The notes below the pieces were generated by a model, which was given only the letters and a program-made list of their open reading frames with translations, searched no databases and was not told the origin of the DNA. Below, one piece after another: positions 1-64,000 of a stretch of 64,000 nt of DNA; the first letter of the stretch is position 1, and each line of letters begins with the position of its first letter. The DNA is from Streptomyces sp. NBC_01571 (lineage in GTDB: Bacteria; Actinomycetota; Actinomycetes; Streptomycetales; Streptomycetaceae), in assembly GCF_026339875.1 (NCBI RefSeq), contig NZ_JAPEPZ010000001.1, positions 186,001 to 250,000 on the forward strand, in the 5' to 3' direction. The position numbers were made by a program, and so were the translations under genes.

Positions 1-391
1 CCGCCACGCGTCGCTCCCCCGCGAGGCGGCCGTGGCCGCGGACCAGCGTGGCCCCCAGCCCTGTCATGTTGGCGGCCTGCCCGCTGTCGTCCCAGTCCGA
101 TACGACACGGTCCCGGCGCGCGAAGGCGCCGCGCGCGTCCACCACGCCCGTGACCGCGGCGCTCGCCCCCTCGACCCGGCGTGCGTCGGCGACGGCGACC
201 ACGGGCCGCAACAGCGCCTTGCTCGGGATGCAGGCCCAGTACGAGCACTCGCCGCCTACGAGCTCCCGCTCGACCAGGGCGACCGAGAGACCGGCGGCCC
301 GCGCCCGCTCGAGCACGGTCTGGCCCACGGGGCCGGCACCCACCACGATGACATCGTGGACATCGGTGTTGTCATGCGGCGTGGTTTCCAT
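1..391 (-). CDS. FAD-dependent pyridine nucleotide-disulfide oxidoreductase, N-terminal part (runs off the left edge)
   Basis: About 130 residues are visible and the C-terminal part lies outside the window. The N-terminus carries the dinucleotide-binding motif VVGAGPVG at about residues 16-23. The redox motif GGECSYWACIPSK follows, giving the Cys-x4-Cys pair typical of dihydrolipoamide dehydrogenase and mercuric reductase relatives. The ATG at 391 is preceded by a GAGGAT ribosome site. The protein resembles the product of the damaged gene at 53642-55090, so the window holds two paralogues. The family uses FAD and NAD(P)H; the substrate cannot be told from this part. Confidence 0.88.
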   Translation of the reverse strand, partial: METTPHDNTDVHDVIVVGAGPVGQTVLERARAAGLSVALVERELVGGECSYWACIPSKALLRPVVAVADARRVEGASAAVTGVVDARGAFARRDRVVSDWDDSGQAANMTGLGATLVRGHGRLAGERRVA

Positions 392-863
392 GACACATCC
401 TCATTCATCGGTAAGGGAGTGCGGGGTTCCGCTCCCGCCGTGCCACCGGCAAGGGCCGACCGCGACGCTCAAGGGGCCACGTGGCAGCGGACGCGCTCGG
501 CCGTCGCGATCAGCACAACTTCGAGTGCGTGCGGGTCGCGGCGGGTCCGGGCCATCAGGAGAACCCCCCGCGGCTTCGAGGAACACCACCGGGTCGCACG
601 ACGATCGGCGCCCTGATCATCACCCCAGCTTGCCCTGGCAGGGCCCGCCCAACGAGCCAACACCCCGTCGGCGAACACCACCGGCCGGTACAAACGGAGC
701 CGGCCGTGCTCGGGCCTCACTCCTTTGGCAGGTGTGTGGGCCCTGCGGTGAGGAAGCGAGCGCCGAGGGGGCGGGTGCGGGCCGGGGCCCGTCCATGGTC
801 CGTCCGGACCAATCGCGGCTCTCCTCCCGTACGGACGAACGGAAAGTACGGTAGGAATCCGAC
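392..863. other. Divergent intergenic region
   Basis: It separates the leftward oxidoreductase from the rightward conserved unknown. No convincing gene is seen. A 6-bp inverted repeat (TGGTCC, 4-nt spacer, GGACCA) lies at 796-811, about 50 bp before the gene at 864, and could be an operator. Confidence 0.35.
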
Positions 864-1583
864 GTGAACGATCTGCTCACCGAAGTCATCGAGGCCCATG
901 GCGGGACCGAACGCTGGGAGGAACTGACCCAGGCGCGGGCCACCCTTGTCAGCGGTGGCGACCTGTTCGCCATCAAGGGTCTGCCGCAGGACGTCACGCC
1001 ACGCGTGATGACCGTCAGGCTGCACGAGGAGCACGCCTCGGTCCAGCCTTTCGGCGCTCACGACCAGAAGACCGACTTCACGCCCGGACGGGTGAGCATC
1101 GAGAAACTCGACGGGCAGGTGGTCGCCGAACGCGAGGACCCTCGGACGTCTTTCGCCGGACACACGCTCGAGACACCCTGGGACCCGCTGGACCGCGCCT
1201 ACTTCAACGGCTACGCGTTGTGGACCTACCTCACCACGCCCTTCCTGCTTGCCATGCCCGGCTTCACGGTCACCGGCATCGAGCCATGGCGGGAGGGGGA
1301 CGAGGTCTGGCCGGGGCTGCGTGCCGCCTTCCCGCCGCGGATCGCGAGCCACAGCACCCACCAGGACTTCTATTTCGGTCCCGACCGGCTCCTGCGGCGC
1401 CACGACTACCACGTCGACGTGGCCGGCGGATTCGCCGCCGCGCAGTACGTCCACGACCATACGGAAGCGGACGGCATCGTGCTGCCCACCAGACGCCGGG
1501 CCTACCGCCGCGACTCCGACGGTCGTCCGCTCCTGGGGCAGGTCATGGTCTCCATCGATCTCAGCGACGTCCACTTCAGCTGA
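864..1583 (+). CDS. Conserved actinobacterial protein of unknown function
   Basis: The protein has 239 residues, no signal peptide and no membrane segment. It is acidic with many Trp and Tyr residues (for example the YALWTYLTTPFLLAMPGF stretch at about 117-134). It ends in a YRRDSDG...VMVSIDLSD strand pattern that suggests a beta-rich, possibly ligand-binding fold. The GTG at 864 has a TAGGA ribosome site about 7 nt upstream. I recall similar proteins as uncharacterised in Streptomyces. It stands alone, with about 400 bp of apparently empty DNA after it. I assign no function. Confidence 0.75.
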   Translation: MNDLLTEVIEAHGGTERWEELTQARATLVSGGDLFAIKGLPQDVTPRVMTVRLHEEHASVQPFGAHDQKTDFTPGRVSIEKLDGQVVAEREDPRTSFAGHTLETPWDPLDRAYFNGYALWTYLTTPFLLAMPGFTVTGIEPWREGDEVWPGLRAAFPPRIASHSTHQDFYFGPDRLLRRHDYHVDVAGGFAAAQYVHDHTEADGIVLPTRRRAYRRDSDGRPLLGQVMVSIDLSDVHFS

Positions 1584-1983
1584 CCGGGAGCACGGCCTCT
1601 CCAAGTGCGCGGTGCCGGGGAAGAACTGACCTGGCCGGAATGCGTGACCTGCCGTGTGATGCGCCCCCACCCTGGTCTGTCGCGTCCGCGAGAAGGTGAG
1701 CGAGCAGACCCACCCGGCGTACAGGATGAACGAACGGCGGCACTGGTTCCGGTCACAGGCGGACTTCTTGCTCGGCGCGGCGGCCGGGGGTCATCCATCG
1801 GCGCGGCCCGCCCGGCGGTCGCGGGAAGCGCCGGCTGCCCTGGTGGGCGGCGGCCGCCCCGCCGGCGCCGCGATGTCCCGCCCGTAGGGACCTGAACTGG
1901 CGCTACGGGGTAATCCATTCGCCCGCCCGGCTCTCGTACGACGAGAATGCCGAGGCCAACGACGATTCACAAGGAGCTTCGCC

Positions 1984-2928
1984 ATGACCGGTCCGCAGCA
2001 CGCCCGCGACAGCCTGGACGGCCTGGTGATGGGCGACGCCTTCGGGGACAGTTGGTTCACGCGTTCCGACGAGGACACCGAAGGCCAGTGGGCGGCGCGG
2101 CGGTTGCGTCCGGCGCCGTGGTCGTGGACGGACGACTCCGCCATGGCTTTCGTCCTGTTCGCACACCTCATGACCCATGGGGAGGTCCGGCCGGGCGAGC
2201 TGGCGAAGGAGTTCGCCGCCGAGTACGACCGGGACCCGGGGCGCAAGTACGGTCCGTCCATGCACGGTGTGCTGCGGCGCATCGGGGAGGGTGAGGACTG
2301 GCAGACCGTGACCACGGCGCAGTTCGGGGGGCAGGGTTCCCACGGCAACGGCGCCGCTATGCGGGTCGCCCCTCTGGGGGCGTGGTTCCGGGACGACGTG
2401 GCGCTCGTGTGCGAGCAGGCCCGGCTGTCCGCGGTGGCCACGCACTCCCACCCGGAGGCTGTCGCGGGAGCCGTGGCCGTGGCGGTCGCCGCGGCGCTGG
2501 CGGCCGCCGGCCAGGGCCGGGACACCGCGCCGCGCGCGGAGTTCCTGCGGGAGATCGCCTCGCACGTGCCGGACAGTGACGTGCGCTCCGGGCTGCTGGT
2601 GGCCGCGAATCTCTCGCCCCGCGCGTCGGTTCGCCATGCGGCGTCCGTGATGGGCTCGGGAACACTGATCTCGGCTCCGGACACGGTGCCGTACGCCCTG
2701 TGGTCCGCCGCGGGGCATCTGGACGATCTCTCCGAGGCGTTGTGGCAGACCGTCGCCGGGTGGGGCGACCGCGACACCACCTGTGCCATCGCGGGTGGCG
2801 TCGTCGCGGCCCGAACCGGCACGGACGCGCTACCGGCGGCCTGGCTCCGAGCCCGCGAGGACATCCCCGCCTGGAGCCACTGGGGTTCCGCCGGGGCCGG
2901 CCGGCGTCACGTCGAGCACGCCGAATAG
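1984..2928 (+). CDS. ADP-ribosylglycohydrolase family protein
   Basis: A 314-residue member of the DraG/ARH family, which removes ADP-ribose from proteins or small molecules using a binuclear Mg centre. The family metal motifs are visible: WTDDSAM at about 48-54, GNGAAMR at about 121-127 and GDRDTTCAIAGG near 262. Length and motif order match a complete enzyme. The ATG at 1984 follows AAGGAG with good spacing. No ADP-ribosyltransferase or macrodomain gene is nearby, so the substrate is open. The 400 bp upstream (1584-1983) show no gene. It converges on the hydrolase ending at 3042. Confidence 0.9.
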   Translation: MTGPQHARDSLDGLVMGDAFGDSWFTRSDEDTEGQWAARRLRPAPWSWTDDSAMAFVLFAHLMTHGEVRPGELAKEFAAEYDRDPGRKYGPSMHGVLRRIGEGEDWQTVTTAQFGGQGSHGNGAAMRVAPLGAWFRDDVALVCEQARLSAVATHSHPEAVAGAVAVAVAAALAAAGQGRDTAPRAEFLREIASHVPDSDVRSGLLVAANLSPRASVRHAASVMGSGTLISAPDTVPYALWSAAGHLDDLSEALWQTVAGWGDRDTTCAIAGGVVAARTGTDALPAAWLRAREDIPAWSHWGSAGAGRRHVEHAE

Positions 2929-2967
2929 GTGGGCCGGAGCCACCACTTCACCTTTCTCTGGGCACCC

Positions 2968-3011
2968 GGGATCCGGGACTCGGGACTGGGACCCGGGACG
3001 TGGGACCTGGG
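2968..3011 (+). repeat. Heptamer array of seven GGG tracts (putative G-quadruplex)
   Basis: GGG occurs at 2968, 2975, 2982, 2988, 2995, 3002 and 3009, separated by 3-4 nt loops. The unit is roughly GGGAYYC. It lies in the 113-bp gap between two convergent genes, so it could act in transcription termination. Quadruplex formation is inferred from the spacing only. Confidence 0.75.
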
Positions 3012-3041
3012 ACCCTTGACCCGGGGAGCCTCACCCCTTGC

Positions 3042-3971
3042 TCACGTACGGTCCCCTCCTCCGGGCACGGCGTTCGCACGGGCCAGGTTTTTGTGCAGGA
3101 ACGCGATCTCCGCCTCGACGGCCTCTTCGTGTGCCTCCAGGAACGGGGCGTAGTGACGGCCTGCCAGGTGCAGTACCTCGGCGTCCGGGGCGTTGTGGGC
3201 CGCCTCGACGGCGGGGCCGGGGAGGGCGCTCCGGTCCTGGTCGCAGACGACCACGAGCAGGGGGCACCGGGTCCGGGGGGCGCGGAGCCCGGGCCGGTAC
3301 CCGCCGATCCGCAGCGCGATCCGTGCGGCGACCGTCTGCTCCCAGTCCGTGTAGCGGTGGTCGGGGTCCAGGGCCCGGTCACCGTCCATCGCGTCGGGCG
3401 TGGTGAGTGAGGCGACGGCGCCGCGTACTCCGGCGGTGGGGATCAGCAGCGGAGGCCGTCCCAGGAGGCCGCCGAGCGCGTCCGCGACCGCGCGGCCGAA
3501 GAGCCGGAGCAGCGCGAGAGGTGTCATGGAGCGCAGCGCGTTGGGAGCCGCCGCCCGGCCGTCGACGAGTGGCGACTGCGCGATCACGGAGGCCAGCCGC
3601 GGGTTGTCGGCCGCGACACGGAAGACATGGCCGCCCGAGAGGGAGAAGCCCCAGAGTGAGATTCCGTCGGGATCGACGCCGGGCAGACCGGCCGCGAAGT
3701 CGATCGCGGCCTGCCAGTCGGCGCGTTGGTCGTCGAAGCGGACGACCTGGCGCGGCGTACCCCCGCTCTCCCCGAACCGGCGGTAGTCGAAGGCCAGGAC
3801 GGCGAAGCCGGCGTCGTTGAACCGTCGGGCGAAGAGATCCGAGGCGGGCTCCTTCGCCACGGCGATACCTCCGGCCATGATCACGCAGCCGCCGTTGGTG
3901 CCCGGATAGTGCCAGGCGGCGCACGTGGTGTCACCGCTGGCGAAGAGTACTTTTTCGCGTTGCCTGGACAT
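3042..3971 (-). CDS. Alpha/beta hydrolase (dienelactone-hydrolase/S15-like)
   Basis: The protein has 309 residues and starts at the ATG at 3971, where GGAGG lies 9 nt upstream; the long upstream extension of the open frame is rejected. It has the hydrolase core: YPGTNGGCVIMAGGIAV near the N-terminus, the nucleophile elbow WGFSLSGGH (G-x-S-x-S instead of G-x-S-x-G), the acid-loop region VVCDQD and a late His in AGRHYAPF. No signal peptide is seen, so it is probably cytoplasmic. It is divergent from the Lrp regulator at 4381, a usual target arrangement. Substrate unknown. Confidence 0.85.
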   Translation of the reverse strand: MSRQREKVLFASGDTTCAAWHYPGTNGGCVIMAGGIAVAKEPASDLFARRFNDAGFAVLAFDYRRFGESGGTPRQVVRFDDQRADWQAAIDFAAGLPGVDPDGISLWGFSLSGGHVFRVAADNPRLASVIAQSPLVDGRAAAPNALRSMTPLALLRLFGRAVADALGGLLGRPPLLIPTAGVRGAVASLTTPDAMDGDRALDPDHRYTDWEQTVAARIALRIGGYRPGLRAPRTRCPLLVVVCDQDRSALPGPAVEAAHNAPDAEVLHLAGRHYAPFLEAHEEAVEAEIAFLHKNLARANAVPGGGDRT

Positions 3972-4380
3972 GGTCACAGGGGCCTCCGTGGGTGTGAGTC
4001 GATCCGTGGTTCTCGGGGCTCTCTCGGTTCTCGGGGCTCTCTCGCGGACTCGCCGGGCGCGGGATGGGCAGCCGCAGGATGGGCGGCCCCGCGGTCCGGC
4101 ACGCGCCGTGGTCGCGCCGCGGTCGCGCCGCGGGCCCCGATTCGCCGGGTCGCGGGTGGCGACCCGGCAGCTGCCGCCTACCGCCTGTCGGCTATCGGCT
4201 ATCGGCTGGCCACGACCGGGGGCCAGTTGTGCGGGTCGAGGGTCAACGGGTGCTCCTTCCATGGCTACTCGATACCGCCGACGCGGGTCTGCCGCGGCGC
4301 GGAGTACGTACCGTCCATGGTTGGGGCGAGGTCTGCGGGACAGGCCGCGCGAGACGCCGAAATGAGCGAAACTTGCCGCC
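3972..4380. other. Divergent intergenic region with short tandem duplications
   Basis: It lies between the hydrolase and the Lrp gene. It contains a perfect 18-bp tandem duplication at 4008-4043 (unit GGTTCTCGGGGCTCTCTC), repeated GGTCGCGCCGC near 4109-4132 and CGGCTAT repeats near 4190-4210. No gene is visible. Promoters of both flanking genes should be here. Confidence 0.6.
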
Positions 4381-5445
4381 ATGGCACACGTAGCGGCGGA
4401 TTCCGTACTGAGCCTCACGGACCAGCGGCTGGTGGCCGCCCTGCAGTGGGACGGCCGTCTCAGCGCGGAACGGGCGGCCCAGGTGCTGGACCTCAGCCCC
4501 GCCACCGTGCGCCGCCGCCTGCACGCGTTCAGCTCCGACGGCACCGTACGCGTGGTGATCTCACCGGTCGCGCGACCGCGCAACGGGGGTTCGGCCGGGG
4601 CTCTGTTCCTGCGGATCCGGGTGCTGCGGGGAAAGCTCGACACGATCGTGGCCGCGCTCGCGGCGCGCGAGGACATCCCGTTCATCGACGTCACCACCTC
4701 GGGTGACGAGATCTTCGCGGTGGCCCGTACGGAGCCGGGTTCGCGCGACCCGCTCGTCTTCCGCCAACTTCCCTCCACCCAGGCGGTCACGTCCCTGGAG
4801 AGCGCCACCATCCTGCACGTCTTCCGGCTCACCTCGGAGTGGCGTCACGCCGTCCTGACGCCGGCCGAGCGCGCGGCCCTGAGCCCGGCCGGTCCGGACC
4901 GGGGGCCGGCCTCCGTCGGGTCTCCAGGCCCGTACGGCGTCGACACCGATCCCCTGGAACAGTCCCTCATCGACGCCCTCACCCCTGACGCGCGCCTCTC
5001 GGCCGCGGCCCTGGCCGCCCACACCGGTCACCCGGAGACGACGGTCCGCCGGCGGATCGCCCGACTGACGGCCCAGGACCGGCTGGTCACCCAGGTCCTG
5101 GTCGACCCCCGCCGTATCGGGCTGCCCATCGAGGCCAAGCTCCTGCTGCACGTGGCCCCCGACCATCTGGCCGCGGCGGGGCAGGCGCTGGCCGACCATC
5201 CTTCGGTGCACGGCGCGTTCGCGACCTCGGGGCCCTCGAACCTGCACGCGGCGGCCTACTTCCCCGACCTGGCCGCCCTCTACGGCTTCCTCTCCCGCGA
5301 CCTGGTCGGCCTGGGGATCACGCAGGTCGAGACTGCCATCGTCAGCCGCGCTGCCAAGCGCACGCCCCCGTTGGGCCTCGCCCAGCCCTCCCCCGCCGTT
5401 GCGCGACGCCGGCAACCGGCCCGCGCGGGGCTCGGCCAGGGCTGA
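4381..5445 (+). CDS. Lrp/AsnC-family regulator with two complete HTH plus ligand-binding halves
   Basis: At 354 residues it is about twice the usual Lrp length. An HTH of the AsnC type sits at about 11-60 (LTDQRLVAALQWDGRLSAER), followed by a first ligand-binding (RAM-like) domain to about 140. A second HTH at about 185-240 (DARLSAAALAAHTGHPETTV) and a second ligand domain to about 325 follow. Such tandem forms are known in actinobacteria. It probably controls the divergent hydrolase, and perhaps itself. The ATG at 4381 lacks a strong ribosome site, so the start is moderately certain. The C-terminal tail is disordered and Arg/Pro rich. Confidence 0.88.
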   Translation: MAHVAADSVLSLTDQRLVAALQWDGRLSAERAAQVLDLSPATVRRRLHAFSSDGTVRVVISPVARPRNGGSAGALFLRIRVLRGKLDTIVAALAAREDIPFIDVTTSGDEIFAVARTEPGSRDPLVFRQLPSTQAVTSLESATILHVFRLTSEWRHAVLTPAERAALSPAGPDRGPASVGSPGPYGVDTDPLEQSLIDALTPDARLSAAALAAHTGHPETTVRRRIARLTAQDRLVTQVLVDPRRIGLPIEAKLLLHVAPDHLAAAGQALADHPSVHGAFATSGPSNLHAAAYFPDLAALYGFLSRDLVGLGITQVETAIVSRAAKRTPPLGLAQPSPAVARRRQPARAGLGQG

Positions 5446-5529
5446 GAACCGGCCTGCCGAGCGCTTCCCGTTCGGGTACGGCGGCCGGATGCGACGGCGT
5501 CCGTGCGGGTGGCGCGTGGACGGCGGCGT

Positions 5530-6465
5530 TCAGCGCGGAAGGACCCAGTCCGGCGCCCAGGTCCCGGCGGCGTCATGGCCGGCCGTTGTGGCGTCGAGGT
5601 GGGCGCGGAGGGTGGCCAGCGCCGGGTGGGGGTTGTCACGGTGCCACAGGAGCGAGTGCGGGTAGACGGGCGTCGGGTCGGTCACCGGGATGCGGCGCAG
5701 GCCGTGGCCGGCGGGCCAGACGAGGCGGGTCTGCCCACCCATGAAGGTGGCGAGGGCCGGGGTGTCGGCGATGGTGTCGAGGAGGGCGTCGGAGCCGAAG
5801 TTGGGCCCGGTCGCCTCGATGGTGAGGCCGAACTCGGCGACGAGGTCGTCGTAGTAGGCGGCCCACTCGGTACCGGGAACGATGCCGGGCATCCAGATCC
5901 GGTGCCCGGCGAGCTGGGCGAGGGGCACCGACCGGGCGCCTGCCAGCGCGTGGGCGGGGCCGGTGAGGAGCTCGAGCGGCTCGTCGAGGACCCGGACGGA
6001 CTCGATGTCCGCGGGCAGGGGCCGACCGGGCACGGCGACCGCGCGGAAGGACGCGTCGATCGCGCCGGAGCGGATGGCGGCGACGGCCGTCTCGATGTCG
6101 AACAGCATCACCACGTCGAGGTCGATCTCGGGGTGTGCGCGGTGGAAGCCGCGCAGCAGGCCCGCCGCCGCACCGCGCGAGGCGATCACGTCGACGCGCA
6201 GCGGACGCCGGCCGGTGCGCACCGACGCGACCGCGCGTTCGGCGACGCGCAGCAGCTCGCGCGCGTGGGGCAGGAACGCCTGCCCGTCGATGGTGAGTTC
6301 GGCGCCGCGAGCGGTGCGGGTGAACAACCGCACGCCGAGGATGCGCTCCAACGCGGCGATGCGCTTGGAGACGGCCTGCTGGGTGACCGCAAGCTCGGCG
6401 GCGGCCTCCTGGAACTGCCCCGCGTCGGCGGCGGCGACGAAGGTCCGGACGGTGTCGAGGTCCAT
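5530..6465 (-). CDS. LysR-family transcriptional regulator
   Basis: The protein has 311 residues. The winged HTH is at the N-terminus (MDLDTVRTFVAAADAGQFQE, then QQAVSKRIAALE at about 30-41, the recognition helix). A periplasmic-binding-like effector domain fills the rest (about 90-300). It is divergent from an MFS transporter, with a 17-bp palindrome 17 bp upstream of its start. It therefore most likely controls the transporter gene and its own. It converges tail-to-tail with the Lrp gene. The effector is unknown. Confidence 0.93.
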   Translation of the reverse strand: MDLDTVRTFVAAADAGQFQEAAAELAVTQQAVSKRIAALERILGVRLFTRTARGAELTIDGQAFLPHARELLRVAERAVASVRTGRRPLRVDVIASRGAAAGLLRGFHRAHPEIDLDVVMLFDIETAVAAIRSGAIDASFRAVAVPGRPLPADIESVRVLDEPLELLTGPAHALAGARSVPLAQLAGHRIWMPGIVPGTEWAAYYDDLVAEFGLTIEATGPNFGSDALLDTIADTPALATFMGGQTRLVWPAGHGLRRIPVTDPTPVYPHSLLWHRDNPHPALATLRAHLDATTAGHDAAGTWAPDWVLPR

Positions 6466-6481
6466 ATCGGCAGCCTACGGG

Positions 6482-6498
6482 CACAACCGTTGGTTGTG
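6482..6498. promoter_or_regulatory. Probable LysR operator
   Basis: A perfect inverted repeat CACAACC-GTT-GGTTGTG lies in the divergent LysR/MFS intergenic region. A further GGTTGT half-site lies about 20 bp to the right. Position next to the LysR start suggests autoregulation and control of the transporter; this is inferred. Confidence 0.6.
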
Positions 6499-6625
6499 GC
6501 CAGGCGGTCCTGTGGTTGTTTGACCTCTGGGTGCCGCGCTCGCTTTGATGCTGCCGGTCGCGGATCGGTTGTGCGGGTGAGGTACGCGAGTGAGGTGTGC
6601 GGGTGAGGGGCGAGGGGCGGCGGGG

Positions 6626-7906
6626 ATGAGAAGCGGGCACAGAAGTGGGCACAGGCTGGGACGTCTGCGCGGGCATCGGCTGGGCCGGCGGTTCGGGTGG
6701 TTCTGGGGAGCGTACGGAACCAGCGCGCTCGGCACGTGGCTCGCCTTCGGCGCGTTCCCATTGATCGCCATCCGGGTGCTGCACACCGGACCGGCCGAGG
6801 TCGCCGCGCTCTCCTCCGTGGGGGCCGCGGTGGGCGCCGCCGTGGCGGTGCCGCTCGGCCCGTGGGTGGAGTTCCGCCGCAAGGGGACGGTGCTGATCGC
6901 GATGGACCTGGTGCGGTTCGCGGCGCTGCTGACGATTCCCGCCGCGTTCGCGATCGGCGCGCTCACCTTCCTTCAGCTCCTGCTGGTCTCGGTCGTCGTC
7001 GCGGCGGCCGACATCACCTTCCGCGCCGCCTCCGGCGCGTACCTGAAGTCGCTGCTGGCGGCCGAGGACCTGCTGGTCGCCAACGCCCGGTTCGAGTCCA
7101 CGGCCTGGACGACCACCATCATCGGGCCGCCGTTGGGCGGCGCCGCGATCGGGCTCCTCGGCCCGGTGGCGACGGTGGTGGCCGACGCGGTCAGCTACCT
7201 GCTCTCGGCCCTGGGCATCCGCGCGGCGGGCGGCCACGAGCCGCCGCCCGAACGCCGGGAGGCCGCACGCATGCGGGCCGGGGACCTGCTCGACGGCTGG
7301 CGGTACATCCTCGCCGAAGCGACGCTGCGTCCGCTCTTCTTCAACACCGCCTTGTTCAACGGTCTGGTGATGGCCACCCAACCGCTGCTGGCCGTCCTGA
7401 TGCTCGACCGGCTCGGGTTCGCACCGTGGCAGTACGGTCTCGCCTTCGCCGCGCCCTCGATCGGCGGCCTGCTCGGTTCGCGGCTGGCCCGACCGCTCGT
7501 GACCCGGTTCGGGCAGCACCGGGTCCTGGTCGTGACCGGGGCGCTACGCGCGCTCTGGCCCGTCGGCCTGGCCCTCCTCGGACCGGGCACCGGCGGGCTG
7601 CTGCTGGTGATGGGCGTCGAGCTCGGGCTCATCTTCTGCTGCGGGGTCTTCAACCCCGTCTACGCCACCTACCGCCTCGAGCGCACCGCGACCGACCGGG
7701 TCACCCGCACACTGTCCGCCTGGGCGGTGACGACCAAGGCCTCGACCGCGCTCCTGACGGCCGTCTGGGGCGTACTGGGCGGCCTGCTCGGCCCGCGCAC
7801 GGCCATCGGGCTGGCCGGCGTGCTCCTGCTGGCGACCCCGCTGCTGCTCCCCCGCCGCGCGGCGGCGCGTCTCCGCGATCCGGAGCCGTCACCGAGCCGC
7901 ACCTGA
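6626..7906 (+). CDS. MFS transporter (enterobactin-exporter/MFS_3-like)
   Basis: About 426 residues with some 12 hydrophobic segments in two halves. The first is ALGTWLAFGAFPLIAIRVLH, and the cytoplasmic A-motif position reads VPLGPWVEFRRKG. The N-terminus is unusually basic with repeated RSGHR/LGRLRGHR units before the first helix. I chose the ATG at 6626 because a GGGG-rich ribosome site precedes it; the in-frame ATG-less extension to 6590 is less likely. Proteins of this group usually export small molecules or drugs. It is paired with the divergent LysR gene. Confidence 0.88.
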   Translation: MRSGHRSGHRLGRLRGHRLGRRFGWFWGAYGTSALGTWLAFGAFPLIAIRVLHTGPAEVAALSSVGAAVGAAVAVPLGPWVEFRRKGTVLIAMDLVRFAALLTIPAAFAIGALTFLQLLLVSVVVAAADITFRAASGAYLKSLLAAEDLLVANARFESTAWTTTIIGPPLGGAAIGLLGPVATVVADAVSYLLSALGIRAAGGHEPPPERREAARMRAGDLLDGWRYILAEATLRPLFFNTALFNGLVMATQPLLAVLMLDRLGFAPWQYGLAFAAPSIGGLLGSRLARPLVTRFGQHRVLVVTGALRALWPVGLALLGPGTGGLLLVMGVELGLIFCCGVFNPVYATYRLERTATDRVTRTLSAWAVTTKASTALLTAVWGVLGGLLGPRTAIGLAGVLLLATPLLLPRRAAARLRDPEPSPSRT

Positions 7907-8061
7907 CGGCCACCACGGCCACCACGGCCTTCACCGGCAGGCAGGCCGAGCCCGCACCGGGTCGGTTCACCGTCCCCCTCCCCCCTCCGGGTCGCCCTCG
8001 CCGTCGCCCCGCAGCACCCGGGCCGTCGCACCCACCGCCCGGATGCGATAGGAAGTCCGGT

Positions 8062-8658
8062 GTGAACGACCAGACCCCACCCGCGACCGTTCGCGTGTTC
8101 ATCGCGCTCGCCCCGCCCGACCACGCGAAAGAGGAACTGGCCCGGGAGCTGCGCCCCGCCTACGGCACCCACCCTCACATGCGGTGGAACCGCATCGAGG
8201 ACTGGCACATCACCCTGGCGTTCCTCGGAGAGCTGCCGGCCGAGACAGTTCCGCTCCTGCGACCGCCTCTCGCCGGACTCGCAGCCGACCGCCGGCCCTT
8301 CTGCCTGGCACTGCGCGGCAGTGGAACCTTCGACGGCCGGGTGCTGTGGAGCGGAATCGACGGAGACCTCGACGAGCTGCACATGCTCGCCGCCGATGTG
8401 CGCACCACCGTCAAGAACTGCGGGGTCGCCTTCGAGGACCGGCCTCTGCGCCCCCATCTGACGCTGGCCCGTGCCCGCCGAGGAGACCGGTCCTCGGCGG
8501 AGGAGATCGCCGAAGGGTTCGCCGGATTCACCGGCCGCGGATGGCCTGCCGAACGTCTGCACCTGGTCGGCAGCAACGCCGGCCGCAGCCGCGGACCGAT
8601 CCACTACCGCGACATCGCCGCATGGGCCCTCGGCGACCCAGGCACCACCGGCTCCTGA
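8062..8658 (+). CDS. thpR: RNA 2',3'-cyclic phosphodiesterase (2'-5' RNA ligase family)
   Basis: The protein has 198 residues and the two hallmark HxTx motifs: HITL at about 49-52 and HLTL at about 132-135, the catalytic histidine tetrads of the 2H phosphoesterase superfamily. Family members hydrolyse RNA 2',3'-cyclic phosphates; the ligase activity is seen in vitro. The GTG at 8062 has GGAAG 7 nt upstream. The 155-bp gap from the MFS gene contains ACGGCCACC repeats. It stands alone. Confidence 0.92.
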   Translation: MNDQTPPATVRVFIALAPPDHAKEELARELRPAYGTHPHMRWNRIEDWHITLAFLGELPAETVPLLRPPLAGLAADRRPFCLALRGSGTFDGRVLWSGIDGDLDELHMLAADVRTTVKNCGVAFEDRPLRPHLTLARARRGDRSSAEEIAEGFAGFTGRGWPAERLHLVGSNAGRSRGPIHYRDIAAWALGDPGTTGS

Positions 8659-9057
8659 ACGAGCCGGCAGCGCACAGGGGAACGGGACCGCCCCCGGGTC
8701 CCCCACTGAACTCGCCGCGCCGGCCCGGCGAGCCACGTCGGGCGCTCCCGCCCCGAACGACCCCTGCCGAAACCCACCCCCCTTCTTCTCCCGACGCGCA
8801 TCCTGGCCATCGGGCCGCCCACCGGCTCCACTCGGACGGAGAGCACCAGACACGACGACTGCGGTGGACGAGCAGACACCCATGCCGCCGGTGTAACCCC
8901 CGCCCGCCCGGACGACGAACCGCAACTTCCGGTACTCACACCAGAATTCATTTCTCGTTGAACCACCAAGATCTATGCAAGCGCACGCACCTCACCGATC
9001 CTTGTTGTCATGCACCTGCGGCCCGGCTGGCGGGCCGCGGATTCATGGAGGTGTGGA
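8659..9057. other. Intergenic region upstream of the phospholipase gene
   Basis: No gene is recognised in these 399 bp. The last about 130 bp are notably AT-richer than the surroundings (around 8930-9010) and should hold the promoter of the secreted phospholipase. I could not fix a convincing -35/-10 pair. Confidence 0.4.
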
Positions 9058-9513
9058 ATGCGCCGAAGACTCGCCACCGCTCTCACCGCGTCCAGCCTGT
9101 CCCTGGTAGCCCTCATCGGCACCGCGAGCACCGCACAGGCCGCCGTCCCCGCCGACAAGGCGCAGGTACTGTCGAGCTGGACCCAGACCAGCGCGTCCAG
9201 CTACAACACCTGGGCAGCGGCCCGATCGAACCAAGCCGCCTACGCGGCCTACCAGTTCGACTGGTCGACGGACTACTGCTCCACCTCCCCCGACAACCCC
9301 TTCGGCTTCCCGTTCGCCACCTCCTGCGCACGGCACGACTTCGGATACCGCAACTACAAGGCCGCGGGCACCTTCTCCGCCAACAAGTCCCGCCTCGACA
9401 GCGCTCTTTACGAGGACCTCAAGCGCGTGTGCGTCAACTACAGCGGCGCCACGAAGACGGCGTGTGACGGCACGGCATGGACCTACTACCAGGCGGTCAA
9501 GGCCTTCGGCTGA
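9058..9513 (+). CDS. Secreted prokaryotic phospholipase A2
   Basis: The protein has 151 residues. An RRR-initiated signal peptide ends at about AQA-A (residue 28-29). The mature part has the PLA2 catalytic motif CARHDFGYRNY with His93-Asp94 in my count, and four Cys (about 74, 90, then RVC and TAC near the end) that would form two disulfides, as in the Streptomyces violaceoruber enzyme. It should release fatty acids from phospholipids outside the cell in a Ca-dependent way. The start at 9058 is decided by GGAGG 6 nt upstream, not the earlier in-frame start at 9010. A strong terminator follows. Confidence 0.95.
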   Translation: MRRRLATALTASSLSLVALIGTASTAQAAVPADKAQVLSSWTQTSASSYNTWAAARSNQAAYAAYQFDWSTDYCSTSPDNPFGFPFATSCARHDFGYRNYKAAGTFSANKSRLDSALYEDLKRVCVNYSGATKTACDGTAWTYYQAVKAFG

Positions 9514-9530
9514 CCGACCCGCCCCAGGAC

Positions 9531-9573
9531 GCAGCGGGTCACGAGGCCGTCCGAACCTCTCGTGGCCCGCTGC
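9531..9573 (+). terminator. Strong hairpin terminator after the phospholipase gene
   Basis: A 15-bp stem pairs 9531-9545 with 9559-9573, with one G-U pair and a 13-nt loop. It begins 17 bp after the stop codon. Confidence 0.85.
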
Positions 9574-9943
9574 GCCGGGGCTCCTTCCAGGCACGCCGTC
9601 GGGCCCACCGTCCGCCGCGCCGCCCACGTCTCGGTGACAAACCCCGAGCGCACGCCCGGCCGTCTCGGTCACCGACACTGAGCCGGCGGCCACAGCGGGG
9701 CGTGGCCCAGGGGCGGGTGCCGCAACCATCAGGCCCGGCGAAGGTCAGCCGACCCAGTCCGCCAGGAATGAGAGGGCCTCCGCGTTCACGACGTCTGGCG
9801 CCCTACCTGAAACAGGTGGCCGCACCGAGGGAGGACCACGCCCCGAACATCGCGGGCGACTCCCCCTTCCCTGCCGACGGCGGCGTTCCTACGCTTCGCC
9901 CACCGCGCTGAAGCCTTCTCGCCGCCAGCGCGGCGGTGAGCGG

Positions 9944-9982
9944 CCCAGACCCAGACCCGGGCCCAGGCCCAGGCCCAGGCCC
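9944..9982 (-). repeat. Hexamer array with seven CCC tracts (G-quadruplex potential on the minus strand)
   Basis: CCC occurs every 6 nt from 9944 to 9982 with 3-nt loops (AGA, AGA, GGG, AGG, AGG, AGG). It lies in a 750-bp gap between the phospholipase and ArsR genes. A different hexamer array follows at 10200. Confidence 0.75.
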
Positions 9983-9991
9983 ACAGCCGGT

Positions 9992-10186
9992 TTATCCCAT
10001 GGCCCGTTCCTCATCGGTGCGCTGCGCCAGTGGTTCGTCGAATGAAGACCTCTCGGCGATCTCGCCGATCTCCGTGGCCGAAGGCCCGGTCCACCCGCTG
10101 AAGGACACGTTCGCGCGCCGCACCTGCACCTTGAGAAACGCCGGCAAGCTCAGCCCCGCCCGGCATGGCCGTGACGATCACCCACT
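9992..10186 (-). pseudogene. Protein-like open fragment, possible gene relic
   Basis: On the minus strand a frame that ends in TAA at 9992 reads plausibly as protein (for example FSGWTGPSATEIGEIAERSS, then a charged end DEERAMG). It is closed by a stop about 190 bp upstream and has no good start or ribosome site. I do not recognise it. It may be the last part of a lost gene. Confidence 0.3.
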
Positions 10187-10199
10187 ACACATCGGCGTC

Positions 10200-10235
10200 G
10201 GCACCGGCACCGGCACCGGCACCGGCACCGGCACC
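10200..10235. repeat. (GGCACC)6 tandem array
   Basis: Six perfect GGCACC units end 8 bp before the ArsR operator. It is a simple repeat likely to vary in copy number, directly upstream of the ArsR-VOC operon. Confidence 0.9.
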
Positions 10236-10242
10236 CAGGTTG

Positions 10243-10266
10243 ATAGGCAAGGAGATACTTGCCTAT
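10243..10266. promoter_or_regulatory. ArsR-type operator overlapping the ribosome site and start of the regulator
   Basis: A perfect 9-bp inverted repeat: ATAGGCAAG at 10243-10251 and CTTGCCTAT at 10258-10266, with spacer GAGATA. The ribosome site GGAG (10251-10254) lies inside it and the start codon ATG (10265) overlaps its right end. This points to tight autorepression by the ArsR protein. Confidence 0.75.
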
Positions 10267-10570
10267 GGCGTCGGCCATGGCGGACGATGTCTTCAAGGCA
10301 CTCGCCGACCCGACCCGTCGGCGCATCCTTGACGAGCTGGTGGAACGGGACGGGCAGACCCTGTTCGAGATATGCGCACGGCTGGTGACGAAGCACGGTC
10401 TGGGGATGTCCCGCCAGGCGATAAGCCAGCACTTGGCCGTACTCGAATCCGCTGGCCTGATCGTTTCGCGGCGCCAGGGCCGCTACAAGTTCCACGATCT
10501 GAACACCGAACCTCTTGAGCGCATCGTGACCCGATGGCTCAGGCCCGATGCACCGGAGAGCAGCCCATGA
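10265..10570 (+). CDS. ArsR-family transcriptional regulator
   Basis: The protein has 101 residues and a winged HTH: KALADPTRRRILDELVE at the N-terminus, recognition region GMSRQAISQHLAVLESAGLI, wing SRRQGRYKFHDLN. No Cys metal site of the classic CxC type is present in the HTH (one Cys only), so it probably senses something other than metals. ATG 10265 is chosen over an upstream TTG; ATG 10277 is an alternative. The stop overlaps the start of the VOC gene (ATGA), so the two are translated together. A perfect palindrome covers its own start. Confidence 0.92.
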   Translation: MASAMADDVFKALADPTRRRILDELVERDGQTLFEICARLVTKHGLGMSRQAISQHLAVLESAGLIVSRRQGRYKFHDLNTEPLERIVTRWLRPDAPESSP

Positions 10571-10953
10571 AGATCCACCTGTCCAGTGTCTTCGTCGACG
10601 ACCAGGAGAGGGCCCTGCGTTTCTACACCGACGTGCTGGGCTTCGTGAAGAAGCACGACGTCCCCCTGGGCGAGGACCGGTGGCTGACCGTCGTCTCGCC
10701 GGAAGATCCGGACGGGACGGAACTGCTGCTTGAGCCCTCCGGTCATCCCGCGGTGCAGCCGTACAAAACCGCGCTGGTCCAGGACGGCATCCCGGCGACC
10801 TCCTTCGCCGTGGACGATGTACAGGCGGAGTTCACCCGGCTGCGCGACCTCGGGGTGTACTTCACCCAGGAGCCACTGGAGATGGGCCCGGTCACCACCG
10901 CGGTACTGGACGACACCTGCGGCAATCTGATCCAGATCGTGCACAGCAAGTAG
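10567..10953 (+). CDS. VOC-family (glyoxalase/bleomycin-resistance-like) protein
   Basis: The protein has 128 residues with the paired beta-alpha-beta-beta-beta modules of the vicinal-oxygen-chelate fold. It begins IHLSSVFVDDQERALRFYTD and ends DTCGNLIQIVHSK. Potential metal ligands are His3 of the first strand and a late Glu/Asn, but the set is incomplete, as in many binding-only VOC proteins. It overlaps the ArsR gene by 4 bp, so the regulator probably controls it in response to its substrate. Substrate unknown. Confidence 0.9.
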   Translation: MKIHLSSVFVDDQERALRFYTDVLGFVKKHDVPLGEDRWLTVVSPEDPDGTELLLEPSGHPAVQPYKTALVQDGIPATSFAVDDVQAEFTRLRDLGVYFTQEPLEMGPVTTAVLDDTCGNLIQIVHSK

Positions 10954-11363
10954 GACGGCCGCCCCGACACTCATCCCGGACCGCTGTACCTCGACTACTC
11001 GACTACTGGGTGAATGCCCTGCCGTCGAAGGGAGCCACTGGCCGCCCCGCGCGAGTGCCGCCGGGCCGCCAGTGGCTTCCCGGCCTGACTACGTCCGTCC
11101 GGTCGGGTGGAAGGCCCCGCGGGGGTCGGCTCCCTGTCGGCAGGACCCAGTACCGGTCAACAGGCCCACGCCGTGCTGACACCTCGGAAACCAGGTGATC
11201 ACGAGGTCTGGCCCTCCACTCTGTACCGGCTCGACTGCTCGGCCGTCCAGGAGGCGAGGATGCGCGGTGCGTCGTACGACGGGCTGCCTGGCGGACAACG
11301 GAGTCGGACTGCCGTGAACCCTTGACGGGCAGCGCGCATCACCAGGCGGCGAGGTCCACCTCG
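10954..11363. other. Convergent intergenic region
   Basis: No gene is recognised. It contains a candidate terminator (11033-11077) and a CGACTACT direct repeat near 10991-11006. Confidence 0.4.
11033..11077 (+). terminator. Candidate terminator of the ArsR-VOC operon
   Basis: A perfect 10-bp stem (AGCCACTGGC at 11033-11042 with GCCAGTGGCT at 11068-11077) encloses a 25-nt GC-rich loop. It lies 80 bp after the VOC stop. Confidence 0.5.
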
Positions 11364-12209
11364 TCACGGTCCGTCCTGTCGCGTGATCGAGTCGCCCAGC
11401 CGGACCGTGCCTGGTTCCAGGACATCCAGGTACACCCCGAGGCACGCCAGCCGGCCCAGGTGGAAGACGGGTATCCGGTGCTCACGGGCGATCGCACGCA
11501 TGATGCCAGGGTCGGCCCCCAGCCCGTCATGACCGAGGGTGGGAACCACACAGCGGGGCGTGGGAACCACCACTTGGAACAGCGCTTCGCCCACGCGTAG
11601 TCGCCGGTCCACCCAGGTGTCCTCCACGAAATCCTTTCTTCCGCCGGTGTCGACAACCAGGTTCGGCCGGAAGCGGCGCGGATCGAAGTCACTGTCGGGA
11701 TACCCGGCCCGGAGTCCCGCCAAGGAGGACGTCGTGACGAGGTGGACCTTGCCGAAGTCGAAGAACGTCCCCGCAGCGACGTTGCCGACGGTGATCTCCT
11801 CCCCCGTACCGTCCACGGAAGCCGTCGCGCGGACGACGTCGGGGACACCGCCTTCGTACCGGGGGACGGCGCGCTCGAGTGTGCTGTCCGCTGGGGCAGT
11901 GGCCGAGACGGACACGTGGCGGCCCAGCAGCTTGGACAGCCGTAGGTCGAGATCGGGGTCTCCGACGGGGAGCGTCACACCGTCGGGCAGTTCCACCTCG
12001 ACGGCGCCGTCATCGGTCAACCGGCTGCGGCAGTTCAGCAGTTGTCCCCACTTGCGGGGGTGCTTGACGCTCCCGATCGCGCCGGTGTCGTCGAGGACGG
12101 CATACGTCCTGTCCCCGGCTAACCCCGCATGGGTGACGACCGCGGACAGCAATGGCTCTCCGAGCATGGATTTCACCGGATACCGGCACAGCGCAGCCAC
12201 AGTCCCCAT
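11364..12209 (-). CDS. MOSC-domain protein (molybdenum-cofactor sulfurase C-terminal family)
   Basis: About 281 residues. An N-terminal MOSC beta-barrel begins LCRYPVKSMLGE, and the MOSC domain proper is at about 105-275 with the conserved RFRPNLVVD and TPRCVVPTLG elements, the latter carrying the conserved Cys. Such proteins transfer or carry sulfur or handle Mo-cofactor in N-hydroxylated-compound reduction. I chose ATG 12209; a TTG three codons upstream is possible and neither has a clear ribosome site. It is divergent from the hydrolase at 12563. The 350-bp gap between them shows no gene. Confidence 0.9.
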   Translation of the reverse strand: MGTVAALCRYPVKSMLGEPLLSAVVTHAGLAGDRTYAVLDDTGAIGSVKHPRKWGQLLNCRSRLTDDGAVEVELPDGVTLPVGDPDLDLRLSKLLGRHVSVSATAPADSTLERAVPRYEGGVPDVVRATASVDGTGEEITVGNVAAGTFFDFGKVHLVTTSSLAGLRAGYPDSDFDPRRFRPNLVVDTGGRKDFVEDTWVDRRLRVGEALFQVVVPTPRCVVPTLGHDGLGADPGIMRAIAREHRIPVFHLGRLACLGVYLDVLEPGTVRLGDSITRQDGP

Positions 12210-12562
12210 GGAGATCAATCATGGCACCGGCCACGGCACATCAGCCAGATCGCCGACGCGAAGCGATCACGCCCGAACTCGACTCAGCACCAAGCCTGTT
12301 GGGCTCGACACATCACCGGGGGCGCCCGACTCGGCCCATCCGGGGAGAAGTCAGCGCCCCAGTGGCGTCTCGCCGGGCCAGAAGCCGGGCCCGGCGTCCG
12401 GCCGCGGACGGACCTCACGCCCACGACGACTACCGACAGCACTGCACCTGGGAGACGACTCGGGCGTGCGGGAGCGGCGCCCGGCTGACCTCGCGAAGGG
12501 GCCGCCCGCCTTCGATCTTGACAATCCACTGCCGCGACCTGAAGGCTGACCAACCAGTCGGT

Positions 12563-13414
12563 ATGAAGGATGAGATCTTGACCAAGCTGAGCATCTCCAC
12601 TGCCGCTGGCGTGTTCGACGCCATTACGGCGGGACCGTCCGAGGGCCGCCCGGTACTGCTGCTGCACGGTTTCCCCCAGACCGCGCTGGCGTGGCAACAG
12701 CAGATCGCGGCGTTGACCGCGTGCGGCTACCGTGTCGTGGCACCCGACCAGCGTGGCTACTCCCCCGGTGTCCGCCCCGATCGGCCCGAGGACTACCGCA
12801 TGGGTGCGCTGGTCGACGACGTCGTCGCGATCACGGAGGAACTGGGCTGGGCGACGTTCGACCTGGTCGGCCACGACTGGGGAGGCGCGGTGGCGTGGTG
12901 GACGGCGGACGCCCACCCCGGCCTCGTCCGTACCCTGACCGTTGTCTCGACCCCGCACCCCGGCGCTCTGGCCGGCGCCCTGCGCAGCGATCCGGACCAG
13001 CGCGCACGATCCCACTACATGATCGACTGGCGCGAGACCCCCTCGACCGAGGACCGCATGCTCGCCGACGATGCCCGGCAGCTTCGTAGCGTCTACGCCG
13101 GAAAGGTCCCGCAGGCCAGTGTCGACGCCTACGTACGGCAACTGTCGCAGCCGGGCGCGCTCACCGCGGCACTGAACTGGTACCGGGCCGGTCGCCCCGA
13201 CGCGACGATCGGGCTCATCGATGTGCCCACGCTGTACGTCTGGAGCACGCAGGACGCCGCGTTCGGTCCCGCGGCCTCGCAGGAGACCGAACAGTGGGTC
13301 AGCGGACCGTACCGGTTCGAGACACTCCACGACGTCAGCCACTGGATTCCCGAAGAAGCACCCGAAGCGCTGAACGGTCTGCTGCTCGAACATCTGCAAG
13401 CCCACGGCGAGTAG
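12563..13414 (+). CDS. Alpha/beta hydrolase of the epoxide hydrolase/haloalkane dehalogenase type
   Basis: About 283 residues. The oxyanion motif is HGFPQT, the nucleophile elbow GHDWGG has Asp as nucleophile, which marks the epoxide hydrolase/dehalogenase branch, and the catalytic His is in DVSHWIPEEAPE near the end. A lid domain lies between about 135 and 215. No signal peptide. Start ATG 12563 is weakly supported; a TTG at 12578 behind AAGGATGAG is a good alternative. The reaction is probably epoxide opening or ester cleavage. The 319 bp after the stop hold no recognised gene. Confidence 0.88.
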   Translation: MKDEILTKLSISTAAGVFDAITAGPSEGRPVLLLHGFPQTALAWQQQIAALTACGYRVVAPDQRGYSPGVRPDRPEDYRMGALVDDVVAITEELGWATFDLVGHDWGGAVAWWTADAHPGLVRTLTVVSTPHPGALAGALRSDPDQRARSHYMIDWRETPSTEDRMLADDARQLRSVYAGKVPQASVDAYVRQLSQPGALTAALNWYRAGRPDATIGLIDVPTLYVWSTQDAAFGPAASQETEQWVSGPYRFETLHDVSHWIPEEAPEALNGLLLEHLQAHGE

Positions 13415-13733
13415 GGCGCCACGGCGCACACCCCGCCTGTCGATTCCTGCGGCGACGCCGCGCGGACCTCGGACCGAGCGGACCCACAGAACACCCCGAC
13501 TGCTGGGGACTCGGGGGGCTGACAGCGCGGCCCCGGGGCCGGTGGCGTACCCGTGCCGGGCACGCCACCGGTCCGGTCCACGTCGAGTCGGCAGGGGTAC
13601 GGTAGCGGCGGTCAACCCTCGACCAGATCGCCCGTCGCCGTCGCGGCAGAAAGGTGGGAGGTCGGGGTCTCCAAGAGCAGCAGGACCAGGGGCGGCAGCC
13701 ACCTGCGAACGCGCTGCCCGACAGATTGCCCGC

Positions 13734-14084
13734 ATGTCTTCCGCACTTGTCGTCGGCTACGACCCGCAAGCGATACCCGGCGTCGACGGGCAGGCGCTTC
13801 GCGCGGCTCTCGACGCGGAGTTGGCCCGGTTCGGCGAGCACGGCATCAACGCGGCCATGGCACCGGTCACGTTCGACGAATCGGCCGAGTCCACGCTCGC
13901 CGCGTCGCTGACCGAGCGCCCCTGGGATCTCGTGGTCGTCGGCGGTGGGATCCCGAAGCCCGAACAGCTTCTTCCGCTCTTCGAGGAGGTCGTGAACCTG
14001 ATTCGCCGTCATTCGCCCCAGGCAGCGATCGCGTTCAACACCGGTGGCGGAGACAGCGTCGAGGCGGCACAGCGCTGGCTCTGA
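13734..14084 (+). CDS. Conserved small protein of unknown function
   Basis: The protein has 116 residues with a Rossmann-like or response-regulator-like pattern: VVGYDPQ at the N-terminus, ERPWDLVVVGGGI in the middle and AAIAFNTGGGDSVEAA at the end. I recall close relatives in Streptomyces and other bacteria annotated only as hypothetical. The start ATG at 13734 lacks a strong ribosome site. No operon partner is seen. Function unknown. Confidence 0.7.
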   Translation: MSSALVVGYDPQAIPGVDGQALRAALDAELARFGEHGINAAMAPVTFDESAESTLAASLTERPWDLVVVGGGIPKPEQLLPLFEEVVNLIRRHSPQAAIAFNTGGGDSVEAAQRWL

Positions 14085-14349
14085 ACTCCGGCCGCCCGAT
14101 GGCTAGACCGTTTTGGTTCGATCACCGGCGGACCAATGGAAGATGCCTGCGGATGTGCCGACACGAGTGGGCACTCCGGCATGGCCGCAACGAACGGCCT
14201 CCTCGGCGTCCGCCCGCTCCCGTTGGGACCGATTAGACCTTTCCTTCATCGTGCCGAACATACGGGGTAGCCGTTTAGGGGACCGCGGATGCAGGCAACC
14301 GGCCACGACACCACGAGGACGCCCGCGCGGTGTGCGCGACCCGGTGGGC

Positions 14350-14847
14350 TCAGCGTACGGGCGAGTCGATGCGCTGCAGGATGCGCTCGGCGTCCTGGCC
14401 GAGTCGGCGCAGGCGCTCGTTGGACAGGTTGTCCACCACGAGGTGCCGCACATAGGCCACATGCTCCGGCGCGGCCGATTCCAGCTTCCTCATGCCGTCG
14501 GCCAGGAGGATGGCGTTGGTGAAGCGTCCATCGCTCGGATCGGGTTCACGCCGGAGGTAACCCCGGCTTTCCAGTCGCTTCACCAGGTGCGACAGACGGG
14601 ACAGTGACGAACTGGTGCGCTCGGCCAGCACGCTCATGCGCAACGTCCACTCGGGGGCCTCGGCCAGCATCGCCATGGCCATGTACTCGACCATGCTCAG
14701 CTCCGCGTCGCGCTGCAACTGGGCATCCAGGGCCCACGGGAGCCGGGTGATCAGGCGTACCACCGACATCCACGACGCCAGTTCGGCCGGCGCCAGCCAC
14801 AGGTCGGCATGCTCATCGGCCTGCCGCGACGCGTCGGGGGTGGTCAC
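14350..14847 (-). CDS. MarR-family transcriptional regulator
   Basis: The protein has 165 residues. The winged HTH includes the recognition region TSSSLSRLSHLVKRLESRGY and the wing motif RREPDPSDGRFTNAI, both diagnostic of MarR. The start is GTG 14847 with a weak ribosome site. No clear neighbour shares its operon; the nearest candidates for control are the dehydrogenase at 15221-16162 and the region near 16500 with ACTTGAA sites. Effector unknown. Confidence 0.92.
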   Translation of the reverse strand: MTTPDASRQADEHADLWLAPAELASWMSVVRLITRLPWALDAQLQRDAELSMVEYMAMAMLAEAPEWTLRMSVLAERTSSSLSRLSHLVKRLESRGYLRREPDPSDGRFTNAILLADGMRKLESAAPEHVAYVRHLVVDNLSNERLRRLGQDAERILQRIDSPVR

Positions 14848-15220
14848 CTGCCGAGCGTATCAGCCACGTGTACGACGGTCTGGACCGTCTGCCGTTGACG
14901 GTCGACCAAGGCTGCTACCGCTGCCTCCGGGTCGTCCTCCGCGCTGCGGACGAGGCCGGCTCGAAGCACACGCTCGCTGATGCAGTCGGCCAGTCAATGC
15001 CCGGGTAGGTGAGGGAAGTTGCTGACGCCGAACCCGCGGGGACGCTGGCGGTGATCCAGGCGGTCGCTCGCCGCTTCAGCCGCCTGTCCGCCCAACCGGA
15101 ACTGATCCGACGCCGCCCCCTGACCGTCTGGCGGCATCAGCCAGGGGGCGGTCGCAGCCACACCGCGCTCGGAGGCGGATCCTCGATCCGCCGCCTCAAC
15201 AACCCTGCGGGTCAATGCAC
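14848..15220. other. Intergenic region, no recognised gene
   Basis: Open frames here on both strands have no good ribosome site and no recognisable protein pattern. Nothing else stands out. Confidence 0.4.
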
Positions 15221-16162
15221 CTAGCCAATGACGCGGATAGGCCGCCCCGCTCGGAATGCGGCGATGTCCTCCACGGCGTCGCGGTAGAAGACCTCGTACA
15301 GTTCGCGGGTCACGTAGCCGATATGCGGGGTGAGCACGGTGTTCGTCAGCGTGCGGAAGGGGTGGTCAGGAGGCAGCGGCTCGGTGTCGTAGACGTCGAG
15401 CGCGGCGCACCTGATCGCCTCGCGGCGCAGGGCGTCCAGCAGTGCGTCCTGGTCGACGATCGGGCCGCGCGAGGTGTTCACCAGGATCGCGGACGGCTTC
15501 ATCGCGGCGAGTTCGGACCTGCCGACCAGCCCTCGGGTCCGGGGACTGAGCACGAGGTGCACCGACAACACGTCCGCCTCGGCGAAAAGCTCTTCCTTGG
15601 TCACCGCCCGCACTCCGTGCTCGGCCGCGCGTTCCGGCGTGAGGTTCTCACTCCAGGCGATGGTGTCCATGCCGAAGGCCTGGCCGATCCTCGCCACCCG
15701 ACTGCCCAGGTTTCCCAGTCCGAGGAGGCCGAGGGACTTTCCGCGCAGCTCGGTGCCGACCGTGCGCTGCCAACCCCCGTCCCGCATGGATCGTTCCTCC
15801 GTCGGCAGGTTCCGTGCCGCGGCGAGGATCAGCGCCCAGGTGAGTTCGACCGTGGGCTCGGGGTAATACCCGGTTCCAGAGACGACGACTCCTTGCCGGG
15901 CGGCGGCCGCCAAGTCGATAGCGGCGTTGCGTGGACCGGTGGTGACCAGCAGTTTCAGATCGGGCAGCCGGCCCAGAACATCGGCTGTGAAAGGGGTGCG
16001 CTCGCGCATGGCGACGACTGCCTCGAAGCCGGCGAGCCTGCGGACCAGTTCGTCGACGTCCGGGATGTGGCTGTCGAACACCTCCACCTCAGCGTTCAGA
16101 CCGCTCCAGTCGGCACAGTCGAGCGCGACGTTCTGATAGTCGTCAAGTACTGCGATCTTCAT
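15221..16162 (-). CDS. D-2-hydroxyacid dehydrogenase family protein
   Basis: The protein has 313 residues. The NAD-binding motif GLLGLGNLGSRVARIGQAF (G-x-G-x-x-G) is at about 150, the catalytic Arg is in NTSRGPIVDQ, the Glu in DVYDTEPLPPDHP and the His in LTPHIGYVT. All three catalytic residues are present, so it should be active. The family reduces 2-keto acids to D-2-hydroxy acids. It starts at ATG 16162 (MKIAVLDDYQ). No partner gene is adjacent. Confidence 0.93.
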   Translation of the reverse strand: MKIAVLDDYQNVALDCADWSGLNAEVEVFDSHIPDVDELVRRLAGFEAVVAMRERTPFTADVLGRLPDLKLLVTTGPRNAAIDLAAAARQGVVVSGTGYYPEPTVELTWALILAAARNLPTEERSMRDGGWQRTVGTELRGKSLGLLGLGNLGSRVARIGQAFGMDTIAWSENLTPERAAEHGVRAVTKEELFAEADVLSVHLVLSPRTRGLVGRSELAAMKPSAILVNTSRGPIVDQDALLDALRREAIRCAALDVYDTEPLPPDHPFRTLTNTVLTPHIGYVTRELYEVFYRDAVEDIAAFRAGRPIRVIG

Positions 16163-16771
16163 GCGGGCGATGCTAATGGAGCGAGTCGGGATATGGCCGC
16201 AAGGTGTCCACAGGTCCAGGTCGACGACGCCGCGGTCGTCCGGGGTGCAGCCTGCCCGCACGCGCCCGACCCTGCCGTCCCGTGCGACGCGTGAGCACCG
16301 CCCGCCCTCGCCCGCGGCCCACACATGCGACGAACGTCAGACAGCCGTAGACCCTTCGTCGCAGTCACTTCAATCTTCAAGTCGATCTGTCACGCGAAGT
16401 GGACAGAACGGCAGAACCGAGCCGCTCGACGCCAAGCATGAGCCGGTGCGTCAGGCCAGTTGAACCGGCATTCCCAGAGAAACAGGTGAGCGTACACATG
16501 GGCACGCCGACGTTTCCTCGCTCTATGACTTGAACATTCACGTCATTCGGCAGTATCGCTCCACTTGAACGTTGAACATTCTGGATCCAGGGTCGGCGAC
16601 CTGGTGGCAAGAACGTCCAGAGATCCCACGGGACTCCGGCGGCTCGCAACGGTCCCTGCCCCGGCTCCCCCGACGGAGGGGAAGCGCACCATGAACGCAC
16701 GTCCGTCCCTGCTGAGTGCCGGTGGTCCTCACCAGCCGGCGCGATCTCTAGTGCCTGCCGCGCGACATTGA
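16163..16771. other. Intergenic region with clustered ACTTGAA sites
   Basis: No intact gene. ACTTGAA occurs at 16528 and 16563 on the plus strand and at 16376-16382 on the minus strand. An ATG at 16691 follows a GGAGGGG ribosome site and opens a 26-codon frame (MNARPSLLSA...) that could be the start of the gene whose C-terminal relic follows. Confidence 0.4.
16528..16543. promoter_or_regulatory. Possible MarR-type operator
   Basis: ACTTGAACATTCACGT is a near-perfect palindrome with one mismatched pair. A second ACTTGAAC lies 35 bp downstream. MarR proteins often bind such 16-18-bp palindromes; the regulator is not identified. Confidence 0.35.
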
Positions 16772-17152
16772 CGAGGGGGTGAGGGATGGGCCGCCGCCCC
16801 GGCCAAGGCCCTGGACTACCCGTGGACCCATCACATCGCCGGGCACATGGGCCGCCTCGGCACCCGTGCCGACATGACCACCTATCAGCAGTACGTCGAC
16901 GACATCGTCGACGGAGTGAAGGCCGCGCTGGCCGACGTCGACCCGACCCCGTTCTTCACCAAGTACGGCGACAACACCTGGGCCGCGGTCAAGACCTACC
17001 AGGACGCGCAGACCGCGTACGCCGCCGCTCCGGTCATCAAGAAGTACACCGGTGTCCTGGCCGCCGCCGACGTCTACACCACCAGCACCGCGTTCATCAT
17101 CCTCGAGTCCATACGCCTCGACCTCGGCTACGGCTCCCAGGTCCACTCCTGA
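16772..17152 (+). pseudogene. C-terminal relic of an MBL-fold metallo-hydrolase
   Basis: The frame is open from 16772 and reads ALDYPWTHHIAGHMGRLGT, then KYGDNTWAAVKTY and a Trp/Tyr-rich end near LESIRLDLGYGSQ. This matches the C-terminal region of a group of MBL-fold hydrolases as I recall it. The metal-binding HxHxDH part is missing. A start with a signal-like MNARPSLLSA lies 80 bp upstream at 16691, so an internal deletion of an originally longer gene is likely. Confidence 0.6.
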
Positions 17153-17294
17153 GCACTACGGGGGCCGTTTCCCGCCGGCTGTGAAACGACGGCGGAGAGG
17201 AATGCTCCCACCTGGATCACCTCACACGCCTCGGTGCAAGCGGTCAGCGCGAACGCCCGCGCCGGGGCAACAGGACAGCCAGGTGCGGTCGTGG

Positions 17295-18608
17295 TCAGTG
17301 ACGACGTAGAACGGGTTCATCGTCGGGATCCGGCGAAGGCGGGGAACCACTCGTCGGTCGCCGGGCGGTCGGCAGGTCTCGGGTCCGCCCGATCGGGGAG
17401 AAGTACAGGATCAGTGCGGCAAGCGGAACTCCCGCTGTCGTGATGACCATTGCGGTGCGGATGCCGAGCACGGTTCCGAGCGCGCCGCCCAGCAGCGCTC
17501 CGAGAGGGATCGTCCCGTAGCTGAGGAATGCAGTGCTCGCGGTGAGACGGCCGAGGAGTTCCGGCGGGCAGTAGCGCTGCTGGAAGCTCGCCTTGATGAT
17601 GTTGCCGCCCACGACACCGGCGCAGACGCAGAATCCGCCGGTGACAAAGAGCAGGACGCCGACTCCGGGGACGGTCAGCGGGATGAGCAGGGCGAACAGC
17701 GGAAGTCCCAGTTCGAACAGCAGTGTTGCGCGGGCGGTGCCGATTCGGTCGGCGACCCGGCGTGCGGCGAAGGCACCGGCCACGCCTCCCGCGCTGGTGG
17801 CCGCGATGAGTGCGCCGACCGGCCCCGGGGCCAGGCCGACAGTCCGGACCAGAAAGACGACCTGGATCGACTGGTATCCCATCAGGGCCAGGTTGGAGGC
17901 GGCTCCGAAGAGTGTCAACGCCCGGAACCAGGGGTCGTTGGCTATCAGCGACAGGCCTTCGCGAACCTCACCGACCAGTGTTGCGGGGCGATGCCCGGCT
18001 CTGGTGACGGGTGGCTCGCTATGCCGGATGCCCGCGAGGCAGAGCAGGGAGGCGAGGAAGGTCGCGGCGTTGGCGAACATGCCGTTCGCGGCACCCGCCA
18101 GCTGTGCGATGAGACCGCCGGAGCCGAGCCCGGCGATCTGCGCGGCGGACGCACTGCCGTGCAGCTTGGCGTTGCCCTCGGGCTGGTCATCAGGTTCCAG
18201 AATGCTGGGGAGATAGGCACTGTAGGCGGTCTGGAAGAACACCGCCGCCGTGCCCGTCAGCAGTGCGACGGACAGCAGCAGTCCGGTACTCAACCAGCCG
18301 AACCATGCGGCGACCGGCACGCCGGCGAAGAGCAGCAGGGAGACCGCGGCGGCGGCCAGCATGATCGGCCTGCGCCGCCACCGGTCCACCCAGACACCGG
18401 CTGGGAGACCGATGAACAGCCACGGGGCCCAGGCGGCCGCGCTCAGCAGACCGACCTCGAACGTATTGGCGTCCAGGGTGGAGACCGCGACCAACGGCAT
18501 CGCGACTCCGGTGACGGACGCACCGAACTTGCCGGCGGTCTCGCCGCACCACAGCAGTCGGAAGTCTCGGTGTCGACGCAGAAGGCCACCGCGTGTGCTC
18601 TGGCTCAT
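17295..18608 (-). CDS. MFS transporter (MFS_3/enterobactin-exporter-like)
   Basis: The protein has 437 residues with about 12 transmembrane segments. It begins MSQSTRGGLLRRHRDFRLLW, the usual N-terminus of this group, and has the loop motif LPAGVWVDRWRRRPIM between helices 2 and 3. Start ATG 18608 is chosen by homology pattern; the ribosome site is poor. Such proteins usually export antibiotics or siderophores. It is downstream of, and on the same strand as, the SDR gene 188 bp away. Confidence 0.9.
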   Translation of the reverse strand: MSQSTRGGLLRRHRDFRLLWCGETAGKFGASVTGVAMPLVAVSTLDANTFEVGLLSAAAWAPWLFIGLPAGVWVDRWRRRPIMLAAAAVSLLLFAGVPVAAWFGWLSTGLLLSVALLTGTAAVFFQTAYSAYLPSILEPDDQPEGNAKLHGSASAAQIAGLGSGGLIAQLAGAANGMFANAATFLASLLCLAGIRHSEPPVTRAGHRPATLVGEVREGLSLIANDPWFRALTLFGAASNLALMGYQSIQVVFLVRTVGLAPGPVGALIAATSAGGVAGAFAARRVADRIGTARATLLFELGLPLFALLIPLTVPGVGVLLFVTGGFCVCAGVVGGNIIKASFQQRYCPPELLGRLTASTAFLSYGTIPLGALLGGALGTVLGIRTAMVITTAGVPLAALILYFSPIGRTRDLPTARRPTSGSPPSPDPDDEPVLRRH

Positions 18609-18796
18609 GAGGTAGCACGCTACTGGCGGGGCGCGTCCGTCCGGTGATCGAGGTGCCCGCCCGCCAGGGCGACGGAGAGAGCTGGTTGGCGAGACCGGAA
18701 CGCGCCGACGAGAGCCGTGGACGGGCTGATGGCGTGGCCCCGGTCCTGGCGGGTGCGCCGCGGGATGCATCCCGCCCGGACCGGGACCCGCGGCGG

Positions 18797-19531
18797 TCAG
18801 CCGATGGCGGGGCGTCCACCGGCGACTTCGAGGACGACCCCGGTGATGTAACTGGCGCGCCGGGAGGCCAGGAAGACGACGGCCTCGGCGACCTCCTCGG
18901 GCTCGGCGATGCGGCGCAGAGCGGTCGTGTCGGCGATGGCCTGCAGGGAGTCGGCGTCCATGGAGTCGGTTCCCGGGGTGCGGGTGGGTCCGGGGGCGAC
19001 GGCGTTGACGCGGATGCCCTGCTCGGCGAACTCGGCGGCCCACACGGCGGTGAGCTGCTCGAGTGCGGCCTTGGACGCGGCATACATGCCGGTGCCCTTG
19101 GCGGCGACCGCGACGGCGAGGGTGCTGATGTTCACGATCGAGCCGCGGCCTCGCCGAGCCATCCCAGGGGCCAGAGCGCGGACGAGCACGTACGGGGCCT
19201 TGGTGTTGAGATCCATGTGCAGGTCGAAGAGTTCCGGGGTCATCTCCGACGTCGGCCGGAACTTGTAGACGCCCGCGTTGTTGACGAGTACGTCGACGTC
19301 TCCGGCTTCGCGGGCCAGGCGCTCGACGTCTGCGGGGTCACTGAGATCTGCCTGGACGAAGCGGGCGGTCCCTCCGGCCTTCTCGATCTCGGTGACGACG
19401 TCGGCTCCGCGGTCCTCGTCGCGGCCGTGGACCACGATCTCCGCGCCTTCGTGTGCGAGCTGGAGGGCCACGGCGCGGCCGATACCGGCGGTGGCGCCGG
19501 TGACGAGAGCGGTGAGTCCGGACATTCCCAT
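18797..19531 (-). CDS. Short-chain dehydrogenase/reductase
   Basis: The protein has 244 residues, a classic SDR: cofactor motif TGATAGIG at about 11-18, NNAG near 88, catalytic Ser in NISTLAVAVAAKGTGMY and Tyr-x3-Lys in YAASK. The Arg in HGRDEDR after strand 2 suggests NADP(H). The start ATG 19531 follows AAGGA. A small inverted repeat at 19670-19683 may be its operator, and the MarR gene upstream on the same strand (20007-20498) is a candidate regulator. Substrate unknown. Confidence 0.93.
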   Translation of the reverse strand: MGMSGLTALVTGATAGIGRAVALQLAHEGAEIVVHGRDEDRGADVVTEIEKAGGTARFVQADLSDPADVERLAREAGDVDVLVNNAGVYKFRPTSEMTPELFDLHMDLNTKAPYVLVRALAPGMARRGRGSIVNISTLAVAVAAKGTGMYAASKAALEQLTAVWAAEFAEQGIRVNAVAPGPTRTPGTDSMDADSLQAIADTTALRRIAEPEEVAEAVVFLASRRASYITGVVLEVAGGRPAIG

Positions 19532-19669
19532 GGTTCATTCCTTCGCGTGCTGTGGGCGTGTTGCCGTCGGTGAGCCGCCACGGTGGAGGCGGTGCCACTG
19601 CCACGGAGAGGGGCGGCGCTGGTGACTTGCGCGGAGCCGAAGATCAGGATGCCATTACGAAAAAGCGAA

Positions 19670-19683
19670 CTTCATCTTTGAAG
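19670..19683. promoter_or_regulatory. Possible operator upstream of the SDR gene
   Basis: CTTCA-TCTT-TGAAG is a perfect 5-bp inverted repeat in an unusually AT-rich stretch (19650-19720), about 140 bp before the SDR start. It may serve the MarR protein encoded at 20007-20498. Confidence 0.35.
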
Positions 19684-20006
19684 CCCCCTTCATCAGTGTC
19701 GCTGACGTTAACATGCCCGGCCGCCTCCCCCTCCGGAGCACGCGCGGGTACGGCAGCAGTCACTCGCCTCGCTTGCCCGACAGGCGGGTGGTTCAGGCGG
19801 TTGCGCTGCGTGAGGGCTCGTGCCGGGTGAGGGGAACCGCGAAACGGAGGCGAACGTCTGCCCGACGCCTGGGGTGTTAGGTGGCCTGGACCGCAGCGTG
19901 ATCAGTGTGCGGTCACGCAGGGCGGCCGTGGCCGGGCAGACGCCGGATTGTCGAGCTCATGAGTGCGGCCCGCGGCGAGGATCCTGTCCGTCGAACGCGG
20001 TCTCTA

Positions 20007-20498
20007 CTACGACGCGTCGGCGTCGAACCCGGGAGCCAGGTCGGCCACCCGGTCGAGGAGCTTCACCAGGTGACCGTAGTCGTCCTCGGACAGTGCCTCG
20101 CGCAGGCCGTGTTCGACACGCTGGGAGAGGGACTTCGCGGCGGCGGCCCGCTCCACACCCGCCGGAGTGAGGGACACGAGCATGACGCGGCCGTGGTCCG
20201 GCGAGGCGTGGCGCTCGACCAGCCCCTTGGCTTCGAGGTTCTTGACGATGCCGGTCATCGTCTGCGAGGTGACCAGGCCCTCACGGGACAACTGGGTGCA
20301 CGACTTCGCCACACCGCCGGTCAGGTAACCCAGCACCTTGCACTGCGACTCCGTCAGGTCCAGGCTCCGCACGCCGTTGGCCTTGCGCGCCACGATGGAC
20401 TGTTCGGCCCGCTTGAGGTGAAAGCTGAGCATGGTCTCGGGGACCACCGGCGCGGGCTGGGCAGCGGCCGGCTCGCGGGTCTTCTTCGCCTGTGGCAT
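20007..20498 (-). CDS. MarR-family transcriptional regulator
   Basis: The protein has 163 residues. After a Pro/Ala-rich N-terminus (about 20 residues) the core shows LTESQCKVLGYLTGG, recognition region VTSQTMTGIVKNLEAKGLV and wing ERHASPDHGRVMLVSLT. It carries one Cys in each of the segments SQCKV and KSCTQL, which could sense oxidants. The start ATG 20498 follows a GGAGAGG-like site. It precedes the SDR gene on the same strand, 475 bp away. Confidence 0.92.
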   Translation of the reverse strand: MPQAKKTREPAAAQPAPVVPETMLSFHLKRAEQSIVARKANGVRSLDLTESQCKVLGYLTGGVAKSCTQLSREGLVTSQTMTGIVKNLEAKGLVERHASPDHGRVMLVSLTPAGVERAAAAKSLSQRVEHGLREALSEDDYGHLVKLLDRVADLAPGFDADAS

Positions 20499-21160
20499 CG
20501 CTGTCGGGCCTGCCTCTCCTGGAGCCGTTCACTAAATCATAACGCTTCACGAATGCAGGAACCTGCATGGAATAAGGCCGCTCGGGTATCGCCCCTCAGA
20601 CGGACTGGAGGCCCTACGCGCCGAAGCTGACACCGCCACAGCAGATCCGCTCGCCCTGCGGTCGGCTCAAGACCCACGACCCACGACGCGCTGACACCGC
20701 GCCACTTCCTTGACGACTCACTTCTGGCTCAGCGCACGGCTCCCAAGGACCTTGAGAGGGAACCGAGTTCACTCATCCGCGCCGTCCAGGATCGGTCCCT
20801 CCCGACTGAAGCTCCTGCGTCGACATGCCGGGTACGCGGCAGCCACGAAAACGCCATCGCCTGGCACGACGGCCCGTATCCACTCCACCAGTTGTGCAGG
20901 GACTGCGCGGTCAGTCCCGCCCTATCAGCGAACCGGTGCGTCTGACGCGACGCCGGCGGCCCGGCCACCCCCTTCGATGCAAGGGCATCCGGAGATTCAC
21001 CGGCGTACTCGACACTGACAGGAAGCGGCAGGAAGGCCCCTCGAGGTTTGCGGCATGTGCGACGTGCCCCAACGCCCGACGGCCGACGCCCTCGCTCATG
21101 CGGCGGCACCAGGGGTGTGGCGTGGCTTGTTGATCGTGGGCGTGCGGTCGCGTTCACTCG
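20499..21160. other. Intergenic region, no recognised gene
   Basis: 662 bp between the MarR gene and the MFS gene. Open frames exist on both strands but none has a ribosome site and a recognisable protein. A minus-strand segment (about 20860-21000) reads a little like a helix-turn-helix region, but this is too weak to call. Confidence 0.35.
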
Positions 21161-22624
21161 GTGCATGTGGTGACCAACGGTGATTCCCGTATGCCGCTGC
21201 CTCTGAGCGAAGCGCTCGACCAGGCTTCTATCTCGCCGGTGCACCGGCGCTTCTGGCTGGTGGCGGCCCTGGGGGTGATACTGGACGGGTTCGATTTCTT
21301 CATCATCGGCGTGGCCAATCCGCTCATCGCCAAGGACTTGGGCGGAAGCGCGACGGATCGGGGTCTGCTCTCCGCCGCGGCCATCGTGGGCGCCATGTTC
21401 GGAGCGGCTCTGCTGGGACCGTTGGGCGACCGCGTGGGGCGCAGCAAGATCTTCCGGGTCGATCTGTGGTTGTTCGTGGCTTTCTCCCTGGCCTGTACGT
21501 TCGCCTGGGATCTGTGGTCGCTGATCGTCTTCCGTTTCCTGCTCGGCATCGCGGTCGGGCTCGACTATCCGATCGCGGCCAGCTATCTGGCGGAGATCCT
21601 GCCGGCACGCCAACGTGGCAGGTGGCTGGTGAGTGCCTTCAGTCTCCAGGCGGCGGGGATCATGACCGGCGCGGTCGTCGGCGTCGTCATCCTCACGGTG
21701 TGGCCAGAAATCGGCTCCTGGCGGGTCATGCTCGGCTTCGGTGCTGTGCTGGCGCTTGTGATCATCTGGCTGCGCCGCAACGTTCCCGAGAGTCCACGCT
21801 GGCTGGCTCAGCACGGCCGAGAAGAGGAGGCCACGGCGATCGCCGAGAGGATGACGGGCGTCGCCTGCCGGGTCACCGACAGGGACCGGGCACACGCACA
21901 GACCCCGCGGGAAGGCTGGAACGCACTCGTGCAGCCCCAGCTGTTCAAACGCCCCTTGCTGAGGGTGACGGTGTTCACCGCGGTGCCCTGGTTCCTGATG
22001 GACATCGCCACGTACGGGGTCGGTATCTTCACCCCGACCCTGCTTGCCGGGCTGGCACTGGCCGGCCCGAACGCGACGTTCCTGGCCGACGACATCTCCT
22101 CGACCGAAGGAACCGCGTTCCTGGACGTGTTCCTCGTCATCGGCTTCGTGCTGGCCATCGTCTTCGTGGACCGGGTCGGGCGGATCCGACTGCAACTCGT
22201 GGGCTTCGCCGTGATGGCCGTCGCCCTGTGCCTGCTGGCGGTCGCCGACCAACTGCCCGGCGGTGGCAACACCCATCTGCCCCTGGTCTTCGTCGGGTTC
22301 GCGCTGTTCAACACGTTCATGAACCTGGGGCCGAACTCCACCACGTTCACCCTGCCCGCCGAGGTCTTCCCGGCCGACGTCCGGGCCGCCGGACACGGCT
22401 TCGCCGCCGGATTCGGAAAACTGGGCGCGGCGTTGGGCACCTTCCTCTTCCCGATCCTGCTCGACTCCGCCGGCACCTCCCCGCTCCTCTACGGAGCAGC
22501 GGCTACCAGCGCCCTCGCCTTCCTCGTCACCTGGACACTCCGCATCGAGACCCGGGGCCGTTCCCTGGACGAACTCTCCGGCCTCGAAGCGTCCACGCTC
22601 TCCCCGCGCATCACCCCTCCGTAA
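21161..22624 (+). CDS. MFS transporter, metabolite:H+ symporter type
   Basis: Up to 487 residues with 12 transmembrane segments. Family signatures are visible: [20 protein letters not shown] in helix 1 (Asp as in aromatic-acid and sugar porters), [13 protein letters not shown] between helices 2 and 3, and [16 protein letters not shown] at the end of helix 6, typical of the sugar/metabolite porter group. The middle loop contains an Arg/His-rich stretch. The GTG at 21161 and ATG at 21191 are both possible starts; neither has a clear ribosome site. The substrate is probably an organic acid or sugar. Confidence 0.88.
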
Positions 22625-22682
22625 TCCGGTCTCTTGCCCGACTTCGTCTCGCGGAAGAGGCGCGCGTGGGGACAGCGAAGGC

Positions 22683-22858
22683 GTGAACCGGGTCCAACTG
22701 ACTGCCGCAGCGCCCGACGGACATCGGCTCGGGCGGTCCGACGGGGCCGGCGGGGCGTTCCGCGTGGCGCCGTACGCGATCCACGAGATGAACGCGAAGC
22801 TGACGATCCCCGACCTGGACCTCGCTGACTTCGCGGAGGCAGCCAAGGGTAAATCCGG
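22683..22858 (+). pseudogene. Possible OsmC-like fragment cut by an IS5 relic
   Basis: A short frame reads [20 protein letters not shown], which resembles the strand-helix segment before the second Cys of OsmC/Ohr peroxiredoxins. The match is short, there is no full domain, and the frame runs into the IS5 relic. The assignment is tentative. Confidence 0.25.
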
Positions 22859-22893
22859 CGGGGTCTTCCGAGGCTTGGGCCGTTTCCACCGGA

Positions 22894-23165
22894 TCACCTC
22901 GCCGACCAGATGAAGATGGCCGCGACGTGGAGTCCGGCCAGTAGATGGTGGCGATCTTGTCATAGCGAGTGGCCAGACCACGCCATTGCTTGGGCTTGTT
23001 GATGCACCGCTCGACGGTGTTGCGCTGCTTGTGGGCGTCGCGGTCGACGGCGGGCGGCCTGCCGCCTCGGCTGCCGCGGCGTTTGCGGTTGGCGCCCTGG
23101 TCGGAGGGTTGTGGGATCACGGCCCGGATCCCACCCCTGGCGAGGTGGGTCCGGATCGGGGGCAA
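22894..23165 (-). mobile_element. IS5-family transposase relic (C-terminal part, frameshifted)
   Basis: The minus strand encodes the end of an IS5-type DDE transposase: [20 protein letters not shown], then [21 protein letters not shown] and [11 protein letters not shown] one-base deletion near 22940 breaks the frame; in the shifted frame the usual end [16 protein letters not shown] and its stop at 22894 follow. The DDE N-terminal part is missing. It is fused on its upstream side to a truncated LOG gene. Confidence 0.85.
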
Positions 23166-23400
23166 CGGCGGGTCGTCCAGAGTGGATGTGGGGAGGAAGC
23201 CAGAGTCAGCGATGCCGCGCAGGGCGCCGAGCAGCGGCGTCCAGAAGCCCCCGGCGTCAAGGAAGCCGATGGGCTTGGCGTGGAATCCGAGCTGACGCCA
23301 GGACCACCCCTCGAAGATCTCTTCCAGGGTGCCGACACCGCCGGGCAGGGCGACGACGGCGTCGGCACGCTCGGCCATGAGCGCCTTGCGCTCGGGCGCC
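23166..23400 (-). pseudogene. Truncated LOG-family gene (cytokinin riboside phosphoribohydrolase-like)
   Basis: The segment keeps the LOG signature region: [20 protein letters not shown] followed by GTLEEIFE and [13 protein letters not shown]. The catalytic PGGxGTxxE motif is intact, but the N-terminal nucleotide-binding part is missing and the C-terminus is replaced by the IS5 relic after TSTLDD. It cannot encode a working enzyme. LOG enzymes release free bases from nucleoside monophosphates. Confidence 0.75.
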
Positions 23401-23668
23401 CTCGCCGTCACGAAAGGCTGGCACCCTCGCCACCCTCTGCGGCTGGCCGGCAACCTCATTCCCCCCGGGGGAGAGGACCCGGGTGGCGGACCCCTGAGCA
23501 TTCGACCAGGGCGGCACCTGTGCTGTCGTCGTCGCACGCCCCAGCCACACAGACATCCGCATGGGTCCCGACGGATCCGTCAACCACGCCAACTCTGTCG
23601 CCGGCTGCCTGCGCTGCAAGCCGATAGGTCCACGTTCACGACGCTGCGTCGCGAACAATTCCGGGCTG

Positions 23669-24331
23669 CTATGTCCCGAACTTTGTCCATTGTCCTTCGG
23701 AGATCACCTCGACAGCGCCGTCGACGACCTTGATGGCCGTCTGTTCGTCGATGGCGTAGGCCGGGACGCCAATGTCGGCTGCCCACCGCTGCGCGTCAGC
23801 CAGCTTGTTCTTCGGCCACGCGTCCAAGTGCGGGAAGATCGAGAAGTCGACGACTCCCAGGGTGCGGTCGTCCGGCGCCAGCGGCCACTCGGCGAAGTAC
23901 TCTCCGATCCTCGGCGTCATCACCATGCTTCCGGCACTCACCCCCACCCAGACCATGTCGGACAGCGAAGGCAGCAGATCGGCCAGCCCGGACTCCCGCA
24001 TCCAATGGCACAGGTAGGTGGCGTCGCCGCCATCGACCAGGAGCACGTCGGCCGCCCGGATCCAGGGGATCCATCGCTCCGGTCCAATCGTGGGCAGTGC
24101 GGTGAGCTCGATGACACCGAGCGATGCCCAGCCCAGGCCGGACATGTGCTGCCACGTGGGCTCGGCGGCTACGAAGCCCCGCACCGATGCCGGACCGCAC
24201 ATCGGGTGCCCCCATTGTGCTGTCGGGATGCAAAGAGCGTGGCACTCGGAGACCGGTTTACCGAGAAGCTGCACGAGCGCGGAGTGGATGCTTGGGTTAG
24301 TGACGCCACCTGACGTGAGCAAGAGCTTCAA
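23669..24331 (-). CDS. Peptidase E-like (S51) / class I glutamine amidotransferase-like protein
   Basis: The protein has 220 residues. The nucleophile motif GVSAGS (Ser132 in my count) and VDGGDATYL (about 99-107) mark the S51 peptidase E family, whose members cleave Asp-X dipeptides or cyanophycin-type substrates. The start is TTG 24331, decided by a GGAGG ribosome site 6 nt upstream; no ATG fits. The gene appears intact although it lies between IS relics, so it may have been retained by selection or recently flanked. Confidence 0.88.
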   Translation of the reverse strand: MKLLLTSGGVTNPSIHSALVQLLGKPVSECHALCIPTAQWGHPMCGPASVRGFVAAEPTWQHMSGLGWASLGVIELTALPTIGPERWIPWIRAADVLLVDGGDATYLCHWMRESGLADLLPSLSDMVWVGVSAGSMVMTPRIGEYFAEWPLAPDDRTLGVVDFSIFPHLDAWPKNKLADAQRWAADIGVPAYAIDEQTAIKVVDGAVEVISEGQWTKFGT

Positions 24332-24395
24332 AGTGCCTCCAGATTCGCGAGCGGGAGTTGCATGCGGTGTTGAAGACCCGGGACAGTGCTCGAAC

Positions 24396-24735
24396 TCATC
24401 GCCGTTGGGGCCACCTTCTACGAAGGCCCAGCGAACACCCGGCTTCGGCGCGTGTCATCCGCCACCCATTCCCCGGGCAGGAAGGAGGTGTCCTTGGCCG
24501 CGTGCACGCTGACCGCGGGCCTGTCAGTTCGCCCGCTTGCCCAACGCGCCGCAGTACTGCCGGGGACCTCGCGCACGCCGTTCCGCACTTGGGAAACACC
24601 ACATCGTCAACTACCCACACCTCAGGGCGGGTCGCCTCGCACATCTGCTCGGCTACATGTCGCCGCACCAGCAGCGGGTCCCAGAGACCCTCGTACGCAG
24701 CCCGCTGCAAACGTCTCCAGTACCGCCCTGACACC
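24396..24735 (-). mobile_element. IS701-like transposase relic with at least two frameshifts
   Basis: The first frame reads ATRPEVWVVDDVVFPKCGT, the first catalytic Asp region of IS701-type transposases. A shifted frame continues RQYCGALGKRAN and a third continues VSVHAAKDT and FLPGEWVADDT. The order matches the family, so one transposase was broken by indels and a deletion. Both ends are missing. Confidence 0.8.
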
Positions 24736-24804
24736 TCGACGGCTTCATACCCGGCACCGTCCTGACCCTCGACGACCCAACGTCACCTTGACCAGCCGAA
24801 GTCG

Positions 24805-24885
24805 GTAACTGATGCGTACTGGGCTCGGATCGAGCCGTTGCTCCCGGACCGGTCGCCGAAGCGGAGCGGCCACTGGCGGGATGAG
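24805..24885 (+). mobile_element. IS5-family transposase relic (N-terminal fragment)
   Basis: The plus strand reads VTDAYWARIEPLLPDRSPKR and then SGHWRDE before a stop. This is the usual beginning of Streptomyces IS5-type transposases. It is cut after about 26 codons. Confidence 0.75.
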
Positions 24886-25344
24886 TAATTGTCAATTCCT
24901 GTGGATCGCTGGTTCAGGGCAAGGGGTTGGCGCCTTCGATGACCAGAGACCTGGAGGCCAGGGTTCCCGTCTTGAGATGCTGAACGCCCTCGCCTCGGAG
25001 CGTTACGAAGGCTGTGAGGCCTGTGCCGAGTTTGGCCACTCGACACCCGTGGACGACAGCCTGCGTCAGCGTCAGGTCGATCGCTTGGGCTGAACCGCTG
25101 AGCCGGTTGAAGTGGGCACCGCGACGGACCGGTCCCCGCAGGCAGCGCACATGGACAGTGGCCTGTTCGAGGGACGCGACGATGACCCGGACAATCTGCA
25201 GTTCTACGCTGCTACGACGGCTGCCGGGGCTGGGTATCTCACTCACGCAACTGCACCCTCTCGCTCGACCGGGACACCATTCTTGAACCGGCCACCCACG
25301 CGGACCAGCGGAACGAGGTGGGCACCGGTGATCGCGCGCCAGCG
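24886..25344. other. Region between IS5 fragments, no recognised gene
   Basis: A minus-strand frame ending at 24914 has protein-like composition (LTLTQAVVHGCRVAKLGTGL) but I do not recognise it and it has no start signal. It is probably another relic. Confidence 0.3.
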
Positions 25345-25560
25345 GGCCGCCCATGTGGGCCGTCACCGCCGGCCAGGCCGGCGACGCTCCCGCCGTCACC
25401 GACGTCCGGTCCGCGCGGACCGGCGAGACCACCGGATGCGGCGGGCGGCAGGCCACCGGCCGTAGACCGTGGGGCATACGGGCAGCGCAACACCGTCGAG
25501 TGGGTGCATCAACCGTATGAAGCGGTGGCGCGCCATTGCGACCCGCTACGGACCGCAGGA
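25345..25560 (+). mobile_element. IS5-family transposase relic (middle and C-terminal pieces)
   Basis: The plus strand reads MWAVTAGQAGDAPAVTDV, then after a deletion [19 protein letters not shown], then in a shifted frame CINRMKRWRAIATRY. The order matches IS5 transposases. With 24805-24885 it could be one internally rearranged copy. Confidence 0.75.
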
Positions 25561-25668
25561 GCGACGATGCATCCTCACCCCACGTGAGGTTCCGGGCGCG
25601 ACAACGACCGACACCGCTCCGTGGGACCGGGGCTGAGTGCTTGAGCCGGCCAGGGGATTTCGTTTGAA

Positions 25669-25735
25669 TCAACGAGCGGACCACAGGAAGATGCCGGCGA
25701 TGTGGAGTCCGGCCAGGTAGATGGTCGCGGACGGT
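25669..25735 (-). mobile_element. IS5-family transposase tail
   Basis: The minus strand reads ATIYLAGLHIAGIFLWSAR and then a stop at 25669-25671, the exact usual C-terminus of the same transposase family as at 22894. Nothing else of this copy is present. Confidence 0.75.
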
Positions 25736-25799
25736 CGCGGCTCGTGGGGCGTTCGTCCTGTCGGCACGAGCGGCAACCCCGACCAGGACAACTACTGAT

Positions 25800-27710
25800 T
25801 CACAGGCTCCCTCGTGCCGTTCGCAGCGCGAGTGGCGTTGCGGCCGCCCATGCCTGTGGCGAGCAGCTGTGGGGGTAGGGGACGGGTTTGCCGGTGGCAG
25901 AGCGGTCATACCCGGCGATGACCTCCGGCAGGCGATGTCCATGATGTGCTGCCGCTGCGACGAGTCCTTCCGTCACGGTGGCCAGTTCCTCGGCGAGTCC
26001 GTAGCGCGCCATGCCCAGGGCGATGACGGCATTGTCGTGGGGCCAGGCACTACCGCGGTGGTACGACAGCGGGTGGTACGGCTGCTGGCCGGCCGCCAGT
26101 GTCCGGATCGCCCAGCCGGAGAAGAAATCGGGCGCCACGAGACGCCGGCCCACTCGACGAGCGTGATCCGCGTCCAAAATCCCTGACCACAGCAGATGAC
26201 CGGCGTCGGACGCCAAGGCATCGACCTGGCGGCCCGCGCCGTCCAGTGCGAGCGCGGGGAAGTCGGCGTGTGGCATCCAGAAGTCCGTGCGGAAACGGTC
26301 GCGCAGTCGGGCAGCGCTTTCGCGCAACCGGCGCGCGTATGCCTCGTCCTCCCAGACGCTCTGGGCCAGGGTCGCGGTGCGAAGGAGTGCGTCATAGGCG
26401 TAGCCCTGGGCTTCGGATACGGCGATGCGACCTTCCGCTTGAGTTCCGTCCGCGAAGCAGACGGCGCCTTCCGAGTCCTTCCAGTTCTGGTTGACCAATC
26501 CCCCTGGGTCGGGCTCGTAGACGAGGTATCCGTGTGTCTCCAGTCCTCCGTCGGTGAGCATCCAGTCGACTGCCTGCCGGGCGTGCTTCTCCAGTCGCTG
26601 GGCCAGTGTGCGGTCGCCGGTGGCTTCGTAGTGGGCGTGGAGCAGCACGAGGAAGAGCGGCGTGGCGTCGACGGCACCGTAATAGCGTCCGTAGGGGACC
26701 TGACGGAAGTGTGCGAGTTCTCCGTGGCGGGTCTCGTGGACGATGCGTCCGGGCTGCTCGCCGCTGTAGGGGTCGTAGCGGCTGCCTTGGGTCGCGGCCA
26801 GGGCGCTCAGTGTCGCTGCCGCTGTCGCAGGACGGAACGGCAGCAAGAAGTACGAGGTCAGAAGGGAGTCGCGGCCGAACAGCGTCAGGAACCAGGGGAT
26901 GCCCGCGGCCGGGACGTGCACTTCCTCGCCGTCCACGCCCGTGGCCGGGATGGTCAGCAGATCGATGTCGGCAAGGCCCCGCTCGCAGGCGCGGTCCAGG
27001 TCGTCGCTCGCTTCTGAGGTGACGTGCGTCGGGTGGCTTGGGACGAGCGTGTGCGGAGTCCGGCCGTGCGGGTGGGCCTGAGCGCTCACGTGCAGCTCGG
27101 CCTGCCCGTGCGCCGCAAGTGGCAGGCGCCAGCGGAGGGTTCTGCCGGTGGGCACGTCCGCGTTCTCGGCGGGTTCCACGGAGTCGGGGGCAGGATGACA
27201 GGTGAGCGTGGTCCGCGCGTGCCAGTCGTCTCGCCGGTAGTCGAACAGCACTCCGCCGTCCGTGGTCCGGGATTCCCTCGTGGCGTCCGGTTTGGGGTAA
27301 TGGCGGTCGTCGCTGCGCAGCTCGAAGAGGTCGGCGAAGTCGGCGTCGACGGTGAGCTCCAGATGAGCTGTCACGGGCTCGGGCCGATTGTTGACCAGGC
27401 GCACGTGCTCGGTGAAGGCCCCGGCGGAAAGGCTCTGCTGTCGGAAGACGGTGAAGGCGGGTGGATTGTCTCTGGTGCCCTGCGGTGTCAGGACGCATGT
27501 CGACGTGTGGTCGTCGGCCGTCTCCGCGGGGACCAGAGTGCTGAGGGCGGTCCCGGCGACGGTGAGCTGCCAGCGGCTGAGGTGCCGGGCGTCGTACGAG
27601 AACAGGCCGTCGGGTGTGGTGCCACGCGTTCCACTGATGTCGCCGTCGGCGGCGAGGAGTACGAAGGTGGCGTCACGGACCAGTTGGACGCGGTTGTCGG
27701 CCCCGGTCAT
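25800..27710 (-). CDS. Glycogen-debranching-like glycosidase (amylo-alpha-1,6-glucosidase type)
   Basis: The protein has 636 residues. The N-terminal beta domain of the debranching N-terminal (GDE_N) type begins VQLVRDATFVLLAADGD and includes LFSYDARHLSRW. The (alpha/alpha)6 barrel follows from about 270 with GIPWFLTLFGRDSLLTSYF, EAQGYAYDAL and HRGSAWPHDNAVI. No signal peptide, so it acts in the cytoplasm. Its ATG overlaps the stop of the glycosidase upstream by 4 bp (ATGA), so the two are coupled. It is the last gene of the leftward operon. The substrate is likely an imported oligosaccharide or glycoside. Confidence 0.9.
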   Translation of the reverse strand: MTGADNRVQLVRDATFVLLAADGDISGTRGTTPDGLFSYDARHLSRWQLTVAGTALSTLVPAETADDHTSTCVLTPQGTRDNPPAFTVFRQQSLSAGAFTEHVRLVNNRPEPVTAHLELTVDADFADLFELRSDDRHYPKPDATRESRTTDGGVLFDYRRDDWHARTTLTCHPAPDSVEPAENADVPTGRTLRWRLPLAAHGQAELHVSAQAHPHGRTPHTLVPSHPTHVTSEASDDLDRACERGLADIDLLTIPATGVDGEEVHVPAAGIPWFLTLFGRDSLLTSYFLLPFRPATAAATLSALAATQGSRYDPYSGEQPGRIVHETRHGELAHFRQVPYGRYYGAVDATPLFLVLLHAHYEATGDRTLAQRLEKHARQAVDWMLTDGGLETHGYLVYEPDPGGLVNQNWKDSEGAVCFADGTQAEGRIAVSEAQGYAYDALLRTATLAQSVWEDEAYARRLRESAARLRDRFRTDFWMPHADFPALALDGAGRQVDALASDAGHLLWSGILDADHARRVGRRLVAPDFFSGWAIRTLAAGQQPYHPLSYHRGSAWPHDNAVIALGMARYGLAEELATVTEGLVAAAAHHGHRLPEVIAGYDRSATGKPVPYPHSCSPQAWAAATPLALRTARGSL

Positions 27711-29071
27711 GCTGCGAGCTCCTTGGTGTCGGCGTGGTCTGTGCGCAACAGGTCGAGAGTGAGGGCCGCGGTCCAGGAGAAGTGCCGTGCGCCTCGGGCC
27801 GCGCCGGTGACAGGGTCGATGTACTCGGCGAAATCGGATCGCCCGGCATCCGCGAGGAATCCGTGGCGCAGTCGCGCGGCGGACGCGTGGAGGCCGTGTG
27901 ACCGCAGTCCGCGTTCGATCAGCCAACTGGTGTTGAACCAGGCCGGTCCTCGCCAGTAGCGGTGGGGGGCGAACGCATGCCCGGTCAGGTCGTAGCTGGG
28001 CACCAACCGGGTGGACGGGGCCGTGAATTGGGGACCGCTGAGAGTTCGGTGCAACCGATCGACGATGTCGTGCGGCAGTTGGGGAACGACGAGCGGAACG
28101 AGACCGGTGACGCCGCTCTCGTCGACCAGCGTGTCGTCGGTGAGGTCGCGGACCCGGAAGATGCCGGATCTGTCGTCCCACAGCCGGTTGACGAGGTGCC
28201 GGGTCAGCTCGCCGGCGTGCGCCAGGTGCGGTCCGGTGTCGTTTCCCAGTTCCCGTGCCATCTTGGCGAGAGCGAGCTCGCTGACGATGAGCAGTGCGTT
28301 GAAGCCAGGGTCCTCGACCGCGAATGGGTGCGGTGCCGTGCGATCGTCGTAGCCCGCCCCGCGGTAGTCGGTGGCCAGGCGGACGTATCGCCCGTAGTCG
28401 AGGTCGGTGGGGCGGTCGGCTGGATGGCCGTGGTTCAGGTCGGCACGCCTGTACGTGGTGGAGTGGGCGGGCTCGACGCGTTGCAGGGCTCGGTCCCAGG
28501 CCGGGCTGTTGTCCATACCGGGTTCCCACGGGTGCACGACGGCGACGAGCCCGCCCTCGCCCAGCGTCCGGCGGGTGAGGAGGTAGTCGTGCCAGGCGAC
28601 CAGTCGCGGGTAGACGCGGCGGAGGAAGCCTCGGCGCGTGGACTCGGCCGGGTCGGAGCGGTGCACGAGCCAGGCCGCCAGTGCGTGCACCGGCGGCTGG
28701 ACGATGCCGGATGTCTGGGGTGCCGCCGGTGCCCCCGCCGCGCGGCCGGCACGTGAGGACTGCCAGAAGTCGGGGCTGGGAAAGTAGGCGTCGTGAGGCA
28801 CATCGGCGTTGAAGACGATGTGCGGGATGCGTCCGTCGGCCCACTGCGCCGCCAGCAGGGACTCCAGTTCCCGCTGGGCCCTGCGCGCCGAGAGGTGACG
28901 CAGTCCGATGGCGATGAACGCGGAGTCCCAGCTCCACTGGTGGGGGTAGAGGGTGCGGGAGGGAACGGTGGAGGTGCCGGTCCAGTTGTCGATGAGGACC
29001 CGCGCCGCGCCGCGCCGCAGGGTCAGGGCTGCGGTCGTGGCGGGCGCGGGCCGGTCCAGAAGGGCCTTCAC
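27707..29071 (-). CDS. MGH1/GH63-like glycoside hydrolase
   Basis: The protein has 454 residues, close to the length of bacterial mannosylglycerate hydrolases. The (alpha/alpha)6 barrel has WSWDSAF at about 46-52 and the signature HPWEPGMDNSPAWD at 180-193, whose Asp is the expected catalytic acid. RYWRGPAWFNTSWLIERGL follows near 385. No signal peptide. The GTG start overlaps the TGA of the isomerase gene (GTGA). The likely reaction is hydrolysis of a small glycoside such as a mannosyl- or glucosyl-glycerate; the exact substrate is inference. Confidence 0.88.
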   Translation of the reverse strand: MKALLDRPAPATTAALTLRRGAARVLIDNWTGTSTVPSRTLYPHQWSWDSAFIAIGLRHLSARRAQRELESLLAAQWADGRIPHIVFNADVPHDAYFPSPDFWQSSRAGRAAGAPAAPQTSGIVQPPVHALAAWLVHRSDPAESTRRGFLRRVYPRLVAWHDYLLTRRTLGEGGLVAVVHPWEPGMDNSPAWDRALQRVEPAHSTTYRRADLNHGHPADRPTDLDYGRYVRLATDYRGAGYDDRTAPHPFAVEDPGFNALLIVSELALAKMARELGNDTGPHLAHAGELTRHLVNRLWDDRSGIFRVRDLTDDTLVDESGVTGLVPLVVPQLPHDIVDRLHRTLSGPQFTAPSTRLVPSYDLTGHAFAPHRYWRGPAWFNTSWLIERGLRSHGLHASAARLRHGFLADAGRSDFAEYIDPVTGAARGARHFSWTAALTLDLLRTDHADTKELAA

Positions 29072-29868
29072 GCTCCGGACCTCCGCAAGAAGGCCGGAAT
29101 GGATCGGACCGCCTCGACGGGATCACCGGTGAGACGGCATTCCGCGGCGAGGTAACCGTCGTAGCCGATGGTGTGCAGGGCACCCAGCCACGCGGGCCAG
29201 TCCAGGTGGCCGGCGCCCGGCTGGAACCGGTTGGAGTCGGAGACCTGGGCGTGCCCGATGACGTCGGCGTGCGCGACGATCGCAGCCGCGGGGTCGTGCT
29301 CCTCGATGTTCATGTGGTAGCTGTCGATACCGATCCTGACGGATTCGAGACCGACCGTGCGGATCAGGTCGGCAGCCTGGTCCAGCCGGTTGACCATGTG
29401 GTCCTCGTAGCGGTTGAGCGGCTCCAGGAAGAGCGCGACGCCCTCTTTGCGGGCGTGCTCACCCAGTTCCGTCAGCCCGGCCAGCAGGATCTCCCGGTCC
29501 TCCTCCTCGGTGCGCGGGGGCTCGAAGGGGGGAAGGCGACGGGAGAACATGCCGTAGGACGCCGGGGTCTGAGCGCCGAGGCCGCCGATCTCGGCGATCA
29601 CGGTGAGCTGCGACTTCATCTGGTCGATGGCGTCGCGGCGCAGGTCGTCGTCGAAGGCTCCGAAGAAGTGGAGCATCTCGACGCAGACGGTCGGCATGAC
29701 CACGCCGTCCTTCTTGGCCTGCTTGAGTTCGTCGAGGCGGGAGGCGAAGTGGAAGTCGCCCTTGGCGCGCAGTTCGATGGCGGCGTAGCCGGCTTCCTGC
29801 GCGAAGTCCCACTTGGTCTGCAGGGTGTCTCCGGGCAGGAGTTGTTCCTGAGCAGCGATGTTGAGCAT
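29068..29868 (-). CDS. Sugar phosphate isomerase/epimerase-like TIM-barrel protein
   Basis: The protein has 266 residues of the xylose-isomerase-like TIM-barrel superfamily. Metal ligands are recognisable: Glu in FLEPLNRYEDH, Asp/His in IGIDSYHMNIEEHD, His in IGHAQVSDSNR and Glu in YLAAECR. These match ketose epimerases and hydroxypyruvate-isomerase-like enzymes. It starts at ATG 29868, 11 bp after the dehydrogenase stop. Together with the dehydrogenases in this locus it may process oxidised sugars. Confidence 0.9.
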   Translation of the reverse strand: MLNIAAQEQLLPGDTLQTKWDFAQEAGYAAIELRAKGDFHFASRLDELKQAKKDGVVMPTVCVEMLHFFGAFDDDLRRDAIDQMKSQLTVIAEIGGLGAQTPASYGMFSRRLPPFEPPRTEEEDREILLAGLTELGEHARKEGVALFLEPLNRYEDHMVNRLDQAADLIRTVGLESVRIGIDSYHMNIEEHDPAAAIVAHADVIGHAQVSDSNRFQPGAGHLDWPAWLGALHTIGYDGYLAAECRLTGDPVEAVRSIPAFLRRSGA

Positions 29869-29879
29869 GCGAGGGCCTT

Positions 29880-30926
29880 TCAGAATTCCAGGACAACCTG
29901 AAGGGCCTCGGCGGGCCGTTCGTCCAGCAGTTCGTAGGCGTCGACGGCGTCGGCGACCGGGATCACGTGGCTGACGAGCGAGGTGACGTCGACCTGTCCC
30001 TCGGCGACCAGGCGCAGGAAGGTCTGCTGAAGGCGCTCCACGCTCCAGCGGCCCGACAGCTGCGGGGGCACGCCGCCGATCTGTGAACAGATGAGCTGGA
30101 CCCGGTTGTGGTGGAACTCGTCGCCCAGGCGCAGCCCGATGCCGTCGCCCTGGTAGAAGCCGGAGGCCACCACGCGGCCGCCCACGGTGACGGAGCGCAG
30201 GGCGTCGTGCAGTGCGGGGTAGACGCCGCTGATCTCGATGGCGAGGTCGGCGCCGAGGCCTGCGGTCGCCTCGCGGATGCGTTCGGCCACGGCGTCGGTG
30301 CGGGCGTTGAGGGTGTGCTGGGCGCCGTAGCGCTTGGCGGTCTCCAGCCTGCCGTCCAGGGCGTCCACCGCGGTGACCCGGGCGCCGTTCAGCTGAGCGA
30401 GACGCGTGGTGAGCAGCCCGATGACGCCCTGACCGAAGACGGCGACGTCCTCGCCGACGTGGATGTCGGCTGCCAGAACGGCGTTGTATGCGATCGCGCC
30501 CACGCGGGCGAAGGCGCCGGCCAGCGGCTCCAGCCCGGCGGGCAGGGAGTGGCCGACCATGCGTTCCGCGGGAACGATGCCCTCGCTGCGGTGTCCCCAG
30601 ATGCCCCACACCACGTCGCCGACCTGCGGCAGACCCGGCGTACCGGACAATTCGGGCGATATCTCCAGCACCTCGCCGACCTCGGAGTAGCCCCAGCCGG
30701 CCACCGGATACTCGATGCCTGCCTCGCCGTCACGGAACAGCCGGGCCTGCGGGTCCCAGGTACGCGTCAGGTACGGGTTGGTCCCGCGGTAGGCGGTGAG
30801 CTCGGTACCGGCGGAGATGCCCGAGTAACGGGTGCGGACCCTCAGGTGGCCGGGGGGCAGTTCGGCGGGAGGCTGCTCGGCGACCTCCACCTGACGGGGG
30901 CCGGTGAATTGAACGACGCGTTCCAC
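29880..30926 (-). CDS. Zinc-type medium-chain dehydrogenase (sugar/polyol dehydrogenase-like)
   Basis: The protein has 348 residues in the MDR fold: a GroES-like N-terminal domain, then a Rossmann domain with VFGQGVIGLLTTRLAQ near 163 and VTAVDALDGRLETAKRYGA. The N-terminal catalytic zinc site is atypical: the usual Cys/His residues are not evident, as in the threonine-dehydrogenase-like subgroup linked to sugar loci, so zinc dependence is uncertain. It starts at GTG 30926 with GGAG 8 nt upstream. It is the first gene of the leftward operon and shares its promoter region with the ABC transporter operon. Confidence 0.88.
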   Translation of the reverse strand: MERVVQFTGPRQVEVAEQPPAELPPGHLRVRTRYSGISAGTELTAYRGTNPYLTRTWDPQARLFRDGEAGIEYPVAGWGYSEVGEVLEISPELSGTPGLPQVGDVVWGIWGHRSEGIVPAERMVGHSLPAGLEPLAGAFARVGAIAYNAVLAADIHVGEDVAVFGQGVIGLLTTRLAQLNGARVTAVDALDGRLETAKRYGAQHTLNARTDAVAERIREATAGLGADLAIEISGVYPALHDALRSVTVGGRVVASGFYQGDGIGLRLGDEFHHNRVQLICSQIGGVPPQLSGRWSVERLQQTFLRLVAEGQVDVTSLVSHVIPVADAVDAYELLDERPAEALQVVLEF

Positions 30927-30956
30927 GTGATGGCTCCGGATAGTTGCGCGGGTGGC

Positions 30957-31023
30957 AGTTACGTTGACGATATCTCGAAGTTACGTCTTGTCAACAAGCA
31001 AAAGTAGTGCTGAGATGCCTGAT
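30957..31023. promoter_or_regulatory. Divergent promoter and operator region of the glycoside cluster
   Basis: Leftward promoter: -35 TTGACA (complement of 30989-30994) and -10 TATCGT (complement of 30967-30972), spacing 16. Rightward promoter: -35 TTGTCA (30988-30993) and -10 TGAGAT (31011-31016), spacing 17. The two -35 boxes overlap. AGTTACGT is repeated directly 22 bp apart (30958 and 30979/30980), and CTTGT-CA-ACAAG is an inverted repeat at 30987-30998. The ROK regulator encoded at 34408 is the natural candidate to bind here. Confidence 0.6.
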
Positions 31024-31054
31024 CAGTGGACGTAAGTCGGAACGAGGACATGCG

Positions 31055-32458
31055 ATGCGAATGAAGCCCCGGCGGTCGAAGGTGACCGCGGTCGGCGTCA
31101 CGGCAGCTTTGGGATTCGGGCTGCTCACGGGCTGTTCCGGCAGCACCGGCCCCGGCAAACCGGACCGGGAGATCACGGTTTGGTCTCAGGAGAACCTGCC
31201 CGACCGCGTCGCGGCGACGCAGAAGATCATCGGCGGGTTCGAGAAGAAGACCGGCATAAAGGTCCACCTCGTGGGGGTCGACGAGGGGCAAATGCCACAA
31301 CTCATCATGTCAGCCGCAGCTTCGGGCAAACTGCCCGACGTCATCGGCGCCGCCCCTATGGGCCAGGTATGGCAAATGTATACAAACGGCCTGCTCAACA
31401 CGGCCATGCCCCGGCAGATCATCGACGAGCTCGGTCGCAAGAGCTTCAACGCCAACGCGCTCGCTCTCACGTCCGACGGCCCCACCAGCCTCGGCGTACC
31501 CTCCGACGCCTGGCTGCAGCTACTCGTCTACCGCAAGGACCAGTTCGACCAGAAGCACCTCGCCGCTCCGGACACCTACGGCCGCGCGGTGGCCGCCGCC
31601 AAGGCGCTCACCAGCAAGGGACACGACGGCATTTCGGCGGCCACCGATCCCGGCGACGTCTTCACATCCCAGAGCTTCGAGAGCGTCGCCCTGGCCAACA
31701 ACTGCCAGCTCGTCGACGATCAGCACGCCGTCGCTCTCGAATCTCCCCAGTGCGAAACGGCCTTTCGCACCTACGACACACTGGCCCGCACCTACGGCGC
31801 CCCCGGCACCCAGAGTGTGGACTCGACGCGTGCCACCTACTTCGCCGGTGGCTCGTCCATGATCATCTGGTCCTCGTTCCTGCTGGACGAACTCGCCGGC
31901 CTGCGCAAGGACGCTCTGCCCAGCTGCCCGCAGTGCAAGAAGGACTCCCGCTACCTCTCCGCCAACAGTGGAATCGTCACCGCGCTGAAGGGCCCCGACG
32001 CGACGAACGCGGCCCAGTTCGGCGAGATCACCTCCTGGGTGACCACCAAGACAGCCGAGACGGCCGCGTCCCGCCAGTTCATCGAATACATGATGGGCAC
32101 CGGCTACGAGTCCTGGTTCGGTATGTCGCCCGAGGGCAAGATCCCCGTCCGACACGGCACGGCCGCCCAGCCCGAGCGCTACATCAGCGCCTGGCGGCAC
32201 AGCGACATCGGAGTCGACACCAAGAAGCCGTTCGACCAGGCCTACCCGGCAAGTGTGCTGAACCAGATCGTGGACGGCGTCAGCAACATGCGCCGCTGGG
32301 GCATCACCCAGGGTGACGGAGCTCTCGTGGGCGCCACCAACGGCGAGCTCCCGGTGCCCAAGGCCATCGGCGCCATGACCGGGGGACAGGCCTCGCCCTC
32401 CGAGGCCGCCCATCAAGCCGACAACGACGTCGCCGCCCTCAAGAAGTCCCTCCAGTAG
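31055..32458 (+). CDS. Sugar ABC transporter substrate-binding lipoprotein
   Basis: The protein has 467 residues. A basic N-terminus, a hydrophobic segment and the lipobox LLTGC make a clear lipoprotein signal (Cys at about 27). The mature part has the family 1 carbohydrate-binding pattern: EITVWSQENLPDR, a GG-FEKKTGIKV segment, and FAGGSSMIIWSSF in the middle. It should capture the sugar outside the membrane and deliver it to the permeases encoded next. The start ATG 31055 follows GAGGA at 6 nt. It is the first gene of the rightward operon. Confidence 0.95.
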   Translation: MRMKPRRSKVTAVGVTAALGFGLLTGCSGSTGPGKPDREITVWSQENLPDRVAATQKIIGGFEKKTGIKVHLVGVDEGQMPQLIMSAAASGKLPDVIGAAPMGQVWQMYTNGLLNTAMPRQIIDELGRKSFNANALALTSDGPTSLGVPSDAWLQLLVYRKDQFDQKHLAAPDTYGRAVAAAKALTSKGHDGISAATDPGDVFTSQSFESVALANNCQLVDDQHAVALESPQCETAFRTYDTLARTYGAPGTQSVDSTRATYFAGGSSMIIWSSFLLDELAGLRKDALPSCPQCKKDSRYLSANSGIVTALKGPDATNAAQFGEITSWVTTKTAETAASRQFIEYMMGTGYESWFGMSPEGKIPVRHGTAAQPERYISAWRHSDIGVDTKKPFDQAYPASVLNQIVDGVSNMRRWGITQGDGALVGATNGELPVPKAIGAMTGGQASPSEAAHQADNDVAALKKSLQ

Positions 32459-32488
32459 CGCCCGCATGCACGTCACGAAGGTCTCGCC

Positions 32489-33508
32489 ATGACAACAGCA
32501 CCCTCCGACACCGCGCAGCGCCACCAGCCTCCGCACCAGCCGTCGGATCCCCCTGCCCCCCGAACACGCCGTCCCATGACCGCCAGCCGCCGCGCCAACC
32601 GCGCGGGACTCGCCTTCGTCTCGCCCACCTTTGTCGTCGTCCTCGTGGTGGTCATCCTGCCCATCCTGTGGACGGTGCTGCTCGCCTTCCAGCACGCCAA
32701 GCTCGTCGACATCCAGGGCATGGGACTGTTCGGCAACTGGTCGCTGGACAACTTCAGTCAGGTCTTCGACTCAGCAGGATTCTGGTCCAGTCTCACCACC
32801 ACGCTGCTCTACACCATCGGCGCCACTCTCGGGTCCGTCGTCCTCGGTCTGATCGCCGCCCTGGCGCTGCGCAAGCCCTTCCGCGGGCGCGGCCTGCTGC
32901 GCGCCGCGATGCTGCTGCCCTACTGCGCACCCGTCGTGGCCGTGTCCTTCGTCTGGGAAGTCGCCTTGAGCCCCCAGTACGGCATCGTCAACGACTGGGG
33001 CCGCCGGCTGTTCGGCTGGGACGACCCCATCGCCTTCCTCTCCACCCGCGAGTACGAAGTGCACCTGCTGGGCCTGCACTTCGACATCCCGTTGGCCCTG
33101 CTGACCGTCATCGCCTTCGAGTGCTGGCGCTACTTCCCCTTCGCCTTCCTCTTCATCCTCGCCCGCCTCCAGGCACTCCCCGGCGGACTCGAGGAGGCCG
33201 CCAAGGTCGACGGAGCCACCACCTCCCAGCGCTTCCGCTACGTCCTGCTCCCCCAGTTGATGCCCGTCATCGCCCTGCTGTGCGTCCTGCGATTCATGCT
33301 CACCTTCAACAAGTTCGACGACGTCTACCTGCTGACCGGCGGCGGAGCCGGCACCGATGTCGCCGCAGTCCGGGTCTACGACTTCCTCACCGCCCGCTAC
33401 GACATCGGAGCCGCTTCCGCCCAGGCCCTTGTCCTGGCCGCAGCGCTGGCCGTCCTGCTGGGCCTCTACTTCAAGTTCTTCGGCAACAAGGTCCAGGAGG
33501 AATCGTGA
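32489..33508 (+). CDS. Sugar ABC transporter permease (MalF type)
   Basis: The protein has 339 residues: a Pro-rich cytoplasmic N-terminus of about 45 residues, then six transmembrane segments. The ATPase-contact EAA loop reads GGLEEAAKVDGATTSQRFRY. The stop overlaps the GTG of the second permease (GTGA), so both are coupled. No ATPase gene is in the cluster; in Streptomyces such importers usually share the MsiK ATPase (established for several sugars). Confidence 0.95.
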   Translation: MTTAPSDTAQRHQPPHQPSDPPAPRTRRPMTASRRANRAGLAFVSPTFVVVLVVVILPILWTVLLAFQHAKLVDIQGMGLFGNWSLDNFSQVFDSAGFWSSLTTTLLYTIGATLGSVVLGLIAALALRKPFRGRGLLRAAMLLPYCAPVVAVSFVWEVALSPQYGIVNDWGRRLFGWDDPIAFLSTREYEVHLLGLHFDIPLALLTVIAFECWRYFPFAFLFILARLQALPGGLEEAAKVDGATTSQRFRYVLLPQLMPVIALLCVLRFMLTFNKFDDVYLLTGGGAGTDVAAVRVYDFLTARYDIGAASAQALVLAAALAVLLGLYFKFFGNKVQEES

Positions 33509-34389
33509 CCCGCAAGGCCGCCCTCACCAGGGCCCAGTTCGAGGACAGACTGTTCGGCGTCCTGCGCTGGATCGTCATCGCGTTCCTCGCAGTGATCACC
33601 ATCGTCCCCTTCTACTACATGCTGCTGCTGTCGCTGAAGCCCATCGACGCCCTCCTGCTCGACCCGGGATCCCTGTGGGTGTCCACCAAGGACCTCACGC
33701 TGTCGACCTACCGCGACGTCCTGCGATCCACCGACAACGGCGGCCAGGGTTTCTTCAGATTTCTCGTCAACTCCGCGCTGGTGTCCCTCGGCACGGTCGT
33801 CCTCACGCTCCTGGCCGCAGTGCCCGGCGCCTACGCCGTCAGCCGTCTGAAGTTCTTCGGACACCGCCAGATCAGCGCACTCTTCCTGGCCGTCTACCTC
33901 TTCCCCTCGACCCTGCTGGCCGTCCCCCTGTTCGTCCTCTTCGCCAAACTGGGCCTGTCCTCCAGCCTCGTCGGGCTCGCCATCGTCTACATCGCCCAGA
34001 CGGTGCCCGTGTCGATCTACATGCTGAAGAACTACCTCGTCACCATCCCTCAGTCCATCGAGGAGGCCGCCGCCCTCGACGGCGCCAGCCGACTGCAGAC
34101 CATGCGCAAGGTGATCCTGCCGCTCGCCCTGCCTTCCTTGATGGCCACCGGTCTCTACGTCTTCATGATCGCCTGGAACGAGTTCCTCTTCGCGCTGCTC
34201 TTCCTCGCGGCCGATCCCGCCAACTGGACCGTCTCACTGGGGCTGGCACAGCTGTCCAACGGCATCGAAGTACCCAAGACCGTCCTCATGGCCGGATCCG
34301 TGGTGCTGACCATCCCCGTGGTACTTCTGTTCTTCGCCGCCGAACGCCTGCTCACCGAAGGCCTCACCAGCGGCGCCGACAAGAGCTGA
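33505..34389 (+). CDS. Sugar ABC transporter permease (MalG type)
   Basis: The protein has 294 residues and six transmembrane segments. The EAA loop reads SIEEAAALDGASRLQTMRKV. The GTG start at 33505 has AGGAGG 4 nt upstream and overlaps the previous stop. It forms the membrane channel with the MalF-type partner. The next gene, the ROK regulator, begins 18 bp after its stop. Confidence 0.95.
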   Translation: MTRKAALTRAQFEDRLFGVLRWIVIAFLAVITIVPFYYMLLLSLKPIDALLLDPGSLWVSTKDLTLSTYRDVLRSTDNGGQGFFRFLVNSALVSLGTVVLTLLAAVPGAYAVSRLKFFGHRQISALFLAVYLFPSTLLAVPLFVLFAKLGLSSSLVGLAIVYIAQTVPVSIYMLKNYLVTIPQSIEEAAALDGASRLQTMRKVILPLALPSLMATGLYVFMIAWNEFLFALLFLAADPANWTVSLGLAQLSNGIEVPKTVLMAGSVVLTIPVVLLFFAAERLLTEGLTSGADKS

Positions 34390-34407
34390 ACCATAGGGGA
34401 CACCTTG

Positions 34408-35607
34408 ATGACGCAGAACCAGGTCAGCGCGGGGGACCTGCTACAACTCATCCGCAGCGGCCGCGCCAACACCCGCGCCGACCTGCAACGCGCCACCGGT
34501 CTGTCCCGCTCCACCATCGGACAGCGCCTCGACCTCCTCAACGGTGCCGGGTGGCTGCGGCACACCACGGGCACCTCCACCGGCGGCCGGCCCTCCCACC
34601 GCCTCGACTTCGACCGCGCACACGCCTCGATCATCGCCGTGGATCTGGAGACCCGGCACGCCCATGCGGCGGTCCTCGATCTCTCGGGGAACATCCTCGC
34701 CGAGACCACCGCCGCGCTGGACATCACCCACGGGCCCGAGGAAGTACTGGATCAACTGGCCCGCTGGTTCCCTGACCTGATCGCCGCAGCCGGCGTCGAA
34801 CCCACCCGTGTCTGCGGCATCGGACTGTCCGTGCCGGGGCCCGTCGACTGGGAGATCGGGCGCATCGTCGAACCCCCGATCATGCCCGGCTGGGACCGGT
34901 ACCCGATCCGTGAACGCCTGCAGCAGGCGTATGCCGAGCATGTGGGCCCCCATATGGAGAGCGGACCGATTCCCGTCTTCGTCGACAACGACGCCAATCT
35001 CATGGCACTGGCCGAGCAGCAGGCCAACCATCGTGACTGCTCGGCCTTCGTCCTGATCAAGGTGTCAACGGGGATCGGCGCCGGGGTCGTCATCAACGAC
35101 GCCGTGTACCGCGGCATCGACGGAGGAGCCGGCGACATCGGCCATATCCGCCTGCACGACCGGCCTGACGCCGTGTGCATGTGCGGATCGCACGGGTGCC
35201 TGGCCGCCGTCGCCAGCGGTGGGGCGCTCGCGAGGCAACTGACCGCCATGGGACAGCGGACAAGTTCGGGATCGGACGTCAAGCGTCTTCTGACGGAAGG
35301 CAACCCCGACGCGATCAACCTGGCACGCGCGGCCGGACGGCGGGTGGGTGAGGTCCTGGTGACCGTCGTCACCCTCCTCAACCCGGGCGTGCTGATGCTC
35401 GCGGGCGACCTCTCCGGAGCCCCCTTCGTCACGGGGGTACGTGAGCTCATCTACCAGCGCGCGATGCCCCGTAACACCGCCAACCTCCAGATCGTCACCT
35501 CCCGGCTCGGCGACCACGCAGGCCTCATCGGCGCCGCCGCGATGGTCACCGACGTCCTCTACTCCCCCGCTCGCGCCGATGCACGGCTCGAGCGGCTCGC
35601 CGCCTGA
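34408..35607 (+). CDS. ROK-family transcriptional repressor
   Basis: The protein has 399 residues. An N-terminal winged HTH (about 8-55: LLQLIRSGRANTRADLQRAT, then STIGQRLDLL) precedes the ROK domain. GIGLSVPGPVD, GIGAGVVINDAVYRG and the zinc motif CMCGSHGC (about 252-259) are present. The sugar-kinase ATP and catalytic pattern VDNDAN is partly kept, but in regulators of this group it serves sugar binding. ATG 34408 is chosen over TTG 34405. It probably represses both divergent operons until the imported sugar binds. Confidence 0.93.
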   Translation: MTQNQVSAGDLLQLIRSGRANTRADLQRATGLSRSTIGQRLDLLNGAGWLRHTTGTSTGGRPSHRLDFDRAHASIIAVDLETRHAHAAVLDLSGNILAETTAALDITHGPEEVLDQLARWFPDLIAAAGVEPTRVCGIGLSVPGPVDWEIGRIVEPPIMPGWDRYPIRERLQQAYAEHVGPHMESGPIPVFVDNDANLMALAEQQANHRDCSAFVLIKVSTGIGAGVVINDAVYRGIDGGAGDIGHIRLHDRPDAVCMCGSHGCLAAVASGGALARQLTAMGQRTSSGSDVKRLLTEGNPDAINLARAAGRRVGEVLVTVVTLLNPGVLMLAGDLSGAPFVTGVRELIYQRAMPRNTANLQIVTSRLGDHAGLIGAAAMVTDVLYSPARADARLERLAA

Positions 35608-35638
35608 CGGACGAGCCCTCCGCACAGACAGGAACACC

Positions 35639-36541
35639 GTGATCAGCGACACCTCCCCCTGGTCCCATCGACCCGTCGAGATCGGACTCGTGGGCGCCGG
35701 CCCGTGGGCCCGGGCCATGCACGCACGCATCCTCGCCGAGGGTCCGGAGACACGGCTCACCGCGGTCTGGGCCCGCAGAGCGGAAGCCGCCCGACTGACC
35801 GCGGCACCGTACGGGGCGCACGTCGCCGCCTCCTACGACGAACTCCTGGACCGCTGCGAGGCGGTGGCGTTCGCCGTCCCGCCGGTCGTCCAGGCCGAAC
35901 TTGCCCCGCTCGCGGCCAAGCGGGGCAAGGCCGTGCTGCTGGAGAAGCCGCTGGGCCCCGACCTGCCGAGCGCGCGGCGCATCGCGGACGCGGTCGCCGA
36001 GGCCGACGTCGTCTCACAGCTCGTCCTCACCAAGCGCTACCACCCGGTGACCCGGGCCTTCCTGGCGGACGCCCATCGCATGAACGTGTCCGGGGCGCGC
36101 TCGTGCTACCTGCACGGGGCCTTCCTGGGCGGGGAGTTCGCCACCGGCTGGCGACTGGAGCACGGCGCCCTCCTGGATCTGGGGCCGCACCTCATCGACC
36201 TCCTGGACGCGATCAGCCCCATCACCGCCATTCGCAGCACCGGTGACCCCCGCCGGTGGATCGAGCTCACCTGCGAACACGCCAACGGCGCGGTCAGCCA
36301 GGCCTCCCTGTCCGGCTCCGTCAATGTCCCCGGGGCGCTCACCCGCGTAGAACTGTTCGGCCCGGAAACCACGTTGGCCTACGACACGGCGGAGATCGAC
36401 CACGAGGAGTGCTGGCCCGTCCTGCGCCGGGAGTTCGCCACCGCCGTACGGACCAACAGTCGCAGCGACCTCGATGCTCAGCGTGGCCTCCGCCTCCAGA
36501 CGTTGATGGACCAAGCAACGCAGAACTGGTCCACGCGCTAA
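35639..36541 (+). CDS. Gfo/Idh/MocA-family oxidoreductase
   Basis: The protein has 300 residues. The N-terminal Rossmann domain has IGLVGAGPWARAMHARILAE and the conserved EKPLGPDLPSA with the catalytic Lys. The C-terminal alpha/beta domain includes LEHGALLDLGPHLIDLLDAI with the family His. Members oxidise or reduce sugars and inositols with NAD(P). The GTG start at 35639 follows AGGA. It is the last gene of the rightward operon and stands 38 bp before an IS5 relic, so the operon could have been longer. Confidence 0.9.
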   Translation: MISDTSPWSHRPVEIGLVGAGPWARAMHARILAEGPETRLTAVWARRAEAARLTAAPYGAHVAASYDELLDRCEAVAFAVPPVVQAELAPLAAKRGKAVLLEKPLGPDLPSARRIADAVAEADVVSQLVLTKRYHPVTRAFLADAHRMNVSGARSCYLHGAFLGGEFATGWRLEHGALLDLGPHLIDLLDAISPITAIRSTGDPRRWIELTCEHANGAVSQASLSGSVNVPGALTRVELFGPETTLAYDTAEIDHEECWPVLRREFATAVRTNSRSDLDAQRGLRLQTLMDQATQNWSTR

Positions 36542-36579
36542 CGGGCCATCCCATTCGGCTCGCTCGATAGCCTCTGGGT

Positions 36580-36968
36580 GTGGAGATCGTCGAGCGGCTG
36601 GTGCCGGACGAGTCGGGGCAGTTGTTCCAGCGAGTGGTGCCGGAGGCGCCGACCCGTCCGCTGGACTGCTCCCGCTGCGCCATCGGCTCGGGGAACGTGC
36701 GCGCGCTGAAAAAGGGGAGCTGGCAGGCCCGAATCCTGTAGACCGGGGCAGGTACGGCCCGAAGATCCATTTGGTCACCGACCGGACCGGTCTGCCCCTG
36801 TCCGTCGGTATCTCCGCCGCGAACCCGCACGACAGCCAAGCCCTCATCCCGCGGGTGAAGGGCATACCGCCGATCACCCGACGCGGGCACAGACGCCAGC
36901 CAACGCCTGGGCCGGCACCGCTGGACCATCGAACGCACCACGGCCTGGCTCGCCGGATGCCGACGTCC
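36580..36968 (+). mobile_element. IS5-family (IS1381/IS427-like group) transposase relic
   Basis: The frame starting with GTG 36580 reads VEIVERLVPDESGQLFQRVV and PEAPTRP, then after a deletion SRCAIGSGNVRALKKG. A shifted frame continues GPNPVDRGRYGPKIHLVTDR and TGLPLSVGISAANPHDSQAL, and a third has LGRHRWTIERTTAWLAGCRR. This is one transposase with deletions and frameshifts. It belongs to a different IS5 branch from the relics at 22.9-25.7 kb. Confidence 0.85.
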
Positions 36969-37068
36969 CCCAACTCATTCTGGGTGCGGCGAGTTGGTCT
37001 GCGGTGAGCATGTCGCGTCCCGATTTGGTGTTCGAGACCCACATGCCAAGGGCTCCTGGCCGGCAGCA

Positions 37069-37099
37069 CCTGGGGCCGGGACGTCGTCCCGGCCCCAGG
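37069..37099 (-). terminator. Strong hairpin terminator of the phosphatase gene
   Basis: A perfect 14-bp stem (CCTGGGGCCGGGAC at 37069-37082 with its complement at 37086-37099) with a 3-nt loop, 34 bp beyond the stop of the leftward gene. Confidence 0.85.
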
Positions 37100-37132
37100 C
37101 GTTGACGACCTACTGCTGCTGGTCGCGGTGGG

Positions 37133-38749
37133 TCAGTGCCGGCCGTGGCCGCCGTCGCTACGACGGCGTTGGAGCGTGAACTTCTCGAAGACCGACAGCT
37201 CACCTGTAGGCGTGATGATGTTGTAGTAGGTGACGTGGATGCGGGTCATGTCACCGGGGTGACGGCCCGGGTCGACGGCGAACTCGGCGAAGCCGTACGG
37301 ATGCTCCGCGTCGCGCACGCCGATCCAAACCGCCGTCTCCTTCTCCTTGACCGAGTTGAACTTGCCGACATGCTCCATCTGGACGTATGCCGAGTGATGT
37401 CCGTGACCGTCGGCGTCGTCTGTGGTGAAGCTGTTGTTGGTGATGCCGGACACGCCGCCACCGCCGAGGACCATGTGCGTCGTGCCGTGCGCACTGTCGA
37501 TCACGTCGAGTGCGGTCTGACTCGGGTTGGGTGTGAGGGTGACGCTGCCGGGGACGACGCCACGCACCGCCAACGAGCGCTCGTAGTCGTGCTCGTGGCC
37601 ACAGACCACCAGGTCGACACCGTACTTGTCGAACAGCGGGCCGTACGCCGCACGCAGCGCGACATCGGCGCCGTTCGCGGCGGTCGCCGAGCTGATCATC
37701 ACCTGGTGCATGCAGATGACGATCCAGTCGATGTCCTTCGAAGCCCGTGCCGACTTGAGCTCCTTCTCCAGCCAGGCGAGCTGCCGACCGCCGGAGTAGC
37801 CGTTGATGTAGATGTCGCCGCCCTCCTGCAGGGCGATGTCGTCGTTCTGCAGGGAGATCACCTTCACCGAGCCGACCGTGAAGGAGTACCAGAGGTTGTC
37901 GAGCTCGGGCTGGGTCTCGGTCGAGGGCAGCTCGAAGTAGGTCTGGTACGCGTCGAGACCGAGCTTGCCGTTGCCCAGCTCGATCTCATGGTTGCCCGCG
38001 CACGGCATCCACGGACGGAATCGCGCTGAGCGGCTGTTGTTGGTGAGGAAGTCGTGCCAGACGCGAATGCGGTCGGGCCCGGTGTTGGCGTAGCAGAGGT
38101 CACCGTTGAGGAGGTGGAACAGCGGGCCGACCTTCTCGACGCCGGTGACGATGTCGGCAGCGGCGGGCGTAGCGTTGGGCTCGAAGTCCCGGCCCGAGGC
38201 GTCGGCCGGGTTCGCTCCCGTCTTCCAGGTCACACTGGGCGCACCCTGGTCGCCGAAGCTGGTGAAGGTGAACGGAGCTCGGCCGGACGGCGCCGTGTGG
38301 AAGGTGCCGGCGTCGGGGGTGGCGCCGTCGTGCTGGGCCGCGTACAGGTAGTCGGTGTCGGCCCTGAGCTTGCTGATCAGCGCGTGATGGACCCAGACGG
38401 TCCGCCCGGAGGTGCCGTCCACGTAGGTCTTCGTCGTCGCGTGCACTGTGGAGCCGAAGCCGCCACTCAGCGTGCCGTAAACGACCCGAGGGTTCTTGAC
38501 GGCCGCGTCGGTGACCCACGAGACGACCATCTGGCTGCGTGGGTCGGCGCCGAAGGTCAGGTGCAGGCCCTGGACGGGGGTGGTGGCCGAGCCGGTGGTG
38601 AGACCGGTGACCTCCGACTTCGCCGGGACCGCCTCGGCGGTTCCGGCGCCGAGGACCAGGGGCCCGGCGGCGGCGCCGGACACTGTCGCGCCGAACAGGC
38701 CGAGCGCGTTGCGACGAGAGATTCTGGTTTGCTTGGGTTCTTCGGACAT
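37133..38749 (-). CDS. Tat-exported purple acid phosphatase-like metallophosphoesterase
   Basis: The protein has 538 residues. The twin-Arg signal RISRRNALGLFG and a cleavage site near AEA-VPA indicate Tat export of a folded, metal-loaded enzyme. A fibronectin-like N-terminal domain (about 55-150, with QMVVSWVTD) precedes the phosphoesterase domain. All purple-acid-phosphatase blocks are present: SFGDQG, LNGDLCYA, CAGNHEIE, ICMHQV and CGHEHDYERS. It should release phosphate from esters outside the cell. ATG 38749 is chosen because the Tat motif follows at once; the longer upstream frame is rejected. Confidence 0.93.
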   Translation of the reverse strand: MSEEPKQTRISRRNALGLFGATVSGAAAGPLVLGAGTAEAVPAKSEVTGLTTGSATTPVQGLHLTFGADPRSQMVVSWVTDAAVKNPRVVYGTLSGGFGSTVHATTKTYVDGTSGRTVWVHHALISKLRADTDYLYAAQHDGATPDAGTFHTAPSGRAPFTFTSFGDQGAPSVTWKTGANPADASGRDFEPNATPAAADIVTGVEKVGPLFHLLNGDLCYANTGPDRIRVWHDFLTNNSRSARFRPWMPCAGNHEIELGNGKLGLDAYQTYFELPSTETQPELDNLWYSFTVGSVKVISLQNDDIALQEGGDIYINGYSGGRQLAWLEKELKSARASKDIDWIVICMHQVMISSATAANGADVALRAAYGPLFDKYGVDLVVCGHEHDYERSLAVRGVVPGSVTLTPNPSQTALDVIDSAHGTTHMVLGGGGVSGITNNSFTTDDADGHGHHSAYVQMEHVGKFNSVKEKETAVWIGVRDAEHPYGFAEFAVDPGRHPGDMTRIHVTYYNIITPTGELSVFEKFTLQRRRSDGGHGRH

Positions 38750-39500
38750 TCCAGGGGCCTTTCGCGTCGTCGGGTGCAGTTGCACACCGACCGGACAGCA
38801 GCGCTCCGAACCTGACAGGGGGCTGCGGCAGGTCAGCGGTGCGCGCACTCACGGACGCTAGGAAGCACGGTCGACCGGAGCGGTGAGACAGGTATGAACG
38901 CCAGATGACGGTCACCGCAACGATGGCTATTCCCGGCGACCTGGCCCTGTCTTGGCCAATGCCTCGGAGCGGTTGGGGTGTTCGGGCGCGCTCCCGTCGA
39001 TCGTGATGAAGTCGACGCCGCGAGGCCCGCGCGCCATCTCGTCGGCACACGGTCTCCGCGACGGTTCGATGTCCCGGTGCGGGACGTCACGTCGGCTGGC
39101 CGCGTAAAGCTCAACCCGCGATCGCTGCGGCGGCATCGGTACGAAAGACCATGCGAGGCCGGGCGCGAGTGCCAGCAACTGTTGCGCAACCACGACCCGC
39201 AGTCCCTCTCCAGGCGCCGCTGGCTGCGCAAGCGAGCCATCCCCACCTCCGGGTGCGCCGGACACGATCCGATGGCGTCCATGACGGAGAGGCTGCGCCG
39301 ACGGTGGAGAACCACGGACACGTCGGGGGGAAACCGTCGGGAGATGCTTCTCGCCGACTGCGTCGGACGGTACGTGGCCCTCGGTCACCGTTTCGGCTCC
39401 GCGGCCGGGGCCGGCCCCGGCCGCGGGGATCAACGAGTTGTGCGCCGTCGTGCGCGCGAGGCCGCCGAATCCCCGGTCGGGAAGCGGCGGAACGTCGTGC
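38750..39500. other. Long intergenic region, no recognised gene
   Basis: About 750 bp between two leftward genes. A minus-strand frame ending at about 38927 has a protein-like end (RGVDFITIDGSAPEHPNRSE), but I cannot assign it and it has no start signal. It may be a relic. Nothing else is seen. Confidence 0.35.
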
Positions 39501-40742
39501 TCAAGACGACTGAGCCTCCGCGCCCGTGGTCCCGGGAATCGCTCCCTGGGTGCGCAGTTCGGCGATCTCGGTGGGGTCGAATCCCAGCTGGGTGAGGATC
39601 TCGTCGTTGTGCTCGCCCAGGTCCGGTGCCCGCTTCGCCGACGCCTTCGGTACTCCGCGCAGGTTGACGGGACTGCTGATGGTCTCCGCCAGCCCCTCGA
39701 CCCCTTCCAGGGGCACCACGATGTCGTTGGCGCGCAACTGCGGGTCCTGGGCGGTCTCCTCGGGCGTCTGGATGAGGCTGTATGTGATGCGTTCCCGCCC
39801 CAGGACGTCCGTCCAGTGGGCGAAGGGCCGCGACCGGAACTCGGTGTCGAGCATCTCGCTCAGCGCGGCGGCGTTCCGGACGAAGCCCTCGAGATCCGCG
39901 AAGCGGGGATCCTCGAGCAGCTCGGGGTGTCCGATGGCCCGTGTCAGCCCCGGCCAGTGCGAGGGCGAGGCGACGAGCATGAACCACTCGCCGTCCGCGG
40001 TCCGGTACGGGTTGATCAGCGGGTTCGCGGGCGCCTTCCGGTCGTGCAGCTCGAACGGTGTGCCGCCGGCGAGTGCGCCGGCCACGAGTGTTCCCGTGGC
40101 CCAGACCCCGGTGGCGAGCAGCGAGGTTCCGACGTCGGCGCCTTGTCCGGTCCGTTCGCGGCGGTAGAGGGCGGTCGTGATCGCGGCGTAGAGGGCGATC
40201 GCGGTCGTGTAGTCGCCGCTGCCCCAGACCGGGACGGTCGGCGGGGCTCCCGCGTCGCGGGTGGAGGCCAGCAGGCCGCTGCGCGACCAGTAGGCGGTCA
40301 GGTCGAAGCCCGGCTGCCGTGCGTCGGGGCCGGCGTCCCCGAAGCCGGTGATGTCGGCGTAGACGACCTTCGGGTTCCAGCCCGCGACCTCCTCGTAGCC
40401 GAGGTGCAGCTTCTCGCGTGTGCCGTGCGGGAAGTTGGTGATCACCACGTCGGCCCACCGGACGAGTCGCTCGAGGACCTCGACAGCAGCCGGTGACTTC
40501 AGGTCGATGACCATGCCCCGCTTGTTGCGGTTGGCGAGGTGCCAGCCGTAGTTGGCCTGGGCCCGCGGACTGGGTGGCACGGAACTCAGCCGCCGTTGGG
40601 GGTCGCCCATCCCCGGCGGCTCGATCTTGATGACGTCCGCTCCGAAGTCGGAGAGCATGGTCGCCGCGGCCGGTCCCGCGATGAACGAGGACGCATCGAG
40701 GACCTTCAGGCCGGTGAAGACGGATTCGGTGGTCATCGTCAT
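39501..40742 (-). CDS. CaiB/BaiF (class III) CoA-transferase
   Basis: The protein has 413 residues. The family start is clear: GLKVLDASSFIAGPAAATML, DFGADVIKIEPPGMGDPQR, then LDLK-type text NRNKRGMVIDLKSPAA. The catalytic Asp of the family is expected in the segment GSGDYTTAIALYAAITTALY. ATG 40742 overlaps the stop of the acyl-CoA dehydrogenase gene (TGATG), so the pair is coupled. Next to a glutaryl-CoA-dehydrogenase-like enzyme it may activate a dicarboxylic acid such as glutarate (inference). Confidence 0.92.
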   Translation of the reverse strand: MTMTTESVFTGLKVLDASSFIAGPAAATMLSDFGADVIKIEPPGMGDPQRRLSSVPPSPRAQANYGWHLANRNKRGMVIDLKSPAAVEVLERLVRWADVVITNFPHGTREKLHLGYEEVAGWNPKVVYADITGFGDAGPDARQPGFDLTAYWSRSGLLASTRDAGAPPTVPVWGSGDYTTAIALYAAITTALYRRERTGQGADVGTSLLATGVWATGTLVAGALAGGTPFELHDRKAPANPLINPYRTADGEWFMLVASPSHWPGLTRAIGHPELLEDPRFADLEGFVRNAAALSEMLDTEFRSRPFAHWTDVLGRERITYSLIQTPEETAQDPQLRANDIVVPLEGVEGLAETISSPVNLRGVPKASAKRAPDLGEHNDEILTQLGFDPTEIAELRTQGAIPGTTGAEAQSS

Positions 40743-41968
40743 CACTTCACGAAGGCGCTGAGGCCGCCGGTGACGGCGCGTCCGACGATCAGGGTCTGGA
40801 TCTCCCGCGTGCCCTCGTACGAGTAGAGGGCCTCGGCGTCGGCGACGAAGCGGCCGACCTTGTAGTCGAGGACGATGCCGTTGCCGGCCAGGAGTTCCCT
40901 GGCCCAACCCACGTTCTCGCGCATCCGCACGGTGCAGTACGCCTTCGCCAGAGCCGACTGCTCGTCCCGGAAGATCCCGGCGTCCTGCAACTGGGCCAGG
41001 CGCGTCACCATCCCGCACGAGGCCGTGGCGTTGCCGAGCATCTTCACGAGCAGGTCCTGCACGAGCTGGAAGCCTCCGATCGGGCGCCCGAACTGCTCGC
41101 GTTCCTTCGCGTACTGCAGGGCGATCTCGTAGGCGCCGAACATCACCCCCACCGCCTGCCACGCCACGCCGCTGCGTGTCTGGCGCAGGATGTTGGCGGT
41201 GTCCTTGAAGGTGTTCGCGTTCTGCAGCCGGTTGGCCTCGGGAACGCGGCAGCCCTCGAGCACGATGTCGGCGTTCTGCACGATGCGCAGCGCCATCTTG
41301 TTCTCGATCTTCGTCGCGGTGAACCCGGGGGTGTCCTTCTCCACGACGAAGCCCAGGACGTGCTGCGTGTCGACATCACGGGCCCAGACGACCACCAGGT
41401 CGGCGAACGTCGCGTTTCCGATCCACCGCTTGGCTCCGTCGAGGACCCACTCGTCGCCGTCCCTGCGCGCGGTCGTGCGCAGACCGCCCGCCACGTCGGA
41501 ACCCCCGTGCGGCTCGGTCAGGGCGAAGGCACCGATCTTCTCGAAGCGGCTCATCGCCGGCAGCCAACGCCTTTTCTGTTCGTCGGAGCCACAGGCGAGG
41601 ATGGTGCCCATCGCCAGACCCGTGTGCACGCCGGAGAACGTCGCCAAGGACGCGTCGGCATGTGCCAACTCGAGGGCGAGGAAGCCTGAGAAGAGGTTCG
41701 TCGGCCTGGATTCCGTGGAGTCCGGGTCGGCCCAGTCCACCAGCCCGAGATTCCCGAAGCCCTCGACCAACTGGAAGGGGAATTCGGCCCGGGCCCAGTA
41801 GTCGTCGACGATCGGAGCGGCCTGCGTGCGGAGGAACCCGCGGACGGACTCGATCTTCTCCCGCTCGCTGTCCGTGAGCAGTTCCTCGAAGGCGTAGAAA
41901 TCGGCGGGCAGCAGTCCTTCGTCCAGGTAGGGACCTGACGGTGTCGGCAATTGCGTGGTGCCGCTCAT
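40742..41968 (-). CDS. Acyl-CoA dehydrogenase, glutaryl-CoA-dehydrogenase-like
   Basis: The protein has 408 residues. FAD-binding and active-site regions are complete: FALTEPHGGSDVAGGLRT, DGAKRWIGNATFADLVVVWA, TRSGVAWQAVGVMFGAYEIA, and the C-terminal catalytic Glu in SYEGTREIQTLIVGRAVTG. These segments resemble glutaryl-CoA dehydrogenases, which oxidise and decarboxylate glutaryl-CoA to crotonyl-CoA; the decarboxylating specificity cannot be proven here. ATG 41968 follows AGGGAG at 7 nt. It is the first gene of a two-gene operon with the CoA-transferase. Confidence 0.9.
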   Translation of the reverse strand: MSGTTQLPTPSGPYLDEGLLPADFYAFEELLTDSEREKIESVRGFLRTQAAPIVDDYWARAEFPFQLVEGFGNLGLVDWADPDSTESRPTNLFSGFLALELAHADASLATFSGVHTGLAMGTILACGSDEQKRRWLPAMSRFEKIGAFALTEPHGGSDVAGGLRTTARRDGDEWVLDGAKRWIGNATFADLVVVWARDVDTQHVLGFVVEKDTPGFTATKIENKMALRIVQNADIVLEGCRVPEANRLQNANTFKDTANILRQTRSGVAWQAVGVMFGAYEIALQYAKEREQFGRPIGGFQLVQDLLVKMLGNATASCGMVTRLAQLQDAGIFRDEQSALAKAYCTVRMRENVGWARELLAGNGIVLDYKVGRFVADAEALYSYEGTREIQTLIVGRAVTGGLSAFVK

Positions 41969-42418
41969 GGCAATCTCCCTCAAGCGCTGTGGGACATGGC
42001 TCGGAGATCCGAGCCCGTCAGTGCTCTGGGCGCCTGGCGCTTCGGTTCTCCGGCGCGATTAAACGCGGATCCCGGACCGATCCCCCGGACCCGCGCCGCG
42101 CGGGGGTGCCGTTCTCGCCGCACACCACTCCAGTGGCCCGTCGCCGACTGGTGCCTGGTCCGGTACGAGAACCACGGCCGGGCGACGAAGCGCTGCCGGC
42201 CGACCGTGGGCAGCAAGCGCTCGCCATGACCTGCGGTACCCGGAGTCCTCTCAGCGAACCCGCTTGTCAGGGTTGTCGCCGATATGCGTGCCTGCGAAAT
42301 GCGGCTCTAACAAGTGATGCATTGACACGTCGTCGTCCGGGACTCGTAATTGATCATCGGCGGATGTGAATCCGCGACCGCTGGGCCCGCGTTGGGCCCT
42401 TTCATGGATTGGTGAACA
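41969..42418. other. Divergent intergenic region
   Basis: 450 bp between the acyl-CoA dehydrogenase and the secreted protease. No gene is recognised. A perfect 6-bp inverted repeat GCGGAT-GTGA-ATCCGC lies near 42361-42376, 40 bp before the protease start. Confidence 0.4.
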
Positions 42419-45071
42419 GTGTCGACATCACCACCCGCGAGAAGTGCCGCCACCGGCTTCCGCATACTCGGCCGAGGTGTCGTGGCGCTGGGGGCGGCCG
42501 CGACCCTCGTACTGCTGGGGGGGGCTGCCTTCGGCGCAGGCGGCCCAGGCCTCCGACTCCCCACACGTTCTCGCCGGGACGCCGGCAGCGGCGACCGCGA
42601 CGGACGCGAACGGACAGAACACCCCGACCCGGCTCGAGCCCGTGTGCGGGACGCCCGGCAAGGACCGGGCGACCTGCTACGCGATGCGCGCCGCCGACGA
42701 GACTCCCGTCATGCGGCTCGGTGCCACGGCCACCCCCGCCGGGCTCGGCCCCCAGGACATCCAGAGCGCCTACAGTCTGCCCGCGGACGGCGGCGCAGGC
42801 CAGACGATCGCGATCGTCGACGCGTACGACAACCCCCACGCCGAGGCCGATCTGGCCGTCTACCGCGCGCAGTACGGCCTCCCCGCCTGTACGACCGCCA
42901 ACGGCTGCTTCAGCAAGGTCGACCAGCGCGGCGGCACCTCCTACCCGCAGCCCAGTGAATCGTGGGCGGGCGAGATCGCCCTCGACCTGGACATGGTCTC
43001 CGCATCGGCCCCGGGCGCTCACATCCTCCTCGTCGAGACGGACAACGACGGTCTGGAGAACCTCGCCGCCGGTGTCGACCGCGCCGTCGCCCTCGGCGCC
43101 AAGTACGTGTCCAACTCCTATGGCCGGCCGGGTGACTTCGCCTCCGACCTGTCCACCTACGGCGCCTCCTACGACCATCCCGGCGTCGCCGTGGTCGCGG
43201 CCACCGGCGACAACCGGTACGGAGTCTCGTTCCCCTCGACGCTGCCCTTCGTGACCGCCGTCGGCGGAACCGCGCTCACTCCCGCGCCGGACACCGCCCG
43301 CGGCTGGACGGAGACGGTCTGGGCACGTGACCCCTACGGACCCGGCTCCGGGTGCGCGCAGTACCAGGCGAAGCCCGACTACCAGAAGGACTCCGGGTGC
43401 ACCGGCCGCAGCGTGTCGGATGTCTCCGCGGTCGCTGACAACGTTGCCGTCTATCTGACGTACGGTGCGGGCGGTGTCGGCTGGCAGCGGTACGGGGGCA
43501 CCAGCGCCGCCACCCCGCTGATCGCCTCGGTGTACGCGCTCGCGGGCGCCCCTCGCCCCGGCACCTCCCCCGCCTCGTACCCGTACGCGGCCGGCGGCGC
43601 CGGGTTGAACGACGTCACCACCGGTACCAACGGCACCTGCACCACCGATTACCTGTGCCATGCCGGTCCCGGTTACGACGGCCCGACCGGCCTCGGCACC
43701 CCCGCAGGCCTGGCCGCGTTCCGCAGCGGGCCGCACGGCACGCTGTCGGGCACGGTCAAGGACGCGAAGTCCGGCAAGCCCGTCGCCCACGCGACCGTGG
43801 GCTCGGGTCTGGACGTCGCGACGACCGACAGCCGGGGCGCCTACCAGCTGGACCTGCCCGCGGGCACTGTCAAGGACCTCACGGTCCGCGCCTTCGGCTA
43901 CACCGCCTCGGCCCCCGCCACCCTCACCGTCGCCGACGGCCAGTCCCTGACCCGCGACTTCCGCCTCGCCGCGATCCCGCGCGAGAAGGTCCACGGCACC
44001 GTCAAGGACGGCTCCGGCCACGGCTGGCCGCTCTACGCCAAGGTCACGGTGGACGGTTCTCCCGAAGCCCCGGTCTGGACCGACCCCGCCACCGGCGCCT
44101 ACGCGCTCTCCCTGCCCAAGGGCGCGGACTACGGCCTCGAAGTCGCCGCCGCGCTGCCCGGATACGAGACCGCCGAACAGACCGTCTCTGTCGGCGGACA
44201 CCCGGTCGGCAGGAACTTCACCCTGGCCGCGGACCCCGATTCCGCCACGGCCGTCGGCTACACCCTGCGACGCGAGGGCACCACGGAGACGTTCGACTCC
44301 AACACCTCGGCCCCGCAGGGGTGGACGGTGGCCAACGCCTCCGGGACCGACAACGGCTGGGAGTTCGACGACCCGATCCAGCGCGGCAACGCGACCGGCG
44401 GCAGCGGCTCCTTCGCGGTCGTCGAGAGTGACAACTGGCCGATCGGCCCGCACCAGGACAGCCAGTTGATCAGTCCGGTGTACGACTTCTCCGGCAGCGA
44501 GTCGGCCGAACTCGACTTCAAGACTGCCTATTTGTACAACCCGAACAACCAGCAGATGAGCGTGGACGTCACCACCGACGGCGGCACCACCTGGCAGACG
44601 GCCTGGGCCACCTCCTCCACGAGCGGGGACGGCAGGGACCACCGGACCGTGCACGTCCCACTGCGGGCGTACGCGGGTGACAAGGCGGTCCAACTGCGCT
44701 TCCACTTCGTGGCGAACTGGGGCTACTACTGGTCCGTCGACGACGTGTACGTCGGCACGCGCGACCTCGTACCGGTGTCCGGCGGCCTGACCGTCGGCAC
44801 CGTCCGCGACAGCCGCACGGGCGCGGGCCTGGTCGGCGCCACCGTGGCCGACTCCCGGCAGTCGGACGCCACGACGGTCAGCGTGGCGACGCCGGACGAC
44901 ACGGCCGTCGGCGACGGCTTCTACACCCTGTTCGTCGCCGGCCCGGGCAGGCACACGCTGCGCGTGAGCGCTCCCGGCCACGTCACCGCGTACCGAACGA
45001 CCAAGGTGCGTGCGGACCGGACGGTCCGCGCGAACCTCCGGCTGAAGGCCGCCCCGGCGACCTCCGGCTGA
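42419..45071 (+). CDS. Secreted S53 (sedolisin-like) protease with C-terminal carbohydrate/peptidase-associated domains; frameshifted at a G8 run
   Basis: The signal peptide (GTG 42419: RILGRGVVALGAAATLVLLG) is in one frame and everything after PSAQAAQASDSPHV in the next. The switch lies at G8 (42517-42524); seven G would join them. The catalytic domain has the sedolisin Glu/Asp pair in ESWAGEIALDLDMVSASAPG, the oxyanion region VVAATGDNRYG and the Ser in YGGTSAATP. Two carboxypeptidase-regulatory-like repeats (LSGTVKDAKSGKP, VHGTVKDGSGHG), a jelly-roll/MAM-like module (about SAELDFKTAYLYN) and a third repeat follow. Secreted and normally active at acid pH in this family. Confidence 0.8.
42517..42524 (+). 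repeat. G8 homopolymer at the frame break
   Basis: Eight G between CTGCT and CTGCC. Removing one restores a continuous reading frame for the S53 protease. It may be a slippage site, a fixed mutation or a sequencing error. Confidence 0.9.
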
Positions 45072-45086
45072 TCCACGTCGCACACG

Positions 45087-45126
45087 GGTGTCCCCGGCAC
45101 CACGCCGGACCACGGCCGGGGACACC
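45087..45126 (+). terminator. Hairpin terminator after the protease
   Basis: A perfect 12-bp stem (GGTGTCCCCGGC at 45087-45098 and GCCGGGGACACC at 45115-45126) with a 16-nt loop, 16 bp after the stop. Confidence 0.85.
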
Positions 45127-45219
45127 TCGCCACGCCTGCCCGGACCGAAAAAGGGATTGCGGTCACGGACCGCGGTCGGCCAGATGTAGTCACCGATCCT
45201 TCGGCCCGAAGCTGAAGAC

Positions 45220-45314
45220 ATGTCAAGAAGACGTATCAAGGGGAGAGGAGGGACAAGCAGATGATCTCCGCGACCACCGCGCTCGTCTCCTCCCGGGGTA
45301 CGGACAGGATCTGA
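45220..45314 (+). CDS. Two overlapping mini open reading frames (14 and 17 residues)
   Basis: ATG 45220 encodes MSRRRIKGRGGTSR and stops by TGA overlapping ATG 45261 (ATGA), which encodes MISATTALVSSRGTDRI. A GGGGAGAGGAGGG ribosome-site-like stretch (45240-45252) lies 8 nt before the second ATG. The strong site and the coupling suggest possible expression, perhaps a leader peptide for what follows. No known family is recognised. Confidence 0.3.
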
Positions 45315-45357
45315 CCTCGGAACGGACGAGCGCCCTTCACTGGAGCATGACTCGACC

Positions 45358-45435
45358 GTGGACCTGAACAGCCTGACCATACGTCCGATCACCGGACGCG
45401 ACGAACTGAGCCTCTTCTCCCGGGATCAACATGAC
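45358..45435 (+). pseudogene. N-terminal remnant of a Streptomyces acetyltransferase-like gene
   Basis: The GTG at 45358 opens VDLNSLTIRPITGRDELSLF, a beginning I recall from Streptomyces GNAT-like proteins. The similarity stops after about 22-25 codons. The rest of the domain is missing and the frame continues as unrelated sequence. Confidence 0.4.
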
Positions 45436-45583
45436 CTGGGCCTGATCCGTGGCGGCGAGGCGGCCTCCCACGGGGGCGCCTCGCCCACCCGTGCAGCCGG
45501 CCCGGCGACTACGCTGGTTCCCAGGAGGCCGGGACGTCGGAGGGGGAACGCGTCCGATACTTTCTGTGGTCGGAGGAAACCCG

Positions 45584-45970
45584 ATGGGCGACCAGGAGAT
45601 TCGCGCGGCGCTGGACCGCCACTGGGCGGCGTCCGCCGCGGGGGACCAGGACACCGAGCACGAGATCTATCACGACGACGTGATCACTGATTATCCCCAG
45701 TCGGGTGAGCGCATCCACGGTCGCCGCAATCTACAGGCGCTGCGCTCGCACCATCCGGCCGAGCTCACGTTCACCATCCGCCGGATTCTCGGCAGTGGAG
45801 ACCTCTGGATCACTGAATACGTGATCGATTACGACGGGAAGCCGGCGTCCACCATCAGCATCATGGAATTCCGCGACGGCAAGGTCGTCCACGAGACCCA
45901 GTACTTCGCGGATCCGTTCGCTCCACCCGACTGGCGTGCCCAGTGGGTGGAGTCGATGCCCGACTTCTGA
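45584..45970 (+). CDS. SnoaL-like / NTF2-family protein
   Basis: The protein has 128 residues of the cone-shaped NTF2-like alpha+beta fold: an N-terminal helix with AALDRHWAASAAGDQDTEHE, YHDDVITDYPQSGERIHGR, and the late strands YDGKPASTISIMEFRDGKVV and HETQYFADPF. The polar cavity residues (Asp/His/Tyr) are typical of members that bind or convert small molecules. ATG 45584 has GGAGG 7 nt upstream. It stands alone and converges on the secreted glycosidase. Substrate unknown. Confidence 0.9.
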   Translation: MGDQEIRAALDRHWAASAAGDQDTEHEIYHDDVITDYPQSGERIHGRRNLQALRSHHPAELTFTIRRILGSGDLWITEYVIDYDGKPASTISIMEFRDGKVVHETQYFADPFAPPDWRAQWVESMPDF

Positions 45971-46019
45971 CGTCTCCCTCCGAACCTCTCGCCTGCCGTG
46001 TCCGGTCGTGGTCGTCGGT

Positions 46020-48548
46020 CTACGGCGTCGCGGCTGACCGCAGGGTCCACAGATGGTCCGCGGTGCCGTTGTCGGAGTACTGGACGACGTCGGCGCTGTC
46101 GCTGGTGGACATGCCGGCGACGCCGAGCAGCAGACCGCTGTTCTTGTTGACGATCTTGTACTGGCCGCCGTCGGCGTCGATCAGCCGCCACAAGTGATCG
46201 CTGGTGCCGTTGTAGTGGTACTGCTGAACCTGGGCGCTCAGGGCGGTCGATGCGCCCTGCACGGCGAGGAGCAGACCGCTGTTGACATTGACGATCTTGT
46301 ACCAGCCGCTGCCGGCTTTGACGAGTTTCCACAGGTGGTCCGGGGTGCCCGTGTCCGAGTACTGCTGCACGTCGGCGCTGTCGGAGAGCGAGGCGTGCTC
46401 GACAGCGAGGAGTTTGCCGCTGTTGACATTGGCGATCTGGAAGACGGGCGCGGCCCACACCTGGAACTCCGACAGACCCCAACCGGTACCGCCGCCGGCG
46501 TTGGGTGCCACGACGCGCAGCCGGCTGGTCGTCAGGGCGGGGAAGGTGATCTCGTTCTCGGCGTTCGCGGTGGGTGCCGCCGGAGAGCGGGTCTGGCCGG
46601 GCACGGTGGCCCATGCGGTGCCGGTCCAGTACTGCAGGTCGTAGTCGGCCGGGGTACGCACCCCGCCACCGTCGTCGTAGAAGTACAGCCGCACGTCACC
46701 GGTCTTCTGGGCGCGGCCGAAGTCGACGCCGTAGTAGTCGCTGGGGTGGCCGGTGGCGTACGAGGTCCATCGGCTGTTCTCGGGAATGCCCTGCCGGTAG
46801 ACGATGCCGTCGACGGCGTTCCAGACGTTGTCGTAGCTGGAGGTGTAGGAGGCGAAGGGCTGCGGACCGGACGCGAAGCGCTGCCCGTTGGCGGCTGTGT
46901 CCACGGTGGCGTCCGCGCTCGGCGGGGTGTTCGGCGCGCCCACGTCGACCGTGACCGCGCCGAGTTCCGTCCTGGCGGCGACCTGGCTGCCGTCGACGTA
47001 GACGTGCAGGCCGGCCCCCTGGCCGTAACGGCTTCCGGTGCGGTCCCACAGTACGGTCACGTTGTGTCCGTGGTACGGGGTGTTCTCCAGCGCGAAGTAG
47101 TCCCAGCCGGAGGGTGCGAGCGGTTTGACGACCAGGGTGTCGTCGCTCTGGCCCCGCAGGCCGATGAGTCCGGAGATGACGTTGTCGTTGTAGGTGGAGT
47201 GGTTGTAGTCCTCGCTGTGGTTGTTCCCGTCGTAGAGCCAGTTGGCGCTGTCCGGGTCATGGGCCTCGGCGACGTAGGGGGCACCGCCCCGGTACTGGGT
47301 GGCGGCATAGGTGTGCAGCAGTCGGACGTAGTCGCTGTTGGAGAACGCCGACTGGGCCGGGTAGTCCTCCAGCAGGTTCGCCGCCGCCGTCAGCGTCTGG
47401 GACGTCGCGAACGGCCAGGAGGGGCCGTCCCAGCGGCAGCAACTGCCGGCCTGGTACATGAACCAGGGGCTGCGCCGTTCCACCGTCGTCGGCCCGTAGG
47501 GGGCGGCGAACCCGTTGGAGTCCTTGAGTTGGGCGAACGCTCCGGCATTCGCAGCCGGTGCCATGTCGAACATCCAGGGCAGATAGCCCATCAGCTCGCG
47601 GCTGCCGGTCTTGCCCAGTGACGGGTTGTTGTCGCGGGCCACACCGTAGTAGAACTGCCGCCCCGCGTCCCACAGATGCGCCTGCACCGCGCTCCGCAGC
47701 GCGCCGGCGCGGGCTCGGAAGTCGTCCGCCGTGCCGGTGTCGCCCGCCAGCGCGGCGATGGCGGCGATCGCCCGCGCGTCGCCGTACTGGTAGGCGTTGA
47801 TCGTCGGCCGGTAGCCATACCCCCCGTGATACGGATCGGCGGACTCGTACGACGAGGCGGAGTACTCCGTCGCGTCCCACACCGGTGCCTGCCAGTACAG
47901 ACCCAGAGCCGGGTTGAAGTGGTTGCCCCAGCCGTCGTACTGCTTGACGAGCGACGCCAACTGGGACTGCGCGAAGCTCCGGTCCCCGGTGGCCAGCATC
48001 TGCTGCCACACCGCGTCGGCCGCCCAGAAGCTGTACTCGTGGGCCCAGTCCGAGGTGTCGGCGTTCACCTGGTCGGTCTGCGGTTTGGAGAACTGTCCCG
48101 GGCCCCCGAGCCAGTAGTCGACGACGTCCTTGGCGTACGACTGGTCGCGCAGCCACCGCCCCTCGGTGATCTGGTGGCCGGCCGCGGCCGAGATCCCCCC
48201 GTACGGAGCGCCGTAGCCGACCGGCTGGAGGAACTCGCTCGACAGCCAGCCGTACTCCGGCCCGGTGTAGACCAGATGTTCCTTGTAGGTCTGCCAGCGG
48301 TAGTAGTACACGTCCCGGATCTGCTGGTCGGGCACGTCCAGGAAGGGGATGTTGGCCTTGAACCAGGCCGGGTCCTGCACGCCCTTCAACAACGCGTCGT
48401 GGTCGAGGAACGATGTGCCCGCCGGAGCCGGGGAACCGGACGCGGCCGGAACTCCGGCCGCGGCAGGCGCTGCGCCAGTCCCACCCAGGAGACTGCTGAG
48501 CAACGCCACGGCGGCCGCCGCGCCCCACCATCTGCCCAACCTCACCAT
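46020..48548 (-). CDS. Secreted MGH1-like glycoside hydrolase with F5/8-type and ricin-lectin modules
   Basis: The protein has 842 residues. An N-terminal signal peptide (RLGRWWGAAAAVALLSSLLG) is followed by an (alpha/alpha)6 catalytic region (about 60-480; AGSCCRWDGPSWPFATSQTL is the clearest block), a discoidin/F5/8-like module (about 560-690; SRWTSYATGHPSDYYGVDFG) and a C-terminal ricin-type beta-trefoil with three repeats ending HLWKL, HLWRL and HLWTL. The modules suggest binding to complex plant or fungal glycans. ATG 48548 follows GGAGGGG. A LacI-type palindrome lies 108 bp upstream of the start. Confidence 0.9.
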   Translation of the reverse strand: MVRLGRWWGAAAAVALLSSLLGGTGAAPAAAGVPAASGSPAPAGTSFLDHDALLKGVQDPAWFKANIPFLDVPDQQIRDVYYYRWQTYKEHLVYTGPEYGWLSSEFLQPVGYGAPYGGISAAAGHQITEGRWLRDQSYAKDVVDYWLGGPGQFSKPQTDQVNADTSDWAHEYSFWAADAVWQQMLATGDRSFAQSQLASLVKQYDGWGNHFNPALGLYWQAPVWDATEYSASSYESADPYHGGYGYRPTINAYQYGDARAIAAIAALAGDTGTADDFRARAGALRSAVQAHLWDAGRQFYYGVARDNNPSLGKTGSRELMGYLPWMFDMAPAANAGAFAQLKDSNGFAAPYGPTTVERRSPWFMYQAGSCCRWDGPSWPFATSQTLTAAANLLEDYPAQSAFSNSDYVRLLHTYAATQYRGGAPYVAEAHDPDSANWLYDGNNHSEDYNHSTYNDNVISGLIGLRGQSDDTLVVKPLAPSGWDYFALENTPYHGHNVTVLWDRTGSRYGQGAGLHVYVDGSQVAARTELGAVTVDVGAPNTPPSADATVDTAANGQRFASGPQPFASYTSSYDNVWNAVDGIVYRQGIPENSRWTSYATGHPSDYYGVDFGRAQKTGDVRLYFYDDGGGVRTPADYDLQYWTGTAWATVPGQTRSPAAPTANAENEITFPALTTSRLRVVAPNAGGGTGWGLSEFQVWAAPVFQIANVNSGKLLAVEHASLSDSADVQQYSDTGTPDHLWKLVKAGSGWYKIVNVNSGLLLAVQGASTALSAQVQQYHYNGTSDHLWRLIDADGGQYKIVNKNSGLLLGVAGMSTSDSADVVQYSDNGTADHLWTLRSAATP

Positions 48549-48655
48549 GACGTACCCCTCCGAGCCTGAACGGTGGCCTGACACGGTCTGCTCACTGACG
48601 CCGCACGATGAGCGCCCACCACGGCGGGCAGCCCCTCATCTCTCCCGAACTCCCC

Positions 48656-48669
48656 TTACAACGTTGTAA
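48656..48669. promoter_or_regulatory. LacI-type operator upstream of the secreted glycosidase
   Basis: TTACAACGTTGTAA is a perfect 14-bp palindrome with the central CG typical of LacI/GalR-family operators. It lies in the promoter region of the leftward glycosidase gene. No LacI-type gene is in the window, so the regulator must be elsewhere. Confidence 0.7.
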
Positions 48670-48795
48670 AGCGATGGCCTCGTGAACATGACAACATAGG
48701 GGTCCGGGGGTGTCCAGAGGCCGCGAGCAACGTGCTCGACTCCCGCGCGTGCCGACCGGCGGACGCTCCTCGGGTCGCGCGGCCGGCTGGCTCGG

Positions 48796-48975
48796 TCATA
48801 CGGCTGAGGCGAGTTGCTGCTCGGCCCAGATGGTCTTGCCCCGGTCTTCGTAACGGGTCCCCCACCGCTGTGCGAACTCCGAGACCAGCAGCAGACCGCG
48901 GCCGCCTTCGTCGGTGGTGCGGGAGTGCCGCAGGTGGGGGGCGGCGCTGCTGCTGTCGGAGACTTCACAGGTCAG
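48796..48975 (-). pseudogene. C-terminal part of the split PAS-GAF-SpoIIE-HATPase gene
   Basis: It encodes the end of an HATPase domain: LTCEVSDSSSAAPHLRHSRT, then GGRGLLLVSEFAQRWGTRY and DRGKTIWAEQQ before the stop. The matching first part ends at 50634 on the far side of the IS110 element. Joining 50634 to 48969 (one GGTCAG copy) restores an in-frame gene of 2,379 nt. Confidence 0.9.
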
Positions 48976-49207
48976 TCCCCCTGATCCCTTTCGGGTACGC
49001 CTTGCTGGCGTGAAAACATGATCGCGGTGCCTGCCCGCCGACCCCGATGCTTCGTTGGGACTGTGAGCCCGTAGGTCAGTCTGGCGCCGGGACCGCAGAG
49101 GGGCCACGCACTGTTGCCTCCGAGCACGCCGGTCAGATTCTCGCTCCCCCAGCGGTCCCACGGGCAGGCACCGTCCTGTACTGGCACGGTGTGAAGGGGA
49201 GGGGTTC
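48976..49207 (+). ncRNA. Candidate IS110 bridge RNA
   Basis: A 13-bp stem (49025-49037 with 49161-49173) encloses two subdomains. GGTCAG, the sequence at both element ends, occurs at 49074-49079 in the first (flank TAGGTCAG, compare the target ACAGGTCAG) and at 49131-49136 in the second (CCGGTCAG, exactly as at the right donor end). The second subdomain is closed by an 8-bp stem (49089-49096 with 49152-49159). AGGGG at 49099-49103 is complementary to CCCCT beside the left core. The guide roles are inferred. Confidence 0.55.
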
Positions 49208-50539
49208 ATGGCTGAGGCCGAAGACATCGAGGAGATCGAGCAGGCGGTCGAGCTTGTGGAGCGGGTCGCGGCGATCGACATCGCCAAGGCGTCCGGGATG
49301 GTGTGCGTGCGCCTGCCGCACGAGGACAGGCCGGGCTTTCGGACCCAGCGCGTCTTCAACACCATCGCGACCAGCGGCGCGATCCTGGACCTGGCCGACC
49401 ACCTCATCTGCCAGGGCGTCACCCGCGTGGTCATGGAAGCCACATCGACCTACTGGAAGCCGTACTTCTTCCTGTTGGAGTCGCGTGGCCTGGAGTGCTG
49501 GCTGGTCAACGCCCGTGACGTCAAGAACGTCCCGGGCCGGCCGAAGACCGACCGCCTGGACGCGGTCTGGCTGGCGAAGCTGGCCGAGCGCGGCATGCTC
49601 CGGGCCTCGTTCGTGCCCCCGAAGCCGGTCCGTGAACTGCGCGACCTCACCCGGGCGCGTGCGGTGATGACCCACGAGCGCACCCGCCACAAGCAGCGAA
49701 CCGAGAAGCTCCTCGAAGACGCCCAGATCAAGCTGTCCACCGTGATCGCCGACATCTTCGGGGTCTCGGGGCGCGCGATGCTGCAGGCACTGATCGCGGG
49801 CGAGCGCAGCCCCAAGGCCCTCGCGGACCTGGCCCACGGCACGATCAAGGCCAGTCACACCACCCTCGCCGAAGCCCTGACCGGCCGGTTCGAGGAGCAC
49901 CACGCATTCATGTGCCGGATACTGCTGGACACCGTCGATTACCTCACCGTGCAGATCGACAAGCTCACCGCCCGGATCACCATCCGCCTGGCCGAACTGT
50001 CCACCACCGAGGACGACGAAGGCCCGGGTCAGGGCACGCTGATGCCGATCACCGACGTGGAACGACTCGACGAGATCCCCGGCGTCGGCCCCAGCACCGC
50101 TCAGGTGATCCTCGCCGAGACAGGCCTGGACATGACCGTCTTCCCCACCGCCGGCCACCTTGTCTCCTGGGCGAAACTCTCCCCACGCACCATCCAGTCC
50201 GGCGGGAAGAACACCTCCGGGCCGACGGGCAAGGGCAATCCCTGGCTCCGGGGAGCCCTGGGCGAGGCGGCGATCTCCGCCGCGCGCACCGACACCTTCC
50301 TCGGCGCCCGCTACCGGCGCATCGTCAAACGCCGCGGCCACATGAAAGCCCTGGTCGCGGTCGCCCGCTCGATCCTGGTGTCCGTCTGGCACCTGATGGC
50401 CAACCCGACCGCCCGCTACCGCGAACTGGGCGCGGACTTCCATGCCCGCAACCTCGACCCCGCACGCAAGGCCCGCGACCTGGTCCGCCAGCTCAAGGCC
50501 CTCGGCCACGACGTCACCCTCGCCCCGGCAGCCGCCTGA
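49208..50539 (+). CDS. IS110-family transposase (DEDD RuvC-like recombinase)
   Basis: The protein has 443 residues. The RuvC-like DEDD residues are visible: Asp24 (AAIDIAK), Glu77 (VVMEATS), Asp115 and Asp118 (KTDRLDAVW). The C-terminal Tnp domain has LDEIPGVGPSTAQVILAETG and the conserved Ser region NTSGPTGKGNPWLRGAL. Both domains are complete, with no frameshift, so it should be active. ATG 49208 follows GGGGAGGGG. In this family the enzyme acts with a bridge RNA made from the element's own end. Confidence 0.95.
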   Translation: MAEAEDIEEIEQAVELVERVAAIDIAKASGMVCVRLPHEDRPGFRTQRVFNTIATSGAILDLADHLICQGVTRVVMEATSTYWKPYFFLLESRGLECWLVNARDVKNVPGRPKTDRLDAVWLAKLAERGMLRASFVPPKPVRELRDLTRARAVMTHERTRHKQRTEKLLEDAQIKLSTVIADIFGVSGRAMLQALIAGERSPKALADLAHGTIKASHTTLAEALTGRFEEHHAFMCRILLDTVDYLTVQIDKLTARITIRLAELSTTEDDEGPGQGTLMPITDVERLDEIPGVGPSTAQVILAETGLDMTVFPTAGHLVSWAKLSPRTIQSGGKNTSGPTGKGNPWLRGALGEAAISAARTDTFLGARYRRIVKRRGHMKALVAVARSILVSVWHLMANPTARYRELGADFHARNLDPARKARDLVRQLKALGHDVTLAPAAA

Positions 50540-50633
50540 ACTCCTCCCGACACCCCCGAACACCCCGGAAGAGCCCCCGACAGCCACCGCCGAGGGGCTA
50601 TCTCGCAGTACCCACCTGACCGTCGAGTTTTCC

Positions 50634-52838
50634 GGTCAGGGTGCGATCGTAGATCAGCCGTAGTCGTACGGGCGGTTCGGCGTACCGGATGGCGTTGGTG
50701 ACCAGTTCGCTGACGATGAGTTCGGTGGCGAAGACCTCGTCGTCCAGGGCCCACGCGCCCAGTTGGCCCGAGGCGAGGGTGCGGGCCGTGGCCACGGCTG
50801 CGGGGACGGCGGGCAGACTCCAGGTGGCGACGTGGGAGGGGTCGAGGGCCCGGGTGCACGCCACCAGGACCGCCGCGTCCTGCGGGGGGTCGACGGGGAT
50901 GAGGTTCTCGGCGAGGCTCAGACACAGGTCCTGCGGGGGCTGACGGGACGCGGCGAGCAGTCGCGTGACCTCGACGTGTCCACCATCGTCGCCGAAAGCC
51001 TGCACCAGTCCGGCCGTGTACAGCACCAGGCGGGTCTGGTCGGGCACCGTCAGCTCGAACTTGGTGAAGGACGGTCCGGGCCGGCCCAGGGGTGCCCCCA
51101 CCGGAAGATCGGGGAAGGTGACCGTGCCGTCCGGACGGGCCACGGCCAACCCCGGCCGTCCGGCCGTGGCCATGACGCACTGCCGGGTGACCGGGTTGTA
51201 GACGAGGTACAGGCAGGTGGCCCCGGCGGCCTCGCTGCCGGTCGCCGGCTCACTGTTCTCCGCGTCCATCTGGTGAACGACGTCGTCGAGGCGCGCCATG
51301 ACCTCGTCCGGTGCCAGATCCAGGGCCGCAAGGATGTGCACGGCCGTCCGCAGTCGGCCCATGGTGGCCGCCGTACGCATGCCGCGACCGGGGGCGCTGC
51401 CCGTCACCAGGCCCACGCGCGCCCCGGGTTGAGCGATCACGTCGGCCCAGTCGCCGCCCGCGCCGGAGTACACCACATGGTGCGCGGTGCGCACCGAGTG
51501 CGGAGCGGGAGGAGCCTGGGGCAGCATGCCACGCTGCAGGGAGAGCACGGCGTTTCGCTCGCGGACGAAGCGGCGGGCGTTGTCCAGGGCGACGGCGGTG
51601 CGGCCCGCGAGGTCCTGGGCCAGGGTGAGGTCTTCGTCGCCGAAGGCGCCGCGAGCGCTCCAGCGATAGAAGGCGACGAGACCAAGGACGCTCTCACGCG
51701 CGACCAGGGGCACCATCATCAACGTGTGGATCCGCTCCTCCAGGAGCCGCCGGCCACGGACCATGTCATCGCGTATCCAGGCGCTGTCCTCGTCGACCGT
51801 ACGCACCAGGCACGCCTTGCGGTCGGCCAGGACCCGCATGGCGGCCGCGTCACCGGGATAGTTGCTCGGCTCACCGACCGCGTACACCCCTGGCGTGGCA
51901 TCCGCGCGGGTGGATCGAGAGGCGGCGCGCTGGAGGGTCCATCCGGCCTCCCCCGGCCCGTGCGGCACCTCGTGTCCGGCAAGCACCGGTTCGAGCAGTT
52001 CCACGGCCACGCTGTCGGCCAGCCGGGGAACCACCACCTCAGCCAGTTCCTGCGCGGTGCGCAGCACGTCAAGGGTGGTCCCGATACGGGCGCCTGCCTC
52101 GGCCACCAGTGCGAGGCGCTGCTGTGCCCGGTGCCGGTCACTGACGTCGACCACGGTGTCGGCGACGCCCATGATGCGTCCGTCGGGGTCCTGCAGGCGG
52201 AACACGGACGCCGAATAGACGTGCTCGTGCTCGGGGTCGCCGGGCGGTCGCCCCCGCTTTTCGAAGGCGATCGCCGGCTCGCCGGTCTCCAGCACCTTGG
52301 CCATCACCTGCTCGGCCATCTCGGAACTGAAGCCGGGCCACGCCTCGGTGGGGCGTAGCCCGAGGGCCTCGGTCACCCGCGTGCCCTGCATCCCCTGCGC
52401 CGCCGCGTTGTACCGCGTCAGACGCAGCTCCGGATCCAGGACGAACAGGCCGATCGGGGAACGGGTGAACAGCGCCTCCAGCAGTGCCTGGTCGACAGCG
52501 GCGGCCGGCTCGGCCGGCGCGGGTGACAGATCGACCCGCCAGCACGCACCGAACTGCAGGTCCTGCTCGGCGCACACACGGATCCGGCAGCCGACCGCGT
52601 GCCCGTCCCGGTGTCTGAACGCGGTGTCGCTCGCCCCGAAGTGGCCGGGCGAGGCCGCGGCAAGCAGTTCCGTGACCGACCGGCCGACACCCCACCGCGC
52701 CGGGTGGCCCAGCAGTTCCTCGGCTGCCGGGCTCCACCGGACCACCACGCCTACGGCATCCACCAGGAGCGATGCCTGACCGGCCGCGTCAGGCGTACTT
52801 CCCGCGGTCCGCGTGCTACCGACTTCCGATCCGTCCAT
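50634..52838 (-). pseudogene. PAS-PAS-GAF-SpoIIE-HATPase regulator, first part (interrupted by IS110)
   Basis: 735 codons precede the insertion. Order: PAS (about 20-130), PAS (about 140-260, LFVLDPELRLTRYNAAAQGM), GAF (about 275-430, MMVPLVARESVLGLVAFYR), SpoIIE/PP2C-like (about 445-640) and the first part of an HATPase (ELIVSELVTNAIRYAEPP). In the phosphatase domain the usual GDVxGHG is VTGSAPGRG, so the metal-binding Asp is missing. The insertion removes the ATP-lid half of the HATPase; the truncated frame ends 12 codons into the IS. It was probably an anti-sigma or anti-anti-sigma type stress regulator. Confidence 0.88.
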
Positions 52839-52994
52839 GACCTTCCGCCGTTCTGGGCCCCTCGGCTCGGCCGGTGCCTCCAGTCTCGCGCAGCCGGATC
52901 TGCTTCGCGCGGTCTGGGCCGCGAGCGCGCCGAGAAGCGCCCGTGCGGATCGGCTCGCACGGGCCCGCGGCCGATCGGACGCCCGGCGCCTCCG

Positions 52995-53052
52995 TCACCT
53001 GCTTGACCGGTGACGAGCAGCGATGCCATGATCTCACCTGTCTAAACGGTGA
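52995..53052. promoter_or_regulatory. Promoter with tandem TCACC-N9-GGTGA operators upstream of the VOC gene
   Basis: Two identical-format palindromes at 52995-53013 (arms extend to 7 bp, CGTCACC/GGTGACG) and 53034-53052, centres 39 bp apart. A -35 TTGACC (53003-53008) and -10 CATGAT (53027-53032) with 18-bp spacing fit between them, so the first operator covers the -35 and the second the start point. This suggests repression of the VOC and oxidoreductase genes by an unidentified dimeric regulator. Confidence 0.6.
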
Positions 53053-53097
53053 CGCACCGAGGCCCCGGCCCCCGTCCGCGAAAGAGAAGGCAAAAAA

Positions 53098-53541
53098 ATG
53101 GATCTGAAACTCGAAGTCGTCGTGCTGCCCGTCTCCGACGTCGACCGGGCCAAGGCTTTCTACGAGAAGGCCGGCTTCCGCCTGGACGTCGACTACGTCG
53201 CCGACGACAGCTACCGCGTGGTGCACCTGACGCCGCCCGGCTCACAGTGCTCGATCCTCTTCGGCACCGGGGTCACCACGGCCGCACCGGGTTCGACGCA
53301 GGGCCTGCACCTCGTCGTCACGGACGTCGTGGCGGCCCGCGCCGAGCTCGTCGGCCGAGGTGTCGAGATGAGCGAGATCTTCCACGACGCGGGCGGGGTG
53401 TTCCACCGTGGCACGGAAGAAGGCCGGGTCAGTGGCCCCGATCCGCAGCGCGCCAGCTACGGCTCGTTCACCGCCTTCAGCGACCCGGACGGCAACGGAT
53501 GGGTGCTGCAGGAGGTGACGACCCGGCTGCCCGGCCGGTGA
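53098..53541 (+). CDS. VOC-family (glyoxalase-like) protein
   Basis: The protein has 147 residues with two VOC modules: LEVVVLPVSDVDRAKAFYEK with GFRLDVDYVADD, then QGLHLVVTDVVAARAELVGR and the end YGSFTAFSDPDGNGWVLQEV. The late Glu of NGWVLQEV is the usual metal ligand, and the His in GLHLVV another. ATG 53098 follows GAGAAGG at 9 nt. Two tandem palindromes and a promoter lie just upstream. The damaged disulfide reductase gene follows 100 bp later on the same strand. Confidence 0.92.
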   Translation: MDLKLEVVVLPVSDVDRAKAFYEKAGFRLDVDYVADDSYRVVHLTPPGSQCSILFGTGVTTAAPGSTQGLHLVVTDVVAARAELVGRGVEMSEIFHDAGGVFHRGTEEGRVSGPDPQRASYGSFTAFSDPDGNGWVLQEVTTRLPGR

Positions 53542-53641
53542 CGACACCCCCTCCCCGCCGCACACGCGCCAGAACACCCACGTTCCGGCCCGCCGGTTTC
53601 CGACCGGGGCCGGAGCATCCCGACACATGACAGGAACAGTG

Positions 53642-55090
53642 ATGGACGAGGCCTCGCGCACCTACGACGTGGTCGTCATAGGCGGCGGACCGGTCGGCGA
53701 GAACGTGGCAGACCGCGCCCGCGCCACCGGGCTCAGTACCGTGATCGTGGAACGCGAACTGCTCGGCGGCGAGTGCTCGTTCTGGGCCTGCGAGCCCAGC
53801 AAGGCCCTGCTGCGGCCGGTGGTCGCCCGCGCCGACGCGCGCCGCGTACCGGGGCTGGCCAGGCGGTGCAAGGGCCGCTGGACGTGGACGCGGTCCTCGC
53901 ACACCGCGACAGGATGGCCGCGTACTGGAAGGACGAGGACCAGGCCGACTGGCTCGGATCCGTGTCCGTCGACCTCGTCCGCGGTCACGGGCGGCTCGCC
54001 GGCCCCCGACAGGTGGCGGTGCGGACTCCCGACGGGGGCACCGTGCGACTGACCGCGCGGCACGCCGTCGCGCTCTGCACGGGCACCGGCACCGACCTGC
54101 CCGACCTGCCCGGACTTCGACACCGCAGGACCGTGGACCAACCGCGAGGCGACCGCCGCCGGCCGGGTACCGGGCCGCCTGGCCGTGGTGGGCGGCGGTG
54201 TGGTCGCCGTAGAACTGGCGACCGCCTGGCAGGCGCTCGGGTCACAGGTGACCCTGCTGGTCCGCGGCGACGGACTGCTGACGAAGATGGAGCCGTTCGC
54301 GGGTGAACTGGTCGTGGAAGGCCTCCTCGAAGCCGGCGTCGACATACGGCTGGGAGTCGAGGTCACCTCCGTGGAGCGCCGAAGCGGCACGGACGGCCGA
54401 GTACGGCTCAGCCTCGCCGGCGGGGAGGAACTGGCCGCGGACGAGGTCCTGTTCGCCACCGGCCGAGCGCCGCGGACCGCGGACGTCGGCCTGGAGACCG
54501 TCGGCCTCGCACCGGGCGACTGGCTCATCGTGAACGACACCTGCCGCGTGACGGACGTCGCCGAAGGCTGGCTCTACGCCGTCGGCGACGTCAACGGGCG
54601 GTCTCTGATGACCCACCAGGGCAAGTACCAGGCCCGAACGGCCGGAGCGGCCATCGGCGCGCGCGCCGGGCGAACGCCGGTCGACGACGCCCGCTGGGGC
54701 GCACACGCCGCGACCGCCGACCACGTCGCCGTACCTCAAGTCGTGTTCACCAGCCCCGAGATAGCCTCCGTCGGCCTCACCACGCACGAAGCGGAGCGGA
54801 CCGGACGCCGGGTCGAGGTGGTGGACTACGACCTCGCCGGTCTCGCGGGCGCACAGCAGTACGCCAAGGGCTACCGGGGCCGGGCCCGCATGCTGGTCGA
54901 CACCGACCGCGGCACCGTGGCCGGCGTCACCTTCGCGGGTCCAGGCGTCGGAGAACTCCTGCACTCGGCCACGATCGCCGTCGCAGGTGAGGTGCCGATC
55001 GAACGGCTTTGGCACGCCGTTCCCGCCTTCCCCACCATCAGCGAGGTCTGGCTGAGGCTCCTGGAGACCTACCGGGACACCGCCGGGTAA
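53642..55090 (+). pseudogene. FAD-dependent disulfide oxidoreductase with two compensating frameshifts
   Basis: The frame starting at ATG 53642 has VVVIGGGPVGENVADRARAT and the redox Cys pair in GGECSFWACEPSKALLRPVV. A one-base loss near 53861 moves the continuation QAVQGPLDVDAVLAHRDRMA to the next frame. An extra base near 54115 returns it to the first frame for the NAD-binding VVGGGVVAVELATAWQALGS and the dimerisation domain (VVFTSPEIASVGLTTHEAER). Total length stays divisible by 3. In the uncorrected frame a stop occurs at 54050, so no full protein is made. Sequencing error is possible. Confidence 0.8.
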
Positions 55091-55245
55091 GCCGGCTCAC
55101 CCGGCAGTTCTCGTCACCTCCCGTGCGCTGTCCGGGTCTCCGGTCCCGCGCGGCGCCGGGGCTGCGGGGGGGGCGGAGCCGCGGGCGGGGACCGTTCGAC
55201 GGCCTCGGCCGGACACTCGACGCGGCCGTCACCGCAGACACTTAG

Positions 55246-55393
55246 TTGACACATAAACTACATGCCTTACGATTGAGGCGGCGAGCAGCGGGCCGCTTCA
55301 CGGCGGCCCGAGGCGCGCCCGCACCGCCGCACAACCTCGCCCCCTTGATTGACGAATCAAGCATGTATCATAGCGATATACTTGACGTGTCAA
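55246..55393 (+). promoter_or_regulatory. AT-rich promoter/operator region of the flavin oxidoreductase operon
   Basis: TTGACA (55246-55251) and TACGAT (55268-55273), spacing 16, form one promoter. An inverted repeat CTTGATT-GACG-AATCAAG lies at 55344-55361 and TTGAC-GT-GTCAA at 55382-55393. TAGTT/AACTA arms flank the first -35 (55243-55260). The stretch 55240-55410 is far AT-richer than the neighbourhood. The regulator is unknown. Confidence 0.5.
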
Positions 55394-55444
55394 TTACTTA
55401 CTTCTGAGTGGTCAGCTGCTTACGGGCCGCCTGAGGAGGAGACC

Positions 55445-56494
55445 ATGACGCCGCTGACCTTCGAAATCGGCCTCGACTCGTTCGGGGAGGTCGCCACCGA
55501 CGACGGCCGGACGCTGAGCGACGCCGAGACCGTCCGCCTGCTCGTCGAGGAGGCGGCACTCGCCGAATCATCGGGGGTGGACGTCTTCAGCATCGGTGAG
55601 CACTACCGGCCCGGACACGTCGACAGTGCCACTCCTGTTCTGCTCTCCGCCATCGCCGCTGTCACGGAGCGCATCCGCCTCGGCACATCGGTGACCGTTC
55701 TGAGTACCAACGATCCCGTGCGCCTGTACCACGATTTCGCGACTCTGGACGCCGTGTCGAGCGGCCGGGCCCAGATCGTGCTCGGGCGTGCGTCGGCCAC
55801 CGAGTCCTTCCCTCTCTTCGGCTACGAACTCGCCGACTACGAGGAACTGTTCGAGGAGAAACTCGAGCTCTTCATGCGTCTGCAGCGGGAGGAGACGGTG
55901 ACCTGGTCGGGCGCGTTCCGCAGATCGCTCGCCGCACAGCGGCTGCGTCCCCGGATGCCCCGAGGAGGCATCCCCACCTGGATCGGAGTGGGCGGCAGCC
56001 CGCACTCCGTGCTCCGTGCCGCCCGTTACGGACTGCCCCTGATGATGGCCGTCATCGGCGGGCGTCCGCAGCGGTTCGCCGGCCACGTCGACCTCTTCCA
56101 CCGGGCGCTGCGGCAATCCGGACACGATCCGCAACCGATCGGCCAGCACTCGCTGGGACTCGTCGCCGACACCGACGAGGAGGCGACCGAGACCTGGTGG
56201 CAGTACTGGAAACCGGTCGTGGCCCAGGCGGCAGAGGAGCGAGGGTTCTACAAGCCGACCCGCGAACGGTACATGGCCGAGATCGACCATGGCGCGCTCT
56301 TCGTCGGCTCCCCGGAAACCGTCGCCCACAAGATCGCCAGAACGGCCCGCGACCTCCGACTGAGCCGTTTCGACCTCAAATACGACATCATGCGCCTGCC
56401 TCGCCAGGCCCGCGCTCGCACGATCGAGTTGCTGGGCCGCGAAGTCGCCCCGCTGGTAAGGGAACTGCTCACCAAGGAGCCCATCCATGTCTGA
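55445..56494 (+). CDS. LLM-class flavin-dependent oxidoreductase (luciferase-like)
   Basis: The protein has 349 residues in the luciferase-like TIM-barrel family. Recognisable blocks are [62 protein letters not shown] and PTWIGVGGSPHSVLRAARYG. The enzyme uses FMN or F420. ATG 55445 follows GAGGAGGAG. It overlaps the next gene by 8 bp. With a homologous partner and an F420-reductase-like gene in the same operon, it may be F420-dependent. The substrate is unknown. Confidence 0.92.
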   Translation: MTPLTFEIGLDSFGEVATDDGRTLSDAETVRLLVEEAALAESSGVDVFSIGEHYRPGHVDSATPVLLSAIAAVTERIRLGTSVTVLSTNDPVRLYHDFATLDAVSSGRAQIVLGRASATESFPLFGYELADYEELFEEKLELFMRLQREETVTWSGAFRRSLAAQRLRPRMPRGGIPTWIGVGGSPHSVLRAARYGLPLMMAVIGGRPQRFAGHVDLFHRALRQSGHDPQPIGQHSLGLVADTDEEATETWWQYWKPVVAQAAEERGFYKPTRERYMAEIDHGALFVGSPETVAHKIARTARDLRLSRFDLKYDIMRLPRQARARTIELLGREVAPLVRELLTKEPIHV

Positions 56495-57518
56495 TCTCAC
56501 CTTCGGCCTCGACACGTTCGGCGACGTACCCACGGACGACTCAGGTGTGCTGGTCTCCCACGCGCGGGCGATCCGGCAGGTCCTCGACGAAGCCGTCCTC
56601 GCGGACGACCTCGGCGTCGACGTCATCGCGCTCGGCGAACACCATCGGGCGGAGTACTCGATCTCGTCCCCGGAGACCGTGCTCGCCGGCATCGCCACGC
56701 GCACCACGCGCATCCGGCTCGCCTCCGGCGTGACGGTGCTGAGTTCCGACGACCCCGTCCGCGTGTTCCAGCGCTTCTCCACCGTCGACGCCCTCTCCGG
56801 CGGCCGGGCCGAGGTGATCCTCGGCCGCGGCTCCTTCACGGAATCGTTCCCCCTGTTCGGATACGACCTCGCCGACTACGACACGCTGTTCGAGGAGAAG
56901 ATCGAGCTGTTCTCGAGGCTGCTGGAGGAGAAGCCCGTCACGTGGAAGGGCACCGTGCGGGCTCCCCTGGAGGACGCCGAGGTCTTTCCCCCCACCGAGT
57001 CCGGGCACCTGGCCACCTGGGTCGGTGTCGGTGGCTCACCCCAGTCGGTCATTCGCACGGCCCACTACGGGCTTCCCCTCATGCTCGCCATCATCGGCGG
57101 TTCTCCCGAGCGGTTCGCGGCCTACATCGACCTCTACCGGCGCGCGGCCGACCAGTTCGGCACCACCGCGCATCCGGTGGGAATGCACTCCCCCGGCTTC
57201 ATCGCCGACACCGACGAAGAAGCCCGGGAGCTGCACTGGCCGAGCTACCGGGTCATTCGCGACCGCATCGGCGCCCTGCGAGGCTGGCCGCCGATACGCC
57301 GGGAGGAGTACGAGGCGGAGATCGAGCACGGCTCCCTGTACATCGGCTCACCGGAGACGGTGGCCCGCAAGATCGCCGGCGCCGTTCGCCAACTCGGCGT
57401 CGGCAGGTTCGACCTCATCTACACCGCGGGCGCGCAGCCGATCAGTGCCCGTCTGCGGGCGGTCGAGCTGTACGGCACGAAGGTCATTCCCATGGTCCGC
57501 GACATCCTCGCCGGCTGA
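56487..57518 (+). CDS. LLM-class flavin-dependent oxidoreductase (luciferase-like), second copy
   Basis: The protein has 343 residues, closely similar to the gene before it: [75 protein letters not shown]. The pair probably arose by duplication and may act as a heterodimer like bacterial luciferase, or as two separate enzymes. ATG 56487 overlaps the previous stop and follows AAGGAG. The F420-reductase-like gene starts 19 bp after its stop. Confidence 0.92.
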
Positions 57519-57537
57519 CTCGCGGAAAGGGCACGAC

Positions 57538-58254
57538 ATGAGTAACGAGGACGTCCGCACCATCGGCATCCTGGGCGCAGGGAAGGTGGGAACCGTACTG
57601 GCGCGGCTTGCCCTCGCCGCAGGCTTTCGCGTGCTGATCGCCGGTTCGGGCGCGACCGAGAAGATCGCGCTCACCATCGAGGTCCTCACCCCGGGTGCCG
57701 TCGCGGTCACCGCGGCCGAGGCGGCGGCCCAGGCAGACGTCGCGATTCTGGCCCTCCCCCTGGGCAAGCACCGCGGCATTCCGGTCGACGCGCTGCGGGG
57801 CAAGCTGGTCATCGACGCGATGAACTACTGGTGGGAGGTCGACGGCGTGCGCCCCGACTTCACCGACCCCCGCACCTCCACCAGCGAGATCGTCCAGGCC
57901 TTCCTGCCGGACTCCCGTGTGGTCAAGGCCTTCAACCACATGGGCTACCACGACCTCGAGGACGAGGCCCGGCCTGTGGGCACGCCCGGCCGCAAGGCGA
58001 TCGCCATCGCCGGTGAGGACCCTGCCGACCGGGCCACGACCGCCCGCCTCGTGAGCGCCCTCGGCTTCGACCCCGTCGCCGTCGGCCCGCTCGCCGAGGG
58101 CGTGCGCCTGGAACCGGGGACCGAACCTTTCGGCGCCGATGTCAGCGCCGAAGAGTTGCGCGCCATGATCGACCGCTTCCCCACCTCGAAACGAGGCGAG
58201 ACCGTCGGCAGGGCCCGCGCAGCTGCCACACTGCCGCCCGCCGACGTGGCATAG
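57538..58254 (+). CDS. F420:NADP oxidoreductase-like / NAD(P)-binding reductase
   Basis: The protein has 238 residues. The N-terminal Rossmann motif [20 protein letters not shown] with an AGSG turn after strand 2 fits NADP-binding F420 reductases. [33 protein letters not shown] and [16 protein letters not shown] match the family. It would exchange electrons between NADPH and F420 or a related flavin for the two upstream oxidoreductases. ATG 57538 follows GGAAAGG. It is the last gene of the operon. Confidence 0.9.
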
Positions 58255-58464
58255 CGGTCGATTTCCTCCGACGTCTCGTCGCGGAAGCACCGTTCGATCC
58301 CGGCGCCTCGGGTCGCACACCGGGAGTGCGCGGCCTCGCGGGGGTGGGGCGGCCCAGGCGTGGTCCAGGACAGGGTGATTCCCCCCGGCGCCGGCGGTTC
58401 CGGCAGGCGCGGGCGGGTCTCCCGGCAGCGCGGTGTCCCCGTCGGGCCGCCGAGCGGCGTACGC

Positions 58465-59178
58465 TCAGCGCGTCGCGGGCAGGCCCGGGTAGAGGTTCGC
58501 GAGGTCGCCGGAGAGTGCGGAGCGGACGGTGCGGCTCTTGTCGTCGGCGACGACTTCGAGCGCGCGGTCCTGGACTCCGTCGAGTGCGAGGCCGGCCACC
58601 CACGCGGGGTCGACCTTGTCGGAACCGTCCACGTAGTCCGCCATGTCGGTGTCCATGTAGCCCACGTGCAAGGCGGTGACGTCGATTCCGGACGGTGCCA
58701 GCTCCTGCCGTGTCACGTTGGTCATGGCCAACTCGGCGGCCTTGGCGGCGCTGTAGCCGCCGTAGTTCGGGTAGTGCGCCCAGCTGAGCACGGAGAGCAC
58801 GTTGAGGATGCCCCCGCCCCCGTTCGCGGCGATCACCGGAGCGAAGGCCCGGGTGACGTTGAGGGAGCCGAAGAAGTGCGTCTCCATCTCCAGGCGGATA
58901 TCGCTCATGTCGCCGCCGGCGAGCCCGACGTGGGTGCTGATTCCGGCGTTGTTGATGAGAAGCGTCGCGTCCGCGGCGGCCTCCGCCGCCCGTGCCACGG
59001 AGTCCGGGTCCGTGATGTCCAGGGCGAGCGGGACGACCCCGGGCAGGTCGACCGACGACGGGTTGCGGACGCCCGCGTAGACCTTCGCGGCGCCCCGCTC
59101 GAGCAGCTGGGCGGCGAAGTGCCGGCCCAGACCGCGGTTGGCGCCGGTCACGACCGCCACTGCGTTCCTGATGTCCAT
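58465..59178 (-). CDS. Short-chain dehydrogenase/reductase
   Basis: The protein has 237 residues. Cofactor motif VTGANRGLGRHFAAQLLERG, NNAG in LLINNAGISTH, catalytic Ser in VLSVLSWAHY and Tyr-x3-Lys in YSAAK. It is divergent from the HxlR regulator, with two ATAGGTA direct repeats between them. This is a common pairing in which the HxlR protein senses a quinone, aldehyde or oxidant and controls a reductase. ATG 59178. Substrate unknown. Confidence 0.92.
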   Translation of the reverse strand: MDIRNAVAVVTGANRGLGRHFAAQLLERGAAKVYAGVRNPSSVDLPGVVPLALDITDPDSVARAAEAAADATLLINNAGISTHVGLAGGDMSDIRLEMETHFFGSLNVTRAFAPVIAANGGGGILNVLSVLSWAHYPNYGGYSAAKAAELAMTNVTRQELAPSGIDVTALHVGYMDTDMADYVDGSDKVDPAWVAGLALDGVQDRALEVVADDKSRTVRSALSGDLANLYPGLPATR

Positions 59179-59202
59179 GGTTCCTCATCCCTGAGATGCT
59201 GA

Positions 59203-59224
59203 ATAGGTATTTCCAACATAGGTA
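59203..59224. promoter_or_regulatory. Candidate HxlR operator (ATAGGTA direct repeats)
   Basis: ATAGGTA at 59203-59209 and 59218-59224, 15 bp apart, in the 86-bp gap between the SDR and the HxlR gene. Position suggests control of both genes. Confidence 0.45.
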
Positions 59225-59264
59225 GCTGGATGTGAAAACGCAACTCAGGAGTAAGCTGAGTCGC

Positions 59265-59780
59265 ATGACGCCCGCCAAGGCCACGCGGAAAGACCGCGAC
59301 CGCGAAGAGACCTGCTCGATCGCCCGCTCCCTGGAGATCGTCGGGGACCGCTGGTCCATGCTGGTCCTCCGCGAGGCGGCACTGCAGGACGTGACGCGCT
59401 TCGCCGACTTCCGCGACCGCCTCGGCATCGCCCCCGACGTCCTCACGCTGCGCCTGGGCACCCTCGTGGAAGGGGGTGTCATGGAGAAGCGGCCCTACCG
59501 CGAGCCCGGTGCGCGCACCCGCTTCAGCTACCACCTGACGCCGGCCGGCGAACAGCTGCGGCTGGTCCTGGCCGCCCTCCAGCAGTGGGGCGACGAAAAC
59601 CGGCCGCCCTCCACCGGGCCCAGCACCCTGCGGCGCTCCGCGGACGGCGACCGCGCTGTGCGCGTGGCCTTCGTCGATGACACGGACGCCGTCGTCCCCG
59701 CGGGCAACGTGCGCTTCCTGACGACGGTTCCTCGCCCGGCGCGCGGGCGGGAGGAAGCGGAGCTGGCGCCCAAGCCCTGA
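59265..59780 (+). CDS. HxlR-family transcriptional regulator
   Basis: About 171 residues. The conserved HxlR start REETCSIARSLEIVGDRWSM carries the redox-sensitive Cys (CSIA), followed by VLREAALQDVTRFADFRDRL, the recognition region GIAPDVLTLRLGTLVEGGVM and the wing YREPGARTRFSYHLTPAGEQL. A C-terminal extension of about 60 residues is present. ATG 59265 is preferred; a GTG at 59232 is possible and an AGGAG lies 13 nt before the ATG. It is divergent from the SDR. Confidence 0.92.
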   Translation: MTPAKATRKDRDREETCSIARSLEIVGDRWSMLVLREAALQDVTRFADFRDRLGIAPDVLTLRLGTLVEGGVMEKRPYREPGARTRFSYHLTPAGEQLRLVLAALQQWGDENRPPSTGPSTLRRSADGDRAVRVAFVDDTDAVVPAGNVRFLTTVPRPARGREEAELAPKP

Positions 59781-60462
59781 CCGTCGAGCGCCGGGCGGCC
59801 ACTCTCGGGCACCGGCGCCCTGACAGCCCACGAGGGCACACCCTTACATCACCCCGAACCGGCCCAGCGCCGACGGGAGTTCGAAGCGGCCGCCGCCGGC
59901 CGAACGACTGCGGCGCGCGGTCGTCCCCAGCACGAGCCGCTCGCGAGCAGCCGCACGCGGCCTGTGCCGGAGCAGCACCCCGAGTCCCGTGCCGCGGTCA
60001 GCGCGTTCTCGGGACGCGTACCGGCGGCCGAGCGCATCGGCCAGGCGTCCCAACGACGAGGCCGGTCACGAGGTCGCGGCCTCCGCCCGACCGGGGAGTC
60101 CGCGGCGGCGAGTTCGCGGGCCTCGCGGACCAGCGCGTTGCGTACAGATCTCAGCCGGCGACCGGTCAGCGCACACCTCGTTCACGGGCCGGGCGCCCTT
60201 CACCTCCGAACCGTTGCCCAGGTCGTCGCCGACGTGCGGCCGACGGACATCGGGTCGTCACGCGCACCACCGGATGGACCGCCTGACGGCCTCCTCCCCC
60301 GGCTCCCTGCCCTACCTCGCCTTGCCCCACCCCGCCCGTCACCCATGTCGGCAGGACTTCGCGGTCCCGCCCGCCAGGCATCGCCCACCGACTGTTCGAC
60401 GGCGGCGGCACCAACCCCTCAGCCGCTGATCACCACGAGACCTCCCGACAACTCGAACTGTC
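59781..60462. other. Long intergenic region, no recognised gene
   Basis: About 680 bp of very GC-rich DNA. Open frames are present on all strands but none has a ribosome site and recognisable motifs. It ends in the promoter region of the DHFR-family gene. Confidence 0.4.
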
Positions 60463-60491
60463 TTGACAATAATTTTTGTCGGTTGCATCCT
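60463..60491 (+). promoter_or_regulatory. Promoter with overlapping palindrome upstream of the DHFR-family gene
   Basis: -35 TTGACA (60463-60468) and -10 CATCCT (60486-60491), spacing 17. GACAATAATTTTTGTC at 60465-60480 is a near-perfect palindrome that covers the -35 and spacer. An ArsR-like repressor would fit, but none is adjacent. Confidence 0.55.
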
Positions 60492-60649
60492 GGAGCGGTG
60501 CTGGACCTTGCCGTGACCGAAGTCCGCACACCGCAGTGGCGCCCCGCAAGGAATCCTCGCCGGAAGGCCGCCACCTCGAACGTGCTCCGCGCGCTTCGAA
60601 ACGGCGGCAAGCAACCGAGACACGTCCACCGACACCGAAGGAATCCAGC

Positions 60650-61222
60650 ATGCGTACCCTGATCAGTTCCGCCTTCATCTCGCTCGACGGCGTCGTGGAG
60701 GGCCCGGGCGGCGAGCCCGGCTACCGCAACTCCGGATGGACTTTCAAGGACATCGAGTTCGTCCCCGAGGCGTTCACCATCAAAGGGCGGGAGCAGGAGG
60801 AATCCACCGCGTTCCTGATGGGACGCGCCAGCTACGAGGCGTTCAGCCCGGTGTGGCCGGACATGGCCGAGTTCGCCCACTACAAGACCCTGCCGAAGTA
60901 CGTCGTGTCCACCACCCTCACCGAGGACAAGCTCGTGTCGAACTGGGGCGAGACCACCGTCCTGCGCTCCCTCGACGAGGTCGCCGCTCTCAAGGAGACC
61001 GACGGCGGCCCGATCATCGTCCACGGCAGCGTCGCCCTGAACCACGGCCTCGCGGACGCCGGCCTGATCGACCGGTACCACCTGCTCGTCTTCCCACTGC
61101 TGCTCGGCGCGGGCAAGCGGCTGTTCCCGGCGAGCGACAAGGACACGCAGAAGCTGAAGCTGGTCGAGCACGCCGTGTACGCCAACGGCCTGCAGATGAA
61201 CGTCCTCGACGTCGTGCGCTGA
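60650..61222 (+). CDS. Dihydrofolate reductase family protein (RibD C-terminal fold)
   Basis: The protein has 190 residues. It begins RTLISSAFISLDGVVEGPGG, with FLMGRASYEAFSPVWP in the middle and IIVHGSVALNHGLADAGLID then LLLGAGKRLFP at the end, all typical of this NADPH-binding fold. The true DHFR folate-binding residues are not all present, so it is probably a reductase of another substrate. ATG 60650 follows GAAGGA. It has its own promoter and stands alone. Confidence 0.9.
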   Translation: MRTLISSAFISLDGVVEGPGGEPGYRNSGWTFKDIEFVPEAFTIKGREQEESTAFLMGRASYEAFSPVWPDMAEFAHYKTLPKYVVSTTLTEDKLVSNWGETTVLRSLDEVAALKETDGGPIIVHGSVALNHGLADAGLIDRYHLLVFPLLLGAGKRLFPASDKDTQKLKLVEHAVYANGLQMNVLDVVR

Positions 61223-61437
61223 CCGGGCTCCGGCAATCCGCTCCGCTGCCCGCTCGCACCGGACGGCGCCCGTCCCTCCCGACCTCGGCCCCACAGGCCG
61301 ACGGGCCCACAGCCGCGGTAGGCGGGGATGAGTCTCCGAACCTCCTCCGAACCGCCTTCGAGCCGTACACGAACCGGTGACGCGGCGGTCCGGCGATCGC
61401 GCGCCGTGGGGCTGTAAGTACCCGAGCCGCGCCCGGA

Positions 61438-61450
61438 TATCATCCACCGA
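61438..61450 (+). promoter_or_regulatory. -10 element placing transcription start at the ATG (leaderless)
   Basis: TATCAT at 61438-61443 lies 6 nt before the A of ATG 61450, the usual -10 to start-point distance. There is no ribosome site upstream. The -35 is weak. Confidence 0.45.
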
Positions 61451-62394
61451 TGTCGACGATCTGCATGATCGGTGTGGGTCGCATGGGCGAACCGCTGTGC
61501 GCCGGTCTCGTCCGCGCGGGATACCGGGTGAGGGCTTGCGACGTCCTGGCCGAGCGCAGGGAAGCGGCCCTGTCGCACGGGGCTCTGGCCCCGGATTCGG
61601 CGGCAGCCGCGGCAGCGGGGGCGGACGTGCTCCTCACCGTCCTTCCCGGGCCGGTCGAGGTGGCGGCAGCGGTCGACGACGCCGTTCTCGGCGCGCTGGC
61701 GCCCCAGGCCACCTGGATCGACATGAGCAGTAACACGCCGACCGGCGCCGAACCCTGCTGGAAGCGGGCCGCCGCCCACGGAGTCGGTGTACGGGAGGCG
61801 CCCATCGGAGGTTCACCCGCGGACGCCGCAGCGGCGCGGCTGCGGGTCTTCGTCGGTGGGGAGGACACCCTCCTGGAACGCCACCGCCCTTTGCTGTCCG
61901 CGGTGTCCGACCGCATCACGCACGTCGGTGGACCCGGCACCGGCTACGTCGCCAAACTGCTGGTCAACCTCCTGTGGTTCGGCCAGGCCGCCGCCACCGC
62001 CGAGGCTCTTCTCCTGGGGCGACGTGCAGGCATCGACCTGGGCGTGCTCACCGAGACCCTGGCCGCCGGTCCCGCCTCGACCGCGTTCATCCGCCACGAC
62101 CTGCCCGCCCTCCTGGCGGGCGACTACCTCACCGACTTCGGCCTCGACCACATCCACGACCAACTGACGGCGGTGACCGCACTGGCTGAGCAACTCGCCA
62201 CGCCCCACAGCGTCGCGGACACCGTCCGTCGCCTCCACGCGGAGGCACTCGAGCGCTATGGGCCCGCGGACGGCGAACTGCTCGCGGTGGCCCTGCTGGA
62301 AGAGAAGGCCGGGATCCTCTTGCGCCACCCGGCTACGGCCGCCGCCGACGGCGACACCGACGCGGCCGAGTGGCGGACAGAGCGCCACAAGTGA
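61450..62394 (+). CDS. 3-hydroxyisobutyrate/6-phosphogluconate dehydrogenase-like oxidoreductase
   Basis: The protein has 314 residues. Cofactor motif MIGVGRMGEPLCAGLVRAGY, then the substrate segment APIGGSPADAAAARL, where the usual DAPVSGG reads EAPIGGS, and the catalytic Lys in GPGTGYVAKLLVNLLWFGQA. The C-terminal helical domain has TDFGLDHIHDQLTA. The family oxidises beta-hydroxy acids with NAD(P). It probably has a leaderless mRNA. It converges on the decarboxylase operon 7 bp away. Confidence 0.9.
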   Translation: MSTICMIGVGRMGEPLCAGLVRAGYRVRACDVLAERREAALSHGALAPDSAAAAAAGADVLLTVLPGPVEVAAAVDDAVLGALAPQATWIDMSSNTPTGAEPCWKRAAAHGVGVREAPIGGSPADAAAARLRVFVGGEDTLLERHRPLLSAVSDRITHVGGPGTGYVAKLLVNLLWFGQAAATAEALLLGRRAGIDLGVLTETLAAGPASTAFIRHDLPALLAGDYLTDFGLDHIHDQLTAVTALAEQLATPHSVADTVRRLHAEALERYGPADGELLAVALLEEKAGILLRHPATAAADGDTDAAEWRTERHK

Positions 62395-62401
62395 CCCTGT
62401 C

Positions 62402-62663
62402 TCAGCTCCGTCGAAGGAGCGGGGGGACGGGCGGTACGTCGACGGCGCCGGCGATGTCGTCGACGGTCATCCTGAAACTGTCGGGATAGACGTCACGCTC
62501 GGTGCGGCAGACGGGTTCACTGGTACGCCGGCAGTAGAGGCAATGCCGGCACTGCAGCACGACCCATACGCCGGGGACGGGAGAGCTGAAGAGCTGTTCG
62601 ATGGTCTCGTGGGCGCAACGCGGACAGATGCCGGTGCCTTCCGTGGCAGTGGTTCCTTTTCAC
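62402..62663 (-). pseudogene. Small subunit D of a UbiD-type hydroxyarylic acid decarboxylase, frameshifted near its start
   Basis: The frame ending at 62402 reads TATEGTGICPRCAHETIEQL, then VPGVWVVLQCRHCLYCRRTS and YPDSFRMTVDDIAGAVDVPP, with the CxxC-type zinc-ribbon Cys residues of the family. A stop lies just upstream in this frame. Starting at GTG 62663, removal of one base from AAAA or AA (62653-62660) would join start and body. It is the last gene of the operon. Confidence 0.7.
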
Positions 62664-62689
62664 GTGTGGAGGAAGGGAGTTCGGCTTCG

Positions 62690-63614
62690 TCAGCGTTCCG
62701 CGGCGAGTTGCCGGAGCCTGGCGAGCCATTCGCCCGTTTCGGGCAGGTCCCGTACCGGGTTGCCGTAGTTGCCGCGGTGATCCGGCGTGACGGGTGTGGT
62801 GGCGTCGATGATGAGCTTGTCGACGATGCCGGGTGTGTTCGCCTGCGGGCCCAGCTCCATCACGGACAGGTTCGGAATCGTGATCAGGTCGCCGGCGGGG
62901 TTCATCTTGGTCGAGACCGTCCACATCACCTGCGGAAGGTTGAAGGGGTCGACGTCCTCGTCCACCACGATCACGGTGGCGGGGTATCCCAGTCCGTGCG
63001 GGGTGGTCAGGACACGCATTCCGACCGCCTTGGCGAAGCCCCCGTACCTCTTCCTGGTGGAGACGATGACGACCAGGCCGTGGGTGTACGTGGCGTTGAC
63101 CGCCTGGACCTCGGGGAAGTCCTTCGTGAGCTGCTCGTACAGCGGGGCGCAGGTGTTGGCGGCCATCAGGTAGTCGATCTCGGTCCACGGCATGCCCAGG
63201 TAGAGGAGTTCGAAGACCGGGTTGCTGCGGTAGGAGATCTTGTCGATCCGGATCACCGGCATGCTGCGACCGCCCGAGTAGTGGCCGGTGAACTCGCCGA
63301 AGGGGCCTTCCACTTCGCGCTTGCGACCTTCGATCACACCCTCGATCACGACCTCGCTGCACCACGGCACCGGCAGCCCGGTCAGGGGCGCCGTCGCGAT
63401 CGGTGCCGGGGCGCCGCGCAGGGCGCCGGCCAGTTCGTACTCGTTCTCGTCGTACCTCATCGGGGTAGAGGACCGGCGCCGCATCCCCGAGGCGTGGCGC
63501 CGCGTTGGCGGCAGCGGCGATGTCCGGCTCCGGCTTCACCTCCTTGGTGATCCGGAGCAACTGCCCTTCCCTGTCAAGCACTTCGAGAAGGCTGCGCAGA
63601 TCGTCATAGGCCAT
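62690..63614 (-). pseudogene. UbiD-family decarboxylase with a large internal deletion
   Basis: It starts at ATG 63614 (AAGGGG upstream): MAYDDLRSLLEVLDREGQLL to about residue 50, DAAPVLY. At about 63462-63466 it jumps, out of frame, to YDENEYELAGALRGAPAPI, which belongs about 200 residues into the family. The rest (EGPFGEFTGHYSGGRSMPVI, RYGGFAKAVGMRVLTTPHGL, DEDVDPFNLPQVMW) is intact. Normal length is about 470-490 residues; some 150 are missing, including part of the prenylated-FMN site. The enzyme should be dead. Confidence 0.85.
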
Positions 63615-63646
63615 GTGAACCCCTTGGTGACAGTCGTGGTGAGGTA

Positions 63647-64000
63647 TCAGAGCGCTGCCCTGAGCTCTTGGGCGTGGGCGGCTCGCATGCCGTCCCACCG
63701 TTTGGCGGCGGGCGCGGGAAGGTGGAACTGGTCGAGGACCCGGGCTGTGATGTGGTCGACGATGTCGTCGACGGAAGCGGGGTGGTTGTAGAAGGCGGGC
63801 ATGGGAGGCACCATCCGCACGCCCATGCGCGACAGCGCCAGCATGTTCTCCAGATGGACCTCGCTCAGCGGTGTCTCACGCGGAACGAGCACCAGCTTGC
63901 GGTGCTCCTTCAGCACCACGTCCGCCGCCCGGCCGATCAGTCCGTCGGCGTGGCCGGCGCGGATCCCGGCTAGCGTCTTCATCGAGCACGGGACGATCAC
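63647..64000 (-). CDS. UbiX-like flavin prenyltransferase, C-terminal part (runs off the right edge)
   Basis: 117 residues are visible: IVPCSMKTLAGIRAGHADGL, IGRAADVVLKEHRKLVLVPR, ETPLSEVHLENMLALSRMGV and MVPPMPAFYNHP. The UbiX family makes prenylated FMN for its UbiD partner, which is next in the operon (33 bp gap). UbiX-UbiD-D operons act on phenolic acids such as 4-hydroxybenzoate or vanillate. The N-terminal flavin-binding part is outside the window. Confidence 0.92.
   Translation of the reverse strand: MIVPCSMKTLAGIRAGHADGLIGRAADVVLKEHRKLVLVPRETPLSEVHLENMLALSRMGVRMVPPMPAFYNHPASVDDIVDHITARVLDQFHLPAPAAKRWDGMRAAHAQELRAAL

Follow-up and report, generated by a model that had tools for sequence, protein, structure and literature searches.

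Introduction

The closest described systems belong to the IS110 and IS1111 elements. A bridge RNA is predicted for 85.7% of the IS110 elements in ISfinder, and small RNAs have been sequenced for IS621 and five closely related orthologues (Durrant et al., PMC11208160). In IS621, exchange is reported to be promoted when the handshake bases pair with the non-cognate DNA and blocked when they pair with the cognate DNA, a rule that was tested in vitro and in E. coli (Hiraizumi et al., PMC11208158). The seekRNAs of IS1111 elements carry the complement of the top strand first, and the reverse holds for ISEc21 (Siddiquee et al., PMC11187229). The same study groups transposases of 395–455 aa with that of IS110 itself and separates them from IS621 and ISEc21 (PMC11187229). 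Bridge recombinases are under development as genome-writing tools (PMC13264000).

Here we analyse an IS110 element of Streptomyces sp. NBC_01571. The window is the whole 64,000-nt stretch that was examined (contig NZ_JAPEPZ010000001.1, positions 186,001–250,000, forward strand), and all coordinates refer to it unless another genome is named. An initial annotation had read the left end (LE) of the element as a candidate bridge RNA with the element-end sequence in both loops. Our results support that reading, with amendments.

Materials and methods

Relatives were collected down to about 44% protein identity. One scan of genome contigs gave 36 loci, and the genus and family searches returned 39 of 392 genomes at E 1e-60 and 21 of 394 at 1e-100; with up to four matches listed per genome, copy numbers from these searches are lower bounds. 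Of 20 further stretches that were fetched, four were not usable. The 156 hits in 139 loci yielded 120 records, and 115 after later removals. Six of the 24 loci without a record repeat other copies (L056–L059, L127 and L134), L136–L139 (all from G128) have no recognised loop-2 anchor, and the remainder were excluded by the criteria for transposase start, left-end length or anchor. Five more were dropped at a later stage: L113b, which has no loop match, and L029b, L087b, L105b and L142b, which have no readable right end. The 115 records contain 69 unique ncRNA sequences in 29 clusters, and each of their alignment columns was scanned separately. Tandem-internal records were excluded, two from the 40-site left count and two from the 37-site right table.

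Ends had been accepted partly by their loop match, and a second test was therefore run without that assumption. In this test the best match was sought anywhere in the 95-nt upstream stretch (for right ends, in the sequence following the gene), each guide type was represented by one element, and own types were compared with other types; right ends were included where the right end (RE) had been accepted. Matches of the right-target guide (RTG) were scored at fixed alignment columns; two offsets were allowed, and the higher score was kept for real pairs as well as for permuted ones. Permutation by cluster leaves part of the relatedness in place.

Results

The element and its insertion site

Window positions 48976–50639 hold an IS110-family insertion sequence in which a 232-nt LE and a 100-nt RE enclose the transposase gene (Table 1). 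The transposase matches PF01548 (DEDD, E 2.3e-24) and PF02371 (Transposase_20, E 8.7e-19), scores 257.6 bits with NF033542 against a cut-off of 140, and shows distant sequence similarity to the solved recombinases ISCro4 and IS621. Residues D24, E77, D115, D118 and S331 fall in motifs aligned to ISCro4 and, by analogy with the description of IS621, would be the catalytic residues.

Table 1. Features of the element and its flanks, in window coordinates (LT and RT, left and right target; LD and RD, left and right donor).
Feature	Position	Strand	Basis
Left target site: LT CAGGTC + core AG	48968–48975	+	CAGGTCAG in four window-genome copies; 40/40 window-clade sites
LE non-coding region, starting with the right-donor sequence TCCCCC	48976–49207	+	Copies at different sites; in-frame empty site
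Predicted structured bridge RNA, closing stem 49025–49037/49161–49173	49025–49173	+	Compensatory changes
Predicted target-binding loop: outer stem 49044–49046/49082–49084, inner hairpin 49056–49059/49068–49071	49044–49084	+	Both-side changes in 1/3 and 2/4 pairs
Putative right-target guide (5′ guide of target loop), complement of core + RT; weakly used in window clade	49047–49055	+	Complement diagonal; window clade offset by one base
Putative left-target guide (3′ guide of target loop), UAGGUC + core AG; 49073–49077 track LT	49072–49079	+	Column scan, permutation
Candidate target-loop handshake bases, matching donor RD and avoiding target RT	49080–49081	+	Permutation, RT avoidance
Predicted donor-binding subdomain: outer stem 49089–49094/49154–49159 as counted, mid stem 49100–49103/49147–49150	49089–49159	+	Pair counts
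Conserved inner hairpin UGUUGCC-UCCG-AGCACG, directly 5′ of the left-donor guide	49112–49128	+	Consensus pairs, mixed alignment
Putative left-donor guide CCGGUC + core AG; 49130–49134 track LD	49129–49136	+	Identical to right end 50632–50639; column scan, permutation
Candidate donor-loop handshake bases; the first tracks target RT+0	49137–49138	+	0.60 vs 0.32 permuted
IS110 transposase/recombinase, 443 aa	49208–50539	+	Pfam, NF033542, PDB alignment to ISCro4, motif positions
RE, ending GTTTTCCGGTC + core AG (50638–50639)	50540–50639	+	Like ends in relatives
RT, near-random in window clade	50640–50647	+	37 tabulated sites

The window's genome carries four near-identical copies of the element. 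Copies L002 and L003 match the window copy except in flanking bases, and L004 differs at 17 positions, flank bases included, and contains a stop codon in its transposase frame. All four copies have CAGGTCAG at the left and TTTTCCGGTCAG at the right, with unrelated flanks further out, and the same site pattern recurs in 15 NBC_01549 copies and in copies of G057 and G290. In the window clade, 40 of 40 left sites are CAGGTCAG (42 records minus two tandem-internal ones); two of these sites, from SM1, start at the contig end with nothing beyond. As had been annotated, GGTCAG flanks the element on both sides (48970–48975 and 50634–50639).

The window copy disrupts a PAS/GAF/SpoIIE regulator gene. 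Fusing the flanks at a single AG yields an open frame of 812 codons that is colinear with paralogs, and six printed paralog alignments cross the fused junction gap-free. Because the fused frame is open and the alignments are free of gaps at the junction, the insertion is exact, with one AG left at each end. The regulator pieces lie at 50598–52838 and 48636–48968 (−), the C-terminal ATPase-like part is split off, and paralogs persist in the genome. The insertion is adjoined by a gene for an MGH1-like glycoside hydrolase with ricin-type lectin domains (46020–48584, −).

Two head-to-tail element dimers were observed in G290 (C1:7957170–7960525, L087/L090, and 209220–212575, L104/L105). Each dimer shares a single GGTCAG, and an RE|LE donor junction is therefore present in the chromosome. 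At L029 and L113, a second IS110 element (L029b and L113b) abuts the right end of the first one. The loop-1 guides of these second elements resemble the right ends of the first elements (CAGGTCAG vs CCGGTCAG; TCGTTCAG vs CCGTTCAG, with L113b judged by reading its sequence), as if some IS110s targeted the ends of other IS110s.

Loop sequences track the target and the left donor

The initial annotation had placed one GGTCAG in each subdomain, and both copies are there, at 49074–49079 and 49131–49136; the second, together with its CC, is indeed shared with the right donor end. We could demonstrate guide tracking by comparing the 115 element records, window copies included: loop-1 positions 49073–49077 follow the left flank, with 29 guide sequences, and loop-2 positions 49130–49134 follow the right end. 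Among the 69 ncRNAs (29 clusters), LT −7 to −3 agreed with 49073–49077 at 0.81, 0.95, 0.98, 1.00 and 0.91, where 0.30–0.41 was expected, and LD −7, −6, −5 and −3 agreed with 49130, 49131, 49132 and 49134 at 0.97–1.00 (expected 0.48, 0.31, 0.35 and 0.70). Position −8 tracked neither LT nor LD in the column scan of the 69 unique ncRNAs. At window 49072, which is guide position −8, most window-clade guides have U against C in 40/40 sites, a wobble at best, and the guide of the SM1 relatives has C. Accepted right ends consist of an [AG]TTT[TA]C-like motif, then a variable LD, then AG; the RNA bases after a conserved GAGCACG-like motif match LD, and left flanks match loop 1.

The second test gave the same tracking of each copy's target by its loop that the initial annotation had named as support. 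The own left-target guide (LTG) matched a mean of 6.97 of 8 bases vs 5.30 permuted (0/5000; 29 types), and the own left-donor guide (LDG) 7.47 of 8 vs 5.92 (0/5000; 19 types). The own LTG took first place, alone (11 types) or in a tie, in 24 of 29 types, and was beaten by some other type in five of the 29. For the LDG, the own type was first or tied first in 11 of 19 (sole first in eight) and was beaten in eight of 19. A case of natural re-targeting is given by L085, whose loop and site both read CTGGTC, and L084, with CAGGTC in both; their ncRNAs are 90% identical.

GGTCAG had been described as the element-end sequence. This stands for the flanks and loops of the window copy, but the element common to the relatives is AG only. 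As a core, GGTCAG and then TC were tried and rejected, since relatives such as L061, L110 and L143 leave only AG. Within the window clade, GGTC is common to target and donor beyond AG. The shared dinucleotide core is AG at both ends, with 111 left and 110 right ends accepted among the 115 records, AG itself being one acceptance criterion. AG is present in 66 of the 69 unique loop-1 sequences and in 66 of the 69 loop-2 sequences; other core-binding bases occur in loop 1 of L027, L068 and L075 (3/69) and in loop 2 of L045, L051 and L113 (3/69). In L027, an NBC_01549 copy, the loop-1 core guide has changed from AG to CG and the site is still CAGGTCAG.

The predicted RNA has compensatory changes in its stems

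The 13-bp closing stem proposed at the outset is perfectly complementary. Across 29 related sequences, 94.7% of its cells are paired and 8 of its 13 pairs have changes on both sides. The layout of a target loop followed by a donor loop was also correctly recognised. Single-sequence folding energy alone is unremarkable and would not have convinced us: z was −1.40 and −1.63, and 16/200 and 11/200 shuffles folded at least as well. The consensus built from 52 mixed sequences lacked the closing stem and contained only 15 pairs (−1.99 kcal/mol). Because this all-subgroup alignment had lost the closing stem, subgroups A and C were analysed apart.

Covarying stems, which had been set as support for a bridge RNA, were seen in both of these separate subgroups. 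In subgroup A (29 sequences, 30 pairs), 93.4% of cells are paired, and in subgroup C (15 sequences, 26 pairs) 93.5%, percentages that are inflated since the structure strings were partly taken from the same consensus. Both-side changes affect 17 pairs in subgroup A vs 9.3 in shuffles (0/500), far above slid controls, and seven pairs in subgroup C vs 2.9 shuffled (0/500). The support in subgroup C comes from the closing stem and the donor-loop outer stem; its target-loop stems have no pair with both-side changes among the 15 sequences. The consensus of subgroup B, which stood outside the pair counting, has compensatory types in 4 of 48 pairs. The fold common to A and C comprises the closing stem, the target loop, whose two guide strands enclose an inner hairpin, and the donor-loop outer stem, and we take these compensatory changes to demonstrate the stems at the level of sequence comparison.

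An Rfam search at E up to 5 gave no match within the element, and only a weak microRNA match outside it. Two strong single-column covariations are left unexplained by the model, one between LD−6 and its complement at 49109 (z 6.4), the other between RD+1 and its complement at 49131 (z 4.9); they may reflect a pair inside the donor loop. The stretch GGGACUG at 49057–49063 was considered as a complement of the left end and dropped, as G290 does not preserve it.

The putative right-target guide precedes the left-target guide

Upstream of the LTG, a diagonal of antiparallel complementarity links bases 49052 to 49049 with RT+0 to +3 (z 3.3, 2.5, 2.8 and 2.1). With a mean z of 2.64 this diagonal is the best over all ncRNA columns, the best elsewhere reaching 1.27. 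Individual elements, for example L083, L149, L122, L071 and L070, have a 5′ guide that complements AG together with five or more RT bases. Outside the window clade, RTG matched RT at 3.34 of 5 positions vs 1.89 permuted (26 clusters, 68 sites; 0/2000). In the window clade the match was 2.26 vs 2.10 permuted (3 clusters, 39 sites; 602/2000 at least as high), and 2.35 vs 1.84 when set against the local background (37 sites; 0/2000). The core-binding bases of the window-clade RTG are GU instead of CU. Because of the match figures in the 26 clusters and in the window clade, we conclude from these alignments that the family has a genuine right guide, of which the window clade makes almost no use.

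As to the donor halves, the left donor is tracked by loop 2 and the right donor is without a guide that we could find: over all ncRNA columns, the best RD complement diagonal had a mean z of 1.49 and was carried by one column.

Bases 3′ of the core follow the handshake pattern

The two loop-1 bases 3′ of AG match RD at 0.97 and 0.94, compared with 0.53 and 0.42 when permuted (0/2000). The first of them matches RT+0 at only 0.06 vs 0.19 permuted (1990/2000 at least as high). In loop 2, the first base after AG matches RT+0 at 0.60 vs 0.32 permuted (0/2000), and the second base gives a weaker signal (0.31 vs 0.21; 100/2000). Counted by site, RT+0 equals the loop-1 base at five of 104 sites, where 22.1 are expected from local composition; the corresponding P of 1.8e-6 treats sites as independent, and their independence is incomplete. 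Outside the window clade the count is 5/67 vs 15.8 expected, and RT+0 there also lies under the 5′ guide. The window clade is the cleaner case of avoidance, with 0/37 vs 6.2 expected. Judged by these base frequencies, natural sites here show the IS621 handshake pattern, as avoidance.

Discussion

A bridge RNA as the best explanation

The best explanation of these results, and in our judgement a highly probable one, is that LE encodes a bridge RNA by which the 443-aa DEDD recombinase selects both DNAs. In the mechanism that we propose, the 3′ guide of the target-binding loop (UAGGUC-AG) would pair with bottom-strand LT and core, and the 5′ guide, in most relatives, with the top-strand core and RT, while the donor-binding loop (CCGGUC-AG) would pair with the RE end. 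Recombination at AG between the RE|LE junction of a circular element and a chromosomal NNNNNNAG site would then yield the insertion with AG at both ends. The bases directly 3′ of AG in each loop would act as handshake guides, pairing with the other DNA only after strand exchange. We infer that the RNA is expressed and bound by the protein, that its guides pair in action and that a circular intermediate exists, and the polarity of cleavage likewise.

Viewed on the opposite strand, the core would be CT and the guides would stand in IS621 order: the CT sense is found in the 5′ guide and its complement in the 3′ guide, with the handshake bases coming after it. Because of this opposite-strand core and guide order, the unit of RNA and transposase appears inverted relative to the recombination site when compared with IS621. 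The simplest reading of the sequences is an IS621-type reaction with the RNA and the transposase gene inverted relative to the site.

Other accounts of LE can be given. The transposase might bind the GGTCAG-like repeats of LE as DNA sites and not use them as RNA guides, and such protein-only recognition would fit the presence of GGTCAG at both ends and twice inside LE as well as its constancy in window-clade sites. Across relatives, however, two sequences co-change separately with two DNAs (29 LTG and 19 LDG types), the right-target guide is a reverse complement, and the guides are located between stems with compensatory changes; we consider protein-only recognition very improbable. Even less credible is that LE serves as a structured leader of the transposase mRNA, controlling its expression, with the guide matches as remnants of end duplication. 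LE does lie directly 5′ of the start codon, but remnants would hardly follow the flanks over 29 guide types, nor would they match one partner while avoiding the other.

A bridge RNA could also be present in the ordinary IS621 order, LTG then RTG from 5′ to 3′, with a true short RTG that was missed. According to PMC11208160, bottom-strand pairing falls to the 5′ side of each loop and top-strand pairing to the 3′ side in IS621 and the analysed orthologues, and the near freedom of RT in the window clade would leave room for such an arrangement. We nevertheless think it very improbable as well. The best RT complement diagonal lies 5′ of the LTG, with a mean z of 1.27 for the best placement elsewhere, and this is also where L083, L149, L122, L071 and L070 carry their complements of AG and at least five RT bases. 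Moreover, the handshake bases follow AG in the LTG and LDG here, whereas they belong to the RTG and right-donor guide in IS621 (PMC11208158).

Comparison with known systems

The element belongs to a known kind of system, as a variant with reversed guide order. The initial annotation had held that RNA guidance was undescribed for this element. A bridge RNA is to be expected here, given its prediction for most ISfinder IS110s (PMC11208160); as to the order, no description of an LE-located RNA with reversed guides was found in a literature consisting mostly of papers open without subscription, with the panel on ISAar29 and other elements (Extended Data Fig. 10c, PMC11208160) lying outside it.

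Compared with the descriptions of IS621 (PMC11208160, PMC11208158), the likeness extends to a DEDD recombinase with a Tnp domain, an RNA in LE with the target loop before the donor loop, left guides that track LT and LD, and a shared dinucleotide core. Within the 3′ guides, the handshake bases also follow the core-binding bases, as at IS621 positions 81–82 and 166–167 (PMC11208158). The differences are that the core on the RNA-sense strand is AG here and CT in IS621, that the target-loop RTG is 5′ of the LTG here while the LTG is 5′ of the RTG in IS621, and that the transposase has 443 aa, compared with 328 residues for the PDB chain of IS621.

Similar comparisons can be drawn with the elements in PMC11187229. 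As in the IS1111 elements ISEc11, ISKpn4 and ISPa11, a complement of the top strand precedes a match of the bottom strand. However, the non-coding region with tracking guides lies upstream of the transposase gene here and downstream in IS1111, and IS1111 elements have sub-terminal inverted repeats of 7–17 bp, whereas exact inverted repeats in the terminal 60 bp of the window element reach 6 bp at most. ISEc21, which is of IS110 type, shares the upstream non-coding region, but its transposase cluster spans 345–385 aa. The 443-aa transposase and the upstream non-coding region would place our element in the subgroup of 395–455 aa, an assignment by length only; ISEc21, the sole experimental IS110-type element of that paper, belongs to another cluster.

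We lean, with some confidence, towards a broader proposal. The actinobacterial IS110 branch with long transposases (about 440 aa) may be an inverted-polarity bridge system that combines an upstream RNA as in IS110, the guide order of IS1111 and a CT core on the strand opposite the RNA, the combination missing between both groups; in the window clade the RTG would have decayed, leaving one-sided 8-nt targeting. If true, such targeting may explain relatives with 13 (G290) and 15 (NBC_01549) copies. A natural branch that reads its sites in reverse orientation would show that evolution can invert guide polarity, and would connect the designs of IS110 and IS1111.
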